Of a DNA stretch of 64,000 bases, positions 1-64,000 are shown in pieces. The translations under genes and the position numbers were made by a program. The notes under the pieces are model-generated. The model had not been told where the DNA came from. It worked only from the letters and a program-made list of their open reading frames with translations, and ran no database searches. Source of the stretch: Terasakiispira papahanaumokuakeensis (GTDB lineage: Bacteria; Pseudomonadota; Gammaproteobacteria; Pseudomonadales; Halomonadaceae); contig NZ_MDTQ01000001.1 in assembly GCF_001709345.1 (NCBI RefSeq), forward strand, positions 2,080,584-2,144,583, given 5' to 3'. How positions within the stretch are numbered: position 1 is the first letter of the stretch; each line of letters opens with the position of its first letter.

Positions 1-1
1 A

Positions 2-106
2 GCTTACAGGAAATACGGGCACGATGCCATCTTTACTTTGATGACCATCATCCCAAATCTACCTGACGGTATCAGACGTGTATTTTTTCAAAAGACACGC
101 TCTTGA
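2..106 (+). CDS. possible 3' end of a gene cut by the window edge
   Basis: One plus-strand frame is open from the first bases to a TGA at 104-106 (34 codons). The translation (…KYGHDAIFTLMTIIPNLPDG…) looks protein-like, but I do not recognise it. The other plus-strand frames close early, and on the minus strand I checked only the right-hand half, where all three frames close. It is too short to exclude chance. Bases 107-191 hold no gene that I can see. Confidence 0.2.
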   Translation, partial: AYRKYGHDAIFTLMTIIPNLPDGIRRVFFQKTRS

Positions 107-191
107 TGAACTTGATTCAACCTTCAAATGAAGCAGGACATTTAAAGGTCTTATCTTGAAGGCCCTATCGGGCTTAATTCCCATAGAGCGG

Positions 192-220
192 CACAGGAGG
201 CCTACTGAAGGCCTCCTGTG
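192..220 (-). terminator. 12-bp hairpin just after ppiD
   Basis: A perfect 12-bp inverted repeat (arms 192-203 and 209-220, 5-nt loop) starts 9 bases beyond the ppiD stop codon. There is no T-run after it on the minus strand, so it may be a 3'-end-protecting hairpin or a factor-assisted terminator rather than a classical intrinsic terminator. Confidence 0.5.
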
Positions 221-229
221 GGTAGGCAT

Positions 230-2113
230 TTACGGCTGACCAGCACCATTACTCATTTCAACATCCGCTTGTTGGCGCAACTGAGATAGCATCATTTGCT
301 GTTGCTGCTGCATCTGGCGCCGTATTAAAGCTTGCTGGAAGTTGCTGACACCATCACTGTCCGGGCTCACTTTGGGGCGGTGTACCGCATTCAACTTCAC
401 AAGCGCAACATCACCATCAGATAAATGCACTCGTGCAACATCTTGGGCATCAAGTGTCAGTTTAAATGCCTGTTGATTCACCGCAGCCGGCGCTTCAGAG
501 CGGCCTCGAGCAGCGTTATCTACTGACTGCCAGCTCAAAGAGGGTTGCTTACCTTGCTCTAAAGCATCCAGCATTTGCTCTGCACGCGCCCAGTTCTGAT
601 CAGCAACACGTTCTTTGAGCAACTGCTTACGCACATCATCTTTAACCTCAGACAAGGCTTGTTGCTGGCGAGGCTGGTACTCTTCACTTTGGAACGCCAC
701 ATAGCGCCCATCTTTAAGTGAAACAGGTTCACTAATCCAGTGATCCTCAGTGATCTCTTTAGAAAACAACGCGGCCGCCACCTTATCTTCGGCCCAGAAC
801 CCCGTCAACTGACCTTTTACTAGAATAGGGCTTTCGGACAGTTTGAGATTCATCTCATCAGCCACCTGAGTTAACTGATCGCGACTGAAACTCAAGTTCT
901 TCAAAGTTTCAATACGATCACTCATCTTGGCCTTTAGAGGCTGCTGAATAATTTGTTGGCGCAACTGAGACTTGACGTCAGACAAAGGCGGAACTGGTTT
1001 GGCATTTAATCCTGTCAGCTCAATCAAATGCAGCCCATAAGGTGTCTCAACAACAGGCGAGATATCGCCTACTTTTTTCAGTTGATCTAATGCCGTTTCA
1101 AACTGATCATCCAACGAGCCAGGCTGAATCACCCCAAGTTCACCGCCTTTATCTGCAGTGGCCGGATCTTCTGAATACTGCTGAGCCAAATCAGCAAAAT
1201 CAGCCTCACCAGAAGCTAACTGCTTACGCATAGTCTCCAAACGAGACATTTGCTTCTCACGCTCAGCCGGGCTGTCAAATGTCAGCAAAATATGAGCGGC
1301 CGAACGCTGCTCAGTTTTACTCATTTGTTCACGATAACGCTCATACGCTTGCTGATACTGATCATCGGTCACGTTAATATCATCAGCAAAGTCCTGAGGA
1401 TCTAACACGACGTATTGAACCTGAATGTGCTCAGGTGCCATATAACGATCCAAATGCGCTTGGTAATAAGTATCCAGATCCTGATCAGAAAGCTCGATCT
1501 TATCAGCCAACGCTTTAGCGGAAAGTACCGCATATTGGTAATCACGTGTTTGAGTGACAAGCGCTTGCGTTGCCGCAGCTTCTTCTGGCAGAACGAACTC
1601 AGAGGCCGCAACACCTCCGATCAACTGCTGAGCAAGCAACTGCTCATGTAACTGCTGACGGTAAGCAACCGGTGTAAGCCCTTGCTGACGCAAACGTTGC
1701 TTGAATAATTCAGCATCAAAACGGCCTTGATCATCAGCGAATGCGGGGTTTTGTACAATCATTCGCTCAACCAACGCATCACTGACCCGCATATCCAACT
1801 GATCGGCAGAGTGACGTACAACGGCTTTTTGAATCAGCTCATTCAATGCAAATTGCCGTAGCATATCCTGATTAATATCTTCAGGAGATACTTGATCATT
1901 ATTCGACAGCACCTGACGCAGCATTTCTTGTGCCCGGCGCTCAACATCAGGCCTAGTGATCGATGTTCCTTCAACCTTCGCCATCGTACTGCCATCGTTA
2001 CCCATGGCACCCACCAATGACTGTACACCCCAAAGTGCAAAAGTTAAGGCAATAACACCGACCAAGGTATACGCAATGATACCTTGTGACTTCTCTCGAA
2101 TTCGCTGCAGCAT
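230..2113 (-). CDS. ppiD: PpiD-type SurA N-domain/parvulin periplasmic folding factor
   Basis: About 627 aa. Residues 1-10 are a short basic cytoplasmic segment and residues 11-30 a membrane anchor. A SurA-like N-terminal chaperone region follows, then a parvulin domain at roughly 270-365 (AAHILL…, GGELG, FETAL, PYGLHLIEL). The family is anchored at the SecYEG exit and assists folding of exported proteins. The ATG at 2113 was chosen over an upstream one because GAGGG precedes it and the anchor then starts correctly. The gene follows hupB in the usual lon-hupB-ppiD order. A Gln-rich C-terminal tail is visible. Prolyl isomerase activity is often weak in this family and cannot be judged here. 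Confidence 0.93.
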   Translation of the reverse strand: MLQRIREKSQGIIAYTLVGVIALTFALWGVQSLVGAMGNDGSTMAKVEGTSITRPDVERRAQEMLRQVLSNNDQVSPEDINQDMLRQFALNELIQKAVVRHSADQLDMRVSDALVERMIVQNPAFADDQGRFDAELFKQRLRQQGLTPVAYRQQLHEQLLAQQLIGGVAASEFVLPEEAAATQALVTQTRDYQYAVLSAKALADKIELSDQDLDTYYQAHLDRYMAPEHIQVQYVVLDPQDFADDINVTDDQYQQAYERYREQMSKTEQRSAAHILLTFDSPAEREKQMSRLETMRKQLASGEADFADLAQQYSEDPATADKGGELGVIQPGSLDDQFETALDQLKKVGDISPVVETPYGLHLIELTGLNAKPVPPLSDVKSQLRQQIIQQPLKAKMSDRIETLKNLSFSRDQLTQVADEMNLKLSESPILVKGQLTGFWAEDKVAAALFSKEITEDHWISEPVSLKDGRYVAFQSEEYQPRQQQALSEVKDDVRKQLLKERVADQNWARAEQMLDALEQGKQPSLSWQSVDNAARGRSEAPAAVNQQAFKLTLDAQDVARVHLSDGDVALVKLNAVHRPKVSPDSDGVSNFQQALIRRQMQQQQQMMLSQLRQQADVEMSNGAGQP

Positions 2114-2450
2114 GGAGCCCTCGAACGAAAATAATCCTTTCAGAAGCGTCTTATTATACCGACTTGGGCTTTCGACGCCATGACCGTAACAGAATTGCCC
2201 GCACACTTATCGACTCTAAAGTCTGTATCCGGTTCAATCGTGCATCAACGCCACCGGCTAATCAGCCCAATTAGCGTCAACAAACCAGCAGGCCTCATCG
2301 AAGTTGCACGATTAATCCTCTGATCCAACCTCATACACTAAGTCGATAATGTGTAGGCCGTTGCATTCAAAAACATTCACTCGACAATAACGGTTCGCAA
2401 ACTGTTATTCACACATAAGCATTAGCAAAACAAAAACTTTAACACATAAC
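2114..2450. other. ppiD-hupB intergenic region
   Basis: No gene seen. A TATAAT reading toward ppiD lies near 2153-2158 without a convincing -35 at normal spacing. The rest is AT-rich and ends at the hupB terminator. Confidence 0.4.
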
Positions 2451-2476
2451 AAAAAGCGCACCCGAAGGTGCGCTTT
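2451..2476 (-). terminator. hupB intrinsic terminator
   Basis: A 10-bp stem (2453-2462 with 2467-2476) closes on a tetraloop reading TTCG on the minus strand, followed by T residues. It lies 57 bases beyond the hupB stop codon. Confidence 0.85.
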
Positions 2477-2532
2477 ACGACATACTTAGCAACTCGGAAC
2501 GCCCGTCCTTTGGGCATTCGTAACCGGTATGA

Positions 2533-2805
2533 CTAGTTGACCGCGTCTTTCAGAGCTTTACCAGGCTTGAAAGAAGGAACTTTGGCCGCAGCGATTTGAA
2601 TCGGCTGACCCGTTTGGGGGTTACGACCGGTGCGAGCAGCACGATCTTTCACATCAAAAGTGCCAAAGCCTACCAGAACAACAGGCTCGCCCTTTTGCAA
2701 AGAACCACTCACAGTTTCAATCAGCGCATCCAACGCACGTCCAGCAGATGCCTTAGGAATATCGGCAGACGCAGCAATGGCATCAATCAGTTCAGATTTA
2801 TTCAC
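2533..2805 (-). CDS. hupB: HU-beta DNA-binding protein
   Basis: 90 aa, the standard HU length. It starts [11 protein letters not shown] and carries the HU signature [21 protein letters not shown], whose beta-arm holds the conserved Arg and Pro that insert into the minor groove, and ends with the usual [14 protein letters not shown]. It is a dimeric nucleoid protein that bends DNA non-specifically. An AGGGG ribosome binding site precedes the ATG. It sits between lon and ppiD, as in pseudomonads and enterics, and has its own terminator. Confidence 0.97.
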
Positions 2806-3018
2806 ATTTCACCCCTTAAGCAAGGTTATCTGATCCATTGTTCAATCAAACCAGCGCCGGTATTGGTTTGAACCAGCGCTGTCAATAAATACGGTCAGGC
2901 TGCTACGAGCTTAACACGAGAGGCATTGACACTCAGTAGCACCCAGCCAGTACACGACCCAGGTCAACATTTACACTTTCATACAAGCCAAATATCGAGT
3001 AAAGCAGTCTTTCACATC

Positions 3019-5436
3019 TCAGTGTGCATTAGCTCGTGATTCATCACTCGACTCATCTCGACCCGAGGCCTCTTCCTGAGGCAGTGGCTGAGGCTGGTAG
3101 GCTAGCGCGATTTCAAGGACCTGGTCAATCCATTTCACCGGATGAATCTCTAAAGCATCCTTAATGGCATCCGGAATTTCTTTCAAATCACGCTCATTCT
3201 CATGAGGAATGATCACTTTTCGAATACCACCACGACGTGCAGCCAGCAGTTTTTCTTTCAAGCCGCCAATTTGTAAGACTTCACCCCGAAGATTAATCTC
3301 CCCTGTCATTGCAACATCCGCTCGTACAGGGATGCCAGAGAAGGCCGAGACCAGCGCTATACACATGGTAATGCCGGCACTGGGGCCATCCTTAGGGGTC
3401 GCCCCTTCAGGCACATGAATATGCGTATCTTGCTTTTCAAAAGTCTCAGCAGGAATACCCAGTAAACGCGCACGACTGCGCACCACCGTCAAAGCAGCCT
3501 GAATTGACTCCTGCATGACATCTCCGAGCGAGCCGGTCTTCACCAGGCGTCCTTTTCCAGGAACAACAGCGGCCTCGACATTCAACAACTCACCGCCAAC
3601 ACTCGTCCAAGCCAAGCCATTCACGCGGCCGATCTGATCTTCTTGGTCAGCCAGCCCATAACTATATTTACGGACTCCGGCATAATGCTCAATTTCCTGG
3701 TCAGACAAAGTGACAGGAGATTCCAGCTTACCTTCACCGAGCTCCCGCACCACTTTCCGACAAACTTTCGTAATTTGACGTTCCAGCTCACGCACACCCG
3801 CTTCACGCGTATAGTAACGAATCAATTCAAGCAAACCGGCATCATCTAACTCAAACTCATCGGCCTTTAAGCCATTGCGATCAACTTGCTTCGGCACCAA
3901 GTAGCGGCGCGCAATATTTAACTTCTCATCTTCGGTATAACCCGGTAAACGAATTACTTCCATACGGTCTAATAAAGGACCAGGAATATTCATAGAGTTA
4001 GCCGTACAGATGAACATGACTTCAGATAAGTCATAATCAACTTCGAGATAATGATCCCCGAATTTATTATTCTGTTCTGGGTCCAATACCTCAAGCAAGG
4101 CTGAAGCAGGATCACCGCGATGATCCATCCCCATTTTGTCGATTTCATCGAGCAAAAATAGCGGGTTTTTAACCCCCACCTTACTCATCTTTTGCACCAG
4201 TTTACCGGGCATTGAGCCAATATAGGTACGGCGATGGCCGCGAATTTCAGCCTCATCACGTACCCCGCCCAAAGACATACGCACAAACTTACGGTTAACC
4301 GCACGTGCAATAGAGGCGCCTAAAGACGTTTTACCAACACCCGGCGGCCCAACCAAGCAGAGCACAGGGCCACGCAATTTTTTAACCCGCTGCTGAACGG
4401 CGAGGTAGTCCAATATGCTGTCTTTAACCTCGTCCAACCCATAATGATCAGTATCAAGTACTTCGGTGGCTTTGTGCAGATCAATTTTGGAACGAGAGCG
4501 CTTTTTCCAAGGTAACCCCGTTACCCACTCAAGATAACCTCGAACAACAGTCGCCTCGGCCGAGGTTGGCGACATCATTTTCAGCTTATTCAGCTCAGCA
4601 TGGGCTTTCTCGCGCGCTTCTTTACTCATGCCCGCTTCATCAATTTTTTTCGCAAGCTGCTCTGCTTCACTGCCCGCGCCATCCAGCTCACCCATCTCAC
4701 TCTGAATGGCTTTCATTTGCTCATTCAGGTAATACTCACGCTGACTTTTCTCCATCTGTTGCTTCACTTTGGCGCGAATACGCTTTTCGACCTGTAATAA
4801 GTCTATTTCAGACTCAATAGAGGCCATCAAGTGTTCGAGCCGATCTCTCACACGATCCAGTTCTAGCAACTTCTGTTTTTCACTGACTTCCAGCGAGATA
4901 TGCGCTGAAATAGTATCGACAAGCCGGGTCGGATCAGCAATGCCTTGAAGCGTATTCAAGACTTCATTGGGAACTTTTTTAGAGAGCTTGACATATTGCT
5001 CAAACTGATTCATGAGGGTGCGCGTTAAGACATCTTGCTCGCGATCGTTCAGCCCTTCACTATCAAGCCACTCCACTTGAGCCTGAACAAAGGCTTCTTC
5101 ACCTTCATCATCATATTCAGAATCAAGCTGTTCGAGACGCGCACGGGCCTCACCTTCAATCAGAACCTTAACTGTACCATCAGGCAAACGTAGGAGCTGA
5201 AGGATATTGGCAATCGTCCCAATACTAAATAAATCACTTAATGTGGGATCATCTTGTCCGGCATCTTTTTGTGCCACCAAGAAAACGCGTTTATCGGACT
5301 CCATCGCAACTTCTAGCGCCTGGATGGACTTTTCTCTTCCGACAAATAACGGAATCACCATTTGCGGATAAACCACAACATCACGCAGTGGTAATAGCGG
5401 TAATGTTAAATGCTGCTCGTGTTCTGTCTGCGTCAT
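3019..5436 (-). CDS. lon: Lon ATP-dependent protease
   Basis: About 805 aa. Order: LonN substrate-binding domain (LPLLPLRDVVVYPQMVIPLF), long coiled-coil region, AAA+ module with Walker A GPPGVGKTS and Walker B LFLLDEIDKM, and a C-terminal protease domain with the Ser of PKDGPSAGIT and the Lys of GLKEKLLAARRGG, which form the Ser-Lys dyad. It degrades misfolded and regulatory proteins in the cytoplasm. The ATG at 5436 is preferred over the longer frame because GAGGAG stands 8 nt upstream and LonN then starts normally. A sigma-32-type promoter lies 70-100 bases upstream. Confidence 0.97.
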   Translation of the reverse strand: MTQTEHEQHLTLPLLPLRDVVVYPQMVIPLFVGREKSIQALEVAMESDKRVFLVAQKDAGQDDPTLSDLFSIGTIANILQLLRLPDGTVKVLIEGEARARLEQLDSEYDDEGEEAFVQAQVEWLDSEGLNDREQDVLTRTLMNQFEQYVKLSKKVPNEVLNTLQGIADPTRLVDTISAHISLEVSEKQKLLELDRVRDRLEHLMASIESEIDLLQVEKRIRAKVKQQMEKSQREYYLNEQMKAIQSEMGELDGAGSEAEQLAKKIDEAGMSKEAREKAHAELNKLKMMSPTSAEATVVRGYLEWVTGLPWKKRSRSKIDLHKATEVLDTDHYGLDEVKDSILDYLAVQQRVKKLRGPVLCLVGPPGVGKTSLGASIARAVNRKFVRMSLGGVRDEAEIRGHRRTYIGSMPGKLVQKMSKVGVKNPLFLLDEIDKMGMDHRGDPASALLEVLDPEQNNKFGDHYLEVDYDLSEVMFICTANSMNIPGPLLDRMEVIRLPGYTEDEKLNIARRYLVPKQVDRNGLKADEFELDDAGLLELIRYYTREAGVRELERQITKVCRKVVRELGEGKLESPVTLSDQEIEHYAGVRKYSYGLADQEDQIGRVNGLAWTSVGGELLNVEAAVVPGKGRLVKTGSLGDVMQESIQAALTVVRSRARLLGIPAETFEKQDTHIHVPEGATPKDGPSAGITMCIALVSAFSGIPVRADVAMTGEINLRGEVLQIGGLKEKLLAARRGGIRKVIIPHENERDLKEIPDAIKDALEIHPVKWIDQVLEIALAYQPQPLPQEEASGRDESSDESRANAH

Positions 5437-5505
5437 CGCAGAAGCTCCTCGTCGCTCAGACCTGCCGAAAAATGAAAATAGCGACAGGTGCATACAATGC
5501 AGTCG

Positions 5506-5533
5506 ATATGGGGATCACTCAATGCTTTTCAAT
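5506..5533 (-). promoter_or_regulatory. sigma-32 (heat-shock) promoter of lon
   Basis: On the minus strand the sequence reads ATTGAAA, 13 nt, CCCCATAT (-35 at 5533-5527, -10 at 5513-5506). The RpoH consensus is CTTGAAA, 11-16 nt, CCCCATnT, so only the first base of the -35 deviates. It is placed to give a leader of about 60-70 nt before lon. Confidence 0.75.
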
Positions 5534-5612
5534 AGGCACTTAGCCAAGCAATGGTAGGCGGTAGACAGCCGAATGACGTATAAGCCCACCTTAAGTCGTC
5601 AGAGCTTCTAAT

Positions 5613-5637
5613 AAAAAAGGGCCCGCAGGCCCTTTTT
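5613..5637 (-). terminator. clpX terminator
   Basis: A 10-bp stem (5614-5623 with 5628-5637, loop CGCA) flanked by A and T runs lies directly after the clpX stop codon. It should end the clpP-clpX transcript before lon. Confidence 0.85.
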
Positions 5638-5660
5638 GCGGTACCACCGTCAATAAACGA

Positions 5661-6944
5661 TCAATCGTTATTCACGGCTTTGGCTTCTGGCTCGTCATTT
5701 TCATACATTAATAGGGGCTTATTATCGCCCTTAATGACGCCTTCATCGACCACGACCGTTGAGACGTTCTCAAGAGAAGGGATTTCATACATGGTATCAA
5801 GCAGGATGCCTTCAAGAATAGATCGCAAACCTCGAGCACCGGTTTTACGTTCCAGCGCCTTTTTAGCAACAGCTCGTAAGGCATCTTCTCTAAACTCAAG
5901 TTCAACACCTTCCATTTCGAACAAGCGAGCATACTGCTTGGTCAGCGCATTTTTAGGCTCATTCAGAATCTGAACCAAAGCCGCTTCATCTAACTCACCC
6001 AAAGTCGCAATCACGGGTAAACGGCCAATAAACTCAGGAATCAAGCCAAACTTCACGAGATCTTCCGGCTCAACATCAACCAGCACATCTCCAACAGCTT
6101 TATTGTCTTCCTTGCTTTTCACCGTGGCATTGAACCCTATACCGCCCTTCTCTGAGCGATCTCGGATTACTTTCTCAAGACCAGCAAAAGCGCCCCCACA
6201 AATAAATAGAATATTGCGTGTATCGACTTGCAAAAATTCTTGTTGTGGATGCTTACGCCCGCCTTGAGGAGGCACTGAAGCAACAGTGCCTTCAATCAGC
6301 TTGAGCAGTGCCTGCTGAACCCCTTCCCCAGAAACATCTCGTGTGATTGAAGGATTATCCGACTTACGAGAAATCTTATCGATCTCATCAATGTAGACGA
6401 TGCCTCGCTCGGCTTTCTCAACATCATAATCACACTTCTGCAACAGCTTCTGGATGATATTTTCAACATCCTCACCGACATAACCTGCTTCAGTCAGCGT
6501 GGTTGCATCAGCCATGGTAAAAGGCACATTCAGCAGTCGCGCCATCGTTTCAGCCAACAGCGTTTTGCCTGACCCCGTTGGGCCGATCAGCAGAATGTTA
6601 CTTTTACCCAGCTCAACATTGTCATCGCGCTCACTGGCAGGTTGGCGCAAACGCTTGTAGTGATTATAGACCGCTACGGAAAGCACCATTTTGGCGCGAT
6701 CCTGACCAATCACATAGTCATCCAGAGTCGCACGAATCTCTTTCGGAGTGGGTAAACGCTCACCCTCCCCTTCCTGCAGGTCATCACCGGCCAGCTCATT
6801 GTGAATAATGTCAGTACACAGGCTGACGCAATCGTCACAAATATAGACCGAAGGGCCTGCGATCAGCTTTTTCACTTCATCCTGACTTTTACCGCAGAAT
6901 GAGCAATATAAAAGCTTGTCTTTGTCTTTCTTGCCGTCGGTCAT
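5661..6944 (-). CDS. clpX: ClpX, unfoldase of the ClpXP protease
   Basis: 427 aa. The N-terminal zinc domain has Cys14, Cys17, Cys36 and Cys39 (CSFC…CDDC). The AAA+ domain follows with Walker [12 protein letters not shown], Walker [11 protein letters not shown] and the sensor region. The IGF tripeptide (GGIGFNATV) is the loop that docks on ClpP. A C-terminal D2-small domain ends the protein. It recognises ssrA-tagged and other substrates and threads them into ClpP. It lies 239 bases downstream of clpP on the same strand, enough room for its own promoter, though I could not pick a convincing one. Confidence 0.97.
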
Positions 6945-7183
6945 TCAAATACCCCGTCATGCCTCATGGCGCTTCGGCCTGTTTAAGGATCAGCAAGAGA
7001 GGGCTGATCCTGTCACTCACTTCAGTGAATTGGAGCGCTATAAAAGAAATGTCGAAAGATATCAAATCTTTTCAATCGACGCTTCCTTCGCCGGACTTTA
7101 ATTTAAAGTCTCTTCACACCGACTTTGATCCAGACAACAATCACCGGAAAACCATTACCAGAAAACAGTCTCCAGAAAAACAT

Positions 7184-7801
7184 TTATGCCGGACGCTGCT
7201 CCAACACTGCATCAATTAGACCATAGTTGACTGCTGCTTCACCGTCCATGAAGTTATCACGATCAGTGTCTTTAGCAATCGTTTCAAGATCCTGCCCCGT
7301 ATGTTTCGCCAAAACTTTATTCAATTTTTCGCGAATCGTCAGAATTTCACGGGTATGGATTTCAATATCAGAAGCCTGACCCTGATAGCCACCCAACGGC
7401 TGATGGATCATCACACGCGAGTGGGGCAGACAATAACGTTTACCCGCAGCGCCTCCAGCCAACAAAAGGGCACCCATACTGGCAGCCTGACCAATACACA
7501 TCGTCGAGACATCAGGCTTAATAAATTGCATCGTATCGTAAATCGACATACCTGCTGTCACTGAGCCACCGGGAGAGTTGATATAAAGGAAAATATCCTT
7601 ATCCGGATTTTCTGACTCAAGAAATAGCATTTGGGCGACGACCAAGTTTGCCATCTGATCTTCAACAGGCCCAATCAGAAAAATAACACGTTCTTTCAAC
7701 AACCTGGAATAGATATCGTAGGCACGCTCTCCGCGAGCACTCTGCTCTACGACCATAGGGACCAGACCGCCGGCGTTCTGGATATCCAGCGCTTTGCTCA
7801 T
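7184..7801 (-). CDS. clpP: ClpP serine protease subunit
   Basis: 205 aa including a short propeptide. The catalytic triad is visible as Ser108 (GQAASMG), His133 (MIHQPLGG) and Asp182 (TDRDNF), each offset by three from E. coli ClpP. It forms a 14-subunit barrel with ClpX or ClpA. GGAGG precedes the ATG. A perfect palindrome separates it from tig upstream, so it may be co-transcribed with tig and processed, or transcribed on its own. Confidence 0.97.
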
Positions 7802-7822
7802 GCTTGACTTGCCTCCGAAAGT

Positions 7823-7848
7823 GGAACCGGCGCCTGGGCGCCGGTTCC
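7823..7848 (-). promoter_or_regulatory. perfect 26-bp palindrome between tig and clpP
   Basis: Arms 7823-7834 and 7837-7848 are exactly complementary around a 2-nt centre and almost pure G+C. In RNA this gives a very stable hairpin with a slightly opened tip. No T-run follows, and clpP begins 22 bases later with its own ribosome binding site, so this fits an intercistronic attenuating or processing hairpin better than a full terminator. Confidence 0.6.
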
Positions 7849-7891
7849 GTGGCTTGGGTTACCGCCCAATCAACATATGCCCGTTACGCAA

Positions 7892-9193
7892 TTATTGCGC
7901 CGGTGCAGTCAGCTCTTTAAAGGTTTTGGTCACATCAGTAACCTGCGCCTGAGCTAATAACTTGTCAACCACCTGCTGCTCAAGAGCGGCACCTCGCACC
8001 TGCTCCATCAGCTCTTTATTGGAGCGGTAATATTCAATCACCTGCTCCGGCTGCTGATAAGACTGAGCCATTTCATTAATCAGTTTATCAACATCCGCAT
8101 CGTCAGCCTTCATATCATTCACTTTGACGACTTCACTAATCAGCAGGCCAAGCTTAACGTTCTTTTCAGCTTGATCCTTGAACAGGTCGCCTGGAATCTG
8201 ACGGAAATCAAAGTTATCGCCCAAGTTATACTGCTGAGCGGCCTGACGACGCAGATTATCGATTTCATTATCGACCAGCGCTTTAGGCACTTCAATTTCA
8301 TTAACGTTCAACAGAGCGTCAAAAGCGGCCTGCTTCACCGCATTGCGCAAAGTCTGCTGAAGCTGGTTTTCCATATTTTTACGCACTTCAGCACGGAAAG
8401 CTTCTTCACCACCTTCGCTCACGCCAAAGCCTGCAAAAAACTCATCATTCAGCTCAGGCAGCTTTTGTGCCTCGACTTTATTGATGTGAACTTTGAATGT
8501 GGCTTCTTTCCCAGCCAGCGTTTCGGCTTGATAATCTTCAGGGAAAGTGACAACGACGTCTTTATCATCACCCGCTTTCGCGCCAATTAATTGCTCTTCA
8601 AAGCCGGGGATAAAGGAACCAGACCCCAAGGTCAGGTTATGGTTTTCACCTTTACCACCCTCAAAAGCTTCATCATCGATAAAGCCTTCAAAGTTGATAT
8701 TAACGCGATCATTGTCTTCCGCCGCACGATCAGCTTCTTCCCAGTCGGCACGCTGCTGACGAAGATCGTCGATCAAGGCATCAACATCCGCATCAGTCAC
8801 TTCGGAAGTGGGGCGCTCAACAGTTTCACCCTCAAGCGTTTTTAACTCGACTTCCGGGTAAACTTCAAACGTAGCAACAAACTCGAGCGGCTGGCCTTCA
8901 ACATTTTGCTTGGGCTCAATATCGGGCATGCCGGCAGGATTAACGGATTCCTGAGTAATGGCTTCCACAAAATGGTTACGCATCAACTCGGAAACGACTT
9001 CCTGACGCACCCCCGCCCCAAAACGTTTTTTGACAATGCTCATGGGCACTTTGCCCGGACGGAAACCATCGATACGCACATTATGTGCAGTCTGCTTCAG
9101 ACGATCCTGAACAGCGGCGTCAACTTTCTCTGCCGGCACCTGAATGGTCATGCGGCGCTCGAGCGTAGAAGTCGTTTCTACAGAAACTTGCAT
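7892..9193 (-). CDS. tig: trigger factor, ribosome-associated chaperone
   Basis: About 433 aa. The N-terminal ribosome-binding domain contains the family loop GFRPGKVPMSIVKKRFG, the middle is an FKBP-type prolyl isomerase domain (NFEGFIDDEAFEGGKGENHNLTLGSGSFIPGFEEQL is typical in its spacing), and the C-terminal helical part forms the chaperone arms. It binds nascent chains at the exit tunnel. The ATG at 9193 (MQVSVETTS) was chosen because the family begins there. The longer frame adds 17 unlike residues. It is followed by clpP, the usual order. Confidence 0.97.
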   Translation of the reverse strand: MQVSVETTSTLERRMTIQVPAEKVDAAVQDRLKQTAHNVRIDGFRPGKVPMSIVKKRFGAGVRQEVVSELMRNHFVEAITQESVNPAGMPDIEPKQNVEGQPLEFVATFEVYPEVELKTLEGETVERPTSEVTDADVDALIDDLRQQRADWEEADRAAEDNDRVNINFEGFIDDEAFEGGKGENHNLTLGSGSFIPGFEEQLIGAKAGDDKDVVVTFPEDYQAETLAGKEATFKVHINKVEAQKLPELNDEFFAGFGVSEGGEEAFRAEVRKNMENQLQQTLRNAVKQAAFDALLNVNEIEVPKALVDNEIDNLRRQAAQQYNLGDNFDFRQIPGDLFKDQAEKNVKLGLLISEVVKVNDMKADDADVDKLINEMAQSYQQPEQVIEYYRSNKELMEQVRGAALEQQVVDKLLAQAQVTDVTKTFKELTAPAQ

Positions 9194-9348
9194 GGACAAT
9201 CCTCGTAAACACTGTGGACTATGGCTATATGGACTTTTCAGCACAAGCCAGCAATTCTAAGGGGTTGCAATCAAGGCAGCAAGCACAGAACCGCCTAATG
9301 ATCGCGGTTTACAGGCTTAAACAGAGAAAGGAAGGAATCACAAGATAC

Positions 9349-9370
9349 AAAAAAAGCCCCTGAAGGGCTT
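9349..9370 (-). terminator. terminator of the tRNA operon
   Basis: On the minus strand AAGCCC, TTCA loop, GGGGCTT, then seven T residues. It follows tRNA-His by about 18 bases and separates the tRNA transcript from tig. Confidence 0.85.
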
Positions 9371-9387
9371 ATTTTAGCGTGAACGAC

Positions 9388-9464
9388 TGGGGTGGATGAT
9401 GGGACTTGAACCCACGACCACCGGAGTCACAATCCGGGGCTCTACCAACTGAGCTACACCCACC
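9388..9464 (-). tRNA. tRNA-His (GTG)
   Basis: 77 nt cloverleaf with the extra 5' G typical of tRNA-His, D-arm GCTCAGTTGGTAGAGC, anticodon GTG in a TTGTGAC loop, T-arm GGTTCAAGTCC and an encoded CCA end at 9390-9388. Confidence 0.95.
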
Positions 9465-9511
9465 ACTACGTTCTTTTCGTTGCACTCAACCCTGCATCAC
9501 CGCCAAATAAT

Positions 9512-9588
<77 letters not shown>

Positions 9589-9675
9589 TTATGATATGCC
9601 CCATCCTTTATGCTGTCAACCCGAAATTAGCAAAATTTCACGTTTTATCAGCAACTTACCGATCACTGAAATCAG

Positions 9676-9752
9676 TGGTCGGGGTAGAGGGATTCGAACC
9701 CCCGACATCCTGCTCCCAAAGCAGGCGCGCTACCAGACTGCGCTATACCCCG
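9676..9752 (-). tRNA. tRNA-Pro (TGG)
   Basis: 77 nt with acceptor CGGGGTA/TACCCCG, anticodon TGG (TTTGGGA loop), T-loop GGTTCGAATCC and an encoded CCA. It is the first gene after the strong promoter at 9804-9831. Confidence 0.95.
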
Positions 9753-9803
9753 ATAATCGACATCAGCCAAGGGCTGTGTGGTTACGTCCTCAACGAGATG
9801 CGC

Positions 9804-9831
9804 ATTATATAGATCCTTCTTGCGGCGTCAA
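9804..9831 (-). promoter_or_regulatory. sigma-70 promoter of the tRNA operon
   Basis: On the minus strand TTGACG (9831-9826), a 16-nt spacer, then TATAAT (9809-9804), followed by a GC-rich GCGC discriminator. Such discriminators are typical of stable-RNA promoters under stringent control. The predicted start is about 45 bases before tRNA-Pro. The region between here and folD (to 10107) holds no other gene. Confidence 0.85.
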
Positions 9832-10107
9832 CCCCCTATTTTAATTTTTTTACTGATGGCTCAGCGTCTTAGCCTGCTAAAGAAGATCACGCAATGGGAC
9901 TTTGCCGGATTCTACGCGCATGCGACAATAGACAGGTCATTGAAACTGGCAGGGTGATGATTGAAACCTGTCACATTAAATCGAGGCATTGCTAACCTGG
10001 TGACACAGGCTCAAACCAGCCTCAAAGCATTGCCCTATGAAATTAATGCATCTCGCATCAGCCAGAAACAAGCCCATACCCGAATTAATGAAGGAAATTT
10101 GCCGCCC

Positions 10108-10971
10108 ATGAACGCCCAGCTGATTGATGGCAAGCAAGCTGCCGCGGATATCCGCCAGGATATTACTCAACAGATCGAAGCCCGCAAGGCTGCCGGTCAA
10201 CGCCTCCCTGGACTGGCCGTCATTCTAGTAGGAGACGATCCCGCCTCCCAAGTCTACGTCAAAGCCAAGCACAATGACTGTGAACAGGTCGGCATTCGCT
10301 CTTTCTCTTATACTCCAGAATCTGACATCACTCAGGAAGCACTCGAATCACTGATCGACCAGCTTAATGATGACGACGAGGTGGATGGCATTTTGTTACA
10401 ACTGCCACTGCCAAAACACCTCGATGCGGCCCCCTTGCTTGAACGCATTCGGGCTGACAAAGATGTCGACGGCTTCCACCCCTACAACATTGGCCGCCTA
10501 GCCCAACGGATGCCGCTCCTGCGCCCTTGCACGCCCATGGGCATCATGACACTCCTGCATCAGCTACCAGTGAATTTAAAAGGCCTCAAAGCGACAATCG
10601 TTGGCGCATCGAATATTGTCGGCCGACCGATGGCATTAGAACTGCTACTGGCAGGCTGCACGATCACGGTCACTCACCGGTTTACTCAGGATTTACAAGC
10701 TGAGGTCGAGCAAGCGGATTTAGTTGTTGTCGGAGTAGGCAAACCCGGACTGGTTCGTGGCGAATGGATCAAACCAGGCGCCATCGTGATTGATGTCGGC
10801 ATAAATCGCCTTGAAAACGGCACGTTAGTGGGAGATGTCGACTTTTCTACTGCCGCCGAACGTGCCGCCTGGATCACCCCCGTTCCAGGAGGAGTCGGCC
10901 CAATGACTCGCGCTTCTCTACTACAAAATACGCTACAAGCCTGCCAGCATCATGAAGCGAGTAAGCGCTGA
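10108..10971 (+). CDS. folD: FolD, methylene-THF dehydrogenase/cyclohydrolase
   Basis: 287 aa, matching E. coli FolD (288). It interconverts 5,10-methylene-, methenyl- and 10-formyl-tetrahydrofolate with NADP. Visible features are the catalytic Lys region ([17 protein letters not shown]), the [13 protein letters not shown] loop, [11 protein letters not shown] and the Rossmann segment [17 protein letters not shown]. The ATG at 10108 is chosen because the family begins MNAQLIDGK and AAGGAA lies upstream. The open frame extends 49 codons further but with unrelated sequence. It diverges from the tRNA operon. Confidence 0.95.
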
Positions 10972-11040
10972 TTGATGCCTGCTTAGACGAATACCCACCA
11001 GCCATCAGAGCTAGAAGGCAGGCTGAATAGGATAATCATT

Positions 11041-11742
11041 ATGCGACTTGTTGGAATCATTGGTGCCATGGAAGAAGAAGTGGCACTCATGTTAAAGAAA
11101 ATGGAAAACCCTCGGACTCAGCGTCACGGAGGTGCTCTATTTCATATCGGCACACTGAACGGACAAGCGATCGTTTTGCTTCAATCAGGCATTGGCAAAG
11201 TCAACGCCGCGATGGCAACAGCTTTACTGTTGGAACTTTATCAACCGGACGCCGTTATCAATACAGGCTCAGCAGGTGGCGTAGGCGAGCAGTTAGAGAT
11301 CGGCGACATCGTCATCTCAACAGAGGTCTGCCATCATGATGCCGATGCCACTGCCTTCGGCTATGTCTATGGCCAAATCCCACAAATGCCAGCCACCTAT
11401 CCTGCCGATCCATCCCTCTGCAAGGTGGTAGAAAGGGCGATCGCAACACTTGGTGAAGCACGAGTCCACCATGGGCTGATTGCCAGCGGCGACAGCTTTA
11501 TGGCCGACCCCGAGCGCATCATGGCCGTCAAATCACGCTTCCCCGCCCTACTCGCTTTGGAAATGGAAGCTGCGGCTATTGCACAAATCTGCTACCGCTA
11601 TCACACACCGTTTGTCGTCACACGAGCGCTATCAGATATTGCAGGCAAGGAATCGCCTATCAGTTTTCCTGAGTTCTTAGAAAAAGCGGCCGTGCAGAGC
11701 ACCTTAATGGTGGAGGCATTATTAGGCGAGCTGCGAGACTAG
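11041..11742 (+). CDS. mtnN: 5'-methylthioadenosine/S-adenosylhomocysteine nucleosidase
   Basis: 233 aa. It hydrolyses MTA and SAH to adenine plus the thioribose product, feeding methionine salvage and the activated methyl cycle. Catalytic acids are visible: Glu12 (GAMEEEV), the Glu of LALEMEAAAIAQ near 174 and the Asp of ALSDIAG near 197. The ribose-phosphate loop NTGSAGG is present. AGGATAATC precedes the ATG. It lies 69 bases behind folD, possibly in the same transcript, and ends at a bidirectional terminator. Confidence 0.95.
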   Translation: MRLVGIIGAMEEEVALMLKKMENPRTQRHGGALFHIGTLNGQAIVLLQSGIGKVNAAMATALLLELYQPDAVINTGSAGGVGEQLEIGDIVISTEVCHHDADATAFGYVYGQIPQMPATYPADPSLCKVVERAIATLGEARVHHGLIASGDSFMADPERIMAVKSRFPALLALEMEAAAIAQICYRYHTPFVVTRALSDIAGKESPISFPEFLEKAAVQSTLMVEALLGELRD

Positions 11743-11790
11743 CGCCATAAATAGGCCGCTCGCCAAGCTTAAAGTCTTCAAGTGAGCAAT

Positions 11791-11824
11791 AAAAAAACCG
11801 CATCAACATTGATGCGGTTTTTTT
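11791..11824. terminator. bidirectional terminator between mtnN and cysS
   Basis: AAAAAAACCGCATCAA, a short loop, then the complementary arm ending in seven T residues. A- and T-runs on both sides let it serve both convergent genes. Confidence 0.9.
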
Positions 11825-11844
11825 GCAGATCAATGGCCGTCAAA

Positions 11845-13248
11845 TCAAGCCAAAGACCACCGCGTGCCTTCACGACTATCTTTCAATACCACACCTTCAG
11901 CGGCCAGCTGATCTCTAATCTCGTCTGCTCGGGCGAAGTTTTTGGCCTTTTTCGCTTCAGCACGCTCAGCAATCAAAGCCTCAATACGCGCCTCATCGAC
12001 ATCTAAAGACTCTCCCTGCTGCAAGAAAGCCTGGGGCGACTGCTGCAATAACCCTAGGATTTCAGCAAGAGAGACTAATTCAGTCGCAAGCCCTTTAGCC
12101 GCGGCCCATTCACTCTGTTTACAGTGAGCATTAAGCTGCCGCACAAGCTCAAACAAGACAGCCAGAGCCTCTGGCGTATTAAAGTCATCATCCATTGCCG
12201 CCATAAAGCGATTGCGCCACTTAGGTTCAGCAGGCAAGGACTCACACTCAATACCTTCCAATTGGGCTAAGGCGTTATAAAAACGCTCTAAGGATTTGCG
12301 AGCTTCATCCAAAGCGGTTGCGGCATAATTAATCGATGACCGATAGTGACTGGCAACCAATAGATAACGCACGACTTCAGGATCATGCTGCTCAAGCACT
12401 TCACGAATGGTAAAGAAGTTGCCTAATGACTTAGACATTTTTTCCTTATCAACCCGAACCGCTCCTGCATGCATCCAGATATTGGCATAAGCCTGGCCCG
12501 TCGCCGCTTCACTTTGGGCAATTTCATTTTCATGATGGGGAAAAGGTAAATCAGGCCCACCACCATGAATATCGAAAGTATTACCAAGACAGCAAGTTGA
12601 CATCGCAGAACATTCAATATGCCACCCAGGGCGCCCTTCCCCCCAGGGAGAGGCCCAGGCCACTTCTCCAGGCTTTGCCCCTTTCCAGAGCACAAAATCC
12701 AGCGGGTCTTCCTTTAACTCATCGACTTCAACCCGGGCACCTGCTTGCAGGTCATCCAACTGACGATTTGTGAGCTTGCCATACCCCTCAAAACGACGCA
12801 CTCGATAATAAACATCGCCATTAGACGCTGGATAGGCATATCCCTTATCCACCAGCGTCTGAACCATCGCAACAATGTCATCGATATGCGCAGTTGCCCG
12901 CGGCTCTTGATCTGGGGGTAGCACGCCTAAACGCCGCTCGTCTTCGTGCATAGCCTCAATCATGCGCGAAGTCAGCGCTTCGATAGGCTCACCATTGTCA
13001 TGAGCGCGGCGAATGATTTTGTCATCAATATCAGTGATATTGCGCACATAAGTGACTTGATAACCGCACTCTCGTAGATAACGGCTAATCACATCAAAGG
13101 CCACCATGACTCGAGCGTGGCCGATGTGACAATAATCATAAACCGTCACACCGCAGACATACATTTTAACTTGTCCAGGGGTCAAAGGCTTGAAAGGTGC
13201 CTTTTCCCGCGACAAGGTGCTATAAATTTTCAGTGCATGCTCACTCAT
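11845..13248 (-). CDS. cysS: cysteinyl-tRNA synthetase
   Basis: 467 aa class I synthetase. Zinc and nucleotide-binding motifs are [15 protein letters not shown] (HIGH) and KMSKSLGNF (KMSKS). Further zinc ligands are in [10 protein letters not shown] and [10 protein letters not shown]. It charges tRNA-Cys in the cytoplasm. The start ATG lies 3 bases after the glnS stop codon, so the two synthetases are one operon and probably translationally coupled. Confidence 0.97.
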
Positions 13249-13251
13249 ACC

Positions 13252-14934
13252 TCAGCTGCCTTTCTTCTGAATTTTAGCCCACGAGTCTTTCAATCCAACC
13301 GTGCGGTTAAAGACAAGGCGTTCAGTATCACTGAGGTGACGGTCTGCACAGAAATAACCCACGCGTTCAAACTGATAATGCGCTTCCGGATGAGCTTCCG
13401 CTAACGCCGGTTCCCCATAGCCTTGAACCACTTGCAAAGATTCAGGGTTCAGATGCTCCAGAAAATCCTTATCTTTATCCGCATCCGGTGCTTCTTCCAG
13501 GAAGAGGTTATCGTAGAGACGAACCTCAACAGGTACCGCATGTTCAGCGCTCACCCAGTGAATCACACCTTTCACCTTGCGCCCTTCTGGGTTTTTACCC
13601 AAAGTATCGTGATCGACCGTGCAACGGAGCTCAACGAGCTCTCCCTGGTCATCTTTAATGACCTCTTCACACTTGATCACATAGGCATTACGCAAACGCA
13701 CTTCTTGGCCTGGCGCCAAACGGAAGAATTTCTTCGGTGGTTCTTCCATAAAGTCATCAGCATCAATCCAAAGCTCTCGGGTAAAAGGCAGCTCGCGTTC
13801 ACGAAAATCATCGCGCGCAGGATGTCCAGGGGCTCTCAACCCTTCAACACGCCCTTCATCCCAATTGGTCAGTACGATTTTAATGGGCTTCAAAACACAC
13901 ATCGCACGCACAGCATTTTCTTCCAGGTCACGCCGAATCGCCGAATACAGCATGGCAATATCCACGACCCCATTGGCTCGCGTCACCCCAATCATGTCGC
14001 AGAAATTGCGAATAGATGCCGGGGTATAACCCCGTCGACGCATACCGGCCAATGTGGGCATGCGCGGATCATCCCACCCCTCCACAATGCCTTGGTCAAC
14101 CAGCAACTTCAGCTTTCGCTTAGAAGTGACGGTGTAATTAAGGTTCAGCCGCGCAAATTCAATCTGACGAGGCTTAGCCGGTACCGGAAGGTTATTCAAA
14201 AACCATTCATACAAAGGCCGGTGGTCTTCAAATTCAAGAGTGCAGACCGAATGGGTGACGCCCTCAATCGCATCTGACTGGCCGTGCGTAAAGTCATAGC
14301 TGGGGTACAAACACCACTTATCCCCCGTCTGGTGATGATGCACATGCCGAATACGATATAAGATCGGGTCGCGTAAATTAATATTCGGTGCAGCCATATC
14401 AATTTTGGCACGCAACACCTTGGCACCATCAGGAAACTCGCCTTGGCGCATACGCTCGAACTGATCAAGATTTTCTTCAACAGTGCGCTCACGATACGGA
14501 CTGGGCCGACCGGCTTCCGTTAAGGTGCCGCGGTATTCACGCATTTGTTCGGGATTAAGCTCACACACATAGGCCTTACCCGCTTTAATCAGCTCAACCG
14601 CCCAAGCGTGCAACTGATCAAAATAGTCTGAGGCATAACGGATATCACCGGCCCACTCATAACCCAGCCACTGAATGTCTTCTTTGATGGCATCAATATA
14701 TTGCTGCTCTTCCTTGGCAGGGTTTGTATCATCAAAACGCAAATGGCAGTCACCCCCAAACTGCTCTGCCAGGCCAAAGTTCAAGCAGATACTTTTGGCA
14801 TGGCCGATATGGAGAAACCCATTCGGCTCTGGCGGAAAACGCGTCACAATTTTCCCTTCCCGCCCCTGTTGCAACTCTTCAGAGATCTGGTTACGGATGA
14901 AATTAGGTGCACTGACAGCTTCGGCTTGGCTCAT
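13252..14934 (-). CDS. glnS: glutaminyl-tRNA synthetase
   Basis: About 560 aa class I synthetase. HIGH appears as [18 protein letters not shown], the KMSKS-equivalent as VTSKRKLK, and the C-terminal anticodon-binding barrels follow. The presence of GlnRS means that tRNA-Gln is charged directly. ATG at 14934 (MSQAEAV) is preferred. The frame upstream is unlike the family. It is the first gene of glnS-cysS. A TATAAT on this strand at 15048-15043 is a plausible -10. Confidence 0.97.
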
Positions 14935-15054
14935 ATCACTCGCTTCTTCGCTTGAATTGCTGGGCAAGACGCACTGCCCGAAGAGCACGACACTTAAGTG
15001 CCGACAAAGGCTCTAAGGTTGGTCGTGTCCGTCAAAGAGATTATTATACCTAAT

Positions 15055-15102
15055 GCCGCCTACTTGCGGCCATTGGCCAATCTAGATCGGATTGGCCTTT
15101 TT
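15055..15102 (+). terminator. plus-strand hairpin pair with intrinsic terminator in the glnS-ppiB divergent region
   Basis: A 5-bp hairpin (15055-15059 with 15066-15070) is followed by a perfect 8-bp stem (15075-15082 with 15090-15097) and TTTTT. It reads on the plus strand, where there is no gene upstream. A weak promoter (TTGGTC, 17 nt, TATTAT at 15019-15047) would give an RNA of about 50 nt. It is either an attenuator in the ppiB leader, a short sRNA, or a block to antisense transcription from glnS. The rest of 14935-15241 shows no gene. Confidence 0.5.
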
Positions 15103-15241
15103 CATAGCAACCAGGCCCACATAAAGCCCGGTTATGCTTACAATGATCGCAGCACGCACTCTGATTATTCAGCTTACGCCTAGAACATTAAGCATTGCGT
15201 GTCACACGATCACTATTAATCGACATATTCAGGAGTTTCCA

Positions 15242-15745
15242 GTGGCCACAGTTATCCTGCACACCACTTACGGTCCCATTACCTTAAAGCTCAACGAGGA
15301 AAAAGCCCCCAAAACCGTGGCAAACTTTCTTGAATACGCCAAGAATGGCCACTATGACGGCACGTTATTCCATCGCGTGATTGATGGCTTTATGGTTCAA
15401 GGCGGCGGATTCGATGCTGAATTCAACCAAAAACCCACACTTGACCCTATTGAAAATGAAGCCGATAACGGCCTGAAGAATACAACAGGTACGGTGGCTA
15501 TGGCACGTACCCAAGACCCCCATTCCGCAACGGCCCAATTTTTCATCAACGTCAGCGACAATAGCTTCCTGAACCATACCAGCAAAAGCGTACAAGGATG
15601 GGGCTATTGTGTCTTTGGAGAAGTCATCGAAGGCATGGATACCGTCAATCAAATCAAAGGGGTCAAAACCACCTCACGCTTTCCCCACCAGGACGTCCCA
15701 GCAGAAGACGTACTGATTGAACGTGTCGAAATTGTCGAAGAATAA
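15242..15745 (+). CDS. ppiB: cyclophilin-type peptidyl-prolyl isomerase B
   Basis: 167 aa cytoplasmic cyclophilin. Active-site motifs are [15 protein letters not shown] (catalytic Arg), [17 protein letters not shown] and [11 protein letters not shown]. The start is GTG at 15242. AGGAG 6 nt upstream and the family start MATVIL decide it against the 36-codon longer frame. It is followed by an intrinsic terminator and then lpxH, the order seen in pseudomonads. Confidence 0.95.
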
Positions 15746-15872
15746 GCCTGCTTTCGAAAGACTTCAGGCGCTAAAGTATAGCCTATAAGCGCCATCATAA
15801 GCATTCGATGTCGAAGCAGTATCGTCCAATGACGCCATCGACAAGCACGCCGCAATAGACAGACCAATCATT

Positions 15873-15897
15873 AAGGGCTCCCCGTGAGCCCTTTTGG
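15873..15897 (+). terminator. terminator between ppiB and lpxH
   Basis: A perfect 8-bp stem (15873-15880 with 15886-15893, loop of 5) runs into TTTT. It lies only 12 bases before the lpxH start, so lpxH expression depends on readthrough or on an unseen arrangement. Confidence 0.75.
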
Positions 15898-15908
15898 GGA
15901 CCCCTGGC

Positions 15909-16646
15909 ATGAGTACACTGTTCATATCTGACCTTCATTTACAGGCCCGGCACCCTGCCATGGCCCATGGTTTCATCCATTTTTTACAACACCAGGCGGC
16001 CCATGCAGAGGCCCTATATATCTTAGGTGACTTTTTCGAATTCTGGATTGGTGACGATTTTCAGACCGAATTCGAAACCCACATCATGCAAGCGCTGAAG
16101 AATCTGACTGAGCAAGGCACACCCGTCTATTTCATGCATGGCAACCGAGACTTTTTAATCGGCAATACCTTCGCGGAAAAAACGGGCATTACATTATTAG
16201 CAGATCCCACTGTGATTGACCTTTATGGGACTCGCACCCTGTTGATGCATGGCGACAGCCTCTGCACGGCGGATACAGGCTATATGCAATTTCGCCAAAT
16301 GGTACGGAATCCCGCTTGGCAACAGCAAATCCTGGCAAAAAGTGTGGAAGAACGCCTTGCCCTAGCTCAGTCGATCCGCAGCGAAAGCCAACAAGGCAAT
16401 AGCATGAAAGCCGATGACATCATGGATGTCACAGAGGAAGAAGTGGTCCGTGTCATGGAACAGCATGGCGTCCAACAATTGATTCATGGCCATACCCATC
16501 GACCAGCAGTCCATGATTTAGTCGTTAATCAAGCGCCAGCCAAACGCTGGGTCTTGGGCGATTGGTCTGAAACACAGGGATGGAAAATCACCGCCACTGA
16601 GCACCAGTGGGCACTAGAAGCGTTCCCGCTCTCAACAACGGCCTAA
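15909..16646 (+). CDS. lpxH: UDP-2,3-diacylglucosamine pyrophosphatase
   Basis: 245 aa calcineurin-like phosphoesterase that makes lipid X in lipid A synthesis on the inner face of the inner membrane. Metal ligands are seen in SDLHL, GDFFEFWIGDD, MHGNRDF, MHGDSLC and IHGHTHRP. ATG at 15909 (MSTLFISDLHL) matches the family start. No clear ribosome binding site beyond a GGGGA, which overlaps the preceding terminator's tail. Confidence 0.95.
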   Translation: MSTLFISDLHLQARHPAMAHGFIHFLQHQAAHAEALYILGDFFEFWIGDDFQTEFETHIMQALKNLTEQGTPVYFMHGNRDFLIGNTFAEKTGITLLADPTVIDLYGTRTLLMHGDSLCTADTGYMQFRQMVRNPAWQQQILAKSVEERLALAQSIRSESQQGNSMKADDIMDVTEEEVVRVMEQHGVQQLIHGHTHRPAVHDLVVNQAPAKRWVLGDWSETQGWKITATEHQWALEAFPLSTTA

Positions 16647-16732
16647 ACTCCACCGAACGCCGTAACTGAAGGGAGCGCCAGTCGAACACATCGACAATCG
16701 ACTCACCAGCTTACTTTGATGCTGATAAAAAA

Positions 16733-16772
16733 CGGCCTGGGAGGTCATCAAAACCATACCCCAGGCCGCTTT
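16733..16772. terminator. bidirectional terminator between lpxH and sstT
   Basis: A perfect 9-bp stem (16733-16741 with 16760-16768) with an 18-nt loop, flanked by AAAA on the left and TTTT on the right, lies between convergent genes. Confidence 0.75.
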
Positions 16773-16800
16773 TATATTGAATCGCCTAAGTTGATAAGTG

Positions 16801-18030
16801 CTATTTGCTCAAGGCACGAGAGCGGCTCACCGCAGTGGTGAACACCACATCAGTAGAGCTATTCAATGCGGTTTCGGCTGAATCCTGAATTACGCCGATA
16901 ATAAATCCAACGCCGACCACCTGCATCGCAATATCATCAGAGATGCCGAAGAGCCCACAAGCCAGTGGGATGAGTAAGAGAGAACCACCGGCCACTCCAG
17001 AAGCGCCACAAGCCGACAATGCAGCCACGACGCTCAATAAGACGGCCGTAGGCAAATCAACCGTCACACCAAGGGTGTGAGCCGCGGCCAATGTTAATAC
17101 CGTAATCGTGATCGCCGCCCCCGACATATTAATCGTCGCCCCAAGCGGAATAGAAACCGAGTACAGGTCTTTATCGACACCGAGCTTATCGCACAGGCTC
17201 ATATTGACCGGCACATTCGCAGCAGAACTCCGCGTAAAGAAAGCCGTGACACCGCTTTCACGCAAACAAGTCCAAACCAAGGGATAAGGATTAGATCGAG
17301 TCTTCCACCACACAATAACGGGATTGATCACCAACGCCATGACCAACATTGCGGCCAACAGTACGCCGAGCAAGTGAGCATAGCCCCATAGCGCCTCAAA
17401 ACCGGTGGTTGCGACCACATTGGCCACCAACCCCAACACACCAAGCGGCGCAAGGGAAATCACCAATTTCACCACATGAGACACGGCATCAGACAAGTCA
17501 CTAAAAACCTGTTTGGTGGCATCAGTCGCATGGTGCATTGCCCAACCCAACCCAATCGCCCAGGCCAGGATGCCAATGAAGTTGCCCGTCATCAACGCGT
17601 GAACAGGATTATCCACGGCTTGGAATAAAATACCGCTTAAGACCTCACCCACCCCTTTTGGGGGAGCAACAGATACTTCTTGAGTATGCAAAACCAAACT
17701 ACTGGGGAAGGCAAAACTCAGCACAACGGCAGTTAATGCCGCAGCCAAAGTGCCAACCAAATAAAGGCCAACCACAGGCTGCATGCCTGATCGGCGATCA
17801 CGGTTTTGATTCGCAATGGAAGCCGCAACCAGAACAAATACAAGCACTGGCGCTACGGCTTTTAACGCTTTAACGAACAGGGAACCCAGGAGGGCAAGAT
17901 GAGTGGCGACACTGGGTATAAAAGCACCGATCAATATTCCCAAAATCAGTGCAACAATGATTTGACGAACTAGTGTCAATCCAGTTTTTTGATATACCCA
18001 ATTCCCGGGCATTGCGATGGGCTGTTGCAT
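16801..18030 (-). CDS. sstT: Na+/serine-threonine symporter
   Basis: 409 aa inner-membrane protein of the dicarboxylate/amino acid:cation symporter (SLC1-like) fold with 8 or more hydrophobic segments. It carries the SstT signatures [16 protein letters not shown]-like ([19 protein letters not shown]) and [23 protein letters not shown], which form the substrate and sodium sites. It imports Ser and Thr. The first ATG is taken; a second in-frame Met six codons on is possible. Confidence 0.93.
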
Positions 18031-18190
18031 GGAGCGCCTATCAGTTGCTATTACGGTGAATCATTCAGAGCATTATCAAATAACACCCCGGCGAAAGCAT
18101 GCTAAAGGCGCAAAATTTTAGCGAAAAAAACAGCAACAAACACCCATTAACGACAAATTATCCTTCTAAATAACCATTAAATTGATTTCT

Positions 18191-18817
18191 TTATGCGGCA
18201 ATGGGAACACCTGAGTGAAATCTAAACTGGGAATCAGGCGACTCAATCAATTGCTGCTCCAGCGTTAAAAAACAATCGAGACGCGGCTCAATCGGCTCAT
18301 GACTATAAAGCCGAGCGAGGGATAAATAATCTTCGAAATGGCGCGCCTCAGACTTCACCAAAGAGCGGTAATATCGGGCCAAAGGTTCATCCAAATGAGG
18401 GATTAAGGCCACAAACCGCTCACAAGAGCGCGCCTCGATAATCGCCCCAACAATTAAAATATCGATCAAACGCTCTGGTTCTTGTTGACGTACGGGCTGG
18501 CGCAGCTGCTCAGCATAGCGTGCCGCAGTCAAGGGCTCATAAGGAATGGATCGTTCTTCAAGCAAATTGACGACCTGCTCAAAATGCAAAAGCTCTTCCC
18601 GAGCCAATTGAGACATTTTTTTAAGCAGTTCCGGCCGATCCACATGCCGATACAACAAACTCATGGCCGTAGAGGCTGCTTTTTTCTCGCACTGCGCATG
18701 ATCAATCAACAAAATATCGAGTTGAGATAATGCCGCCTCCACCCAGGCTTGAGGTGTAGCACAACGTAAAAACTGTTGTATTTCCGGAATAGCTGGCGGC
18801 TGAATATCATGAGACAT
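18191..18817 (-). CDS. miaE: MiaE, tRNA-(ms2io6A37) hydroxylase
   Basis: 208 aa non-haem di-iron monooxygenase that hydroxylates the isopentenyl group of ms2i6A37 in tRNAs reading UNN codons. The ferritin-like helices carry the iron ligands in IDHAQCEKKAAS, ELLHFEQV, EARSCERF and EARHFEDYL. The ATG at 18817 is preferred over a TTG two codons upstream because AGGAA then has 8-nt spacing. It is downstream of the DUF1289 gene, 25 bases apart, probably one operon. Confidence 0.93.
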   Translation of the reverse strand: MSHDIQPPAIPEIQQFLRCATPQAWVEAALSQLDILLIDHAQCEKKAASTAMSLLYRHVDRPELLKKMSQLAREELLHFEQVVNLLEERSIPYEPLTAARYAEQLRQPVRQQEPERLIDILIVGAIIEARSCERFVALIPHLDEPLARYYRSLVKSEARHFEDYLSLARLYSHEPIEPRLDCFLTLEQQLIESPDSQFRFHSGVPIAA

Positions 18818-18842
18818 TAACAAGATTCCTGATGGTTAAGCG

Positions 18843-19265
18843 TTACAGCCCGAGTTCCCAAGCCTCGACTGCATCAGCATACAAACGTTGATTCATCGCG
18901 TTAAATAACTGAACGATACTCAGGCCTTGATGAACAGGCTTCAGCTCTAAGCCATAAGCGGACAAGTCACGCATTTTCTGACACCCTACACGTAACAGAT
19001 CCATGACTTTAACCTCTAGAGGGGCCATGGCATGCGAACGAACGCTGTGTTTTACCAACTGTTCCTGCAACACTTGAGGTTCACGAATCACTAGATATTC
19101 ATCAACAATGGCCATCTGCCTCGCCCACAATCTTTGCCACACCGCTTCGCGTGACGCTTCAGACATTAAGTTCCAGCGCAGCACCTCTTCCTGATAGCGT
19201 TTACAGCCACGACACACAGGGTCACCAAAAGTCGTCGAACAAAGCCCAACACAAGGCGACTTCAC
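18843..19265 (-). CDS. DUF1289 protein with N-terminal cysteine cluster
   Basis: 140 aa. The DUF1289 motif occupies the N-terminus: SPCVGLCSTTFGDPVCRGC, Cys5, Cys9, Cys18 and Cys21, followed by the family's conserved Trp (RYQEEVLRW). The four cysteines could bind an Fe-S cluster or zinc. The family's function is not known to me. About 100 further residues have no recognised motif. The start is GTG, fixed by a strong GGAGGTGA upstream. Confidence 0.85.
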   Translation of the reverse strand: MKSPCVGLCSTTFGDPVCRGCKRYQEEVLRWNLMSEASREAVWQRLWARQMAIVDEYLVIREPQVLQEQLVKHSVRSHAMAPLEVKVMDLLRVGCQKMRDLSAYGLELKPVHQGLSIVQLFNAMNQRLYADAVEAWELGL

Positions 19266-19431
19266 GATCTCACCTCCGGTTAATAATGACTATACTGCCC
19301 CTCAAGGTCAGTGATTTGACGATGATCAGGCGGCGTATCTTAGCAGAAAAGAAAAGGGGTGAGCGTCGCCGACTCACGTTTCCTAACCTCAAAAGCCGAC
19401 CAAAGTTTTAGCGCTCAATCTAAGGCCCAAC

Positions 19432-19460
19432 TTAACATTGTTGACACTTTAAACTAGAAT
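19432..19460 (+). promoter_or_regulatory. candidate acnB promoter
   Basis: TTAACA (19432-19437), a 17-nt spacer, TAGAAT (19455-19460). Five of six -35 bases and four of six -10 bases match sigma-70. It would give a leader of about 115 nt. Confidence 0.45.
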
Positions 19461-19495
19461 GGCCGCGCTTTCTGAGGATCGACGCATCCATAAAA

Positions 19496-19560
19496 TGCCT
19501 TGACTGATGCCCATATTAAGATCTTCTTTGGTCTAAAAACGGGGCAAAAGAATCAAGGCA
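19496..19560 (+). promoter_or_regulatory. nested stem in the acnB leader
   Basis: TGCCTTGA (19496-19503) pairs with TCAAGGCA (19553-19560), and inside it TGCCC (19508-19512) pairs with GGGCA (19542-19546). The stem ends 12 bases before the ribosome binding site, so it could influence translation. It does not match any riboswitch I know. Confidence 0.4.
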
Positions 19561-19584
19561 TCAGATACAGATGAGGGTCTTACC

Positions 19585-22185
19585 GTGCTTGAAGCTTACC
19601 GCAAACATGTCGAGGAACGCGCTGCAGAAGGCGTCCCACCCAAACCTCTAGACGCCGACCAGGCTGCGGCGCTGGTGGAACTTTTGAAAAACCCGCCGAC
19701 AGGTGAGGAAGAGTTCTTGCTCGATCTATTGAGCAATCGAATCCCCCCCGGCGTCGACGAAGCCGCCTATGTCAAAGCAGGCTTTTTGTCTGCAATTGCC
19801 AAAGGCGAAACCAGCTCACCGTTGGTCGATGCTAAGCACGCCGTTGAACTGCTGGGCACCATGCAAGGGGGCTACAATATTGCCACTTTGGTTGAGCTGC
19901 TGGATCATTCCGAGCTCGCCCCAGTTGCTGCGGAACAACTGAAGCACACGCTGTTAATGTTTGATGCTTTCCATGACGTGGCCGATAAGGCCAAAGAAGG
20001 CAATGAACATGCCAAAGGCGTCATGAAATCTTGGGCTGAAGGTGAGTGGTTCCAACACAAGCCCGCAGTCCCAGAAAAAGTCACCGTAGCCGTTTTCAAA
20101 GTGCCCGGTGAGACCAATACCGATGATCTATCACCGGCACCCGATGCTTGGTCACGCCCGGATATTCCATTGCATGCTAATGCCATGCTGAAAATGGAAC
20201 GTGACGGCATTCAGCCAGAAGAGGCTGGCGTTAAGGGCCCGCTGAAACAGATTGAAGACGTTAAAGCTAAAGGCTTCCCGGTTGCTTACGTCGGAGACGT
20301 TGTCGGCACAGGCTCTTCTCGAAAATCTGCGACCAACTCAGTGTTGTGGTTCTTTGGTGATGATATCCCGAATGTCCCCAACAAGCGTGCAGGCGGCTTC
20401 TGCTTTGGCGGCAAAATTGCTCCGATCTTCTACAACACCATGGAAGATGCCGGCGCACTCCCCATTGAGATGCCGGTCGACAACCTGAATATTGGTGACG
20501 TCATTGATGTTTACCCCTATGAAGGCAAAGTCTGCAAGCATGGCACAGATGACGTCATCTCGACGTTCGGTTTGAAAACGCAGGTCTTGTTGGACGAAGT
20601 GCGCGCCGGTGGCCGTATTCCATTGATCATTGGCCGCGGGTTGACTGAAAAAGCACGCGCCGAAATGGGTATGGGTCCTTCAGATCTGTTCCGTACACCG
20701 GAACAACCGGCCGATAGCGGCAAAGGTTACTCGCTGGCCCAGAAAATGGTCGGTAAAGCCTGCGGTATGGAAGGTGTTCGCCCGGGCATGTACTGCGAAC
20801 CCAAAATGACCACAGTGGGCTCTCAGGATACCACAGGCCCAATGACTCGAGATGAGCTGAAGGATCTGGCATGCCTGGGCTTCCAAGCTGATCTGGTCAT
20901 GCAGTCTTTCTGCCATACAGCGGCCTATCCGAAGCCCGTTGACGTACAAACGCACCATACTCTGCCCGATTTCATTATGAACCGTGGCGGCGTTTCTCTA
21001 CGTCCTGGCGATGGCATTATTCACTCATGGCTGAACCGTATGCTGCTGCCTGATACCGTGGGCACCGGTGGCGATTCTCACACCCGCTTCCCGATGGGAA
21101 TTTCATTCCCTGCAGGTTCAGGCTTGGTGGCATTTGCTGCCGCGACAGGCGTTATGCCTTTGGATATGCCTGAATCCATCTTAGTACGCTTTAAAGGTAA
21201 GCGTCAGCCGGGTATCACATTACGTGACCTAGTACACGCCATTCCTTATCAAGGCATCAAAGATGGCCTGCTCACTGTTGAGAAATCGGGTAAAAAGAAT
21301 GCGTTCTCTGGCCGCATTCTGGAAATTGAAGGCTTGGAAGATTTGACTGTTGAGCAAGCATTCGAATTATCCGATGCCTCCGCCGAGCGCTCTGCCGCAG
21401 GCTGTACCATTACGCTGTCGGAAGACTCGGTTGCCGAATACCTGCGCTCCAACATCACACTGCTTCGCTGGATGATCAGCAATGGCTATGGCGATCCCCG
21501 TACACTGGAGCGTCGGGCAAAAGCGATGGAAGACTGGCTGGCCAACCCGAGCCTGATGCGTGCAGATCAAGATGCCGAGTATGCAGAAGTGATCGAAATT
21601 GATCTTGACCAGATCAAAGAGCCCATTCTGTGTGCCCCAAATGATCCGGATGATGCCCGACTGCTGTCTGATGTGGCAGGCACCACCATTGATGAGGTCT
21701 TTATCGGCTCTTGCATGACCAATATTGGTCACTTCCGCGCGGCAGGCAAACTCCTTGAAAATTACAAAGGCAGTTTACCCACACGCCTCTGGCTGGCTCC
21801 GCCAACCAAAATGGATCAGCATCAGTTAACCGAAGAAGGCTACTACGGTATTTACGGCCGAGCCGGAGCACGCATGGAAATGCCTGGCTGTTCACTGTGC
21901 ATGGGGAACCAGGCTCGAGTGGCCTCTAAATCAACGGTTGTTTCGACTTCAACCCGAAACTTCCCGAACCGCTTGGGCGATGGAGCCAATGTATTCTTGG
22001 CCTCTGCTGAACTCGCTGCGGTTGCGGCCATCAAAGGCAAGCTACCCACACCCGCTGAGTACCGAGAAATTGCTGACGGTATCAACACGATGGCGGATGA
22101 GGTCTACCGTTATTTGAACTTCGATCAAATCGAAGAGTTTCAGAAGGCTGCTTCTCAGGTCATCCCAGTGGCGCAAGAAGCTTAA
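19585..22185 (+). CDS. acnB: aconitate hydratase B
   Basis: 866 aa. AcnB layout: N-terminal HEAT-like domain ([15 protein letters not shown]…), swivel domain 4 brought forward ([37 protein letters not shown]), then the three-domain catalytic core. [4Fe-4S] ligands are the Cys in [11 protein letters not shown] and the two in CSLCMGNQA. It converts citrate to isocitrate; apo-AcnB binds mRNAs in E. coli. The start is GTG with GAGGG upstream. It ends at a strong terminator. Confidence 0.97.
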
Positions 22186-22230
22186 CAAGCCTATCGATAC
22201 AGCGACTGCTTAAAAGCAGTGCATGCTTCA

Positions 22231-22253
22231 AGCCCCGCTTCGGCGGGGCTTTC
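22231..22253 (+). terminator. acnB terminator
   Basis: A perfect 8-bp G+C stem (22231-22238 with 22243-22250) closed by a TTCG tetraloop, followed by TTCT, lies 46 bases after acnB. Confidence 0.85.
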
Positions 22254-22259
22254 TACTTT

Positions 22260-22294
22260 CTATTAATCACTTATCTATTAATCACTTATCTATT
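22260..22294. repeat. 15-bp tandem repeat, 2.3 copies
   Basis: The unit CTATTAATCACTTAT occurs at 22260-22274 and 22275-22289, and a partial third copy follows. It lies between the convergent acnB and yajL genes and is probably a simple duplication. Confidence 0.7.
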
Positions 22295-22299
22295 CAGCA

Positions 22300-22860
22300 C
22301 TAGGGCCAGCTCACCAGCATCTCGCTGGCAATCCGTTCGGCTTCGTAATGATCACGCAATCGGGTCACCAACGTTAATGCAAAGGCCAATGCTGAGCCGG
22401 GGCCTTGGGCCGTAATCAAGGCGCCATCTTCAACCACCGCCGCATTTTGCCATGGCACGCCCAAACGCTCAGCAAAGCGGGGATAGCAAGTCGCTGCCTT
22501 ACCAGATAGAAAGCCTTTCTCACCCAGTACCAGTGCCGGTGCTGCACAAATCGCCGCCAACACTCTCCCCGTCGACACTTGATATTTAACGCGCTGTTGA
22601 ACCTGAACAGAGGCGGCCAAACGCTCTGCACCCTCAACGCCACCAGGAAGCACTAACATCGGATACTGAGCAGCATCATCAAGTGCATCCAAGCAAATAT
22701 CAGCCTCTATGCGAGTACCACGAGCACAAGTGACCTGAACATTGTCCTCAATACTGGTCAGCAACAACGGAATATTGGCCCTTCTTAATACATCAATGAT
22801 TGTCACTGACTCTAAGTCCTCTGACCCATTGGCGATCAGCAGCAAAACTTCAGCCTGCAT
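22300..22860 (-). CDS. yajL: YajL/DJ-1 family protein
   Basis: About 186 aa of the DJ-1/ThiJ/PfpI superfamily. The nucleophile elbow Cys is in LAAICAAPALVL, the conserved acid is in IANGSEDLESV, and GKAATCYPRF follows the family. YajL-type proteins act as oxidative-stress chaperones or deglycases. The biochemical role is debated. Two adjacent ATGs (22863 and 22860) lie behind AGGAGG. The second has better spacing. Confidence 0.88.
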   Translation of the reverse strand: MQAEVLLLIANGSEDLESVTIIDVLRRANIPLLLTSIEDNVQVTCARGTRIEADICLDALDDAAQYPMLVLPGGVEGAERLAASVQVQQRVKYQVSTGRVLAAICAAPALVLGEKGFLSGKAATCYPRFAERLGVPWQNAAVVEDGALITAQGPGSALAFALTLVTRLRDHYEAERIASEMLVSWP

Positions 22861-22863
22861 CAT

Positions 22864-23401
22864 AATGCCTCCTATTTGAATCAATCGAAAACTCAATTAT
22901 ATCAGTGGTGTAATAGCACATTTGATGCGCTTATCACGATACACACCCACTCCATTTTGAACCTGATTAACGATCATTGATCCAATGACTGACAAGAAGG
23001 CCAATAAGTACAAGACTTATAGAATACATGGGCACAGTGCTTTGAGCGCAATCAAAGTAGCCAACATGCTGACAAAGAGTGTCTAGATCAATGCTCTGAC
23101 AAAAGATGTCTTCTGTATTAAAGCCACTACAGAACACATCAAATGACAACATAGCGCTATAGACAACAATACTGACAAAATCCCAGATTCTGTATCAGAT
23201 TTTCGCTAAAAACTTTGCTACCATCAAAACGTTCATCACAAATGAATTTTTCATTATTAAGCTAATTTGAGTTGATATTGACCATAGACAACCCGATATT
23301 ATCAAAACAACTCCGTCCATCTAAGCGATAAAAGCGACACTGGACACCACTAATAAAGCAACAGCAAACTATTTCCGCATGATCCCAAATGGAGAAAAAC
23401 C
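22864..23401. other. 540-bp AT-rich region before the H-NS-like gene
   Basis: No gene is seen; the longest frames look random. An inverted repeat TTCTGTA, 10 nt, TACAGAA lies at 23111-23134, and AATGAA, TTT, TTCATT at 23241-23255. AT-rich upstream DNA would suit autoregulation by an H-NS-type protein, but that is inference. Confidence 0.4.
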
Positions 23402-23701
23402 ATGAGCCAGACTGATTCGCTTGATGAAGTTTATGCCGTTTTCGGTAATAAAAATCGACTCAAGGCAGTGCTTCGCCGCCTAACGCTGGATGAGCTCGAA
23501 AAAGCGCGTGATGCCATGACACTGGTATTAGACGAGCGTATGGAAGAAGAAAAGCAACGTGAAGAAGAAGAGCTCAAGCGACGAGAAAAGCTTGCAGAGC
23601 TCACTAAAATGATGGAAAAAGAAGGCATTGCTGCAGAAGATTTAGTCGAAGCCTTAGGGCAGAAAAAACGCCGCGGGCGCCCACCTAAAAAAGGCAACTA
23701 A
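23402..23701 (+). CDS. short H-NS-like protein with AT-hook-like tail
   Basis: 99 aa. Residues about 10-75 resemble the H-NS oligomerisation region (NKNRLKAVLRRLTLDELEKARDAM, then a charged coiled coil EEEKQREEEELKRREKLAEL). The canonical H-NS DNA-binding domain (Y-x-W-x-G-x-G-R-x-P) is absent. Instead the protein ends KKRRGRPPKKGN, with RGRPP at residues 91-95, like a eukaryotic-type AT-hook. It has its own terminator and stands alone. A nucleoid-associated role is probable, but it could modulate a full-length H-NS instead. Confidence 0.75.
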   Translation: MSQTDSLDEVYAVFGNKNRLKAVLRRLTLDELEKARDAMTLVLDERMEEEKQREEEELKRREKLAELTKMMEKEGIAAEDLVEALGQKKRRGRPPKKGN

Positions 23702-23777
23702 ATCAACATTCCATAGTCAATAACAAGCCGTAGTTAGAGGACTGATAAGCACAAGCTTAATTAGCATAAACAACAGT

Positions 23778-23804
23778 AAAAGGGTGGCAACAAGCCGCCC
23801 TTTT
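23778..23804 (+). terminator. terminator of the H-NS-like gene
   Basis: An 11-bp stem with one G-T pair (23778-23788 with 23794-23804, loop AACAA) ends in TTTT. Confidence 0.8.
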
Positions 23805-23930
23805 ACTATTAAAAATGCCAACGACAGGCTCAAACAGGCTCACCCCTACACCTTAAGTCACACCATGACACCTATCTCAGCCCAATCCGATAACCGATAT
23901 AACGCCAAAGAATATCATGCTCACCAGCGA

Positions 23931-24848
23931 TTAAATCGTCCACGTAGACAACACAACAGAGCCCATCTGCAGCAGTCCAAAAGAAGCCATTAAACGCCCG
24001 GTGCGAGGCGGTAGGCCCTGACGCTGGCCCGCAGGTAATGTTAGATATCCCCAGAGATTAGGGATAAGAAACAATGCAAGACATGTTAGCCATCCATAAG
24101 GCGCTTCTCCCAATGCCCAGAGCAAAAGCATGATCACAAAAGGTAACAATGAAAGGGCTTTATAGAGGGTTATGGCTCGCGGGCGGCCAATACGAACAGT
24201 CAATGTCTTCTGACCTTCGATCGCATCATACTCACTATCACGCAGCTCATTAGACAACAATAAAAGAGACATCAGACAGCTAATCGGTAAAGACAACCAT
24301 AAGACATGAAGGGATAAATGTCCTGCCATGACATAGTAAGCCCCCTCCACCATCAAGATACCCGTCAACCAGAAAACGGCGACCAATCCCAGCCCTCGCC
24401 CTTTAAGGTCAAGAGGGTCTTGAGCATAACCCAAAGCCCCTAACACACCGCACAATCCGATCCAAACCAGCCATGGACCAGACACCATCACGAGCCCGAT
24501 ACCGAGTAAAGCGCCCACCACAATACAGACTAATCCAATGTAATAATTATATTGGATCGTTTGCGCCAAACGCGTTTTCTCATCATGGGTGACTTGGGGA
24601 AAGCGACTATCAAGCTGCTCTCGATCGCCGTAATCATTAATCAAATTAACCCCGGCCTGAAGCAAAAGACTGGCCATCATCGCCACCAAAGCGGGCCAAA
24701 AGGGTTCAGGATGAAATGCCCACCCGAGCAGAAGTCCAAGCCCACAACTGATTAAGGCCACAACGAGGGAAAAAGGGCGCAAAGCGCGCTTAAAAGAGTA
24801 CTTATCAGTTGACCACTGGGGGGCTAACTCGGTGGCGGTCGACGACAT
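23931..24848 (-). CDS. UbiA-family (MenA-like) prenyltransferase
   Basis: 305 aa integral membrane protein with about eight or nine helices. The first Asp-rich motif is NDYGDREQLD (residues 71-80) and the second is RDSEYDAIEGQKTLTVRIG. Spacing and the LRPFSLVVA start resemble MenA (DHNA polyprenyltransferase) more than UbiA. No other menaquinone gene is in the window, so the acceptor is unknown. AGGAG precedes the ATG. It is upstream of nothing on its strand and downstream of trhP's terminator. Confidence 0.8.
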   Translation of the reverse strand: MSSTATELAPQWSTDKYSFKRALRPFSLVVALISCGLGLLLGWAFHPEPFWPALVAMMASLLLQAGVNLINDYGDREQLDSRFPQVTHDEKTRLAQTIQYNYYIGLVCIVVGALLGIGLVMVSGPWLVWIGLCGVLGALGYAQDPLDLKGRGLGLVAVFWLTGILMVEGAYYVMAGHLSLHVLWLSLPISCLMSLLLLSNELRDSEYDAIEGQKTLTVRIGRPRAITLYKALSLLPFVIMLLLWALGEAPYGWLTCLALFLIPNLWGYLTLPAGQRQGLPPRTGRLMASFGLLQMGSVVLSTWTI

Positions 24849-24885
24849 GCCGAACTCCTGTCAACTAAATCTAAAAGGATAGGCG

Positions 24886-24914
24886 AAAAAAAGCCCGCAT
24901 AATTTGCAGGCTTT
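24886..24914 (-). terminator. trhP terminator
   Basis: On the minus strand AAAGCCTGC, a 7-nt loop, GCGGGCTTT and a run of T residues, 55 bases after the trhP stop codon. Confidence 0.8.
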
Positions 24915-24968
24915 ATTGTCTCATTTCAGGCGGTTAGACACCACGACAGAACATACCGCGTGACCAAA

Positions 24969-26333
24969 TCACTTCAAGTCACGCATCAGCAAAGCGAACT
25001 CAGCCTCATGATCACTTAGTTGGTGTCCCGGACAGGGAATCCGTACCACATGACCTGAACCAGGTGCCACGTCACGAGATTCACCTTGAAGACCTTCCAT
25101 CGCATCCAACTTAAAGCGACGATTACCCGCAGGTGTCATCAGCTCAACCGTATCACCCAACTCAAACTTATTCTTCACTTCAATTTCGAGCCAGCCATCT
25201 TTAGGCATCCCTTTCACGTCACCCACAAACTGCTGATGAACCCCGACAGAGTGCCCACGCTCATAATTCTGATACTCATCATGCACGTGGCGGCGATAAA
25301 ACCCTTCGGTATAACCCCGATTGGCTAAGTTCTCTAACGCATCCATGAGATCCATATCGAACGGACGCCCGGCAACAGCATCATCAATAGCCTTACGATA
25401 AGCTTGAGCCGTTCTGGCCACATAGTAGGGACTTTTGGTTCGGCCCTCGATTTTGAGAGAATCGACACCAATCTCAGCCAACCGTGCCACGTGCTGAACG
25501 GCCCTTAAGTCTTTAGAGTTCATAATGTAAGTACCATGCTCATCTTCATAGATCGGCATATACTCACCTGGACGACTGGCTTCTTCGATCAACGCTGACA
25601 GTTCTTCCTGACCATCAGTACCCCCTGAAGTTTGACTGCCTTTGCTGCCCGGCGTCCAAACCCCACTACTATCGGCCTGAGCCGTCGGAATCAGATCACC
25701 AGTATCATCAGTCGTGGTCTGAATGGTGTTGTAATTCCAACGACAGGCATTTGTACAAGTGCCCTGATTAGGATCACGGTGGTTAAAATAACCTGAGAGC
25801 AGACAGCGACCAGAATAGGCGATACACAAGGCGCCGTGAACAAAGGTTTCAAGCTCAATATCGGGGCACTCCTGTCGCACCTCTGCAATCTCATCAATGG
25901 AGAGCTCACGCGATAGGATAATGCGGCTTAACCCCATTTTTTCCCAGAATCGCACCGCCGCATAATTCACGACATTGGCCTGCACCGACAAGTGAATGAC
26001 CTGATCAGGCCAACGTTCACGAACCATCATGATTAACCCTGGATCAGACATAATCAGGGCATCAGGCTTCATCTCAATAATAGGGGCCATATCATCAAGA
26101 TAGGTACGCACTTTGCGGTTATGAGGTGCGATATTACTGGCCACGTGGAAACTTTTTCCCCGTGCATGGGCATATTCAATGCCTCGCGCCAAGTTCTCCA
26201 ACTTAAAGTCGTTATTACGAACGCGTAGCGAATAACGCGGTTGTCCGGCATAGACCGCATCAGCCCCATAAGCAAAGGCATAACGCATATTGACAAAAGT
26301 ACCAGCCGGGGACAGCAGTTCGGGGCTTTTCAT
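24969..26333 (-). CDS. trhP: TrhP (YegQ), U32-family tRNA hydroxylation protein
   Basis: 454 aa. Peptidase-U32-like protein that, with others, hydroxylates U34 of tRNA to ho5U, the precursor of cmo5U. It starts PELLSPAGTFVNMRYAFAYGADAVY and has the conserved cysteines in GALCIAYSGRCLLSGY and GTCTNACRW, which probably hold an Fe-S cluster. The C-terminal part follows E. coli YegQ closely (RPGEYMPIYEDEHGTYIMNSKDLR, SLKIEGRTKSPYYVARTAQAYRKAIDDA). A Gly/Ser-rich stretch near 225-245 differs from E. coli in length and sequence. Confidence 0.92.
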   Translation of the reverse strand: MKSPELLSPAGTFVNMRYAFAYGADAVYAGQPRYSLRVRNNDFKLENLARGIEYAHARGKSFHVASNIAPHNRKVRTYLDDMAPIIEMKPDALIMSDPGLIMMVRERWPDQVIHLSVQANVVNYAAVRFWEKMGLSRIILSRELSIDEIAEVRQECPDIELETFVHGALCIAYSGRCLLSGYFNHRDPNQGTCTNACRWNYNTIQTTTDDTGDLIPTAQADSSGVWTPGSKGSQTSGGTDGQEELSALIEEASRPGEYMPIYEDEHGTYIMNSKDLRAVQHVARLAEIGVDSLKIEGRTKSPYYVARTAQAYRKAIDDAVAGRPFDMDLMDALENLANRGYTEGFYRRHVHDEYQNYERGHSVGVHQQFVGDVKGMPKDGWLEIEVKNKFELGDTVELMTPAGNRRFKLDAMEGLQGESRDVAPGSGHVVRIPCPGHQLSDHEAEFALLMRDLK

Positions 26334-26498
26334 TCAGAAAAATCCTGATATCTTGAATACGTCGGTCGACCAATACTTGACTAACTTGGTCGGAATCGAT
26401 GTATTTTAGCATACCCACATCCCGCTCCAAGGGGTTAATCACTTGTATCCACAACCGATTGCCTGACAACCACTCTTTTAGTGACTCAATTATCGATT

Positions 26499-26789
26499 AT
26501 GACTATCTCCGAAAATCGCTCCCAAGAGTCTCATCGTTGTCGCCCAGGCTGCGGCGCCTGCTGCATTGCCCCTTCAATTAACACCCCCTTTATGGGCATG
26601 TCTGAAGGGAAACCAGCTGGAACGCCTTGTATTCATCTTACAGTACAGTGGCAATGTGCCATTTTTGGCCAGCCAGAAAGACCGAAGACCTGTCGTGACT
26701 TTAATTTTGACCTATCAGTGTGTGGCTCAGACCGTGATCAAGCGCTCGATACCATTCAAGTACTCGAAGTGATGACAATGCCTGGATAA
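26499..26789 (+). CDS. YkgJ-family cysteine-cluster protein
   Basis: 96 aa. Cysteine pattern CRPGCGACC near the N-terminus, then CIHL, CAIF, KTCRDF and SVCGS. This is the UPF0153/CxxCxxCC family, probably metal binding (zinc or Fe-S); function unknown. The motif GMSEGKPAGTPCIHL is typical. The ATG at 26499 is preferred, though a GTG at 26481 is in frame and neither has a clear ribosome binding site. It diverges from trhP. Confidence 0.8.
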   Translation: MTISENRSQESHRCRPGCGACCIAPSINTPFMGMSEGKPAGTPCIHLTVQWQCAIFGQPERPKTCRDFNFDLSVCGSDRDQALDTIQVLEVMTMPG

Positions 26790-27256
26790 ACAACTGATCC
26801 GAAGTCTCTATAAGTCCAAGCGCTTTATTATTTATAGCGAGCACTGATCTTTTAAGGCCAACCGATAGAACAAGCTAATTAACCAGCAATGACAATTAAT
26901 GAGAAAGCAGATCTTTACAGAACAAAGTTTAAAACAAGCAAAGCGTTAAGTAGAACAGAGCACCACTCGCACCCAATTGATCAGTAGTTTTGAATATAAG
27001 ATCACATTATTGTCAGCAGGTACGCGATAAGGTTATTAATGACAAACAGACACATTTGAACGCGGTATTCAAGCGAAACTAGCAGGTATGAGGCCTCACA
27101 CTTCAAAAGCGTTGCGCTCAGCATCATAAGACTCACCTGATTCACATCAATAATTTATTCGATATTTTTCAATAACCACAGAAGCCATCAAAACAAACCG
27201 TCATAATAACGGAATCATCACTCAGACATTGATTGCACGTGATCAAGGAGCCCGGT
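26790..27256. other. gap before the chemoreceptor gene
   Basis: 467 bases without a gene that I can support. The region is AT-rich. I looked for a sigma-28 promoter (TAAA, 15 nt, GCCGATAA) and found no convincing match. Confidence 0.4.
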
Positions 27257-28885
27257 ATGCAGGCACTAAAGAACATGAAGCTTCGAACTAAATTAATTTT
27301 AATGGTGTCTGGGCTTTTTCTGGGCGTCATTTTGATCGAGGCGAGTGCCCTATCCAGCCTACACACCCAACTGTTGGATGCACGTAAAGCAAAAGTCAGA
27401 GAGCAGGTTGAAGCGGCTTATACGCTTGTACAACACTATTACGAGCAGCGCCAATCCCTGGGCGAAGACGTTAGCAAGCAAAGAGCACTCGATGCGCTGC
27501 GTGTGTTGCGTTATGGCGATAACGGCTATGTCTGGATCAATGATATGCAAGCCAAGTTGGTGCTCCACCCGATGAAGCCAGATCAGGAAGGTCGGGATAT
27601 GAGCCACGTAAAAGATGGGGCGGGTAAACTGCACTGGCAAGCCATGATCGACACCGTCAAACGCACGGGTAAAGGCTTCGTTGACTACACCTATATCGGA
27701 CCACAGTTCGATACTCCGCAAGATAAGGTGTCGTATGTTAAAGGGTTCACCCCATGGGGCTGGGTCATTGGTAGCGGTGTATTCCTCAGCGATGTGACCC
27801 ATCTGTTCTGGCAGAGTGCTCTGAAATCATTAGGCCTAACACTTGTCGTGCTCATTATCAGCATGGGGCTTATTTGGTCATTGACTCGTTCGATCACCTT
27901 TTCTGTTAACCGCGTTCTCACCGTGGTACGCCGTGTGGCAGAAGGCGATTTAACCCAAAGAACTCATGCGACTCGTCGTGATGAGATTGGCGAACTTTCT
28001 CGTGGCGTTGATCAAATGACCAACCACCTCACCGATCTCATGAATAACATTCAACAGGCTTGCCTCAATTTACAGCAAGAAGCCGATAGCCTGAGTGCTA
28101 GCAGTGAACAAACTCGCAGTGCGATGCGCCATCAATTTGAAGAAGTGGATCAAGTCGCTACCGCGATGAATGAGATGAATGCCACGGTACATGAAGTGGC
28201 CTCACATGCCAGCGATGCATCTGACGCCGCGAATCATGCCAGCGAACAAGCAGAGCTGGGACACCGCGATGTGGGACGCAGTATTGATGCAATGCAAAAC
28301 CTGGAAGCCAGCGTCAACCGAGCCGATGCCGCTATGCGAGACCTGGAAAACCAGACCAGTGAAATTGACCAAGTGGTCGAAGTCATTCGGAATATCTCGG
28401 AACAAACCAATCTTCTAGCACTGAATGCAGCGATTGAAGCGGCTCGAGCCGGTGAGGCAGGCCGAGGATTTGCCGTTGTCGCCGATGAAGTCAGATCACT
28501 GGCTCAGAGAACTCAAAGTTCAACTGGGCAAATTCAAGAAATGATCCAACGTCTCCAAGATCACGCCCGAACAGTCGTGGAAGAAATGCATCAGAGCCAA
28601 GAACAGGCCAAAGGAAGCGTCAAAGTCGTTGAGTCCGCTGGCGAAGACTTGCAGCACATTCTCAACGAAGTGCAACGCATTAACGATATGAATGCACAGA
28701 TTGCCACCGCCTCAGAAGAGCAGTCGGCTGTGGCTGAAGAAATCAATCGTAATTTAACATCAATTCATGGCAACTCAGAAGAAGCATTAGATGCAGCAAG
28801 CACGATTACTGAAGCCAGCCATCATTTAAAAGACGCCGCTGGACAGCTTTCAACACAGGTTAAACGATTCAAGCTGACGTCATAA
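27257..28885 (+). CDS. methyl-accepting chemotaxis protein with single Cache domain
   Basis: 542 aa. A first membrane helix near 10-30, a periplasmic sCache_2-type sensor ([62 protein letters not shown]), a second helix, a HAMP domain and the MCP signalling hairpin ([35 protein letters not shown]). sCache_2 receptors often sense small carboxylates or gases; the ligand here is unknown. No C-terminal pentapeptide for CheR docking is seen. AAGGAG 6 nt upstream fixes the ATG at 27257. Confidence 0.93.
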
Positions 28886-29218
28886 TGCGTTAACCTTGAT
28901 TGAGTCGAACACTCGAAGATTGAGCGGGGGTGTCATCATAATGATTGAAAAAAGGCCCCCTGCCCTCACCGCTCCAACAAAATATTCTTTAAGTGAATCA
29001 ATCTGCCCCCATATTGTCTCATTAAAGTGGAGTACAAACATCAGCATGGCCAAATGTGGCCAATAGCAGTGAATACTTCCACTGAGAGACTTGGTAAGGG
29101 ACAATGCGATGGGCGAATGACGCTGGCTGAAAACACTAGACATTAGCCGCAAACACAAGCATTGTGCCCCTAATCATCAGGTTCTCATTTTAGCATTCAA
29201 TGAATGGAGGTAGACGGG
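28886..29218. other. gap between chemoreceptor and YccA-like gene
   Basis: No gene supported. It contains a sigma-32-like element reading plus: CTTTAAG, 13 nt, CCCCATAT at 28987-29014, with an exact -10 and a weaker -35. Confidence 0.35.
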
Positions 29219-29878
29219 ATGCGCTATCAGGTGAACTCACAGACGGATACCCGCTCCAGGGTCATGGACAGTGAGGCCCGCAAGGTCTTGACCAATACTT
29301 ACTGGTTGCTAGGCATGACACTGGCGTTTAGTGGCTTGGCTGCTTTCTTCGCTATGTCCACAGGGCTAACCATGCATCCGATCATCTTTTTAGTCGGAGC
29401 TTATGGTTTGATGTTCCTCACCCATAAACTCTCTAATAGCGGTTGGGGCTTAGTCTCAGTCTTTGCGTTTACTGGCTTTATGGGTCTATCGTTGGGCCCC
29501 ATTATCAGTGCCTATTTGGGTGCAGGCATGGGAGATGTCGTCACCACGGCGTTATCTATGACCGCACTGGTCTTCTTCGGATTATCGGCAGTCGCACTGA
29601 TTACCAAGAAAGATTTCAGCTTCTTGGGTAAATTCCTGATGATTGGCTTCTTTGTATTGCTTGGGGGGATGATTGCTAGCTTCTTTATTAGTGGTCTGCA
29701 CCTCGTCATCAGCGCTGGCTTTGTGATCTTTGCTTCAGCAGCGATTCTGTTTGAGACCAGCCAGATCGTACATGGCGGACAACGTAACTATATTCTGGCC
29801 ACAATCAGCTTATTTGTGGCAATTTATAACCTCTTCCTGAGCTTGTTAACTTTGTTGGGAATGGGTAGTAACGACTAA
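29219..29878 (+). CDS. BAX-inhibitor-1/YccA family membrane protein
   Basis: 219 aa with seven hydrophobic helices. The N-terminus is hydrophilic (MRYQVNSQTDTRSRVMDSEARKVLTNTYWLLGMTLAF) and the C-terminus carries FETSQIVHGGQRNYILATISLFVAIYNLFLSLL, the family hallmark. YccA in E. coli is an FtsH substrate and inhibitor. It lies upstream of tusD as in pseudomonads. ATG at 29219 is preferred over 29204 because GGAGG lies 8 nt upstream. Confidence 0.93.
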   Translation: MRYQVNSQTDTRSRVMDSEARKVLTNTYWLLGMTLAFSGLAAFFAMSTGLTMHPIIFLVGAYGLMFLTHKLSNSGWGLVSVFAFTGFMGLSLGPIISAYLGAGMGDVVTTALSMTALVFFGLSAVALITKKDFSFLGKFLMIGFFVLLGGMIASFFISGLHLVISAGFVIFASAAILFETSQIVHGGQRNYILATISLFVAIYNLFLSLLTLLGMGSND

Positions 29879-29902
29879 CGACAACATTGTCGTGAGTGAT
29901 CA

Positions 29903-29930
29903 AAAAAACGCCCCTGCGGGGGCGTTTTTG
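29903..29930. terminator. terminator between the YccA-like gene and tusD
   Basis: ACGCCCC, TGCG loop, GGGGCGT with A-run before and T-run after. It lies 22 bases before the tusD start. Confidence 0.85.
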
Positions 29931-29951
29931 CATGCGACGGACTTCAACGCT

Positions 29952-30347
29952 ATGGCATCTTTTATCATTAATGTAATGGGGGCACCCTATACGAGCCAAG
30001 CCCCACACTCTGCACTACGCTTCGCTCGAGCCGCCCTAGCCCAGGGCCATACGATCGTACGCGTTTTTTTCTACGCCGATGGTGTTCACACTGGCTCAGC
30101 CCTAGCCTGCCCACCTCAAGATGAGCCCCATATTCCCCAACAATGGCAAACACTGGCTGAATCAGAACATATCGAGCTTGTAATCTGTGTTGCAGCAGCA
30201 CTGCGTCGCGGAATCATTAATGAAAGTGAAGCCAAAAGATACGGCCTGACGCAATATAATTTACGTTCAGGATTTTCTCTAAGCGGCTTGGGACAATGGG
30301 CGGAAGGTATACAAGTCGCCGACCGAACGATCACCTTTCAAGCGTAA
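29952..30347 (+). CDS. tusD: sulfurtransferase TusD
   Basis: 131 aa DsrE-like subunit of the TusBCD hexamer, which takes sulfur from TusA and passes it to TusE for 2-thiolation of U34 in Glu, Gln and Lys tRNAs. The active Cys is in ELVICVAAALRRGI, aligning with E. coli Cys78. Start at 29952 (MASFIINVMGAPY), as in the family. The longer frame reads through the terminator. First gene of tusDCBE. Confidence 0.92.
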   Translation: MASFIINVMGAPYTSQAPHSALRFARAALAQGHTIVRVFFYADGVHTGSALACPPQDEPHIPQQWQTLAESEHIELVICVAAALRRGIINESEAKRYGLTQYNLRSGFSLSGLGQWAEGIQVADRTITFQA

Positions 30348-30452
30348 GTGATCGATCTGAATCGCCAGACCCAGGCACCATCCCGATATGATGAATGCCC
30401 GCAGGTTACGAAAGACACACTTATTTAACTGCTAACGGCTATAACGACGACT

Positions 30453-30827
30453 ATGACGGCTTCAAAGAATCACTTCGATGTGCTGATGATTATGCAGCAC
30501 CCGCCTTTAGCCAACAGCATGCCCCGCGAAGGCCTCGATATGGCCCTTGTCGCAGCCACTTTCGGACAGCAAGTGGCCTTATTGTTCGCAGGGGAAGGCA
30601 TCTTCCAGCTTCTGCCAGGACAAGCCCCCGAGCAACTGGCATTAAAAGGAACGCATCGTATGCTAGAAGCGCTTCCTCTTTATGATATTGAAAGTGTCTT
30701 TGTTTCTGAACCAGACTTAAGTAACTACCGGTTAGACGCTCAGCAATTACTGCTATCGCCCCAGCCCAAAAGTGCTCTTGAAATACAACATCTGATTGCA
30801 TCGAGTCGAACAGTCTTCAGCTTCTAA
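30453..30827 (+). CDS. tusC: TusC subunit of the TusBCD complex
   Basis: 124 aa DsrF-like protein. Family motifs are PREGLDMALVAATF, GEGIFQLLPGQ and LYDIESVFV. It is a structural partner of TusD and TusB. A 105-base gap precedes it, larger than usual for this operon, and no strong ribosome binding site is visible before the ATG. Confidence 0.9.
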   Translation: MTASKNHFDVLMIMQHPPLANSMPREGLDMALVAATFGQQVALLFAGEGIFQLLPGQAPEQLALKGTHRMLEALPLYDIESVFVSEPDLSNYRLDAQQLLLSPQPKSALEIQHLIASSRTVFSF

Positions 30828-30880
30828 TATATCCGAATATTCCAATAACAGATCAAGCGCTAACCCCAAAAGAGAATCTA

Positions 30881-31168
30881 ATGACCACGCTCCATCAAAT
30901 CCACCGCGCAGATCGCCTGAATCAGAATATCGTTCAATGGTGGCAAGCCGATGATACGTTATTGCTGATTGAGGGCGCTGTGGTCGCATTGACGCATGCT
31001 CAATGGCGCCACGGTCTACCTGAGGGCATTCGAGTCGCCGCCCTTAAAGATGACATCATCGCTCGAGGCCTACCGCTCGACAACCTACCCCAGGACGTCA
31101 CTTTGCTCAGCGACCAAGATTGGGTTGCATTGACCATACAACATGATCGCGTTCTCAGCTGGAGTTGA
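30881..31168 (+). CDS. tusB: TusB subunit of the TusBCD complex
   Basis: 95 aa DsrH-like protein starting MTTLHQIHRA, with LLIEGAVVAL and the C-terminal VALTIQHDRVLSWS typical of TusB. Its stop codon is 3 bases before the tusE ATG. Confidence 0.9.
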   Translation: MTTLHQIHRADRLNQNIVQWWQADDTLLLIEGAVVALTHAQWRHGLPEGIRVAALKDDIIARGLPLDNLPQDVTLLSDQDWVALTIQHDRVLSWS

Positions 31169-31171
31169 TTG

Positions 31172-31495
31172 ATGACCACACAGCCGACACCTCATCTCGA
31201 CCCCGAAGGCCACCTCCTTCACCTCGAAGACTGGTCACCCGAAGTGGCCCAATGGCTTGCATCCGAGAGTGGGATTACCCTCACACAAGCCCATTGGGAA
31301 ATCATTCAAACGCTACGGGACTTTTATCAACGTTATGATATGGCACCCGCTATGCGACCTTTGACCAAAGCGATCAAAGCACAACATGGCCCAGACAAGG
31401 CTCGCAGCATTTATCTAATGCAGCTATTTGGCGAAAGTCCCGCACGAATGGCAGCTAAAATTGCCGGCCTTCCCAAACCGGATAATTGCTTATAA
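31172..31495 (+). CDS. tusE: TusE/DsrC-family sulfur carrier
   Basis: 107 aa. Contains HWEIIQTLRDFYQRYDMAPAMRPLTK and ends PKPDNCL, where the penultimate Cys is the persulfide carrier that delivers sulfur to MnmA. Only this Cys of the DsrC pair is present, which marks it as TusE rather than a sulfite-reductase DsrC. ATG at 31172; a TTG just before it is in frame but redundant. Confidence 0.92.
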   Translation: MTTQPTPHLDPEGHLLHLEDWSPEVAQWLASESGITLTQAHWEIIQTLRDFYQRYDMAPAMRPLTKAIKAQHGPDKARSIYLMQLFGESPARMAAKIAGLPKPDNCL

Positions 31496-31647
31496 CGGCT
31501 CAACATCCAGAGTAAAAAACCACCACGCCTCAATATGAAATCGCCAAGATTTCAGTTCATTGAACTTTATCCGCTTCATCAGTCCAATGAGGTTATGCAA
31601 GCGCCAAGCGCTTGAAGCAAACACCATGGTTAAAATCAGGAGTGATG

Positions 31648-32663
31648 ATGACCACACAAAGACAGCGCATCGTACTGGCCCAAAGACCACAAGGCACACA
31701 GGCCCAGAGCATTTCCGCCTGGAAACTCAAGACATTCCCGCATTATCGCCGGGGCAGATTAGAGTCAAAAACCAGTTCCTCTCGCTTGATCCTTATATGA
31801 GAGGGCGCATGAGCGATGCCCCCTCTTACGCCGCACCGGTTGAAATCGGCGAAGTCATGGTGGGCGGCACTGTCGGCCTTGTTGAGGAAAGCCAATCGAG
31901 CCACTTTAAAGCAGGCGATCAAGTGGTCACTTTTGGCGGCTGGCAAAGTCACAGCGTGGTACCAGAACAGATGGCGCAACGCCTTCCCCCGGCGTTAACA
32001 CAACCGTCCCTGGCCCTCAGTTCCCTGGGTATGCCCGGCTTTACCGCTTATATGGGGCTGACCGATATCGGTCAGCCCCAACCAGGAGAAACCATCGTCG
32101 TCGCCGCAGCCAGTGGCCCCGTCGGATCAGTAGTCGGTCAAGTTGCCAAACTTAAAGGCTGTCGGGTCGTCGGCATTGCAGGTGGTGAGGCTAAATGTCG
32201 ATATGTTCAAGATGTGCTAGGTTTTGACGCCTGTCTTGACCACAAAATGCCAGACCTAGCAGGACGCTTATCACGCCATTGCCCTGATGGTATTGATATT
32301 TACTTTGAAAATGTCGGCGGTCGAGTGTTCGATGCGGTGTTGCCATTATTGAATCCCAAAGCACGTATTCCACTCTGCGGCTTAGTGTCACAATATAATC
32401 AATCGGCACTCCCAAAAGGCCCAGACCGTATGGGCCAATTAATGGGGCAACTTCTAGTGAAACGGGTAAAAGTACAAGGCTTTATCATTTTCGATGATTA
32501 TGGCCACCGCTATGGCGAATTTCTGGACAAAATGCTGCCCTGGGTACAAGAAGGTCGAATCCAAATGCGTGAAGATCATGTACAAGGGCTCGCCCAAGCC
32601 CCCGAAGCCTTCATCGGCATGCTCTCAGGACAAAATTTTGGCAAATTAATCGTCGATCTATAA
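31648..32663 (+). pseudogene. frameshifted NADP-dependent oxidoreductase (CurA/YncB-type MDR)
   Basis: Intact relatives are medium-chain reductases of about 345 aa. Here AGGAG (31638-31642) and ATG at 31648 start MTTQRQRIVLAQRPQGTQ in one frame, while the rest (PEHFRLETQDIPALSPGQIRV…NFGKLIVDL) continues in another. One extra C in the C-run at 31703-31705 would restore TQAPEHFRLE, as in the family. The remainder is intact: LSLDPYMRGRMSD, cofactor loop AASGPVGSVVGQ and GFIIFDDYGHRYGEF. A non-native N-terminus starting at 31626 in the second frame is possible, but lacks the ribosome binding site. A sequencing error is also possible. Confidence 0.75.
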
Positions 32664-32736
32664 ATCCTGGCGCAAATGCAGGGCTCAACCTGCTTTGAGA
32701 TCAAGAAGCGTAAAAGAAGTATTGAGTAAAATCATG

Positions 32737-32765
32737 GCGTCCTCTGCGTATAATCCAGAGGACGC
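32737..32765 (+). promoter_or_regulatory. inverted repeat enclosing a TATAAT before the DAHP synthase gene
   Basis: A perfect 10-bp inverted repeat (32737-32746 with 32756-32765) brackets 9 bases that contain TATAAT (32749-32754), about 70 bases ahead of the gene. It could be an operator over the -10, or an RNA hairpin ending the upstream transcript (followed by ATTGATTTT). It does not resemble the TyrR box TGTAAA-N6-TTTACA. No -35 at normal spacing is seen. Confidence 0.5.
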
Positions 32766-32836
32766 ATTGATTTTGCGTGAATTTCTTGTCCTAATGGAAG
32801 TACCTGAAAGATTTGGATCAACGCACAGGACTCCCC

Positions 32837-33943
32837 ATGACAGATAACAAGCTGGTCGATAATCTCAACGTCATTTCACAAGACCTGCTGATTACCCCTG
32901 ACCGCCTTAAAGACAAGATTCCTCTCACCGCCAACGCTCAGCAATCAGTGATGGAAGGCCGCCAAACGATTCAACGGATTTTGGATCGGGAAGACCCTCG
33001 CTTGTTTGTTGTCATTGGCCCTTGTTCTATCCACGATGCCAAAGCCGCCAAAGACTATGCGGAACGCCTCAAGGCATTGGCAGAAGAAGTCAAAGATACG
33101 CTATACATTGTCATGCGGGTCTATTTTGAGAAACCCCGTACAACGGTCGGCTGGAAAGGCTTAATCAACGACCCTTATTTGGATGACTCCTTTGAAATTG
33201 AAGAAGGTCTCCAAATCGGCCGACAGCTCTTGGTTGATCTCGCCGATATGGGGCTACCGCTGGCAACTGAAGCATTAGACCCGATTTCTCCACAGTATAT
33301 GCAAGACTGTATTGCTTGGTCTGCCATTGGCGCCCGCACCACAGAGTCCCAGACTCACCGTGAAATGGCCAGTGGTTTGTCATGCCCAGTAGGCTTTAAA
33401 AACGGTACCGATGGCAGCCTGGATGTAGCAATCAACGCGCTCCAATCGGTCGCCCACTCGCATAACTTCCTAGGGATCAATAATGAGGGGCAGGTGGCGA
33501 TTATCCGCACCAAAGGCAATGCTTACGGCCATGTTGTATTACGGGGAGGCAATGGCAAGCCCAACTATGACTCGGTGAGCGTGGCCCTGTGCGAAAAAGA
33601 CCTTCACAAAGCCAACACCTGCAATAACATCATGATTGACTGCAGCCATGCGAACTCAAACAAAGACCCAGGCCTACAGCCACTTGTCCTCGACAATATT
33701 ACCCACCAAATTAACGAGGGCAACCTCTCCATAGTGGGAATGATGATCGAATCCAATATCGGCTGGGGTAACCAGAAAGTACCCGAAGATAAAAGTCAGC
33801 TCAAATATGGCGTCTCGATCACAGATGCCTGTATTGATTGGCCCACGACAGAAGAAAGCCTGAGAAAAATGGCCAACAGTCTCCGTGACAAGCTGCCTGA
33901 GCGGATGAACCAAGCCAAACAAACCTGTTTACCAAAAGCGTAA
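32837..33943 (+). CDS. 3-deoxy-7-phosphoheptulonate (DAHP) synthase, class I
   Basis: 368 aa. Condenses PEP and erythrose 4-phosphate, the first step of aromatic amino acid synthesis. Signature residues are in VVIGPCSIHDAKAAKDYA, MRVYFEKPRTTVGWKGLI, GARTTESQTHREMASGLS, PVGFKNGTDG and IDCSHANSNKDP (metal ligand). It is an AroF/AroG/AroH-type enzyme. I cannot tell which amino acid inhibits it. AGGA precedes the ATG by 6 nt. Confidence 0.93.
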   Translation: MTDNKLVDNLNVISQDLLITPDRLKDKIPLTANAQQSVMEGRQTIQRILDREDPRLFVVIGPCSIHDAKAAKDYAERLKALAEEVKDTLYIVMRVYFEKPRTTVGWKGLINDPYLDDSFEIEEGLQIGRQLLVDLADMGLPLATEALDPISPQYMQDCIAWSAIGARTTESQTHREMASGLSCPVGFKNGTDGSLDVAINALQSVAHSHNFLGINNEGQVAIIRTKGNAYGHVVLRGGNGKPNYDSVSVALCEKDLHKANTCNNIMIDCSHANSNKDPGLQPLVLDNITHQINEGNLSIVGMMIESNIGWGNQKVPEDKSQLKYGVSITDACIDWPTTEESLRKMANSLRDKLPERMNQAKQTCLPKA

Positions 33944-33979
33944 TCGCACTGATCATTCAATCCATATTGTATGAATTGA

Positions 33980-34031
33980 ATTTGAGCCACCCCATGTCGC
34001 GTTAGGTGATGCGCCGTGAGGCGGCTCAAAT
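33980..34031. terminator. long-loop inverted repeat between convergent genes
   Basis: A 9-bp perfect repeat ATTTGAGCC (33980-33988) with GGCTCAAAT (34023-34031) encloses a 34-base loop that can itself fold. It lies between the DAHP synthase and ghrA genes and is probably a bidirectional terminator. Confidence 0.4.
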
Positions 34032-34100
34032 ATTATCGTAATCCTTTAACTTATGAAGAAAAGGCTCTATTGAACAAGAACAAGAAACGAATCCGCCTGA

Positions 34101-35024
34101 TTAATAGCCCCGATCACGATCTACCACCCCATCCATAGGCCTCCCCTGAAGCGTTCGCTGAATATTCGCAGCAACCTGCCGTACGGCTGGCTCAATCAAA
34201 GTCGCCGCAGCAATATGAGGCGTTACAACAACACGGGGATGGTGCCAAAATGCATGTGTCTCCGGTAAAGGTTCTTCATGGAACACATCCAGTACTGCAC
34301 CACGCAGGTGCCCACTATCCAGTAGCGCTAATAGCGCCTCATCTTCAATCTGGGCACCTCGTGCGACATTGATTACCACAGCCCCTTGCGGTAATTGAGC
34401 TAAAGTCTGAGCATTCAATACACCTCGCGTTGATGGCGTATCCGGCAGCAAGCTGACGAGCACATCAGAACGCGCTAACAACTGCTCAAGCCCCTGATCA
34501 CCACTGAACACCTCAATACCCTCAAGGGTGACGGGCTGTCGTTTCCAACCCGCGACATCATAATCCATCTTGGCTAAACGATGCGCGACCGATTGACCTA
34601 AAGCGCCTAACCCCAAAATACCCACACGAACTTGCTCTGCCTCTCGTGCATCATGCTCCATCCATTGCGCTAATACTTGTTGCTGAGCATAACGATCAAA
34701 ATCACGCTGGAACCGCAAAATAGCCCATACAATATACTCAAACATCTGCCGAGCCATTCCGGCATCTTGCAATCGAACCAAGGGCACCTCGGCGGCAAGA
34801 TCATCACGATTCAAGAAAGCATCAACACCTGCCCCAAGCGCAAAAACAGCCTCAAGATGAGGAAACTGATTAAACAAACAAGACTCAGGCTGCCAAGCCG
34901 CCACCCATCGGATCTGCTCAGGTTCAAAGTCGTCACCAGGCCCAACGATGCGTATTTCCGGCAATGCCGATCGAAAAGCCTCGATCCATTGATGACTCTG
35001 TGCGTGCGCGTGCAAATACAGCAT
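34101..35024 (-). CDS. ghrA: glyoxylate/hydroxypyruvate reductase A
   Basis: 307 aa D-2-hydroxyacid dehydrogenase. NAD(P)-binding motif GILGLGALGQSVA, catalytic Arg in INVARGAQIED, Glu in VLDVFHEEPLP and His in VTPHIAAAT. The GhrA subfamily is indicated by the short substrate domain beginning LHAHAQSHQWIEAF and the GAGVDAFL loop. AAGGAGCC precedes the ATG. It reduces glyoxylate and hydroxypyruvate with NADPH. Confidence 0.9.
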   Translation of the reverse strand: MLYLHAHAQSHQWIEAFRSALPEIRIVGPGDDFEPEQIRWVAAWQPESCLFNQFPHLEAVFALGAGVDAFLNRDDLAAEVPLVRLQDAGMARQMFEYIVWAILRFQRDFDRYAQQQVLAQWMEHDAREAEQVRVGILGLGALGQSVAHRLAKMDYDVAGWKRQPVTLEGIEVFSGDQGLEQLLARSDVLVSLLPDTPSTRGVLNAQTLAQLPQGAVVINVARGAQIEDEALLALLDSGHLRGAVLDVFHEEPLPETHAFWHHPRVVVTPHIAAATLIEPAVRQVAANIQRTLQGRPMDGVVDRDRGY

Positions 35025-35140
35025 GAAAGGCTCCTTGAATAATCTCTAGGTTCGGCAGGGCTAACTGCCTTACGACCCCAAGAGAGGCATAAAGTGAGTC
35101 AACTTGTCAAACTAGCAGCTTTTATGCATAATGATAAGTT

Positions 35141-35248
35141 ATGAATAACAGAAAATATGATAATTACCCAAAATTAAACTCATCACTGGTTTTTCACATT
35201 GCCTTTGCCGGTTTAGCACTGGCGGTCATCGCCATTGGGCTTAACTAA
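35141..35248 (+). CDS. possible 35-residue single-helix membrane protein
   Basis: A 35-codon frame encodes a short polar head (MNNRKYDNYPKLNSS) and one clean membrane segment (LVFHIAFAGLALAVIAIGLN). The pattern loosely recalls YnhF-type small membrane proteins, but the likeness is weak and no good ribosome binding site is seen. It lies alone between two minus-strand genes. Confidence 0.35.
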   Translation: MNNRKYDNYPKLNSSLVFHIAFAGLALAVIAIGLN

Positions 35249-35299
35249 CGCAATGCCCCCATGCCCCTCACGGGTCGACCCTCACCCTCTAAAAGTGCA

Positions 35300-35974
35300 T
35301 TAGTCACCCAACAATGAAAGCGGCCCAACACGCGCAACCACCCGTTGCCAAGCCGGGTCAGCCTCGACTTTTTGCAGAAAGGCCCTAATTGAGGGGGCAT
35401 TTGATCGGGAATCACGAGCGGCCATCGCTTGCACAGCAAAACTCATTTGAATGTCTGCCGGTGTTGGCCATTGGGCCGCAAATTGTCCATCAAAACGTGC
35501 TAAATGGGATTCAATGAACTCTCCATGGCGTTGGATCTGAGGCTGTAAAAACTGCTGTTGAACGCCTTGGCAAATACCTTTGGCAATAGGCTTGAGCCAC
35601 CAGGGCATTTTTTTTGGAACGGTTCGAAAAACGAGTGTCATCACGAGTAAAGGCATTAAAGAGCCCTCAGCATAGTGCAACCAGTAGCGCTGATTCAGCC
35701 ACTCATGACTGCCGACTGTGGGCTCAACCCACCGATGCTCGCCATAACGTGCCATAACATAGTCGACAATCGCCCCGCTCTCAGCAATCACCAAATCCCC
35801 ATCTTCCAAAACTGGCGACTTGCCTAAGGGGTGAACCTGCCGTAGGGATTCTGGCGCCAGCATTGTCTTGGCATCACGCGGATAAGTGACGACCTCATAC
35901 TCTAACTCCAGCCACTCGAGTAACCACAACACACGATGTGAACGTGACTGTTCCAGATGATGTACTTTCAACAT
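35300..35974 (-). CDS. glutathione S-transferase family protein
   Basis: 224 aa. The thioredoxin-like N-terminal domain has HHLEQSRSHRVLWLLEWLELEYE, HPLGKSPVLEDGDLVIAESGAIVDY (the glutathione-binding cis-Pro and Glu-Ser). The C-terminal half is the all-helical GST domain (MQAMAARDS-like VQAMAARDSRSNAPSIRAFLQKVEADPAWQR). Substrate unknown. Confidence 0.88.
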   Translation of the reverse strand: MLKVHHLEQSRSHRVLWLLEWLELEYEVVTYPRDAKTMLAPESLRQVHPLGKSPVLEDGDLVIAESGAIVDYVMARYGEHRWVEPTVGSHEWLNQRYWLHYAEGSLMPLLVMTLVFRTVPKKMPWWLKPIAKGICQGVQQQFLQPQIQRHGEFIESHLARFDGQFAAQWPTPADIQMSFAVQAMAARDSRSNAPSIRAFLQKVEADPAWQRVVARVGPLSLLGD

Positions 35975-36238
35975 ATAAGGTGTCCTGTCGTTTCGTTGGG
36001 CCTAAGCCAGATGGAGGTGCCAACACTGTACTGGCGCCACAGCTCATGACGCCACCCTTAAGTCGATCAAGCAAGCACTAACAAGTAAGCACTCACTTGC
36101 GATGACCAATCTTGTGATACCCAATCTGATGGTACCAGAGCAGAATTCAGCCCTTTCATCAAAATCAGTGGCGGTCTCCAGCTTAGCGTTAATCCGGATT
36201 AAACGCCTATCCTAATCAAGTGATGCGCTTTTACGCTT

Positions 36239-37513
36239 CTACCGGGTCTGCTGCACAAAATCGCTGATCACTTCGATCCATGACTCAAAAAAAGGCGTCC
36301 AAGTTAAACGACTGGTCGGGGGGCCCGACTCTCCCGATTGCCAAGCACTGAACCATAATTGATCTTTAGAAAGCTGTAAGCATTGCTCTTGACTCATTCC
36401 ATGAGGCTCAATACACCGTGAAAGCGGGCCTTGCTGACCATAAAGAGGATTATCCTGGCTGAAGTTCAATGACATGTGAGAAATATTTAAAATATGTGAA
36501 TCCGGAAAATAACCAGCCCAAGCCCACATCTTCGTCTCATCCCACCAGTCAGGCAATACTGAACGCTGATCATAAAACATGATCCAGCGGCTGTTTTTCA
36601 TGTCAGCACTTCGCTTAAAGTAAGTGGCTAAAACGTCAACATTGATCACCGAGTCTGATTCGGCCGTAAGCATCAGTACCGGGAAAGGCCAAGGCCCTTG
36701 AGAAGATAGTCGTGACTGAACCTGGTCAAGTACCACACCCACTTGTGCCGCCGCATTCATCGCAAGGGATTGGTACTTTACTGGGTTTAATTCTTCTTTT
36801 GTTTTAACAAAATCGACGAACCAAGCGGCCACAGGAGTTAACCACAAATAACGCTCAACAGCCCCCTTAAGAGCCCAGGCAGGCGCCACCGTGATAAGCC
36901 CTGAAACATCATCAGGATGCACCAAAGCCCATGACGTCACTAAAGCGCCGCCCGTAGAAAATCCGCCTAAATAAATAGGATGACCTGTGTCCTCGACCAG
37001 CTCACGAGCTTTTATCGAAACACTCCGCTGCCAATCTTTTGCATTAGCCTCAACCATATCGCCCGGCCGGGTACCATGTCCCTGAAGCAAAATAGTACGC
37101 ACCCAAAGACAATGTCTCTCAGGTAATGCACCAACCAGCTCACGGAACACATAAGGTGAGTCATTCAGGCCATGCACCCACAGCATGCCGCGAATCTCAC
37201 TTGGCCTACAAAATGCCGCAGGGCGCCGTTCAAACGGTAGGTTCCATTGCAATTGGGCCTCATGATCAAACCCAGCGACAGGAATACGATAGCGTCGCAA
37301 ATGCGCTTCAACATAAGACACATAATCATCAAAATTAAGATCAGGCTGAGGCGTCAGTTGGACAGGTGCGGGCCGATACCGAAAAGCGGGGTTCACGCTG
37401 GGAGAAGAAGCAGCAGGCAAAACGGAATGATCAGAAGATGAAGGGGTAAAAGAACGACAGGCCGACAAACCTAGACAGGAGATCACCACAGCAACCAGAA
37501 ACCAATAATGCAT
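36239..37513 (-). CDS. lipoprotein alpha/beta hydrolase
   Basis: About 424 aa. A lipoprotein signal peptide ends in LSAC with Cys19 as lipidation site; Arg at +2 suggests sorting to the outer membrane. The hydrolase fold shows the nucleophile elbow YLGGFSTGGALVTS, oxyanion region GMLWVHGLNDSPYVF, an acid near LTAESDSVINVD and a His in ILNISHMSLNF. GGAG lies before the ATG at 37513. The substrate is unknown. It resembles lysophospholipase/esterase-type enzymes. Confidence 0.8.
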   Translation of the reverse strand: MHYWFLVAVVISCLGLSACRSFTPSSSDHSVLPAASSPSVNPAFRYRPAPVQLTPQPDLNFDDYVSYVEAHLRRYRIPVAGFDHEAQLQWNLPFERRPAAFCRPSEIRGMLWVHGLNDSPYVFRELVGALPERHCLWVRTILLQGHGTRPGDMVEANAKDWQRSVSIKARELVEDTGHPIYLGGFSTGGALVTSWALVHPDDVSGLITVAPAWALKGAVERYLWLTPVAAWFVDFVKTKEELNPVKYQSLAMNAAAQVGVVLDQVQSRLSSQGPWPFPVLMLTAESDSVINVDVLATYFKRSADMKNSRWIMFYDQRSVLPDWWDETKMWAWAGYFPDSHILNISHMSLNFSQDNPLYGQQGPLSRCIEPHGMSQEQCLQLSKDQLWFSAWQSGESGPPTSRLTWTPFFESWIEVISDFVQQTR

Positions 37514-37598
37514 AAACGCTCCAGGCTCATCCTGAGTAGGCGCATAATTGAGATCAGGGCTCACACCTAACAATCACTCCGAACAGCAATCGCCATAT

Positions 37599-38183
37599 TC
37601 AATGAGAAGGCGGCGTTGAACCTGAAGAAGCTTGTTTCCATACCCGTTGCCATAATGTCATCCCGCCTCGGCATCCACCTTTCACGCCCCACCAAAGTAA
37701 TGCCCAAAAGCCCCATACCAAAACGGCAACAAGTAATGCCCATATCAAAGCATCGATCGTCAAGGGTAATGTCGGGGAATAAATCTCCAAAGTCCGTTTG
37801 GCGATATGCACATCCAGCGTTTTGATGAAGTGCCAAGAAGATAAAAACGTCGAGGGATCAGAGAGCCCATTCCAAGCCTGCTCCAAGTGCGCTTCTCGAT
37901 TCAGCTCTTGTTGCAAAAGCTGTCCCTGAGCGCGTAAGACCGGCATCTGACTGCGTTCTAATGAATCAATAAAACCTGAAAGCCCTTGCTCTGAGAATTG
38001 TTCAGTCAATTGCCGATAACTATTCAGCCAACGCCTAGATTCATCCAGATGACCACCAAGACGCTGTCGATAAGCCTCTAAAAAGCCCGGCCATTGCGCT
38101 CCGAGAACGGCACCTAAAACAACCAGAACACGATCAATAAACCCTGCTAGCATCAGGCCGACGGCGTTCCCCCATCGCATCAA
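37599..38183 (-). CDS. DUF2937-family membrane protein
   Basis: 194 aa. Hydrophobic N-terminal helix (LMLAGFIDRVLVVLGAVLGAQ), then the family motif WPGFLEAYRQRLGGHLDES, a helical periplasmic or cytoplasmic middle and a second helix (ALIWALLVAVLVWGFWALLWWGV). Role unknown. Its start overlaps the cheX stop by 4 bases (ATGA), so it is translationally coupled to a chemotaxis-type phosphatase. Confidence 0.78.
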   Translation of the reverse strand: MMRWGNAVGLMLAGFIDRVLVVLGAVLGAQWPGFLEAYRQRLGGHLDESRRWLNSYRQLTEQFSEQGLSGFIDSLERSQMPVLRAQGQLLQQELNREAHLEQAWNGLSDPSTFLSSWHFIKTLDVHIAKRTLEIYSPTLPLTIDALIWALLVAVLVWGFWALLWWGVKGGCRGGMTLWQRVWKQASSGSTPPSH

Positions 38184-38707
38184 ACTGGATCCTTAGGCTC
38201 CTCAACAGGGGCCACGTCATCAGGTAGCTTCTGAGGTGTATCTTCGCGAAAACAGATTTCGACAAAGAACTGTCCCGCTTCAGCTTGGAAAGGCAAAAGG
38301 ATCGTCGGTCCTCGGTTACTATGCTGGATACGATAGCCATTATTGCCAGATAGAATCACCGGTTGAGACAAATAAAAATTATATCCTCGCTCGGCCAACA
38401 GACGCTTAGCCCCGCCTGTCACCATATTGGTGATTTCACCAATTAAATCTTCAACCGTATCGTCGATCTCGGTCAACCGTTCGCCCAACATCCGAGACAC
38501 TAAATCCAATGCCACGGGTTTGGAAAATGAAATCGCAAGAGAGCCCGCAGTTTGCTCTCCCATCAAATCAATAAAGCCAGTCACCACACCACGTGCCACA
38601 TCATCCTGTTTGAGTGCGGCACGGCCTAACTGAGGCTGCATATTAGCCATAGTACGCAGTACATTGAGCACAGCATGCAGGAAGGGATTGACGAAGTCAG
38701 CACGCAT
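38180..38707 (-). CDS. CheX-family CheY phosphatase
   Basis: 175 aa. The CheX active-site motif ExxN is present as Glu91-Ile-Thr-Asn94 (DLIGEITNMVTGG). Family members dephosphorylate CheY-P or related response regulators. GGAATA precedes the ATG. No other chemotaxis core gene is next to it, so its target response regulator lies elsewhere. Confidence 0.85.
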   Translation of the reverse strand: MRADFVNPFLHAVLNVLRTMANMQPQLGRAALKQDDVARGVVTGFIDLMGEQTAGSLAISFSKPVALDLVSRMLGERLTEIDDTVEDLIGEITNMVTGGAKRLLAERGYNFYLSQPVILSGNNGYRIQHSNRGPTILLPFQAEAGQFFVEICFREDTPQKLPDDVAPVEEPKDPV

Positions 38708-39083
38708 TAGATATTCCTTATTTCATTGTGCACCGAGGTCATCTACAGGATAACCCATCAACACCAGTTTGTTTGCACTGCAATAGCGTATTTTCGTTAC
38801 AGCATTAACTCAATGCAGCCTGGAGATACACCATTTGACGCTCACCACTGAGGGCTGTCTCACAGACCTCACTCATACACCCGACTTATGAAAAACAATC
38901 AACAACATCAATAATACACCTTCGCATCCGAACCCCATTAGACTCCGAACCCAATTAAACATAGAAACACGCAACAGATATGAGTCAATATTAGACTACA
39001 ACAGGCATGACATCTCCCCAGAGCGACTGGATATCGTCTACCTTGCATGGGAGAGCCAAGAAGAACAAGTCCGGAGGACTATT
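38708..39083. other. gap before the acetoacetyl-CoA synthetase gene
   Basis: 376 bases with no gene supported. The only clear signal is the ribosome binding site GGAGG just before the synthetase gene. Confidence 0.4.
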
Positions 39084-41048
39084 ATGACCACTTCATTGAC
39101 AGAATACCCACTTTGGCAGCCGAGTCATCAATATATCCAGCATAGCCAAATGCAACGATTTATGGATAAAGCTAATCAGCATTATGGCCTGAACCTAACC
39201 CACTACGATGACTTATACCAATGGAGTGTCGAACATCATCAATCTTTTTGGGCTATGGTATGGGAATTTGGCGGCGTAGTGGCTGGCGAACAAGGTGCCA
39301 AGGCACTTATTGATGAATCTAAAATGCCAGGAGCTCAATGGTTTCCCGAAGCCCGCCTCAATTTCGCCGCCAATTTATTGCGTCATCACGGCAACAAAAA
39401 TGCCATTATCAGCCTGCAAGAAGATGGACAGCGAACTTCACTAAGTCGGGATCAACTCTATCAACAAGTGGCCCAGCTCGCACTGGCTCTAGTCAAAGCC
39501 GGTGTGAATAAGGGAGACCGGGTGGCGGGCTTTGTGCCCAACTGCCATTATGCCGTCATTGCCATGCTTGCCAGCGCCAGTTTGGGCGCAATCTGGACAT
39601 CCTGCTCACCAGATTTCGGTTTTAATGGTGTACTGGATCGCTTCGGTCAAACAGCGCCCAAAGTTCTTTTCGCCTGTGATGGCTATCGCTACGGCGGCAA
39701 AACAATAGATACCCGCGACCGGATAGCCCAAATTGCGACCTCTTTACCGAGTCTGGAACAGGTGGTCATACTGCCCTACCTCTCCCCGCAGCCCAACATC
39801 ACTCAAATTCAAAACGCGGTTCACTGGGATGACTTTATCTGTCGAGAAGCTCGCGAGATTGATTTCGCCGAACTCCCTTTTGATCATCCGCTTTACATCA
39901 TGTACTCATCAGGCACGACTGGCGAGCCTAAATGCATCGTGCATGGTGCAGGGGGCACGCTGCTTCAGCATTTAAAAGAACACCTTCTTCACACCAACCT
40001 CTGCGCAGATGATGTCATTTTCTATTACACCACCTGTGGTTGGATGATGTGGAACTGGCTGGTATCAGCGCTGGCCACAGGGGCGACGCTAGTGCTATTT
40101 GATGGTTCACCTTTTGAACCTGAGCCAAAACGCTTATGGGATATGGCAGAACAAGAAGGCGTCACTGTGTTTGGCAGCAGTGCCAAATATATCGCCGCCT
40201 GCGAGAAAGCCGGGTTAAAACCGATAGCAACCCATGACTTATCAAAACTAAAGGCGCTCTTGTCTACGGGCTCGCCTCTGGCTCACGAGTCATTTGATTA
40301 TGTGTATCGTGATATCAAAGAAGATGTACTACTCGCCTCGATTTCAGGTGGCACCGATATTGTTTCCTGCTTTGCTCTAGGCTGTCCCATTCGCCCCGTC
40401 TACCGCGGAGAGCTGCAGTGCCGTGGTCTAGGAATGGCCGTTGAAGTATACGATGATGAGGGGCACCCAGTATCACAAGAAAAAGGAGAACTGGTTTGCA
40501 CCAAGCCCTTCCCCAGCATGCCCATTGGTTTTTGGAACGACCCTCATGGCCAACGTTATCATAGTGCCTATTTTGAACGTTTTCCGGGGGTATGGGCCCA
40601 CGGTGACTATGCCGAAATCACGGCCCATGACGGCATCATTATTCATGGCCGTTCTGATGCGGTATTGAATCCTGGTGGTGTGCGTATCGGTACTGCTGAA
40701 ATTTATCGACAAGTCGAAAAAGTGGATGAAGTTCTCGAAGCATTATGTATTGGGCAAGAATGGCAAGATGATGTCCGAGTGGTGCTCTTTGTTCGTTTAA
40801 AAGAAGGCTACACACTGAACGAAGATCTCAGCCGAAAAATCAAAGACACCATACGCGCAGAAACGACACCACGTCATGTGCCTGCTCGAGTCATTCAAGT
40901 CGCCGATATCCCTAGGACATTATCGGGCAAAATTGTCGAATTAGCGGTACGTGAAGTTGTTCATGGCCGACCGGTTAAAAACAAAGAAGCGCTGGCTAAC
41001 CCTGAGGCACTCAAGCATTTTGAGCAACATCCCAAACTACAGGATTGA
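39084..41048 (+). CDS. acetoacetate-CoA ligase (acetoacetyl-CoA synthetase)
   Basis: 654 aa ANL-superfamily enzyme. AMP-binding signature YIMYSSGTTGEPKCIVHGAGGTLLQH, adenylation motif GGTDIVSCFALG, hinge HGRSDAVLNPGGVRIGTAEIY and the catalytic Lys in PRTLSGKIVELAV. The N-terminal WSVEHHQSFWAMVWEFGG is the acetoacetyl-CoA synthetase cap. It activates acetoacetate, for example from ketone or PHB breakdown. It appears to be a single-gene unit. Confidence 0.93.
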   Translation: MTTSLTEYPLWQPSHQYIQHSQMQRFMDKANQHYGLNLTHYDDLYQWSVEHHQSFWAMVWEFGGVVAGEQGAKALIDESKMPGAQWFPEARLNFAANLLRHHGNKNAIISLQEDGQRTSLSRDQLYQQVAQLALALVKAGVNKGDRVAGFVPNCHYAVIAMLASASLGAIWTSCSPDFGFNGVLDRFGQTAPKVLFACDGYRYGGKTIDTRDRIAQIATSLPSLEQVVILPYLSPQPNITQIQNAVHWDDFICREAREIDFAELPFDHPLYIMYSSGTTGEPKCIVHGAGGTLLQHLKEHLLHTNLCADDVIFYYTTCGWMMWNWLVSALATGATLVLFDGSPFEPEPKRLWDMAEQEGVTVFGSSAKYIAACEKAGLKPIATHDLSKLKALLSTGSPLAHESFDYVYRDIKEDVLLASISGGTDIVSCFALGCPIRPVYRGELQCRGLGMAVEVYDDEGHPVSQEKGELVCTKPFPSMPIGFWNDPHGQRYHSAYFERFPGVWAHGDYAEITAHDGIIIHGRSDAVLNPGGVRIGTAEIYRQVEKVDEVLEALCIGQEWQDDVRVVLFVRLKEGYTLNEDLSRKIKDTIRAETTPRHVPARVIQVADIPRTLSGKIVELAVREVVHGRPVKNKEALANPEALKHFEQHPKLQD

Positions 41049-41225
41049 TCACATCAGATCAGGAAGAATAAGAGGGTTCCGGAAATAAAAAGTGTCGTAA
41101 ATAAAAACACGGCAATAAAACAACAGGCGTGCCTATATCAGCTGACAAGATCATGCCGGCATGATGAAATGGAACAAGATTGAAATCAAAACGGCTGCAA
41201 ACAGAACCGCCGACAGGAGAATCTC

Positions 41226-43958
41226 ATGCCCATGCTGCGTCGACGGCGCTGGCTATTAATTGCCTTATTATTGCCACTATTACTGCTGCTACTGGCAATA
41301 CTCAGCAGTAATTTGTGGATACCACGTTTATTGACCTATCTTGGGCAAGATTGGCAAGTCAAAGTTGAGCAGAGTGATCTACAGCTCTGGAAGGGGCGTT
41401 GGCAATTATCAGGCTTACAGGCGGGCCGCAGCGAAACCCCCATCACCTTAAGCCGAATCACACTGGATTGGTCTTGGGCTGATTTGTGGCGCCAACGCTT
41501 GAGCATGGGGGTTCAACTGGGCGATATTCATTTACCGCTAGATCCCGATGCACTCACACTAGGTGGCTGGACAATAGCGCAGTGGCAAGCGCCACTACAA
41601 GCGGAACAGACAGCCCAAGGCCCAACAGACCAGGGCACAGAAGTTGATACAACACCGTCCAATAAATGGCAGTTCAAGTTAACGGGCTTCGAACTTCAAC
41701 AGCTCGCCATAGAACTCCCAAAAGAACGATGGCCCGAGGCGCCCCTGTTAACCCCACTCAGCACAGGAGGATGGGTGAGCACCCATCCAAATGATCCAGT
41801 GCCCTTCCATTTAACGCTGTTACAGCACCCAGAGGCTTATTTAGATCTCCAAGGTGAAGTTCGCCTCGCCACGTTAAAAGGCTCGGGGGATATCAAATTC
41901 CATCACCTTGATCTCGCACCATGGCTGAAGAAATTCACGCTCCCCCTCGAACAAGGCCTTTTGGATGGCAATCTCAATGTACAAACACAATGGTTAGCCC
42001 CCTCTCAGCAAGCCTCGGTTCAAATCAAGTCAGACCTGAAGCTAAGCCAACTGTCAGGCCACTTTCCAGCGCCCCTTCAGCAAGCCCATCTAGCCCAACT
42101 GAGATGGCAAGGGCAAGCGCAATGGACACCTCAAGACAATGATGTCCTCCAAATACAAGGGCGTCTCAGCACACAGGCTTTTCAAAATGAAATCAGTCAA
42201 TGGGGAGCCGCTTCTTGGGAAGGTCGCAGCCGTTGGAATGGGCAAACCGAGGCTGGACTAAAAAGCATTGATATTGATGGCGTATTAACCGCTCATGATT
42301 TAAAAACACGGTATGTCGTCGATCAGCAGCCGATCACAGGACAGCTCGATACATTGCACTGGGCTCAGCACCATGCATCTGGCACCCAGGAGTTCTCCGG
42401 TAGCTTACGTATTACCGGGCTTAAAACAACGGTAACACCAGCCGCATTGAGCTTGAATCAAATACAGATTCCACACTTCCAACTAACCCCGGAATCACTC
42501 GATGTGGATCAGATGGCCCTGGAACAACTCAAGGTCTACCCCGAAGATCAAGACTCAGCGTTGCATCAACTTGACCAAGTACAACTTCAGCAGATTCAAC
42601 TGAATTGGGTCCAGCATGAGGCCAAAGTTGAGGGCATTCTTTTAGGTGCAGCCCATCATGAACTGACTTTAAATGCCCAAAACCAGTTGATTCCCTGGCA
42701 ACCTTGGGCGACTCAATGGCAATCACAATTCAATAGTGACCGCCAACCACAGCCCGCACCAACTCAGCCACTGCAGTCAGACAGTACAACAGCGGTCACG
42801 GCGACTGAAAATGAAGCCACTGATAATCGTACAGAGACAGCGCCATGGCACTGGCAAGTTGGCCGTATTCAAATCACCGCACCGTGGCAAATCAAACTCA
42901 ATAACCAGGCGCTCAAACGTCCCTGGCAAACGCAACTTAGTATCGATAAAGCCCACATAGGACCACTCGACTCAACGCAATCCCCCGCTAACTTCGATAT
43001 CGACGCACGCCTGGATCAGGAAGCCCATATTCAACTCACGGGACAATTCCAACCCCGTGACCGTCATACGACGTTGAATGCCGATATTAAAGGGCTCGAT
43101 GCAGCTTCCATCACACCCTATAGCGAAACCTATGCAGGTCTAGAGATCAATAATGGACGCTTCAATGTCGATGTTTCACTCAAACAACAAGGTGAAGCCA
43201 TAGAAGGGCGCGCCATTGTAGATCTCTATAGTCTAGACGCAAAACCTATCTCAGAAGCTGACGCGAGCCGTCTAAAGCGCTTGCTCAATATGCCCGTCAG
43301 TAGCTTGATTGACGTGCTTGAAGATGACCAACGACATATCCATCTGGAGCTTCCCATTCACAAAACAGCCAACAGCACCAATGTCGGCTTATCCGATGTC
43401 ATTTTATTGGCCACTCGAAGAGCGGCAGAGCAAGCGACGATGTTTTATTTAGGCCAAATGCTGCAACCTTGGGCGACCGTCTATACCGTGGGTAAGTTTG
43501 CTTATAACCAAACGGAGAAAATGCTCCGAGTAGATTTACCCCCACTGGCCTTTACGCCTGCGACAACGGCATTAACCTCTGCCCATCGACAGTACCTCGA
43601 TCAAGTCACACAGGTGCTGAATGAACGTCATTCTCTCGGGTTACATTTATGCGCGGGTATTGGCCAGCAAGAAGCACTTCTATTAACAGCATTAGCCGAC
43701 CCGGCTCAGGCAACAGATAAGACAAAAGCACTCATTCAAGCGCTTCAACCGATTGAAGAAGCCCGCCAAAACCTCGACAAAGCACCCAAAATCAAAGCTG
43801 AAGCCACAGCCAGCGAATGGTCACGTTTACGGATGCAACACGCTCGAAGCGCGCTGGTTGATCGAGGGATTTCACCAGAGAGGCTGTTCTTTTGCACCCA
43901 GCCAGGCCAACAGCAGCCCCAAGAAGAGAGTCACCTCACGATAAAACTTCAGGACTAA
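41226..43958 (+). CDS. DUF748 AsmA-like protein with OmpA-like tail
   Basis: 910 aa. One membrane helix near 8-28 (WLLIALLLPLLLLLLAILSS), then long beta-rich repeats as in AsmA/TamB bridge-like proteins (SLKQQGEAIEGRAIVDLYSLDAKPIS, LRVDLPPLAFTP). The last 150 residues resemble an OmpA-type domain (LDQVTQVLNERHSLGLHLCAG … MQHARSALVDRGISPERLFF). Envelope role, possibly lipid transfer, inferred from fold only. AGGAGA precedes the ATG. Confidence 0.85.
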   Translation: MPMLRRRRWLLIALLLPLLLLLLAILSSNLWIPRLLTYLGQDWQVKVEQSDLQLWKGRWQLSGLQAGRSETPITLSRITLDWSWADLWRQRLSMGVQLGDIHLPLDPDALTLGGWTIAQWQAPLQAEQTAQGPTDQGTEVDTTPSNKWQFKLTGFELQQLAIELPKERWPEAPLLTPLSTGGWVSTHPNDPVPFHLTLLQHPEAYLDLQGEVRLATLKGSGDIKFHHLDLAPWLKKFTLPLEQGLLDGNLNVQTQWLAPSQQASVQIKSDLKLSQLSGHFPAPLQQAHLAQLRWQGQAQWTPQDNDVLQIQGRLSTQAFQNEISQWGAASWEGRSRWNGQTEAGLKSIDIDGVLTAHDLKTRYVVDQQPITGQLDTLHWAQHHASGTQEFSGSLRITGLKTTVTPAALSLNQIQIPHFQLTPESLDVDQMALEQLKVYPEDQDSALHQLDQVQLQQIQLNWVQHEAKVEGILLGAAHHELTLNAQNQLIPWQPWATQWQSQFNSDRQPQPAPTQPLQSDSTTAVTATENEATDNRTETAPWHWQVGRIQITAPWQIKLNNQALKRPWQTQLSIDKAHIGPLDSTQSPANFDIDARLDQEAHIQLTGQFQPRDRHTTLNADIKGLDAASITPYSETYAGLEINNGRFNVDVSLKQQGEAIEGRAIVDLYSLDAKPISEADASRLKRLLNMPVSSLIDVLEDDQRHIHLELPIHKTANSTNVGLSDVILLATRRAAEQATMFYLGQMLQPWATVYTVGKFAYNQTEKMLRVDLPPLAFTPATTALTSAHRQYLDQVTQVLNERHSLGLHLCAGIGQQEALLLTALADPAQATDKTKALIQALQPIEEARQNLDKAPKIKAEATASEWSRLRMQHARSALVDRGISPERLFFCTQPGQQQPQEESHLTIKLQD

Positions 43959-43973
43959 AGGGCAGCCGATGCT

Positions 43974-44021
43974 CATCACATAACAGCGTCATCACATAAC
44001 AACGCCATCACAACACCATTA
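43974..44021. repeat. imperfect 16-bp tandem repeats
   Basis: The unit CATCACATAACAGCGT recurs imperfectly about three times directly after the DUF748 stop codon. Confidence 0.55.
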
Positions 44022-44031
44022 CCACAACATG

Positions 44032-44076
44032 CTGATTAACCCTTCGGGGGCCCCCTTCCCCGAGAGGTTAATCAGC
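44032..44076. terminator. large inverted repeat between convergent genes
   Basis: GCTGATTAACC (44032-44042) pairs with GGTTAATCAGC (44066-44076). Inside, after two mismatches, TCGGGG pairs with CCCCGA. There is no T-run. It ends at the gspN stop region and probably acts for both genes. Confidence 0.55.
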
Positions 44077-44077
44077 A

Positions 44078-44833
44078 CTAACGGCCGACGGTCCTAAAAC
44101 GCTTATGGAAGTGACCCTGAGCATCGGGTGAGAGCCAAGCTCGCAGAGGTTCAATGAGGGGATGATCATGAGATTGCGCTGAGACCCAACCGTTGAGCGA
44201 CCATTGCCAGGTGTTCAGCTCAAGCTGCCGTCCAGAAACCGACATCTTCAGCGTATCATCCTCTTGAACCATCGCATCTAGCGACCAACGACTATGCTCG
44301 AGACACCCCAACGCAACATCAATACGCGGAAACAATTCCTTATGTTGTCCCGGCCAAACAATCTTCAAGGGAGTCCAAGCGGTCTGGCCCTGCGTAACTT
44401 TACGACACTGAACGCCCATCCCAGAGACATCCATTTGGCCTTCTGCGATACCGACCAGCTGCACGCCCCAAGCGCGAGTATCGATCCATCGCATATCACC
44501 ATTTGAGAATATTAAGCGCCACCGGTCTCCACCTTGCCAATCGAGATGCCCAACCCAGGGCGATGCTTGAGTAGTCCCCAGCTGCCAGTTTAATCGCTGA
44601 TGCCAGGGATCCAACTGCCACTGCCAAGGACCAATGCGCGTGCCCAAAATCATCAATTGCGACGCCGTACCAGACCACAAAGAACCGGTAACACCATGAA
44701 TGCGCCAGCCGGGAGGTAATTGTTGATTCAACCAGGGTGTCCACATCTTCAACGGCCAACACAACACCAGCCCTAACAACAACACACTCGCAACAGCGAC
44801 AGCTAACAGCCATTTAAGATAACGCTTCGTCAT
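44078..44833 (-). CDS. GspN-like (type II secretion protein N) protein
   Basis: 251 aa. One N-terminal membrane helix (WLLAVAVASVLLLGLVLCWPL), then the T2SSN pattern PPGWRIHGVTGSLWSGTASQL and a beta-rich periplasmic domain with two Cys (VQCRKV, LGCLEH). GspN is an inner-membrane component near the secretin of type II secretion. No other gsp gene is in the window. It overlaps the upstream DsbA-like gene by ATGA. Confidence 0.75.
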   Translation of the reverse strand: MTKRYLKWLLAVAVASVLLLGLVLCWPLKMWTPWLNQQLPPGWRIHGVTGSLWSGTASQLMILGTRIGPWQWQLDPWHQRLNWQLGTTQASPWVGHLDWQGGDRWRLIFSNGDMRWIDTRAWGVQLVGIAEGQMDVSGMGVQCRKVTQGQTAWTPLKIVWPGQHKELFPRIDVALGCLEHSRWSLDAMVQEDDTLKMSVSGRQLELNTWQWSLNGWVSAQSHDHPLIEPLRAWLSPDAQGHFHKRFRTVGR

Positions 44834-45486
44834 ACGTTCGCCGCGTCATTTAAGGCCTGAACAAATTCTTCGACTGAAAGCGCACCCTGTAACCAATGAT
44901 GTTCATTAATAATCCAAGCCGGTACCGAGGTGATGCCCATCTCATGCAGACGTTGATGATTAGCCTGCACCGCATCTCGGCCTATATCACTATCAATAAT
45001 GGCTAATGCTTCTTCGGTATCCAACCCCGCTTGCACAACCGCCGTCAGTAACACTTCCGGAGAGCAAGGATCATCGCCATCTTCAAAGTAATGTTCAAAC
45101 AGTGCTTCTTGAAGCGCCGTTTGAGCCTCTGGCCCAGCAGTCGCCCCGGCCCATAACAGTAAACGGTGGGCATCAAAAGTATTATAAACTCGCTTTACCC
45201 GCTCATAATCAATCGGAACGCCCACCAGCGCAGCTTGCGCTTCAATTTCTTGTCGTACCGCTTGGCGTAATGAATCATTGTGCGCTAGCACACGATACAA
45301 ATAATCTTCAAGTAACTCACCGCCCGATGGCATATCAGGGTTTAACTCATAGGCATGCCAATAAATCGTCGCATCAACTTGACCTTCCAGTTGTTTCAAT
45401 GCCTGCTTAAGCGCGCCATAACCGACATAACACCAAGGACACACAATGTCAGACACAATATCAATACGCAGAGCAACGGCAGCCAT
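44830..45486 (-). CDS. DsbA/FrnE-family oxidoreductase
   Basis: 218 aa thioredoxin-fold protein without signal peptide. Active site Cys16-Pro-Trp-Cys19 (DIVCPWCYVG), cis-Pro in TSVPAWIINEH, and the helical insert with SPEVLL. FrnE-type enzymes act in the cytoplasm as disulfide isomerases. ATG at 45486 is favoured by a GGAG 6 nt upstream. It overlaps gspN by 4 bases, an unexpected pairing. Confidence 0.88.
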   Translation of the reverse strand: MAAVALRIDIVSDIVCPWCYVGYGALKQALKQLEGQVDATIYWHAYELNPDMPSGGELLEDYLYRVLAHNDSLRQAVRQEIEAQAALVGVPIDYERVKRVYNTFDAHRLLLWAGATAGPEAQTALQEALFEHYFEDGDDPCSPEVLLTAVVQAGLDTEEALAIIDSDIGRDAVQANHQRLHEMGITSVPAWIINEHHWLQGALSVEEFVQALNDAANV

Positions 45487-45655
45487 GAAACGCTCCATTC
45501 ATTATCTAAAGAAGGCGGGAAAATTAACCCGTATATGATCCGCCATCACTTGGGGGTTGACCAGTGTCGCGAGTATTTTTTTGCAGATCCCCCATAGTCA
45601 GTGCCATGGCCTCTATCTTCGCCCACCCAACGCCGATCCATATCCTTTCAGAATC

Positions 45656-46561
45656 TCAAAACCTCTTAAGTACACTCGATAAAGCCTGAAAAAAGACCGC
45701 AAGCTTGGCAGGTGGTCGTGACAATGCCCGGAGCAGATAAATATCATCTTCACGCGCTGCAGGGTCGGCAAAAACGGTGACAAGCTGGCCACTGGATACC
45801 GCATGCCCAGTGACCCAAGTCGGTAAATAGATCAGCCCTATTCCCGCTAAGGCAGCTAAAAGCTGTGCTTCAAAGTCATCACAAGCGAAGACCTGATTGT
45901 CTGTTATCTCAGGTATAAAGCCAGCAGCAGCAAGCCCGCGCCAACATTGCTCAGCAGGGTCGTGACGCTTATCGATCAACCGATGCGCAGCCAGCTCAGC
46001 CAAAGTCGTGGGATAACCTCGACAATGCAAATAAGAGGGGCTAGCACAAATAGACCAACACTGAGTCCCTAAGCGTTGAGCATAGAGTCGACTGTCACTA
46101 AGCGGACCAATGCGAATCACCCCGTCTAGTCGCTCACGCACAGGATCAGTCAACCGTTCACTCAACTCTAACTCAATGCGTAATGCCGGATACTGTTCGA
46201 GCAAAGTAGATAACAATGGCAAGACATGATGACGGCCAAAAGTGGGGAGGCAAGCCACCCGGAGCACACCTCTAGGCTCACCACTCAATGCGGTGATTTC
46301 AGCACGCAAATCCACCAACTCATCCAGTAAAGAGGGCGCTCGCTCAAGCAATAACTCACCGGCATCAGTCAGTGCTAAACCACGTGTGGAGCGCGCGAAA
46401 AGCCGCATGCTGAGCGCGGCTTCCAAGGCATCAATGGATCGCATCACCGACGACGGGGCAATGCCTCGACGAGTGGCCACAGCTGAAAAGCTTCCCGCTC
46501 GAGCGACGGCAATAAAAACTGGTAAGTGTTCAGCATAAGCAATAGAGGTCATATTTTGCAT
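45656..46561 (-). CDS. LysR-family regulator of a divergent MFS gene
   Basis: About 301 aa. N-terminal winged helix (FIAVARAGSFSAVATRRGIAPSSVMRSIDALEAALSMRLFARS) and a LysR substrate domain. It diverges from the MFS gene with about 107 bases between. Possible starts are TTG 46570 (AAGGCG upstream), ATG 46561 and ATG 46552. The choice is uncertain by 3-6 codons. The effector is unknown. Confidence 0.88.
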   Translation of the reverse strand: MQNMTSIAYAEHLPVFIAVARAGSFSAVATRRGIAPSSVMRSIDALEAALSMRLFARSTRGLALTDAGELLLERAPSLLDELVDLRAEITALSGEPRGVLRVACLPTFGRHHVLPLLSTLLEQYPALRIELELSERLTDPVRERLDGVIRIGPLSDSRLYAQRLGTQCWSICASPSYLHCRGYPTTLAELAAHRLIDKRHDPAEQCWRGLAAAGFIPEITDNQVFACDDFEAQLLAALAGIGLIYLPTWVTGHAVSSGQLVTVFADPAAREDDIYLLRALSRPPAKLAVFFQALSSVLKRF

Positions 46562-46668
46562 TCTACGCAAAAGTATTGCGCCTTGGCGAGACGTTCTATA
46601 TCGACACCAACGCTCCTAACATTGCTCGAGCGTCAATGTGACCCAGTTAACTGAACGGAGTTTATGCC

Positions 46669-47865
46669 ATGGCTCAGCCTTCGAGTACTGCTGCGACCTT
46701 ATCCGGGCACGGCATCATCGCATTATCAGCCATCTGCGGTTTTGCGGTAGCCAACCTCTATTATAGTCAGCCGCTACTCCCCCAAATGGCGGCAACCTTT
46801 ACTTCAGATGTGTCAGCACAAGGCGCCATTGCCATGTTGACTCAAGCCGGATACGCCGTCGGATTACTGTTATGGGGACCGCTAGGTGACCGGCTCGACA
46901 GGCGACGGCTAATGACCGTGCTATTGGTGATCAACCTAGCCAGCTTATCACTTTGCGCAACAGCCTCTAGCCTGAGCGGGTTACTGATGGCATGCGTCGC
47001 GATCGGTCTGACAGCAGTAAGCGCACAGATCATTATTCCGGCAGTATCCGGCCTAGTGGATGCCCGTCATCGCGGTCAGGTCATAGGCAAACTGATGAGC
47101 GGTCTATTCGCTGGCACATTATTAGCGCGAACCCTAAGCGGTTTTGTCGCAGCTCATACCAGCTGGCGGACAGTATTTGAATTGGCCGCCATAATCGATG
47201 TTGCCATGATTGGCCTGATCTGGCGTTACTTGCCTGCCACAGAGGCGACTAGCCATTTACCCTATCCCCGGCTGTTATCTTCGCTGTGGCATTTGCTCGT
47301 CAAACAACCATTACTGCAAGAAGCATGCTGTATGGGGTTTCTATTATTTGCTGCATTCAATGTAGTGTGGGCGGCACTCGCATTAATGTTAGCCCAGCCA
47401 CCTTATCACTATGACAGCGAGGCGGTGGGTCTCTTTGGGCTGGTCGGTGCGGTGGGGATACTGGCATCATCAAGCATTGGCAGCCTGACCGATCACTGGG
47501 GCGGACGCAGCGTAGTCACATTGGCTGCGGCACTGATTATGTTAGCCTTCATATGCGTCATAGGATCCAGCCTTCACCTCATATTTCTAATGATTAGCCT
47601 GATCATCCTCGACCTGGGAAGTCGAGCGAATTTAGTCGCTAATCAGACTCGGCTTTATGCGCTTTTACCTGACGCACGCAGTCGCCTCAACACCGTATTC
47701 ATGACCAGTTATTTTTTAGGCGGTGCTGCGGGCTCAGCAATGGGCACATCGGCCGCAGAATGCTGGGGCTGGAATGGCATAGCGGCAACAGGTGTTCTGT
47801 GTGCATTGTTAGCGCTACTGATTGGACATATTTACCGTAAGAAGGTGAACGCCATGGTTGAATGA
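46669..47865 (+). CDS. MFS transporter (drug/efflux type)
   Basis: 398 aa with 12 membrane segments. Starts GIIALSAICGFAVANLYYSQPLLPQMA, contains the MFS loop WGPLGDRLDRRRLM between helices 2 and 3, and ends in a short basic tail. Related to multidrug or sugar/arabinose efflux families. It is presumably controlled by the adjacent divergent LysR. Confidence 0.85.
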   Translation: MAQPSSTAATLSGHGIIALSAICGFAVANLYYSQPLLPQMAATFTSDVSAQGAIAMLTQAGYAVGLLLWGPLGDRLDRRRLMTVLLVINLASLSLCATASSLSGLLMACVAIGLTAVSAQIIIPAVSGLVDARHRGQVIGKLMSGLFAGTLLARTLSGFVAAHTSWRTVFELAAIIDVAMIGLIWRYLPATEATSHLPYPRLLSSLWHLLVKQPLLQEACCMGFLLFAAFNVVWAALALMLAQPPYHYDSEAVGLFGLVGAVGILASSSIGSLTDHWGGRSVVTLAAALIMLAFICVIGSSLHLIFLMISLIILDLGSRANLVANQTRLYALLPDARSRLNTVFMTSYFLGGAAGSAMGTSAAECWGWNGIAATGVLCALLALLIGHIYRKKVNAMVE

Positions 47866-47916
47866 TGTAGACAGACCCAAGGGCTTAACCGAGTACAAGC
47901 GTTATATACGAGGAGA

Positions 47917-48477
47917 TTAGCTAGCCCCTTGCATCAAATGAGCATGCAATAAATCTAGGCCTGGCCGAGACGCGCTATTAAACAAAGGAGTCGGCACTTC
48001 GTACAATTGGCCTATTGGGGCTCCCACTCGCTCTCGACCAGACAGCCCCTCTTCTACATCAAAACCAAATCGCCGCCAAAAATTACGCCGTGCCGCTAGT
48101 GGTTCAAGATCAACTCGACGAGGCTTGCCCAAACGTCCACCCAAAACCACATCAGGATCAATGACCGGCTGTAACGTTGCAATCAGGCTATTCACCAAAA
48201 AAGAGGATACCCCTTGTCCCGACATAGGATTAGGTAAATCATCTTCCGTTAAAGGTGATGTCCCTATTAATCGCTCAATACGTAGCGCCCCTAGCTGGGT
48301 CGGGGTCACTTCAATATGGGCATGACAAACCTGACCTTCAGGTTTGGCACTGAATCGCAGTGCCAACATATCACCTTTTTTACAGCCCGATAACATCACA
48401 ATGCCACCCGGGGTACGAAACTGAGTACGTAACCCATCGACCATTTCTAACAGCCGGACATAATTTTCAGCAGACAT
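47917..48477 (-). CDS. uncharacterised protein with GNAT-like features
   Basis: 186 aa, not recognised. Two stretches recall acetyltransferases: GQGVSSFLVNSLIATLQP (like the GNAT acetyl-CoA loop and following helix) and ARRNFWRRFGFDVE (like the FYxKFGF strand). The usual Q/RxxGxG/A motif is degenerate, so catalysis is doubtful. It starts at ATG 48477 without a strong ribosome binding site. Confidence 0.6.
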   Translation of the reverse strand: MSAENYVRLLEMVDGLRTQFRTPGGIVMLSGCKKGDMLALRFSAKPEGQVCHAHIEVTPTQLGALRIERLIGTSPLTEDDLPNPMSGQGVSSFLVNSLIATLQPVIDPDVVLGGRLGKPRRVDLEPLAARRNFWRRFGFDVEEGLSGRERVGAPIGQLYEVPTPLFNSASRPGLDLLHAHLMQGAS

Positions 48478-48546
48478 TGAGCGTGACCAAGCAGTTTAAC
48501 GAAGGATTAATAAATTATTATATAACGACGTAACGATATAGCGCAC

Positions 48547-49884
48547 TCAGTTTAAACCCTGTAACAAGCCGTATAACTGCAGTGCCAATAAATTTAAACA
48601 AGTCATGACCATCAAAAAGCCTGAGTTATGGCGCACCAATGTCAATGCATTCACACCAAACCGGCCCTGCATGGCTAAATGCGTTCCCGAAAAAGCCGAT
48701 ATATTGACGCCCAGGGACCAACTCATCAGGAATGTCATTCCCAAAAGCTGGGGATCAGGATTAACACTCGCCACCAATCCGCTTAACGTCGCGATGCCAG
48801 TAACCGGATGCACCCCTAGCAATGCCATCGCCAACAACAGCAGCAATAAAAGGCACGCTTGATTGGCACCGAAATGCTCAATACCTAAAGAAAACCCAGT
48901 CACCTGAACCACCGCACTAATGCCTGCCGCCAGTACGCCTGCCGCCATAAATAGCAGCATTTCGCCCGACATCCCTGGCAATCCTTGCTCCACATGCCGT
49001 TTCAACGGTATCAAGAGCATGACCCATCTGCGCGATGTCCAGGCGCGATAACTGAGCGTGAAGATGACCATTAATAATGCCAATCCCGAAATCAGCGCTA
49101 GAATCGGCCCTGATGGCCATAACCAATGAAGCAACAGTACTGCTGCAGCCAACCCTCCCGGCATTGATAAGGTTTTCCACTGCATGGGAAAGCCCGACAT
49201 CTGAGCAATGTCAGGTAACCGTTTGAGCTGCCACGCCGTCAACCATAATCCCATCGCAGCCAATGGCATGCCCGCCAATAATAGCCCCCAGAGAGAAGCC
49301 CCAGGGGCATTAGTTAATGCAACCCCCATGGCCACGAAAAAGGGCGACCATTGAGCGGCCAGACTAAAACCCCGTGTTAACGTTAGCGCTTGCCATAAGG
49401 TCAGCTTGCCGTCTCGAGCCATACGTTCACCCATAATCATCATGGATGAAAAGTTAATCACGGCACCGAGCAAATGAACGCCTAATAAGGTCCGATATAA
49501 AGCACTTGGTCCCGTAGGTTGCTGATCATGCTGATCAATTTGAGCCACCAGCCGTAAAAAGCTTACAGACATCAGCATCATCAATAGTGCTTGATTCGCC
49601 AGTAACACTTGAGGCCATGCGGTCGCCCACACATCAGGAGATCGCCATAAAGCCCAAGCCATTAACACGACCCCAACCAGCAGCATCAGCAACACTTGTA
49701 GGCGCTGTAACCCGCGTAGCTGACGAAATAAAACCCCAGCAGCCACCCAAGCCAACACCCCACCCAACAAGGGCCAGACCGACTCTCCCATATCGAAGAG
49801 TTGTGCCCATAGCGCCAAGACCACCATCCCGGCCTGACATCGCCCAGCCCATGCTAAATGACGCGGCCAGATCATTAAGCCCAT
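48547..49884 (-). CDS. polytopic membrane protein, 11-13 helices
   Basis: 445 aa, mostly hydrophobic, no family recognised with confidence. The C-terminal part LLGVHPVTGIATLSGLVAS…FSGTHLAMQGRFG has the hairpin pattern of ion-transporter-superfamily carriers, but this is only suggestive. The ATG lies inside the end of the upstream TSUP gene, with GGGAG before it, giving a 10-base overlap, so the two are translated together. Confidence 0.7.
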   Translation of the reverse strand: MGLMIWPRHLAWAGRCQAGMVVLALWAQLFDMGESVWPLLGGVLAWVAAGVLFRQLRGLQRLQVLLMLLVGVVLMAWALWRSPDVWATAWPQVLLANQALLMMLMSVSFLRLVAQIDQHDQQPTGPSALYRTLLGVHLLGAVINFSSMMIMGERMARDGKLTLWQALTLTRGFSLAAQWSPFFVAMGVALTNAPGASLWGLLLAGMPLAAMGLWLTAWQLKRLPDIAQMSGFPMQWKTLSMPGGLAAAVLLLHWLWPSGPILALISGLALLMVIFTLSYRAWTSRRWVMLLIPLKRHVEQGLPGMSGEMLLFMAAGVLAAGISAVVQVTGFSLGIEHFGANQACLLLLLLLAMALLGVHPVTGIATLSGLVASVNPDPQLLGMTFLMSWSLGVNISAFSGTHLAMQGRFGVNALTLVRHNSGFLMVMTCLNLLALQLYGLLQGLN

Positions 49885-50636
49885 TGCTCCCAGAAGTAGC
49901 GTCCCAACATCACCAAACAGACACTGACCAAAATAGGCTTAATCAAACGCGTTCCACCCAATACCACCGCATGAGTGCCGAGCCAGGCACCACAGGCTTG
50001 TCCCAACATCATGCTAAGCCCAGCCAGCCATACAACATGACCACTGAAAACGAACACCAGCACAGCCGCCAAGTTAGTCGCAAAATTCATCACCTTGGCA
50101 TTCAGTGTGGCCTTCACCAAAGCCTGACCGCGCAATGCAACACCGGCCGTTGAGAAAAAAGAGCCCGTTCCTGGCCCAAACATACCATCATAAAATCCAA
50201 TCACGGGAACGACGCAGAAGCGGTAAAACGCTGGGCCCACTCGCGGAACAGTATCCACATCACCGGCCCGAGGTGCTAGCAGGTAATAAAGTGCAATCGC
50301 CCCTAAAACGACCGGAATAATGATGTCGAGAGAGTTTGCATCAATAAATTGCACACATAAGGCACCAACGGCAGAACCTAATAGTGCAGAAACAAACAGC
50401 GCACGGACCTGAGACCAACGCAACAATCGTCGACGCAACAGAGTCGACGTTGATGTAAAGGTGCCCGCCACTGCTTGAATTTTATTCGTCGCCAGTGCTT
50501 GCAAGGGTGGCACGCCGGCCAATAACAATGCAGGAATCGTAATTAATCCACCACCGCCTGCTAACGTATCAATAAATCCTGCGACCAGGGCAACAAACCC
50601 CAGCATCACAACAACATCCATCGACAAATCAATCAC
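49875..50636 (-). CDS. TSUP (TauE/SafE, YfcA-like) transporter
   Basis: 253 aa with about eight helices in two repeats. Family signature FIDTLAGGGGLITIPALLLAGVPPLQALATNKIQAV. TSUP members move sulfite, sulfonates or related anions. The substrate here is unknown. Start is GTG at 50636 with GGAG 7 nt upstream. It is first in an overlapping pair with the polytopic protein. Confidence 0.88.
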   Translation of the reverse strand: MIDLSMDVVVMLGFVALVAGFIDTLAGGGGLITIPALLLAGVPPLQALATNKIQAVAGTFTSTSTLLRRRLLRWSQVRALFVSALLGSAVGALCVQFIDANSLDIIIPVVLGAIALYYLLAPRAGDVDTVPRVGPAFYRFCVVPVIGFYDGMFGPGTGSFFSTAGVALRGQALVKATLNAKVMNFATNLAAVLVFVFSGHVVWLAGLSMMLGQACGAWLGTHAVVLGGTRLIKPILVSVCLVMLGRYFWEQWA

Positions 50637-50766
50637 TTCAAGTCTCCAGACCGAATCACCACCATCCCAATGCGATAATGGCTCAATAAATAACCCGCTC
50701 TATCACTAAAATATCCCCCCATAGCCCTCACCCATTAGCCGCGAGGTAGCGCCTATCCATATAAAA

Positions 50767-51483
50767 TCAGGGGGTACCCGCAACAGTGGAGGGCGCCAAA
50801 GCGTCGATTTCTTTAACCGTTAACATGCGCCAATGTGCTTTTTTTAAATCAGGATCTAACTTCACCGCACCCACTTGTTCACGATGTAGTGCCACGACAC
50901 GATTTCCCAATGCAGCCATCATCCGTTTGACTTGATGATGACGCCCTTCTTGAATCGTTAATAACACTTGAGTCTCTGAAATACGCTCAAGATGAGCCGG
51001 CCGAGTAGGCGTTGTTTCGCCATGTAGCATCAAGCCATCGCGACAATATTGTTCTGCTTCACTGATCAAAGGTTCGGCCAGATCAATACGATAGACTTTA
51101 TCGCAAGCGTGATGAGGCGAAGTAATCCGGTGTGACCATTGCCCATCATCGGTAATCAGCACCAGACCTGTCGTATCAGCATCTAAACGACCGGCAACAT
51201 GCAACTGTGATTTGGCGGGCAACTGAATCAAGTTCATCACCGAAGGATAAAGCTCATCGACATTAGAGCAGATATAACCCTCAGGCTTATATAACATGAG
51301 ATACCTAAGGCCTTGCGGCGTAATCACCTCGCCCCCCCAGACAACCTCATCATCTGCCGCTAGCTGTAGCGCCCCCTTTTTAACCACAGCACCATTCACC
51401 GTCACTTGGCCCTGCTGAAGCTCACGCCTAGCATAAGTTCGGGTTAAATCCGTATTATCACAAAGAAATTTATCTAGGCGCAT
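50767..51483 (-). CDS. rsuA: 16S rRNA pseudouridine-516 synthase
   Basis: 238 aa. S4 RNA-binding domain at 1-55 (RLDKFLCDNTDLTRTYARREL), then the RsuA core with catalytic Asp101 in GRLDADTTGLVLITDDG and EGRHHQVKRMMAALG. It modifies U516 of 16S rRNA. RluE/RluF relatives share this layout, but the short RsuA-type length and ending favour RsuA. Confidence 0.9.
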   Translation of the reverse strand: MRLDKFLCDNTDLTRTYARRELQQGQVTVNGAVVKKGALQLAADDEVVWGGEVITPQGLRYLMLYKPEGYICSNVDELYPSVMNLIQLPAKSQLHVAGRLDADTTGLVLITDDGQWSHRITSPHHACDKVYRIDLAEPLISEAEQYCRDGLMLHGETTPTRPAHLERISETQVLLTIQEGRHHQVKRMMAALGNRVVALHREQVGAVKLDPDLKKAHWRMLTVKEIDALAPSTVAGTP

Positions 51484-51767
51484 CAGATGAATGCTTCCCT
51501 TAATATGACTTGAGTTATATGACTTGAATTAACTGGCTTCAGTTGATGATCATCAAAGCTTGTGAATACGCCTAAGGCGCGCGATCAATCGCGGGTATTG
51601 TACCCTTAGGGCATCACACTGAGAACGATTGGAACATGTGAACGACTACGACACACTAACGAAGGGAGCGCCTTGGCCCTTGCTTTAGCCAATACACTAA
51701 AACCCGTTCACCCGCTCGCTGAAAGTCAATGAGTCTTTTTCTGCTGATCAATAGAAAGGATAAAATT

Positions 51768-52868
51768 GTGAACCCTCATTTAGATCAAGCAACACCGCAG
51801 CCGTTGATCACGCTGTACTCCGAAGGTCATCACCAACATCACGGTCAAGCAGAACTCAAAGATGGGCAGCTTGTCCCTTGTTTTGAAAAGCCGGCACGAG
51901 CCGACATGATTCTGGCGCAACTTAGAGAGGCCCACTTAGGCGCGATCAAAACACCTGAAGAAGTGTATCCCGAAGTGCAATCGCATTGGCAACAAACACT
52001 CGCCAAAGTCCACAGCCAGGACTACATCGATTTTCTAGCCAATGCTTGGCGGGAATGGAGCGCTGCAGGCCATCAACATGACATGCTACCCTTAGCCTGG
52101 CCTCCTAGAAGAACAACCTCAATACGAATACCTGACAGTCTCGATGGCCGTCTCGGTTATTACAGCTTCGACGCAGGCGCCCCCATCAATGCCGGTACCT
52201 GGCCTGCGATTACCGATACAGTTCAAGTCGCGATTGCGGCGGCAGAATTACTACACCGCCAACAGAGTCATGTCTTCGCACTCACACGTCCTCCAGGCCA
52301 CCATGCCGGCCGTGACTACATGGGGGGATACTGCTATTTCAATAATGCGGCTGTCGCTGCTCAGCATTTACTTGATCGAGGCGCTCAACGCATCGCGTTA
52401 CTTGATGTCGATTTTCATCATGGCAACGGCACGCAGGATATCTTCTATGCGCGCGATGATGTTTTGTTTCAATCCATTCATGGCGATCCTCGCGCTTGCT
52501 ATCCCGGGTTCACAGGTTATGCGGATGAAACAGGCGAAGGTCCGGGCAAAGGATTCAACCAAAATTATCCTCTTTTACCCGGCAGTGATTGGTCCGAATG
52601 GTCTCAAGCACTAGCGCTGTCCATCATCAAAATCAACCACTATGCAGCAGATGCCTTAGTGCTATCTCTTGGCGTTGACACTTTTGAGGGCGACCCTATT
52701 TCGCACTTCAAACTTAAAAGTGAAGACTACATCAAGATGGGACAACGCATTGCCGAAGCCAACATACCTGTCGTCGTCATTATGGAGGGCGGCTATGCTG
52801 TTGAAGAGATCGGGCTGAATACACGCAACCTATTAATAGGCCTCATGACGCCACCGCAAGAGTCATAA
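51768..52868 (+). CDS. histone deacetylase-like/acetylpolyamine amidohydrolase
   Basis: About 366 aa. Zinc-dependent deacetylase fold: TRPPGHHAGRDYMGGYCYFNNAAVAA (His pair), LLDVDFHHGNGTQDIFY (zinc Asp/His), SLGVDTFEGDPI and MEGGYAVEEIG. It probably deacetylates acetylated polyamines or similar small amines. Start is likely the GTG at 51768 (AAGGA 7 nt upstream). An ATG at 51729 would add 13 residues. Confidence 0.85.
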   Translation: MNPHLDQATPQPLITLYSEGHHQHHGQAELKDGQLVPCFEKPARADMILAQLREAHLGAIKTPEEVYPEVQSHWQQTLAKVHSQDYIDFLANAWREWSAAGHQHDMLPLAWPPRRTTSIRIPDSLDGRLGYYSFDAGAPINAGTWPAITDTVQVAIAAAELLHRQQSHVFALTRPPGHHAGRDYMGGYCYFNNAAVAAQHLLDRGAQRIALLDVDFHHGNGTQDIFYARDDVLFQSIHGDPRACYPGFTGYADETGEGPGKGFNQNYPLLPGSDWSEWSQALALSIIKINHYAADALVLSLGVDTFEGDPISHFKLKSEDYIKMGQRIAEANIPVVVIMEGGYAVEEIGLNTRNLLIGLMTPPQES

Positions 52869-52886
52869 AGGGCTGACCAAAACCAA

Positions 52887-52917
52887 CAAACCTCAGGGCC
52901 AAAACTCGACCCTGAGG
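52887..52917 (-). terminator. hairpin between convergent deacetylase and HAD genes
   Basis: CCTCAGGG (52891-52898) pairs with CCCTGAGG (52910-52917). On the minus strand a T-rich stretch follows, so it mainly serves the HAD gene. Confidence 0.65.
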
Positions 52918-52925
52918 CGTTGTCA

Positions 52926-53585
52926 TTATACGGCAATCACCTGCTGCACTAATTTCAACAGATCAGCAGACTGATAATCGGGCTGAAAGCCTTCATCATC
53001 AACCGCTTTTCCTGGCCGAGCAATAAACCCTGTCTGCATACCTGCTTGCGCAGCGCCGATCAGATCCCAGTCATGCGCCGCAATCATTGTGATTTGATCG
53101 ACAGCTTCACCGACTTGCTCAATGGCATAGGCATACACTGCCGGTGCGGGCTTGTACGCCTTAACCGCTTCAACACTGAGCACACGGTCAAAAAACGGAC
53201 GTAAACCGGCATGGGATAACTGTTGTTCAACCGCCTCAGCCCCCCCATTGGTTAACGCCACCACTTGCTGCCCATGATCTTTCAGCCACTGTAATGCAGG
53301 AATAACATCCCCATGAGCAGGCAATGTCATCAGTCGCTCAACCAACCCATCTTGATGAGTATGGCTGAGCACAATGTCATGTCGGGCAGCAACCTGCCGT
53401 AAAGCACCTAACGCTAATGTAATAAACGGGGTAAATTGGCCTGTCAGCGTTTGTGCCATCCATGCCGATTGCAAAGTCAGAAACCACTCGACTCGACCAT
53501 GCCCACTTTCAAACCGATCACCAAAATAACGATCTAGTGCCCCAAAATCCAAAAGAGTTTCATTCACATCAAAAATGATGGCCAT
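52926..53585 (-). CDS. haloacid dehalogenase (type II)-like enzyme
   Basis: 219 aa. HAD motifs: nucleophile Asp6 in IIFDVNETLLD, motif II VVALTNGGAEAVEQQ, Lys in VKAYKPAPAVYAY and motif IV MIAAHDWDLIGAAQAGM. The DVNETL form is that of L-2-haloacid dehalogenase-type enzymes. GGAG fixes the ATG at 53585; the longer frame adds 18 unlike residues. Substrate not provable. Confidence 0.85.
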   Translation of the reverse strand: MAIIFDVNETLLDFGALDRYFGDRFESGHGRVEWFLTLQSAWMAQTLTGQFTPFITLALGALRQVAARHDIVLSHTHQDGLVERLMTLPAHGDVIPALQWLKDHGQQVVALTNGGAEAVEQQLSHAGLRPFFDRVLSVEAVKAYKPAPAVYAYAIEQVGEAVDQITMIAAHDWDLIGAAQAGMQTGFIARPGKAVDDEGFQPDYQSADLLKLVQQVIAV

Positions 53586-53694
53586 GTAGCGACTCCATTC
53601 AACGCCTTGATCAAACAACATTGTTTTGATCAATAACACGCTCAGTATCGGCCAATCTCATAGGGAAAAGCCAGTGAGCGATCTTAATTGTCTG

Positions 53695-54645
53695 TTAACC
53701 TAATGATTTCAGCATGTCTCCAACATGATTCTCAGTCCATTGAGGGTCTAAACATTGATCAAGAGATTGCTCAACGAACTGCAAGAAACCGAAGGCTGCG
53801 CGCGGTAAGCGACAATCTCGACGCGCAATAAAGTGCCAGTGGCTTTCTAGCGGAAAACCCTCTACCGGCAAAATCGTCAAACCGACATCTTGTGCCGGTA
53901 ATACATGCCGGGATAATACCGCCAGCCCCATGCCAGAAGAGACGCCAATACGAATAGCTTCATTACTGGCCATTTGAAGTGTAGCGCCTAAAGTTAAACC
54001 TTGGCTTTGAAGCCAGCTTTCAAACAACATTCGTGATGCCGATCCAGGCTCACGCAATAAAAAGCGCTCATCCAATAAATGAGATAAGCTCAAGTGCTCA
54101 CTCTCGGCCTTAGGGTGACCTTTCGGTGCCACCACCACTAAAGGGTTTCGTAAAAACCGTCCAGCACAGGTCGCTTCAGATGCGGGTGGGTGGCTGAACA
54201 CATAAAGATCATCTAATTGTCGATCAAAACGCGCTAAAACCTGTTGCCGATTACCAATCTCTACCGTGACCTCCACTTGTGGAAATGCATGGCTGTATGG
54301 CCCCAGAATTCTAGGCAGCACATATTGAGCCGTATTGACCAATGCAATACTGAAACGCCCTTTCTTGCCCGCCTCCAACTCACTGAGATAATCATCGAAA
54401 TCATCAAAGCGTCCAAGCACGTCGACACAGGCTCGATATAACTCTCTCCCGGCATCGGTGAGTTGCCACTGATTCCCCTGAGCAGTAAACAAAGGCACGC
54501 CAACAGCCTCAGCTAAACGTTTTAATTGTTGGGACACCGTCGGCTGGGTTAAATGCAAACGCCGTGCCGCTTCGCTATATGAGCCCGTTGTCACAACCGA
54601 GACAAAGACTTGCAGCAACCGAAATGTCAGATGTCGAATATTCAT
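53695..54645 (-). CDS. LysR-family regulator (CbbR/CmpR-like) beside an SbtA-like gene
   Basis: About 316 aa. Winged helix MNIRHLTFRLLQVFVSVVTTGSYSEAARRLHLTQPTVSQQLKRL, typical of CbbR-like LysRs. The ATG at 54645 is preferred to a TTG three codons up. It diverges from an SbtA-like bicarbonate permease gene, and the interval holds a dyad that could be its operator. Together these suggest control of inorganic-carbon uptake, by inference. Confidence 0.88.
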   Translation of the reverse strand: MNIRHLTFRLLQVFVSVVTTGSYSEAARRLHLTQPTVSQQLKRLAEAVGVPLFTAQGNQWQLTDAGRELYRACVDVLGRFDDFDDYLSELEAGKKGRFSIALVNTAQYVLPRILGPYSHAFPQVEVTVEIGNRQQVLARFDRQLDDLYVFSHPPASEATCAGRFLRNPLVVVAPKGHPKAESEHLSLSHLLDERFLLREPGSASRMLFESWLQSQGLTLGATLQMASNEAIRIGVSSGMGLAVLSRHVLPAQDVGLTILPVEGFPLESHWHFIARRDCRLPRAAFGFLQFVEQSLDQCLDPQWTENHVGDMLKSLG

Positions 54646-54696
54646 AAAGTCCAATACAGCCTTCTACCTAATTGCCATTAAGGCAGCATATAGCCA

Positions 54697-54740
54697 ACCA
54701 CATACTCACCACATATTCACCACATACTCGCTACATACTG
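54697..54740. repeat. 11-bp tandem array between LysR and SbtA-like genes
   Basis: ACCACATACTC, ACCACATATTC, ACCACATACTC and a diverged GCTACATACTG follow each other without gaps, with a spacing of about one helical turn. Confidence 0.8.
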
Positions 54741-54782
54741 AGTCTAACTTCGGACACCCCAGGTCCCCATCGCGATCCTCTT

Positions 54783-54802
54783 GCATAGATTATCATCTAT
54801 GC
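54783..54802. promoter_or_regulatory. candidate LysR operator
   Basis: GCATAGAT, TATC, ATCTATGC: a perfect 8-bp dyad with a 4-nt centre, about midway between the divergent starts (54645 and 54947). LysR sites are often AT-rich dyads of this kind. The remaining bases of this interval show no gene. Confidence 0.5.
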
Positions 54803-54946
54803 CAAGTGAGATTAGTTTTAATTAGTCACTATACCCATGACACGCCACAATGCGCACTACTTCAGTTCAGAGCACTCAACCGCATCGCTTAATGCACTGA
54901 AATCACGATCAAATACTTTTCATGAACTTCATCGAGAGAATCGATC

Positions 54947-55879
54947 ATGCCTGACATAGTAGTGATGTTTTTTCTTTTAGGTGTCGTCGCAGGGCTTGCC
55001 CGCTCCGACCTCAAAATCCCGAAAGCCGCTTACGATACTTTGAGCCTACTGCTGATGCTGACGATTGGTTTAAAAGGTGGGATGGCCCTTCATGGCCATT
55101 TACGCTGGTCGATGCTGCCGGAACTATTGATGGTCACCATACTCGGCATCATCATTCCATTAGCGGTTTATCCCATTTTGCGCAGATTAGTACGGCTGCC
55201 ACAGGCCGACAGCGCCAGCATTGCCGCCCACTATGGTTCAGTCAGTGCCGGCACTTTTGCGGTGACGATTGCTTATGCTGAAAGCCTCAATATGCGCATT
55301 GGTCCAGAAGTCACGCTCTATTTAGCACTATTGGAGCTTCCTGCCATTGTCACAGGCATCCTCATCTTCAGACGTGTCAATACTGACCGCTCGGGATCGA
55401 CAGAAGGCATGTGGCATGAAGCACTGACCAGCCGAGGGGTGATTTTACTGGCAGGCGGTGTTGTCATTGGCTTGCTCTATGGTCCACTGCAAGGTGCTGC
55501 CGTTACAGACCTGTTTACCCATGCTTTCAAAGCCGTATTGGCACTCTTCCTGCTGGAAATGGGATTAACCGTATCCGAAACATTACGTCCGATTCCCTGG
55601 CATCGCTGGAAAGTTCTATTATTTGCACTGGTCATGCCGACGATTCTGGCTATGCCAGGGTTGTTGACAGGCCTTCTGCTAGGCCTGCCGGATGGCTCAA
55701 CCCTGGTACTGGCCGCATTAACGGCTAGCGCCTCTTATATTGCCGCGCCTGCAGCCATCCGCAATGCCATTGCAGATGCGGATATTGGCCTTGCCATGAT
55801 GGCCTCTCTAGGCGTGACCTTTCCTTTTAACGTTATCGTCGGGATTCATCTTTACCATCAGATTCTGTTGGCCCTTTAA
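54947..55879 (+). CDS. SbtA-type sodium-dependent bicarbonate transporter
   Basis: 310 aa, about ten helices in two repeats. Family hallmarks are KIPKAAYDTLSLLLMLTIGLKGG, AHYGSVSAGTFAVTIAY and ASASYIAAPAAIRNAIADADIGLAM. SbtA family members import HCO3- with Na+; substrate assumed, not shown. It diverges from a CbbR-like LysR and overlaps the next minus-strand gene by 47 bases at its 3' end. Confidence 0.88.
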   Translation: MPDIVVMFFLLGVVAGLARSDLKIPKAAYDTLSLLLMLTIGLKGGMALHGHLRWSMLPELLMVTILGIIIPLAVYPILRRLVRLPQADSASIAAHYGSVSAGTFAVTIAYAESLNMRIGPEVTLYLALLELPAIVTGILIFRRVNTDRSGSTEGMWHEALTSRGVILLAGGVVIGLLYGPLQGAAVTDLFTHAFKAVLALFLLEMGLTVSETLRPIPWHRWKVLLFALVMPTILAMPGLLTGLLLGLPDGSTLVLAALTASASYIAAPAAIRNAIADADIGLAMMASLGVTFPFNVIVGIHLYHQILLAL

Positions 55880-56378
55880 GATCACCCAACGCCCACATGA
55901 ATTCTCTGACCTGGGCATCTAACGATGTCCAGGCTTCCAACCCACCCACTTCTCGCCACCACAACGTCACCGTCGCACTGCCACGTTCGACCGCCAAGAC
56001 TTCATCAGGAAGAGCCTGCAAAAAATGTTGCAAGGCTTGATATTCCGCTGGATTCAAGCGGCTTTCATCGCCCTGATCGCAATACCAGCCTATTGATGAA
56101 GTACACTTGTTTTCAGATGCCGAGTCGTCACACGGCTCATGAGGTTGTCGTAACCAGCGCATATAGCTCAATGGCGCCCCAGTCGACTCTCGTACCCATT
56201 GATAGGCCGTTGCAGGATACATTTTATCTTTTATTTTCAAAGGCCCAAGGCGGACCCGGACACCTGACGTCGCAGCTTGCTGGCGCCATTTCATACGTAA
56301 GCGTTCGCGGCTAGAAGGCCACAACCAACTGATTGGCGCTAAAACCAACAGTGCAGCTAATAAAAGCCAACCACTCAT
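55833..56378 (-). CDS. conserved-type hypothetical with N-terminal membrane helix
   Basis: 181 aa. One membrane helix (WLLLAALLVLAPISWLW), then RLRMKWRQQAATSGVRVRL and a soluble rest; no catalytic motif. AGGAG 6 nt before the ATG at 56378 fixes the start. The 3' end overlaps the convergent SbtA-like gene. Function unknown. Confidence 0.65.
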   Translation of the reverse strand: MSGWLLLAALLVLAPISWLWPSSRERLRMKWRQQAATSGVRVRLGPLKIKDKMYPATAYQWVRESTGAPLSYMRWLRQPHEPCDDSASENKCTSSIGWYCDQGDESRLNPAEYQALQHFLQALPDEVLAVERGSATVTLWWREVGGLEAWTSLDAQVREFMWALGDLKGPTESDGKDESRR

Positions 56379-56474
56379 GCCATCTCCTAGACTGAACTCA
56401 ATAAACAGCGTCAATTTAAAGTGGCAAAGTGACGCATCACATAGCCGAATGTTATAAAAAGGAGGTAAAGTGTA

Positions 56475-56507
56475 ATGCGTACCGCAACAGGCTGCGAATG
56501 TTTATAG
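56475..56507 (+). CDS. possible 10-residue leader peptide before usp
   Basis: A mini-ORF MRTATGCECL lies behind AAGGAGGT (9 nt to the ATG), the strongest ribosome binding site seen nearby. Its end is covered by a perfect 8-bp hairpin (56488-56495 with 56508-56515) whose loop carries the stop codon. It ends 50 bases before the Usp gene, a layout typical of translational attenuators. Confidence 0.35.
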   Translation: MRTATGCECL

Positions 56508-56557
56508 GCAGCCTGCTGGCGCCATCAACCAATATCAACCACACAAGGACACTGGCA

Positions 56558-56998
56558 ATGAGTCATTATCATAATATCCTGGTAGCGATCGACCTGAGTG
56601 ATGAATCTAAAAAGGTATTGGATCGAGCCTGGCAAATTGCCGAGCGTAACCATGCGGAAGTCTCTGTTCTGCATACACTGGAGCCGCTGGGTTTTGCTTA
56701 CGGTGGGGATATTCCGATGGACTTGTCCAGCATTCAGGATCAGCTGGATGAACATGCGCATAAACGTTTAAAAGAATTGGCTGCTGATTTCAAAATCCCT
56801 GAAGAGCGGCAGTATGTCGTTGTCGGGATGCCCGATACTGAAATCCACCGAATGGCCAAAGAGAAAGACTTTGATCTCGTTGTCGTCGGCAGCCATGGTC
56901 GGCACGGCCTGCAACTACTACTCGGCTCAGTGTCCAGCGGCGTCCTTCATGGTGCCCCATGTGATGTTTTGGCCGTTCGCGTGGGTGAGAGCCAGTAA
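56558..56998 (+). CDS. universal stress protein (UspA family)
   Basis: 146 aa. Starts MSHYHNILVAIDLSDESKKVL and has the ATP-binding pattern GSHGRHGLQLLLGSVSSGVLHGAPCDVLAV, i.e. G-2x-G-9x-G-S. Cytoplasmic nucleotide-binding stress protein; partner unknown. ATG at 56558 with AAGGA upstream. The longer frame includes the leader region. A terminator follows. Confidence 0.9.
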   Translation: MSHYHNILVAIDLSDESKKVLDRAWQIAERNHAEVSVLHTLEPLGFAYGGDIPMDLSSIQDQLDEHAHKRLKELAADFKIPEERQYVVVGMPDTEIHRMAKEKDFDLVVVGSHGRHGLQLLLGSVSSGVLHGAPCDVLAVRVGESQ

Positions 56999-57048
56999 CG
57001 CCCCCAAACCAGCTTCAGCTCAGTGCTCCGTTAATGCGCTGATCCATG

Positions 57049-57073
57049 AACAGCCCCATTTAGGGGCTGTTTG
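57049..57073 (+). terminator. Usp gene terminator
   Basis: A perfect 9-bp stem (57049-57057 with 57063-57071, loop ATTTA) is followed by a short T stretch. Confidence 0.75.
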
Positions 57074-57115
57074 CTATAGAGTGAACCGCTATAATTAAGC
57101 CAAACCGATTCAACG

Positions 57116-57385
57116 ATGAGCCAAGAGAAACACGCTAAGATGACTGCTTCAAGCTTACCCGATGCCGAACATCAGCTCGATACTCGTGGACTCTACTGTC
57201 CTGAGCCCGTCATGATGTTACACAACCAAATTCGTGATATGTCTCCAGGAGAAGTCGTCCATGTACTGGCGTCTGACCCTGCCACCGAGCGCGATATCCC
57301 CAAATTTTGTAACTTCCTCAAACAATCATTACTGGCTTCAGAAACGACAGAACAAGAGTTTCACTATTGGATCAAGAAGAGCTAA
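57116..57385 (+). CDS. tusA: sulfurtransferase TusA
   Basis: 89 aa. The active Cys is in LDTRGLYCPEPVMMLHNQI, and ATERDIPKFCNFLKQSL is typical. It receives sulfur from IscS and passes it to TusBCD for tRNA 2-thiolation. A start at 57140 would give 81 aa, the usual length; neither start has a good ribosome binding site. The tusDCBE operon is 26 kb away. A 12-base palindrome with TTTTT at 57453-57469 may be its terminator. Confidence 0.9.
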   Translation: MSQEKHAKMTASSLPDAEHQLDTRGLYCPEPVMMLHNQIRDMSPGEVVHVLASDPATERDIPKFCNFLKQSLLASETTEQEFHYWIKKS

Positions 57386-57487
57386 TTCCCCCATGTTGCC
57401 ATCTCCCAAACAACAGATGCCGGCATGAGAATGGCGCCCTTTCATTGCTATCCAGGCGCGCCTGTTTTTGATCAAACCCTAGTAGCA

Positions 57488-58114
57488 TCAAGCCCAAGAG
57501 GCGTCGAGCCCAAGCTGAATCGCTAAAGAGGCCATCACAACCGCCACAGTCAGATCAATACAACGCCAAGCCCAAGGCCTTGCCAACCAAGGCGCAAGCC
57601 AACTCCCTAACCCCGCAAGCCCCAAAAACCACAGCGCGGACCCGCTGATAGCGCCCAGAATAAAAAGAGAGGGCAACTCACTTCGCGAACCGACGATCCC
57701 CACCAGTACCAATGTATCCAAATAGACATGAGGGTTCAGCAAAGTCACCGCCGCCGTTGATGCCAAAACAGCCCATAGCTGACGGTTCGACACTTGCTGA
57801 GCGGCAAGCACTTCGGTCGAACACAACGCTCGTTTAAAGGCTAAGAGGGCATAACAGCTTAAAAATATGACAGCTCCCCAACGAATCATATTGAGCCACG
57901 AAAGGTGCTGCTCCAAGAAAAAGGCCACGCCCAAGACACCTGCACTCATCATGATGGCATCACAGACTAAACAGAAAAATGCGACGGGCCAGTGATGCTC
58001 ACGTCGCAAGCTTTGTCCAAGCACAAAGGCATTTTGTGAACCAATGGCAATGATCAGGCCTGCTGACAGCATCAGACCGTTCATATAACTCTCAAACCAG
58101 AAGCTGCTTTCCAT
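57488..58114 (-). CDS. argO: LysE/ArgO-family amino acid exporter
   Basis: 208 aa with five or six helices. LysE signature LIIAIGSQNAFVLGQSLRRE and LLNPHVYLDTLVLVG. It exports arginine/basic amino acids; identification as ArgO is supported by the divergent ArgP-type regulator. ATG 58114 chosen; a GTG at 58126 is in frame but spacing of the GGAG sequence is poor for either. Confidence 0.88.
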   Translation of the reverse strand: MESSFWFESYMNGLMLSAGLIIAIGSQNAFVLGQSLRREHHWPVAFFCLVCDAIMMSAGVLGVAFFLEQHLSWLNMIRWGAVIFLSCYALLAFKRALCSTEVLAAQQVSNRQLWAVLASTAAVTLLNPHVYLDTLVLVGIVGSRSELPSLFILGAISGSALWFLGLAGLGSWLAPWLARPWAWRCIDLTVAVVMASLAIQLGLDASWA

Positions 58115-58262
58115 CTCCACGATCACTATCTCTGTATGTGTATTTCAGCTCATCATGCTCATGGATAGTTAATAAGAAAAGTTAATTATGCTATACAATC
58201 ATTAGCAAAATTAATAACAATGGACGCAAACGACATCATCAGATCTCATCGGAACCCCATCA

Positions 58263-59144
58263 ATGCTGGACTATAAATTACTCGCGGCTTTAGCCGCCGT
58301 CATCGAGCAGGGTACTTTTGAGCGCGCAGGCCAACATCTTGGACTGACTCAATCGGCCATCTCTCAACGAGTCAAATTACTGGAGAGCCGACTAGGTTGC
58401 CCAGTACTTAAAAGAACCCACCCGCTGAGCGCAACAGACGTCGGCCAGCGCCTCATGAATCACATTCAACAAGTCAGACTGTTGGAAGGTAACTTAATTG
58501 AGCATGTCCCTGCGCTTGGCCCCATTGAACAACGCCTACGCATTGCGCTTAATGCCGATTCATTGGCGACTTGGTGGTGCCCAGCAACAGCCTCATTGGC
58601 CACCGAACCAGCCGGGCTCATTGAGCTTGTGATTGAAGATCAGGCCATCGGCCTCAAAAGAATGCAAGAAGGCGATGTCGCCGCTTGCCTATGCAGTAGC
58701 GAGATGCCCATACAAGGGGCACGCAGTCATTTCTTAGGTCATATGCGTTATCGTGCTCTGGCCAGTCCTGATTATGTGAATCGCTACTTTCCTAATGGCA
58801 CAACGTCTGAAGCTCTTAGCCAGGCTCCAGCACTGGTCTTTGGTCCAAACGACAGGCTGCAGCATGACTACCTTGCATCCATCGGCTATCACCACACGTT
58901 TCCCTATCATGGCTGCCCAACCGTTGAGGGATATTTAAGAATGGCTCTGAACGGCTGGGGATACGGCATGATCCCTGAGATTCAAGCCCCAGATGCGCTA
59001 AAAGAAGGGAGACTCGTCGATATCCAACCAGGGACTTGGCTGGATGTGCCACTTTATTGGCATCACTGGCGTCAAAGCAGTCGTTGGATCGAGACCTTTA
59101 CTCAGCAGCTCATCAAACAGGCGCCTCAATGGCTTAAGCCGTAA
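58263..59144 (+). CDS. argP: ArgP (IciA)-type LysR regulator
   Basis: 293 aa. Winged helix MLDYKLLAALAAVIEQGTFERAGQHLGLTQSAISQRVKLLE, close to ArgP; substrate domain with the typical SLATWWCPA and GWGYGMIPEIQ. In E. coli ArgP activates argO, and argO is divergent here with a 148-base AT-rich spacer that should hold the operator. Confidence 0.9.
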   Translation: MLDYKLLAALAAVIEQGTFERAGQHLGLTQSAISQRVKLLESRLGCPVLKRTHPLSATDVGQRLMNHIQQVRLLEGNLIEHVPALGPIEQRLRIALNADSLATWWCPATASLATEPAGLIELVIEDQAIGLKRMQEGDVAACLCSSEMPIQGARSHFLGHMRYRALASPDYVNRYFPNGTTSEALSQAPALVFGPNDRLQHDYLASIGYHHTFPYHGCPTVEGYLRMALNGWGYGMIPEIQAPDALKEGRLVDIQPGTWLDVPLYWHHWRQSSRWIETFTQQLIKQAPQWLKP

Positions 59145-59213
59145 AAGCGCCAATAAATATGAATAAGCAGACGACAAACCAGTGGAAATCAAAAAGACTG
59201 CAACTCAATACGT

Positions 59214-60443
59214 TTATAGGCCAACAAGAGGTCCATCGTCACTGTCAACGACCGAAAGAATAGATTGCGTCCAGCGCTGGGCTTGAATAAAAAACTCATT
59301 CATTCTTTGCACCATCTCTGAAGACAGCTCATCTTTTCGCGCCTGCTCAAATAAACGAACACGGTGCAAAATACTACCTAAAGGGCCCGCTTCATCCGTA
59401 ATAGCAGTACGGACATTTTGCGCAAAGCGTACTTGAGAAAGCACTTGGTCTAAAGGTTGATCCAATAAACGATCCATCATTGAGAAAAAGCCAACCGTAA
59501 AGGCGCTTTGAGCACAGACATATGGGCTCATCAGGTGGAGTGCTAAACGTTCACACAGAGCGGCTCTCATCAACGCTAAAGGCAGCAACAAACGACTAGA
59601 CGGACTATTATCCGCTAAGATAATCGTCATCACCAATCGCTGAACATTACGAATACCCAATAACGTTAATGCTTGGCGAATACTCGAGACCTCGTGACGT
59701 CGTCGCAACGCCGATGAATTCACATAGTTAAGCAATTTCAGACATAAGAAAGGATCTTGTATAATCAGCGCCTCGATATCTTCAATCTGAACATTATAAT
59801 CATTCAGACGCCGCATCAATTTAAGCTCGATCGCCTTATTACTACTGCGCTTTCTCCGCGTTGCCGCATGAACCTGCGGCCGGGCGAAAAAATACCCCTG
59901 AAAAAGATTAAATCCCGCCTGGCGGCAGCGCTCAAAATCAGTTTGTGTTTCCACACGTTCAGCAAGCAACTGCAGCGGATATTGCCTTAATAAGGATAAA
60001 TCGGAAGACGAAAGAGGAAACCTTAAATCAACCTTGATGATATCAGCCAGTGGCAACAAAGCCCGCGTACTATCATTGAGTACAAAATCATCTAGCGCAA
60101 TACGATATCCGAGTGATCGTATAGACTGCAAAGACCGAATCAGCGACTCATCCGCCACAACATTTTCCAGTACTTCGACCACAACTTGGTGTGCAGGCAG
60201 AGGGAGCAATTCAGGCTTTAATAACCACTCACGCGGTGCATTAAAGAAAATATCACGCTGACCAACCAGCGCTTCTGGTCCGGTCTCAAAGAATACCGCA
60301 TTGAGGACGCGCGCCGTAGCGAGTGTATCATCTTCGATACAAGCTCCGGATGCATCCGGATGGTCACGATATAATAGCTCATCCCCAATATGTCGTAACT
60401 GAGCATCGCAGATAGGCTGTAACGCCACACAATATTCAGCCAA
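59214..60443 (-). CDS. EAL-HDOD signalling protein (YuxH type)
   Basis: 409 aa. EAL domain 1-200 and HDOD domain about 205-395. EAL residues that can be seen: Glu in DELLYRD, Asn in FNAPREW, Glu in VVVEVLENV, Asp-Asp in ALDDFV, Lys in IIKVDLR, Glu in AERVET and Gln in FQGYFF. Most metal ligands are kept, but DDFG and AEGVE are altered, so c-di-GMP hydrolysis is uncertain. The start is TTG, fixed by GAGGAG 7 nt upstream. Confidence 0.9.
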   Translation of the reverse strand: MAEYCVALQPICDAQLRHIGDELLYRDHPDASGACIEDDTLATARVLNAVFFETGPEALVGQRDIFFNAPREWLLKPELLPLPAHQVVVEVLENVVADESLIRSLQSIRSLGYRIALDDFVLNDSTRALLPLADIIKVDLRFPLSSSDLSLLRQYPLQLLAERVETQTDFERCRQAGFNLFQGYFFARPQVHAATRRKRSSNKAIELKLMRRLNDYNVQIEDIEALIIQDPFLCLKLLNYVNSSALRRRHEVSSIRQALTLLGIRNVQRLVMTIILADNSPSSRLLLPLALMRAALCERLALHLMSPYVCAQSAFTVGFFSMMDRLLDQPLDQVLSQVRFAQNVRTAITDEAGPLGSILHRVRLFEQARKDELSSEMVQRMNEFFIQAQRWTQSILSVVDSDDGPLVGL

Positions 60444-60784
60444 GTTGCTTCTCCTCGCCCCTGGTGCTTAATGCTGACATCCCTGAAGCAAGGTCAACTC
60501 ACGCATAGAAACCACGCATCAATGAGTCATCCCAGGCTGTTGATCCGCCTACCTCCATTCAGGCAAGTTGCCATGATAACATTCTTTTATCTTAAATCTT
60601 TATAACATATGCAACAGGCCCCGAAAAAAACCGCATCACCACGAAGCACTAGACTTAATACTCAATATTTGAGAACAATTTTTATGCCACACAACTCAAA
60701 TCCACCCTCTCATTATATAGGGATATTTCAACACAATCACTTCAAGGCCATTACGCCCTTCAACCCATATCAAGCTTAACTGAA
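60444..60784. other. gap between EAL-HDOD gene and yddG
   Basis: 341 bases. The EAL-HDOD ribosome binding site is at its left end. The rest is AT-rich with a weak 5-bp hairpin (CTCAA, TAT, TTGAG) and no gene that I can support. Confidence 0.4.
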
Positions 60785-61729
60785 TCAGCTCAACGGATCA
60801 CCAGAAGCTTCATCGATTACAGCACTCACTTGGCGAGGAGGAGCGGCCCGAGTTGCCCACCAGCACATCAACGAGCCTACGACGACCAACCCCGCCCCGA
60901 TCCAAAACGCATAGCCCAACGCAGTCGAGAGTTGCCATGCCGCCAAAACAGCAGAAAACACAGGCACAAAGTAAGAGAGCGTTGATAATAAGGTCATATT
61001 GCCATGCAGAATCCCTAGATTCCAGGCCGCATACCCACCGCCCATAGCCACTGCTGCCATCAATAAAGTAGCGATTGAAGACCAGGAAAACGACGCCAGA
61101 GATAATGTCGTGACATCACTGACCGCATATTGACTCCAGAGAGTAATTGCCGTCAGCGAGAAAAAAATCACAATACCGTTATGTCCTTTTGCCATGAGCG
61201 TTGTGACATTACAGTATACCGCCCATATCACAGCCCCACAGAACGCCATAACATAGCTCGTCGGTGCTGCGCCCACACGCAATAACATCTGGTTCAGAGA
61301 CCACTCGCCTTGCCCAGAAAGCACCCAGCTGATTCCAGTAAATGAAACGATCAGCCCAATCAGTAAACCTACTTTAAAACGCTGTATGCCTAATAAAACA
61401 GCGACTGCAACAGTCAACCCAGGCCAAAGATAATTCACCATCCCAACTTCAATAGCCTGAACCCGGTGATGTGCTAACCCAATAGAGAGTGACAAACAAA
61501 GCTCATAGGCCACAAATAAAATACTGCCGATGATCAAATAGTGTTTTGGCATCAAATGAACCTTGGGCCAACCACACAGAAGTAGTTGTAGAACAGCACC
61601 CAAGGTATACACCAGTGCAGCACCGGCAACAGGCCCGAAATCCTCACTCACCAGCCTTAACAAACCAACAATGCTGCTCCAAAGAAAAATAGCCACTAAT
61701 CCAAGGGCCGTTCCTTGACGAGAGGTCAT
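60785..61729 (-). CDS. yddG: aromatic amino acid exporter YddG (DMT superfamily)
   Basis: 314 aa with ten helices in two EamA repeats. Starts QGTALGLVAIFLWSSIVGLLRLVSEDFGP, and carries EVGMVNYLWPGLTVAVAVLL and AAWNLGILHGNMTLLSTLSYFVPVFS, the YddG pattern. It exports Phe, Tyr, Trp or similar compounds. AGGA lies 8 nt before the ATG at 61729. Confidence 0.85.
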   Translation of the reverse strand: MTSRQGTALGLVAIFLWSSIVGLLRLVSEDFGPVAGAALVYTLGAVLQLLLCGWPKVHLMPKHYLIIGSILFVAYELCLSLSIGLAHHRVQAIEVGMVNYLWPGLTVAVAVLLGIQRFKVGLLIGLIVSFTGISWVLSGQGEWSLNQMLLRVGAAPTSYVMAFCGAVIWAVYCNVTTLMAKGHNGIVIFFSLTAITLWSQYAVSDVTTLSLASFSWSSIATLLMAAVAMGGGYAAWNLGILHGNMTLLSTLSYFVPVFSAVLAAWQLSTALGYAFWIGAGLVVVGSLMCWWATRAAPPRQVSAVIDEASGDPLS

Positions 61730-61929
61730 CAACACATCCTATATGGGGTATCTTCAACGGGGGTCAACGAGTGATCAACATGATGAACTATCAGGCGAGG
61801 GTCAAAAGCGCTTACGTCTGAAAGAAACACTCAATTCAATATTTGAGCACATAAACACAAGAACCAAGGACTTTATTCAAGCAGGATCCAAACACTCGAC
61901 TCCTGACACCGACTCAACATTCATTCAAC

Positions 61930-62226
61930 CTAAAGTAAGGCTTGCACACTCTCTACTTTATCCCGTAAAGATTGTGAGCGATCGGTTCTTGTGCCTAGTC
62001 GCATACTCGTTGAGATACGGGGAGCGCCCATATCATGGACAACTTCATGGCAACGTTTGACAGCCGCCATCACCTCGTCCCACTCACCCTCCACATTCGT
62101 GCCGTTGGCATGCAAGGAATAAGACAACCCCTCAGCATCTAAGATACGCTGGCAAGCGGCAACATAACGGGCAATCGATCCCTCCACGCCCATAGGCACG
62201 ACACAAAAATCAATCATTAATTTCAT
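61930..62226 (-). CDS. MTH1187/YkoF-family thiamine-binding protein
   Basis: 98 aa ferredoxin-like fold. MKLMIDFCVVPMGVEGSIARYVAACQRIL and SYSLHANGTNVEGEWDEVMAAVKRCHEVVHDMG match the family, which binds thiamine or its precursor parts. AAGGGGGTGAT just before ATG 62226 decides the start; the longer frame adds 21 residues. Confidence 0.85.
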   Translation of the reverse strand: MKLMIDFCVVPMGVEGSIARYVAACQRILDAEGLSYSLHANGTNVEGEWDEVMAAVKRCHEVVHDMGAPRISTSMRLGTRTDRSQSLRDKVESVQALL

Positions 62227-62340
62227 ATCACCCCCTTCTCGGTGAGACCAACCAAGGCAATGAAGATTATTCACACTCAATAAACTCACAAGCCATTAGG
62301 TTGTTAGCATACGATCAGATCCTTCATAAAGGAAACCGCA

Positions 62341-62934
62341 TTATTGTCGCGATGAGGGATCGTGATCTGAAGGTAACCAGTCCAAGCATGGCTCATTCAC
62401 CCACTGATCGAGATTCGGCCAAGGCTGAACAGGCTCATGAGAAGAAGCATAACAACTGATCTGTAACCGGAAACGCGTCAGGAAAGTAATTTCACTCAAC
62501 ATCAGACTTTGATCGAACTGATAAAGCCGACTAGGCACATGGGCTAGGCGATGATGCCCGGTACACCGGTACTCACTCTCAGGAGGAGGAAAGACACCTT
62601 GCTGGTACAACCATGTCCCCGTTGGCGTTAGCACCATGAGCCCATGAAATTCAACATCAATATGTTCACCGCGATCCGTTTTCAACACATAGCGCATTTC
62701 TAGCTCGCCAAGACCGGCATGGAGCTTTTCCAAAAAAAAGCAACCATGCCCTGGCAGTATACAACCTCGAAAACGCTCATCAGTTGATTCAAATGAACCA
62801 CCGCCAACAGAAGCATCACAGCGGCTAGAAATCGCAGGACAACACGGCGACTCATCCAAATCAAGAGATACCGATAAAAGTCGTTTAGGCGGCACCTGGA
62901 GGTCATGCTCAGTATTCATTGGCCTAGAACTCAT
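62341..62934 (-). CDS. DUF3237-like protein
   Basis: 197 aa. GCILPGHGCFFLEKLHAGLGELEMRYVLKTDRGEHIDVEFHGLMVL resembles the DUF3237 signature (G-x-LPGGG, ARYTLETDDGALI), and a Cys-rich N-terminus (CCPAISSRC) is unusual. Function unknown. It ends 114 bases upstream of the thiamine-binding gene, possibly in one transcript. Confidence 0.6.
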   Translation of the reverse strand: MSSRPMNTEHDLQVPPKRLLSVSLDLDESPCCPAISSRCDASVGGGSFESTDERFRGCILPGHGCFFLEKLHAGLGELEMRYVLKTDRGEHIDVEFHGLMVLTPTGTWLYQQGVFPPPESEYRCTGHHRLAHVPSRLYQFDQSLMLSEITFLTRFRLQISCYASSHEPVQPWPNLDQWVNEPCLDWLPSDHDPSSRQ

Positions 62935-63600
62935 TGATTTAACCCTATTTATTATAGTACTTAGTCATCGAATAATGCTCATCGGCTTAAGCATAAGCGG
63001 CTATTTTTATAGCATTCTGATTATACAATGTGTCACAAAATTGATCAAAATAGTCCACATCGCGCTCAAACAAATTACGAAAACCGCCTCAAAACTTGCA
63101 TTACCTTATAACACAGAACATTAGGCTTGGAGCAAGAATAGAAAAAAGAGCAATTAATTCAAAATTAAATAAATAAATCACCCAGATAAATTTTATCAAC
63201 CAGGCAAAAAATCAAAGCAAATCACAACCTACAACACGAATAAAAACCTTATACTTGTTATTCCGAAGCCCCCACCAAGATGGCAGGTGACTCGAGACAC
63301 CAAGACCCTATCTTTCACATGGAGATGACAGCCTCTAAACGTCTAACCTATCAGAATGAAAGCATCACAGTATTATTGATGCTCTTCCCGGGCGGCCATT
63401 ATTCAGCTAACCCCATGAAATCATTTAAAATTAAATTGAAATGATATAAAATAGCCATCCTAATATCAAAAATGATCGCCACGCACCTCACATCAGAGAC
63501 ATTTAATCAATACAACATCCAATAAAAAACAACAAGCAACGCAGCTAAAAATAAAGCGCTTATATACAATTAAACATTTTAATCGCCACAAGGCTTGATT
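62935..63600. other. 666-bp AT-rich gap
   Basis: No gene supported. It contains a 54-codon open frame at 63280-63444 without a ribosome binding site, a 7-bp hairpin at about 63361-63382, and several AT-rich stretches. It probably holds the promoters of the DUF3237-like and HxlR genes. Confidence 0.4.
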
Positions 63601-63996
63601 ATGACCTTCTCCATACCTAGCACTCATCCAACTGACATCCTCGACAATATGCTATCACCGAGCGACATTCTGAAGCATGTTTGTAGCCGATGGGGGGCGC
63701 GTATACTGATTACATTGAACCAACATTCAAGCTTACGTTTCAGTGAGTTGAGAAGTGAACTCAAGAATGTCAGTGAAAAAATGCTAGCACAAACCTTACA
63801 AACACTCGCGCACGATGGGTTTATTCTGCGAGACGCTTACGCCACAATGCCGCCCATTGTCGAATATCGACTCACATTACTCGGTGAGGAGCTTGCCGGG
63901 CATGTGGGACAATTAGTCCAATGGATTGACCTTAATCTGGAGCAGATTCAGCAGGCCAGGAACCAGGAAGTTGCCACTCCAGACATTCCACAATGA
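63601..63996 (+). CDS. HxlR-family transcriptional regulator
   Basis: 131 aa winged-helix protein. ILKHVCSRWGARILITLNQHSSLRFSELRSELKNVSEKMLAQTLQTLAHDGFILRDAY and VEYRLTLLGEEL follow the HxlR/MarR-like pattern. The Cys near residue 28 could be a redox switch as in HypR-type members, but this is unproven. Its target would be the next gene beyond the window. ATG 63601 with a weak AAGG upstream. Confidence 0.88.
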   Translation: MTFSIPSTHPTDILDNMLSPSDILKHVCSRWGARILITLNQHSSLRFSELRSELKNVSEKMLAQTLQTLAHDGFILRDAYATMPPIVEYRLTLLGEELAGHVGQLVQWIDLNLEQIQQARNQEVATPDIPQ

Positions 63997-64000
63997 GGTC

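Follow-up and report, generated by a model that had tools for sequence, protein, structure and literature searches.

A hairpin with TATAAT in its loop before the DAHP synthase gene of Terasakiispira papahanaumokuakeensis, probably a transcript-end element of the upstream curA-like gene

In trp-type operators, a palindrome overlaps the -10 element. The binding site of another aromatic regulator, the TyrR box, follows the consensus TGTAAA-N6-TTTACA. Canonical L-shaped intrinsic terminators combine a stable G+C-rich stem-loop, lying downstream of a gene and on the transcribed strand, with an uninterrupted U-rich tract directly following the stem. I-shaped hairpins, which have no U-trail, have been described as weak or partial terminators of debated function (PMC5335608), and in a methanotroph they are reported to be the type of hairpin that prevails (PMC12403871).

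The present locus is an inverted repeat between a curcumin-reductase-like (curA-like) gene and a type I DAHP synthase gene, within a 64,000-nt stretch (the window; 49% G+C) of a 4.05-Mb genome assembled in 2 contigs. Like the trp-type operators, it has a -10-like hexamer at the centre of a palindrome, upstream of a gene for aromatic biosynthesis; unlike them, it does not recur at other genes, is not conserved among the loci compared, and has a poor -35. With L-shaped terminators it shares a G+C-rich stem after a stop codon and an A-rich left flank able to pair with a T-rich right flank, but its T-tract is interrupted (ATTGATTTT), its loop spans 9 nt, and its terminator score is far below those of the positive-scoring terminators in the window. 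With the I-shaped terminators (PMC5335608, PMC12403871), it shares a strong hairpin after a gene and little U-trail, whereas those hairpins are known there as common in GC-rich genomes, and here 6 of the 9 bases after the core stem are T. The hairpin is probably the transcript end of the curA-like gene, not a switch of the DAHP synthase gene. Confidence in this assignment is fairly high, though slightly reduced because the position of the hairpin between stop and start does not decide the matter and because the link to the curA-like gene comes from one genome.

The hairpin and its gene setting

On the + strand, the genes follow in the order yccA-like, tusD, tusC, tusB, tusE, curA-like gene, hairpin and DAHP synthase gene, the last having its best named matches in Halomonas and Billgrantia (74-77%). 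The start codon of the curA-like gene is unsettled, its frame being open from TTG 31560, and its stop codon lies at 32661-32663. The features are as follows:

31623..32663, + strand: curA-like (curcumin-reductase-like) oxidoreductase gene, its message probably ended by the hairpin (NF058644)
32728..32774, + strand: complete hairpin, its 19-nt arms mismatched at 2 positions and enclosing a 9-nt loop (repeat search, RNA fold, shuffles)
32737..32746, + strand: left core arm GCGTCCTCTG (sequence)
32747..32755, + strand: loop CGTATAATC containing TATAAT at 32749-32754 (sequence)
32756..32765, + strand: right core arm CAGAGGACGC (sequence)
32766..32774, + strand: ATTGATTTT, a T-rich but interrupted stretch that follows the core stem (terminator scoring, nT 1.59)
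32767..32795, + strand: possible promoter TTGATT-N17-CCTAAT with a weak -10, ending 41 nt before the ATG (inferred; position compared with relatives)
32837..33943, + strand: type I DAHP synthase gene, ATG 32837 (TIGR00034 aroFGH, E 3.1e-153; PF00793)

The two core arms are perfect complements around the 9-base loop, confirming the ten-base arms and nine-base TATAAT loop of the original prediction at 32737-32765. That description had missed the outer extension: beyond two mismatched bases, AAAATCA (32728-32734) faces TGATTTT (32768-32774), lengthening the arms to 19 nt with 2 mismatches and 89% complementarity. Arms of 19 nt (at most 2 mismatches, loop 3-12) occur twice in the window, compared with none in 20 dinucleotide shuffles of it, and perfect 10-bp arms occur 8 times, compared with 0-3 in each of 20 such shuffles. 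The RNA of 32722-32790 folds at -31.4 kcal/mol, compared with a mean of -12.4 for shuffled sequences (z -7.2), with a core stem energy of -18.1 kcal/mol. The inverted repeat is real and beyond chance.

Other hairpins appear in the window. The second one with 19-nt arms (2 mismatches), at 44030-44077, occupies a convergent gap and has no clean T-tract on the + side. A perfect inverted repeat, TGGGGCTGACCGATATCGGTCAGCCCCA (32053-32080), lies within the curA-like coding sequence and is one of only two hairpins with perfect 10-bp arms that the census below counts in 364 kb of coding sequence. A strong two-way terminator-like hairpin extends over 29904-29929, separating yccA from the tus genes; the tusD frame as listed (GTG start, 29892) begins ahead of it, and the true tusD start is therefore probably later.

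Hairpin placement in the genome and the probable transcript end

Hairpins with perfect 10-bp arms and loops of 3-12 nt were counted across 464 kb, comprising the window and 20 stretches of 20 kb. The census yields 45 hairpins. Convergent gaps, totalling 14.5 kb, hold 16 of them (1.1/kb), same-direction gaps (56.8 kb) hold 25 (0.44/kb), divergent gaps (18.1 kb) hold a single one (0.055/kb) and the 364 kb of coding sequence hold 2, with 1 more unclassified at the window edge. Gap lengths and classes are approximate, because tusD, tusB and tusE of the window escaped the gene finder. The difference between convergent and divergent gaps has a p value of 2e-5. Being rich in convergent and poor in divergent gaps, these hairpins as a class mark transcript ends here, and the comparison of the two counts within one genome serves as a simple test that separates transcript-end hairpins from operators. 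The original prediction had offered either an operator hiding the -10 or a transcript-ending hairpin; this placement favours the latter, albeit with a poor U-tract, and the former gains no support from recurrence or conservation (below).

For 20 of the 25 same-direction hairpins the distance to the upstream stop is no more than 100 nt, and for 21 of the 25 it is shorter than the distance to the next start. The hairpin in the DAHP gap lies 73 nt after the curA-like stop and 71 nt before ATG 32837; with TTG 32813 taken as the start, it is among the 4 of 25 that are nearer the start. Its own position is thus undecisive.

On the transcribed strand, a stable G+C-rich stem-loop follows the curA-like gene as in a canonical intrinsic terminator, while the tract directly after the stem is not an uninterrupted U-rich one. 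The d'Aubenton-type score is -27.7, ranking 37th of 42 gap hairpins, whereas the positive-scoring terminators of the window range from +1.9 to +38.8. Weak-tailed hairpins are thus a common type in this genome, 18 of the 42 having scores below zero. The hairpin is missing from the output of the terminator scan, its 9-nt loop exceeding the limit of 8; at this place the scan reported only a 5-pair stem at 32762-32778. A strong gene-end hairpin with no good U-trail corresponds to the I-shaped, transcript-end type. Given the poor U-tract, its probable role in the curA-like message is partial termination or stabilisation of the mRNA end.

In the proposed sequence of events, RNA polymerase leaving the curA-like gene would copy 32728-32774, and the RNA would fold into a 10-bp G+C-rich stem with an A-U extension, at which transcription would pause and partly stop. 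Alternatively, the hairpin may shield the 3' end of a message terminated in some other way. Transcription of the DAHP synthase gene would begin at its own promoter, with the -35 TTGATT overlapping the right outer arm and the -10 about 41 nt before the ATG. Beyond annotation, the importance of the hairpin is small.

The curA-like genes found elsewhere (53-60% identity; 8 loci, L116-L123) have different neighbour genes. A hairpin lies within 40 nt of the curA-like stop in four of them (L116, L119, L122 and L123), with a clean T-tract in L119, and in none of the other four. These loci neither prove nor refute that the hairpin ends the curA-like transcript.

Related loci, possible attenuation and possible remnant origin

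The gap DNA matches only its own genome among the 58 searched. Before the DAHP synthase genes of 121 relatives (250-nt upstream stretches; the set may count one species twice), the palindrome is found in none, giving no support to an element conserved before these genes. A hairpin of any sequence with perfect 10-bp arms is present in three of these stretches (L064, L076, L091), none of the same sequence. In genera g3, g5 and g24, tusE, identified by its C-terminal residues and not by family search, directly precedes the DAHP synthase gene at a distance of 79-204 nt in 14 of 14 loci, and in none of these 14, where no curA-like gene intervenes, is there a hairpin with perfect 10-bp arms in the upstream stretch. 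Comparison of the loci suggests that the hairpin is tied to the presence of the curA-like gene, one genome having both. At 31495-32837, the window itself has the curA-like gene between tusE and the DAHP synthase gene, where these three genera have none.

The same pattern bears on an origin as a functionless remnant or insertion scar that arrived with the curA-like gene, since related loci with no curA-like gene there also have no hairpin and the genus is represented by one genome. The perfect 10-bp arms and the 7-bp outer pair nevertheless suggest upkeep, and the gap has no other copy in the genome, which makes this origin highly improbable. A second copy of the DNA from stop to start was sought across the genome and not found; with a single genomic location, a repeated element is ruled out.

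Transcription starting upstream could also make the hairpin a conditional terminator in a leader of the DAHP synthase gene. In its favour, the fold of the entire gap is strong (-63.8 kcal/mol, z -4.8) and includes long-range pairing up to the bases directly preceding the ATG. Against it stand the poor U-tract, the lack of conservation in relatives and the lack of any Rfam match over the gathering score at the hairpin, and the one small frame on which a leader peptide was judged, from ATG 32734 (MASSAYNPEDALILREFLVLMEVPERFGSTHRTPHDR), contains one Tyr, two Phe and no Trp, with no run of such residues. Attenuation is very unlikely on these grounds. Over the gathering score, the only Rfam matches in the window are three tRNAs, and a known RNA family for the hairpin is thereby unsupported.

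The TATAAT loop, the possible operator and the putative promoter

A repressor dimer bound to the palindrome over the -10 TATAAT would block RNA polymerase at the DAHP synthase promoter. The main support for such an operator is the hexamer itself, a perfect -10 at the palindrome centre whose sigma-70-like score (9.67) is the highest in the gap; the hairpin also lies equally near to the DAHP synthase start and to the curA-like stop. The hexamer is paired with a poor -35, however: GTAAAA lies at 17 bp and TTGAGT 21 bp away, no real -35 is present at 16-18 bp, and a simple promoter scan of the gap finds nothing. In relatives, promoter-like sites lie closer to the gene than TATAAT does, the palindrome is absent before the gene in all 121, and only 1 of the 45 hairpins of this kind is in a divergent gap. 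Together these points leave the operator unlikely.

The search for further copies points the same way. The whole palindrome occurs once in the 4.05-Mb genome. With up to 3 mismatches it occurs 8 times, itself included, compared with 12 for a reversed control, the 7 others lying in open frames of 314-766 codons. A single arm has 4 other copies, all within open frames of 407-868 codons, compared with 3 matches for its reversed control. Copies of the arm before other genes, to which the original prediction had looked as the mark of an operator, are therefore not what the genome contains. There is no sign of a regulon, because the palindrome is unique, its near-copies stay at the control level, and it is absent before the 121 related DAHP genes; neither recurrence before co-regulated genes nor retention in orthologs is found. 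A TyrR box is likewise ruled out, as the original prediction had stated: 32664-32836 holds no match to the consensus with up to 3 mismatches. The nearest such match, at 32863, is inside coding sequence, and the window total is 16, compared with a shuffle mean of 25.

An operator or attenuator specific to this lineage, gained with the curA-like gene and linking DAHP synthase to some regulator through cover of the TATAAT or a conditional stop, is quite unlikely.

At the intergenic density of TATAAT, 0.18 per kb per strand, the loops of the 42 gap hairpins, with 320 positions in all, should hold about 0.06 copies on each strand, and the DAHP-gap hairpin is the only one of the 42 with TATAAT or ATTATA in its loop. 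This is mildly unusual, and is probably a coincidence. A sigma-70-like score of at least 9.67 is reached by 7.8% of 64 convergent-gap, 6.3% of 189 upstream and 1.9% of 257 coding stretches; because convergent-gap and coding stretches also reach it, the score is poor at singling out promoters. The case shows that finding a -10-like hexamer within the loop of a hairpin is weak evidence for an operator.

The position of promoter-like sites in relatives would place the putative DAHP synthase promoter downstream of the hairpin core. In g3, the nearest genus, TACAAT ends 44-47 nt before the ATG in 7 of 7 orthologs, an eighth genome (G175, 77% complete) having yielded only a distant paralog. Among 34 relatives (L004-L038), 20 carry TTGATT-N18-NATAGT ending 37-60 nt before the ATG. 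In the window, TATAAT ends 82 nt before the ATG, and the site closest to the position in relatives is TTGATT-N17-CCTAAT, which ends 41 nt before it; as a -10, CCTAAT is without the usual TA and has a sigma-70-like score of 7.84.

In 28 of the same 34 relatives, a divergent frame within 1.4 kb upstream encodes an rpoE-like N-terminus, the identity having been verified on one protein (TIGR02939, E 2.7e-91). Many relatives, L013 and similar loci, share a block like AGTGTTCCTGTTT...CATCAAG that lies no more than about 200 nt ahead of the DAHP synthase ATG, between this gene and the divergent rpoE-like gene. On the other strand, its GTTCC part resembles a sigma-E -35.
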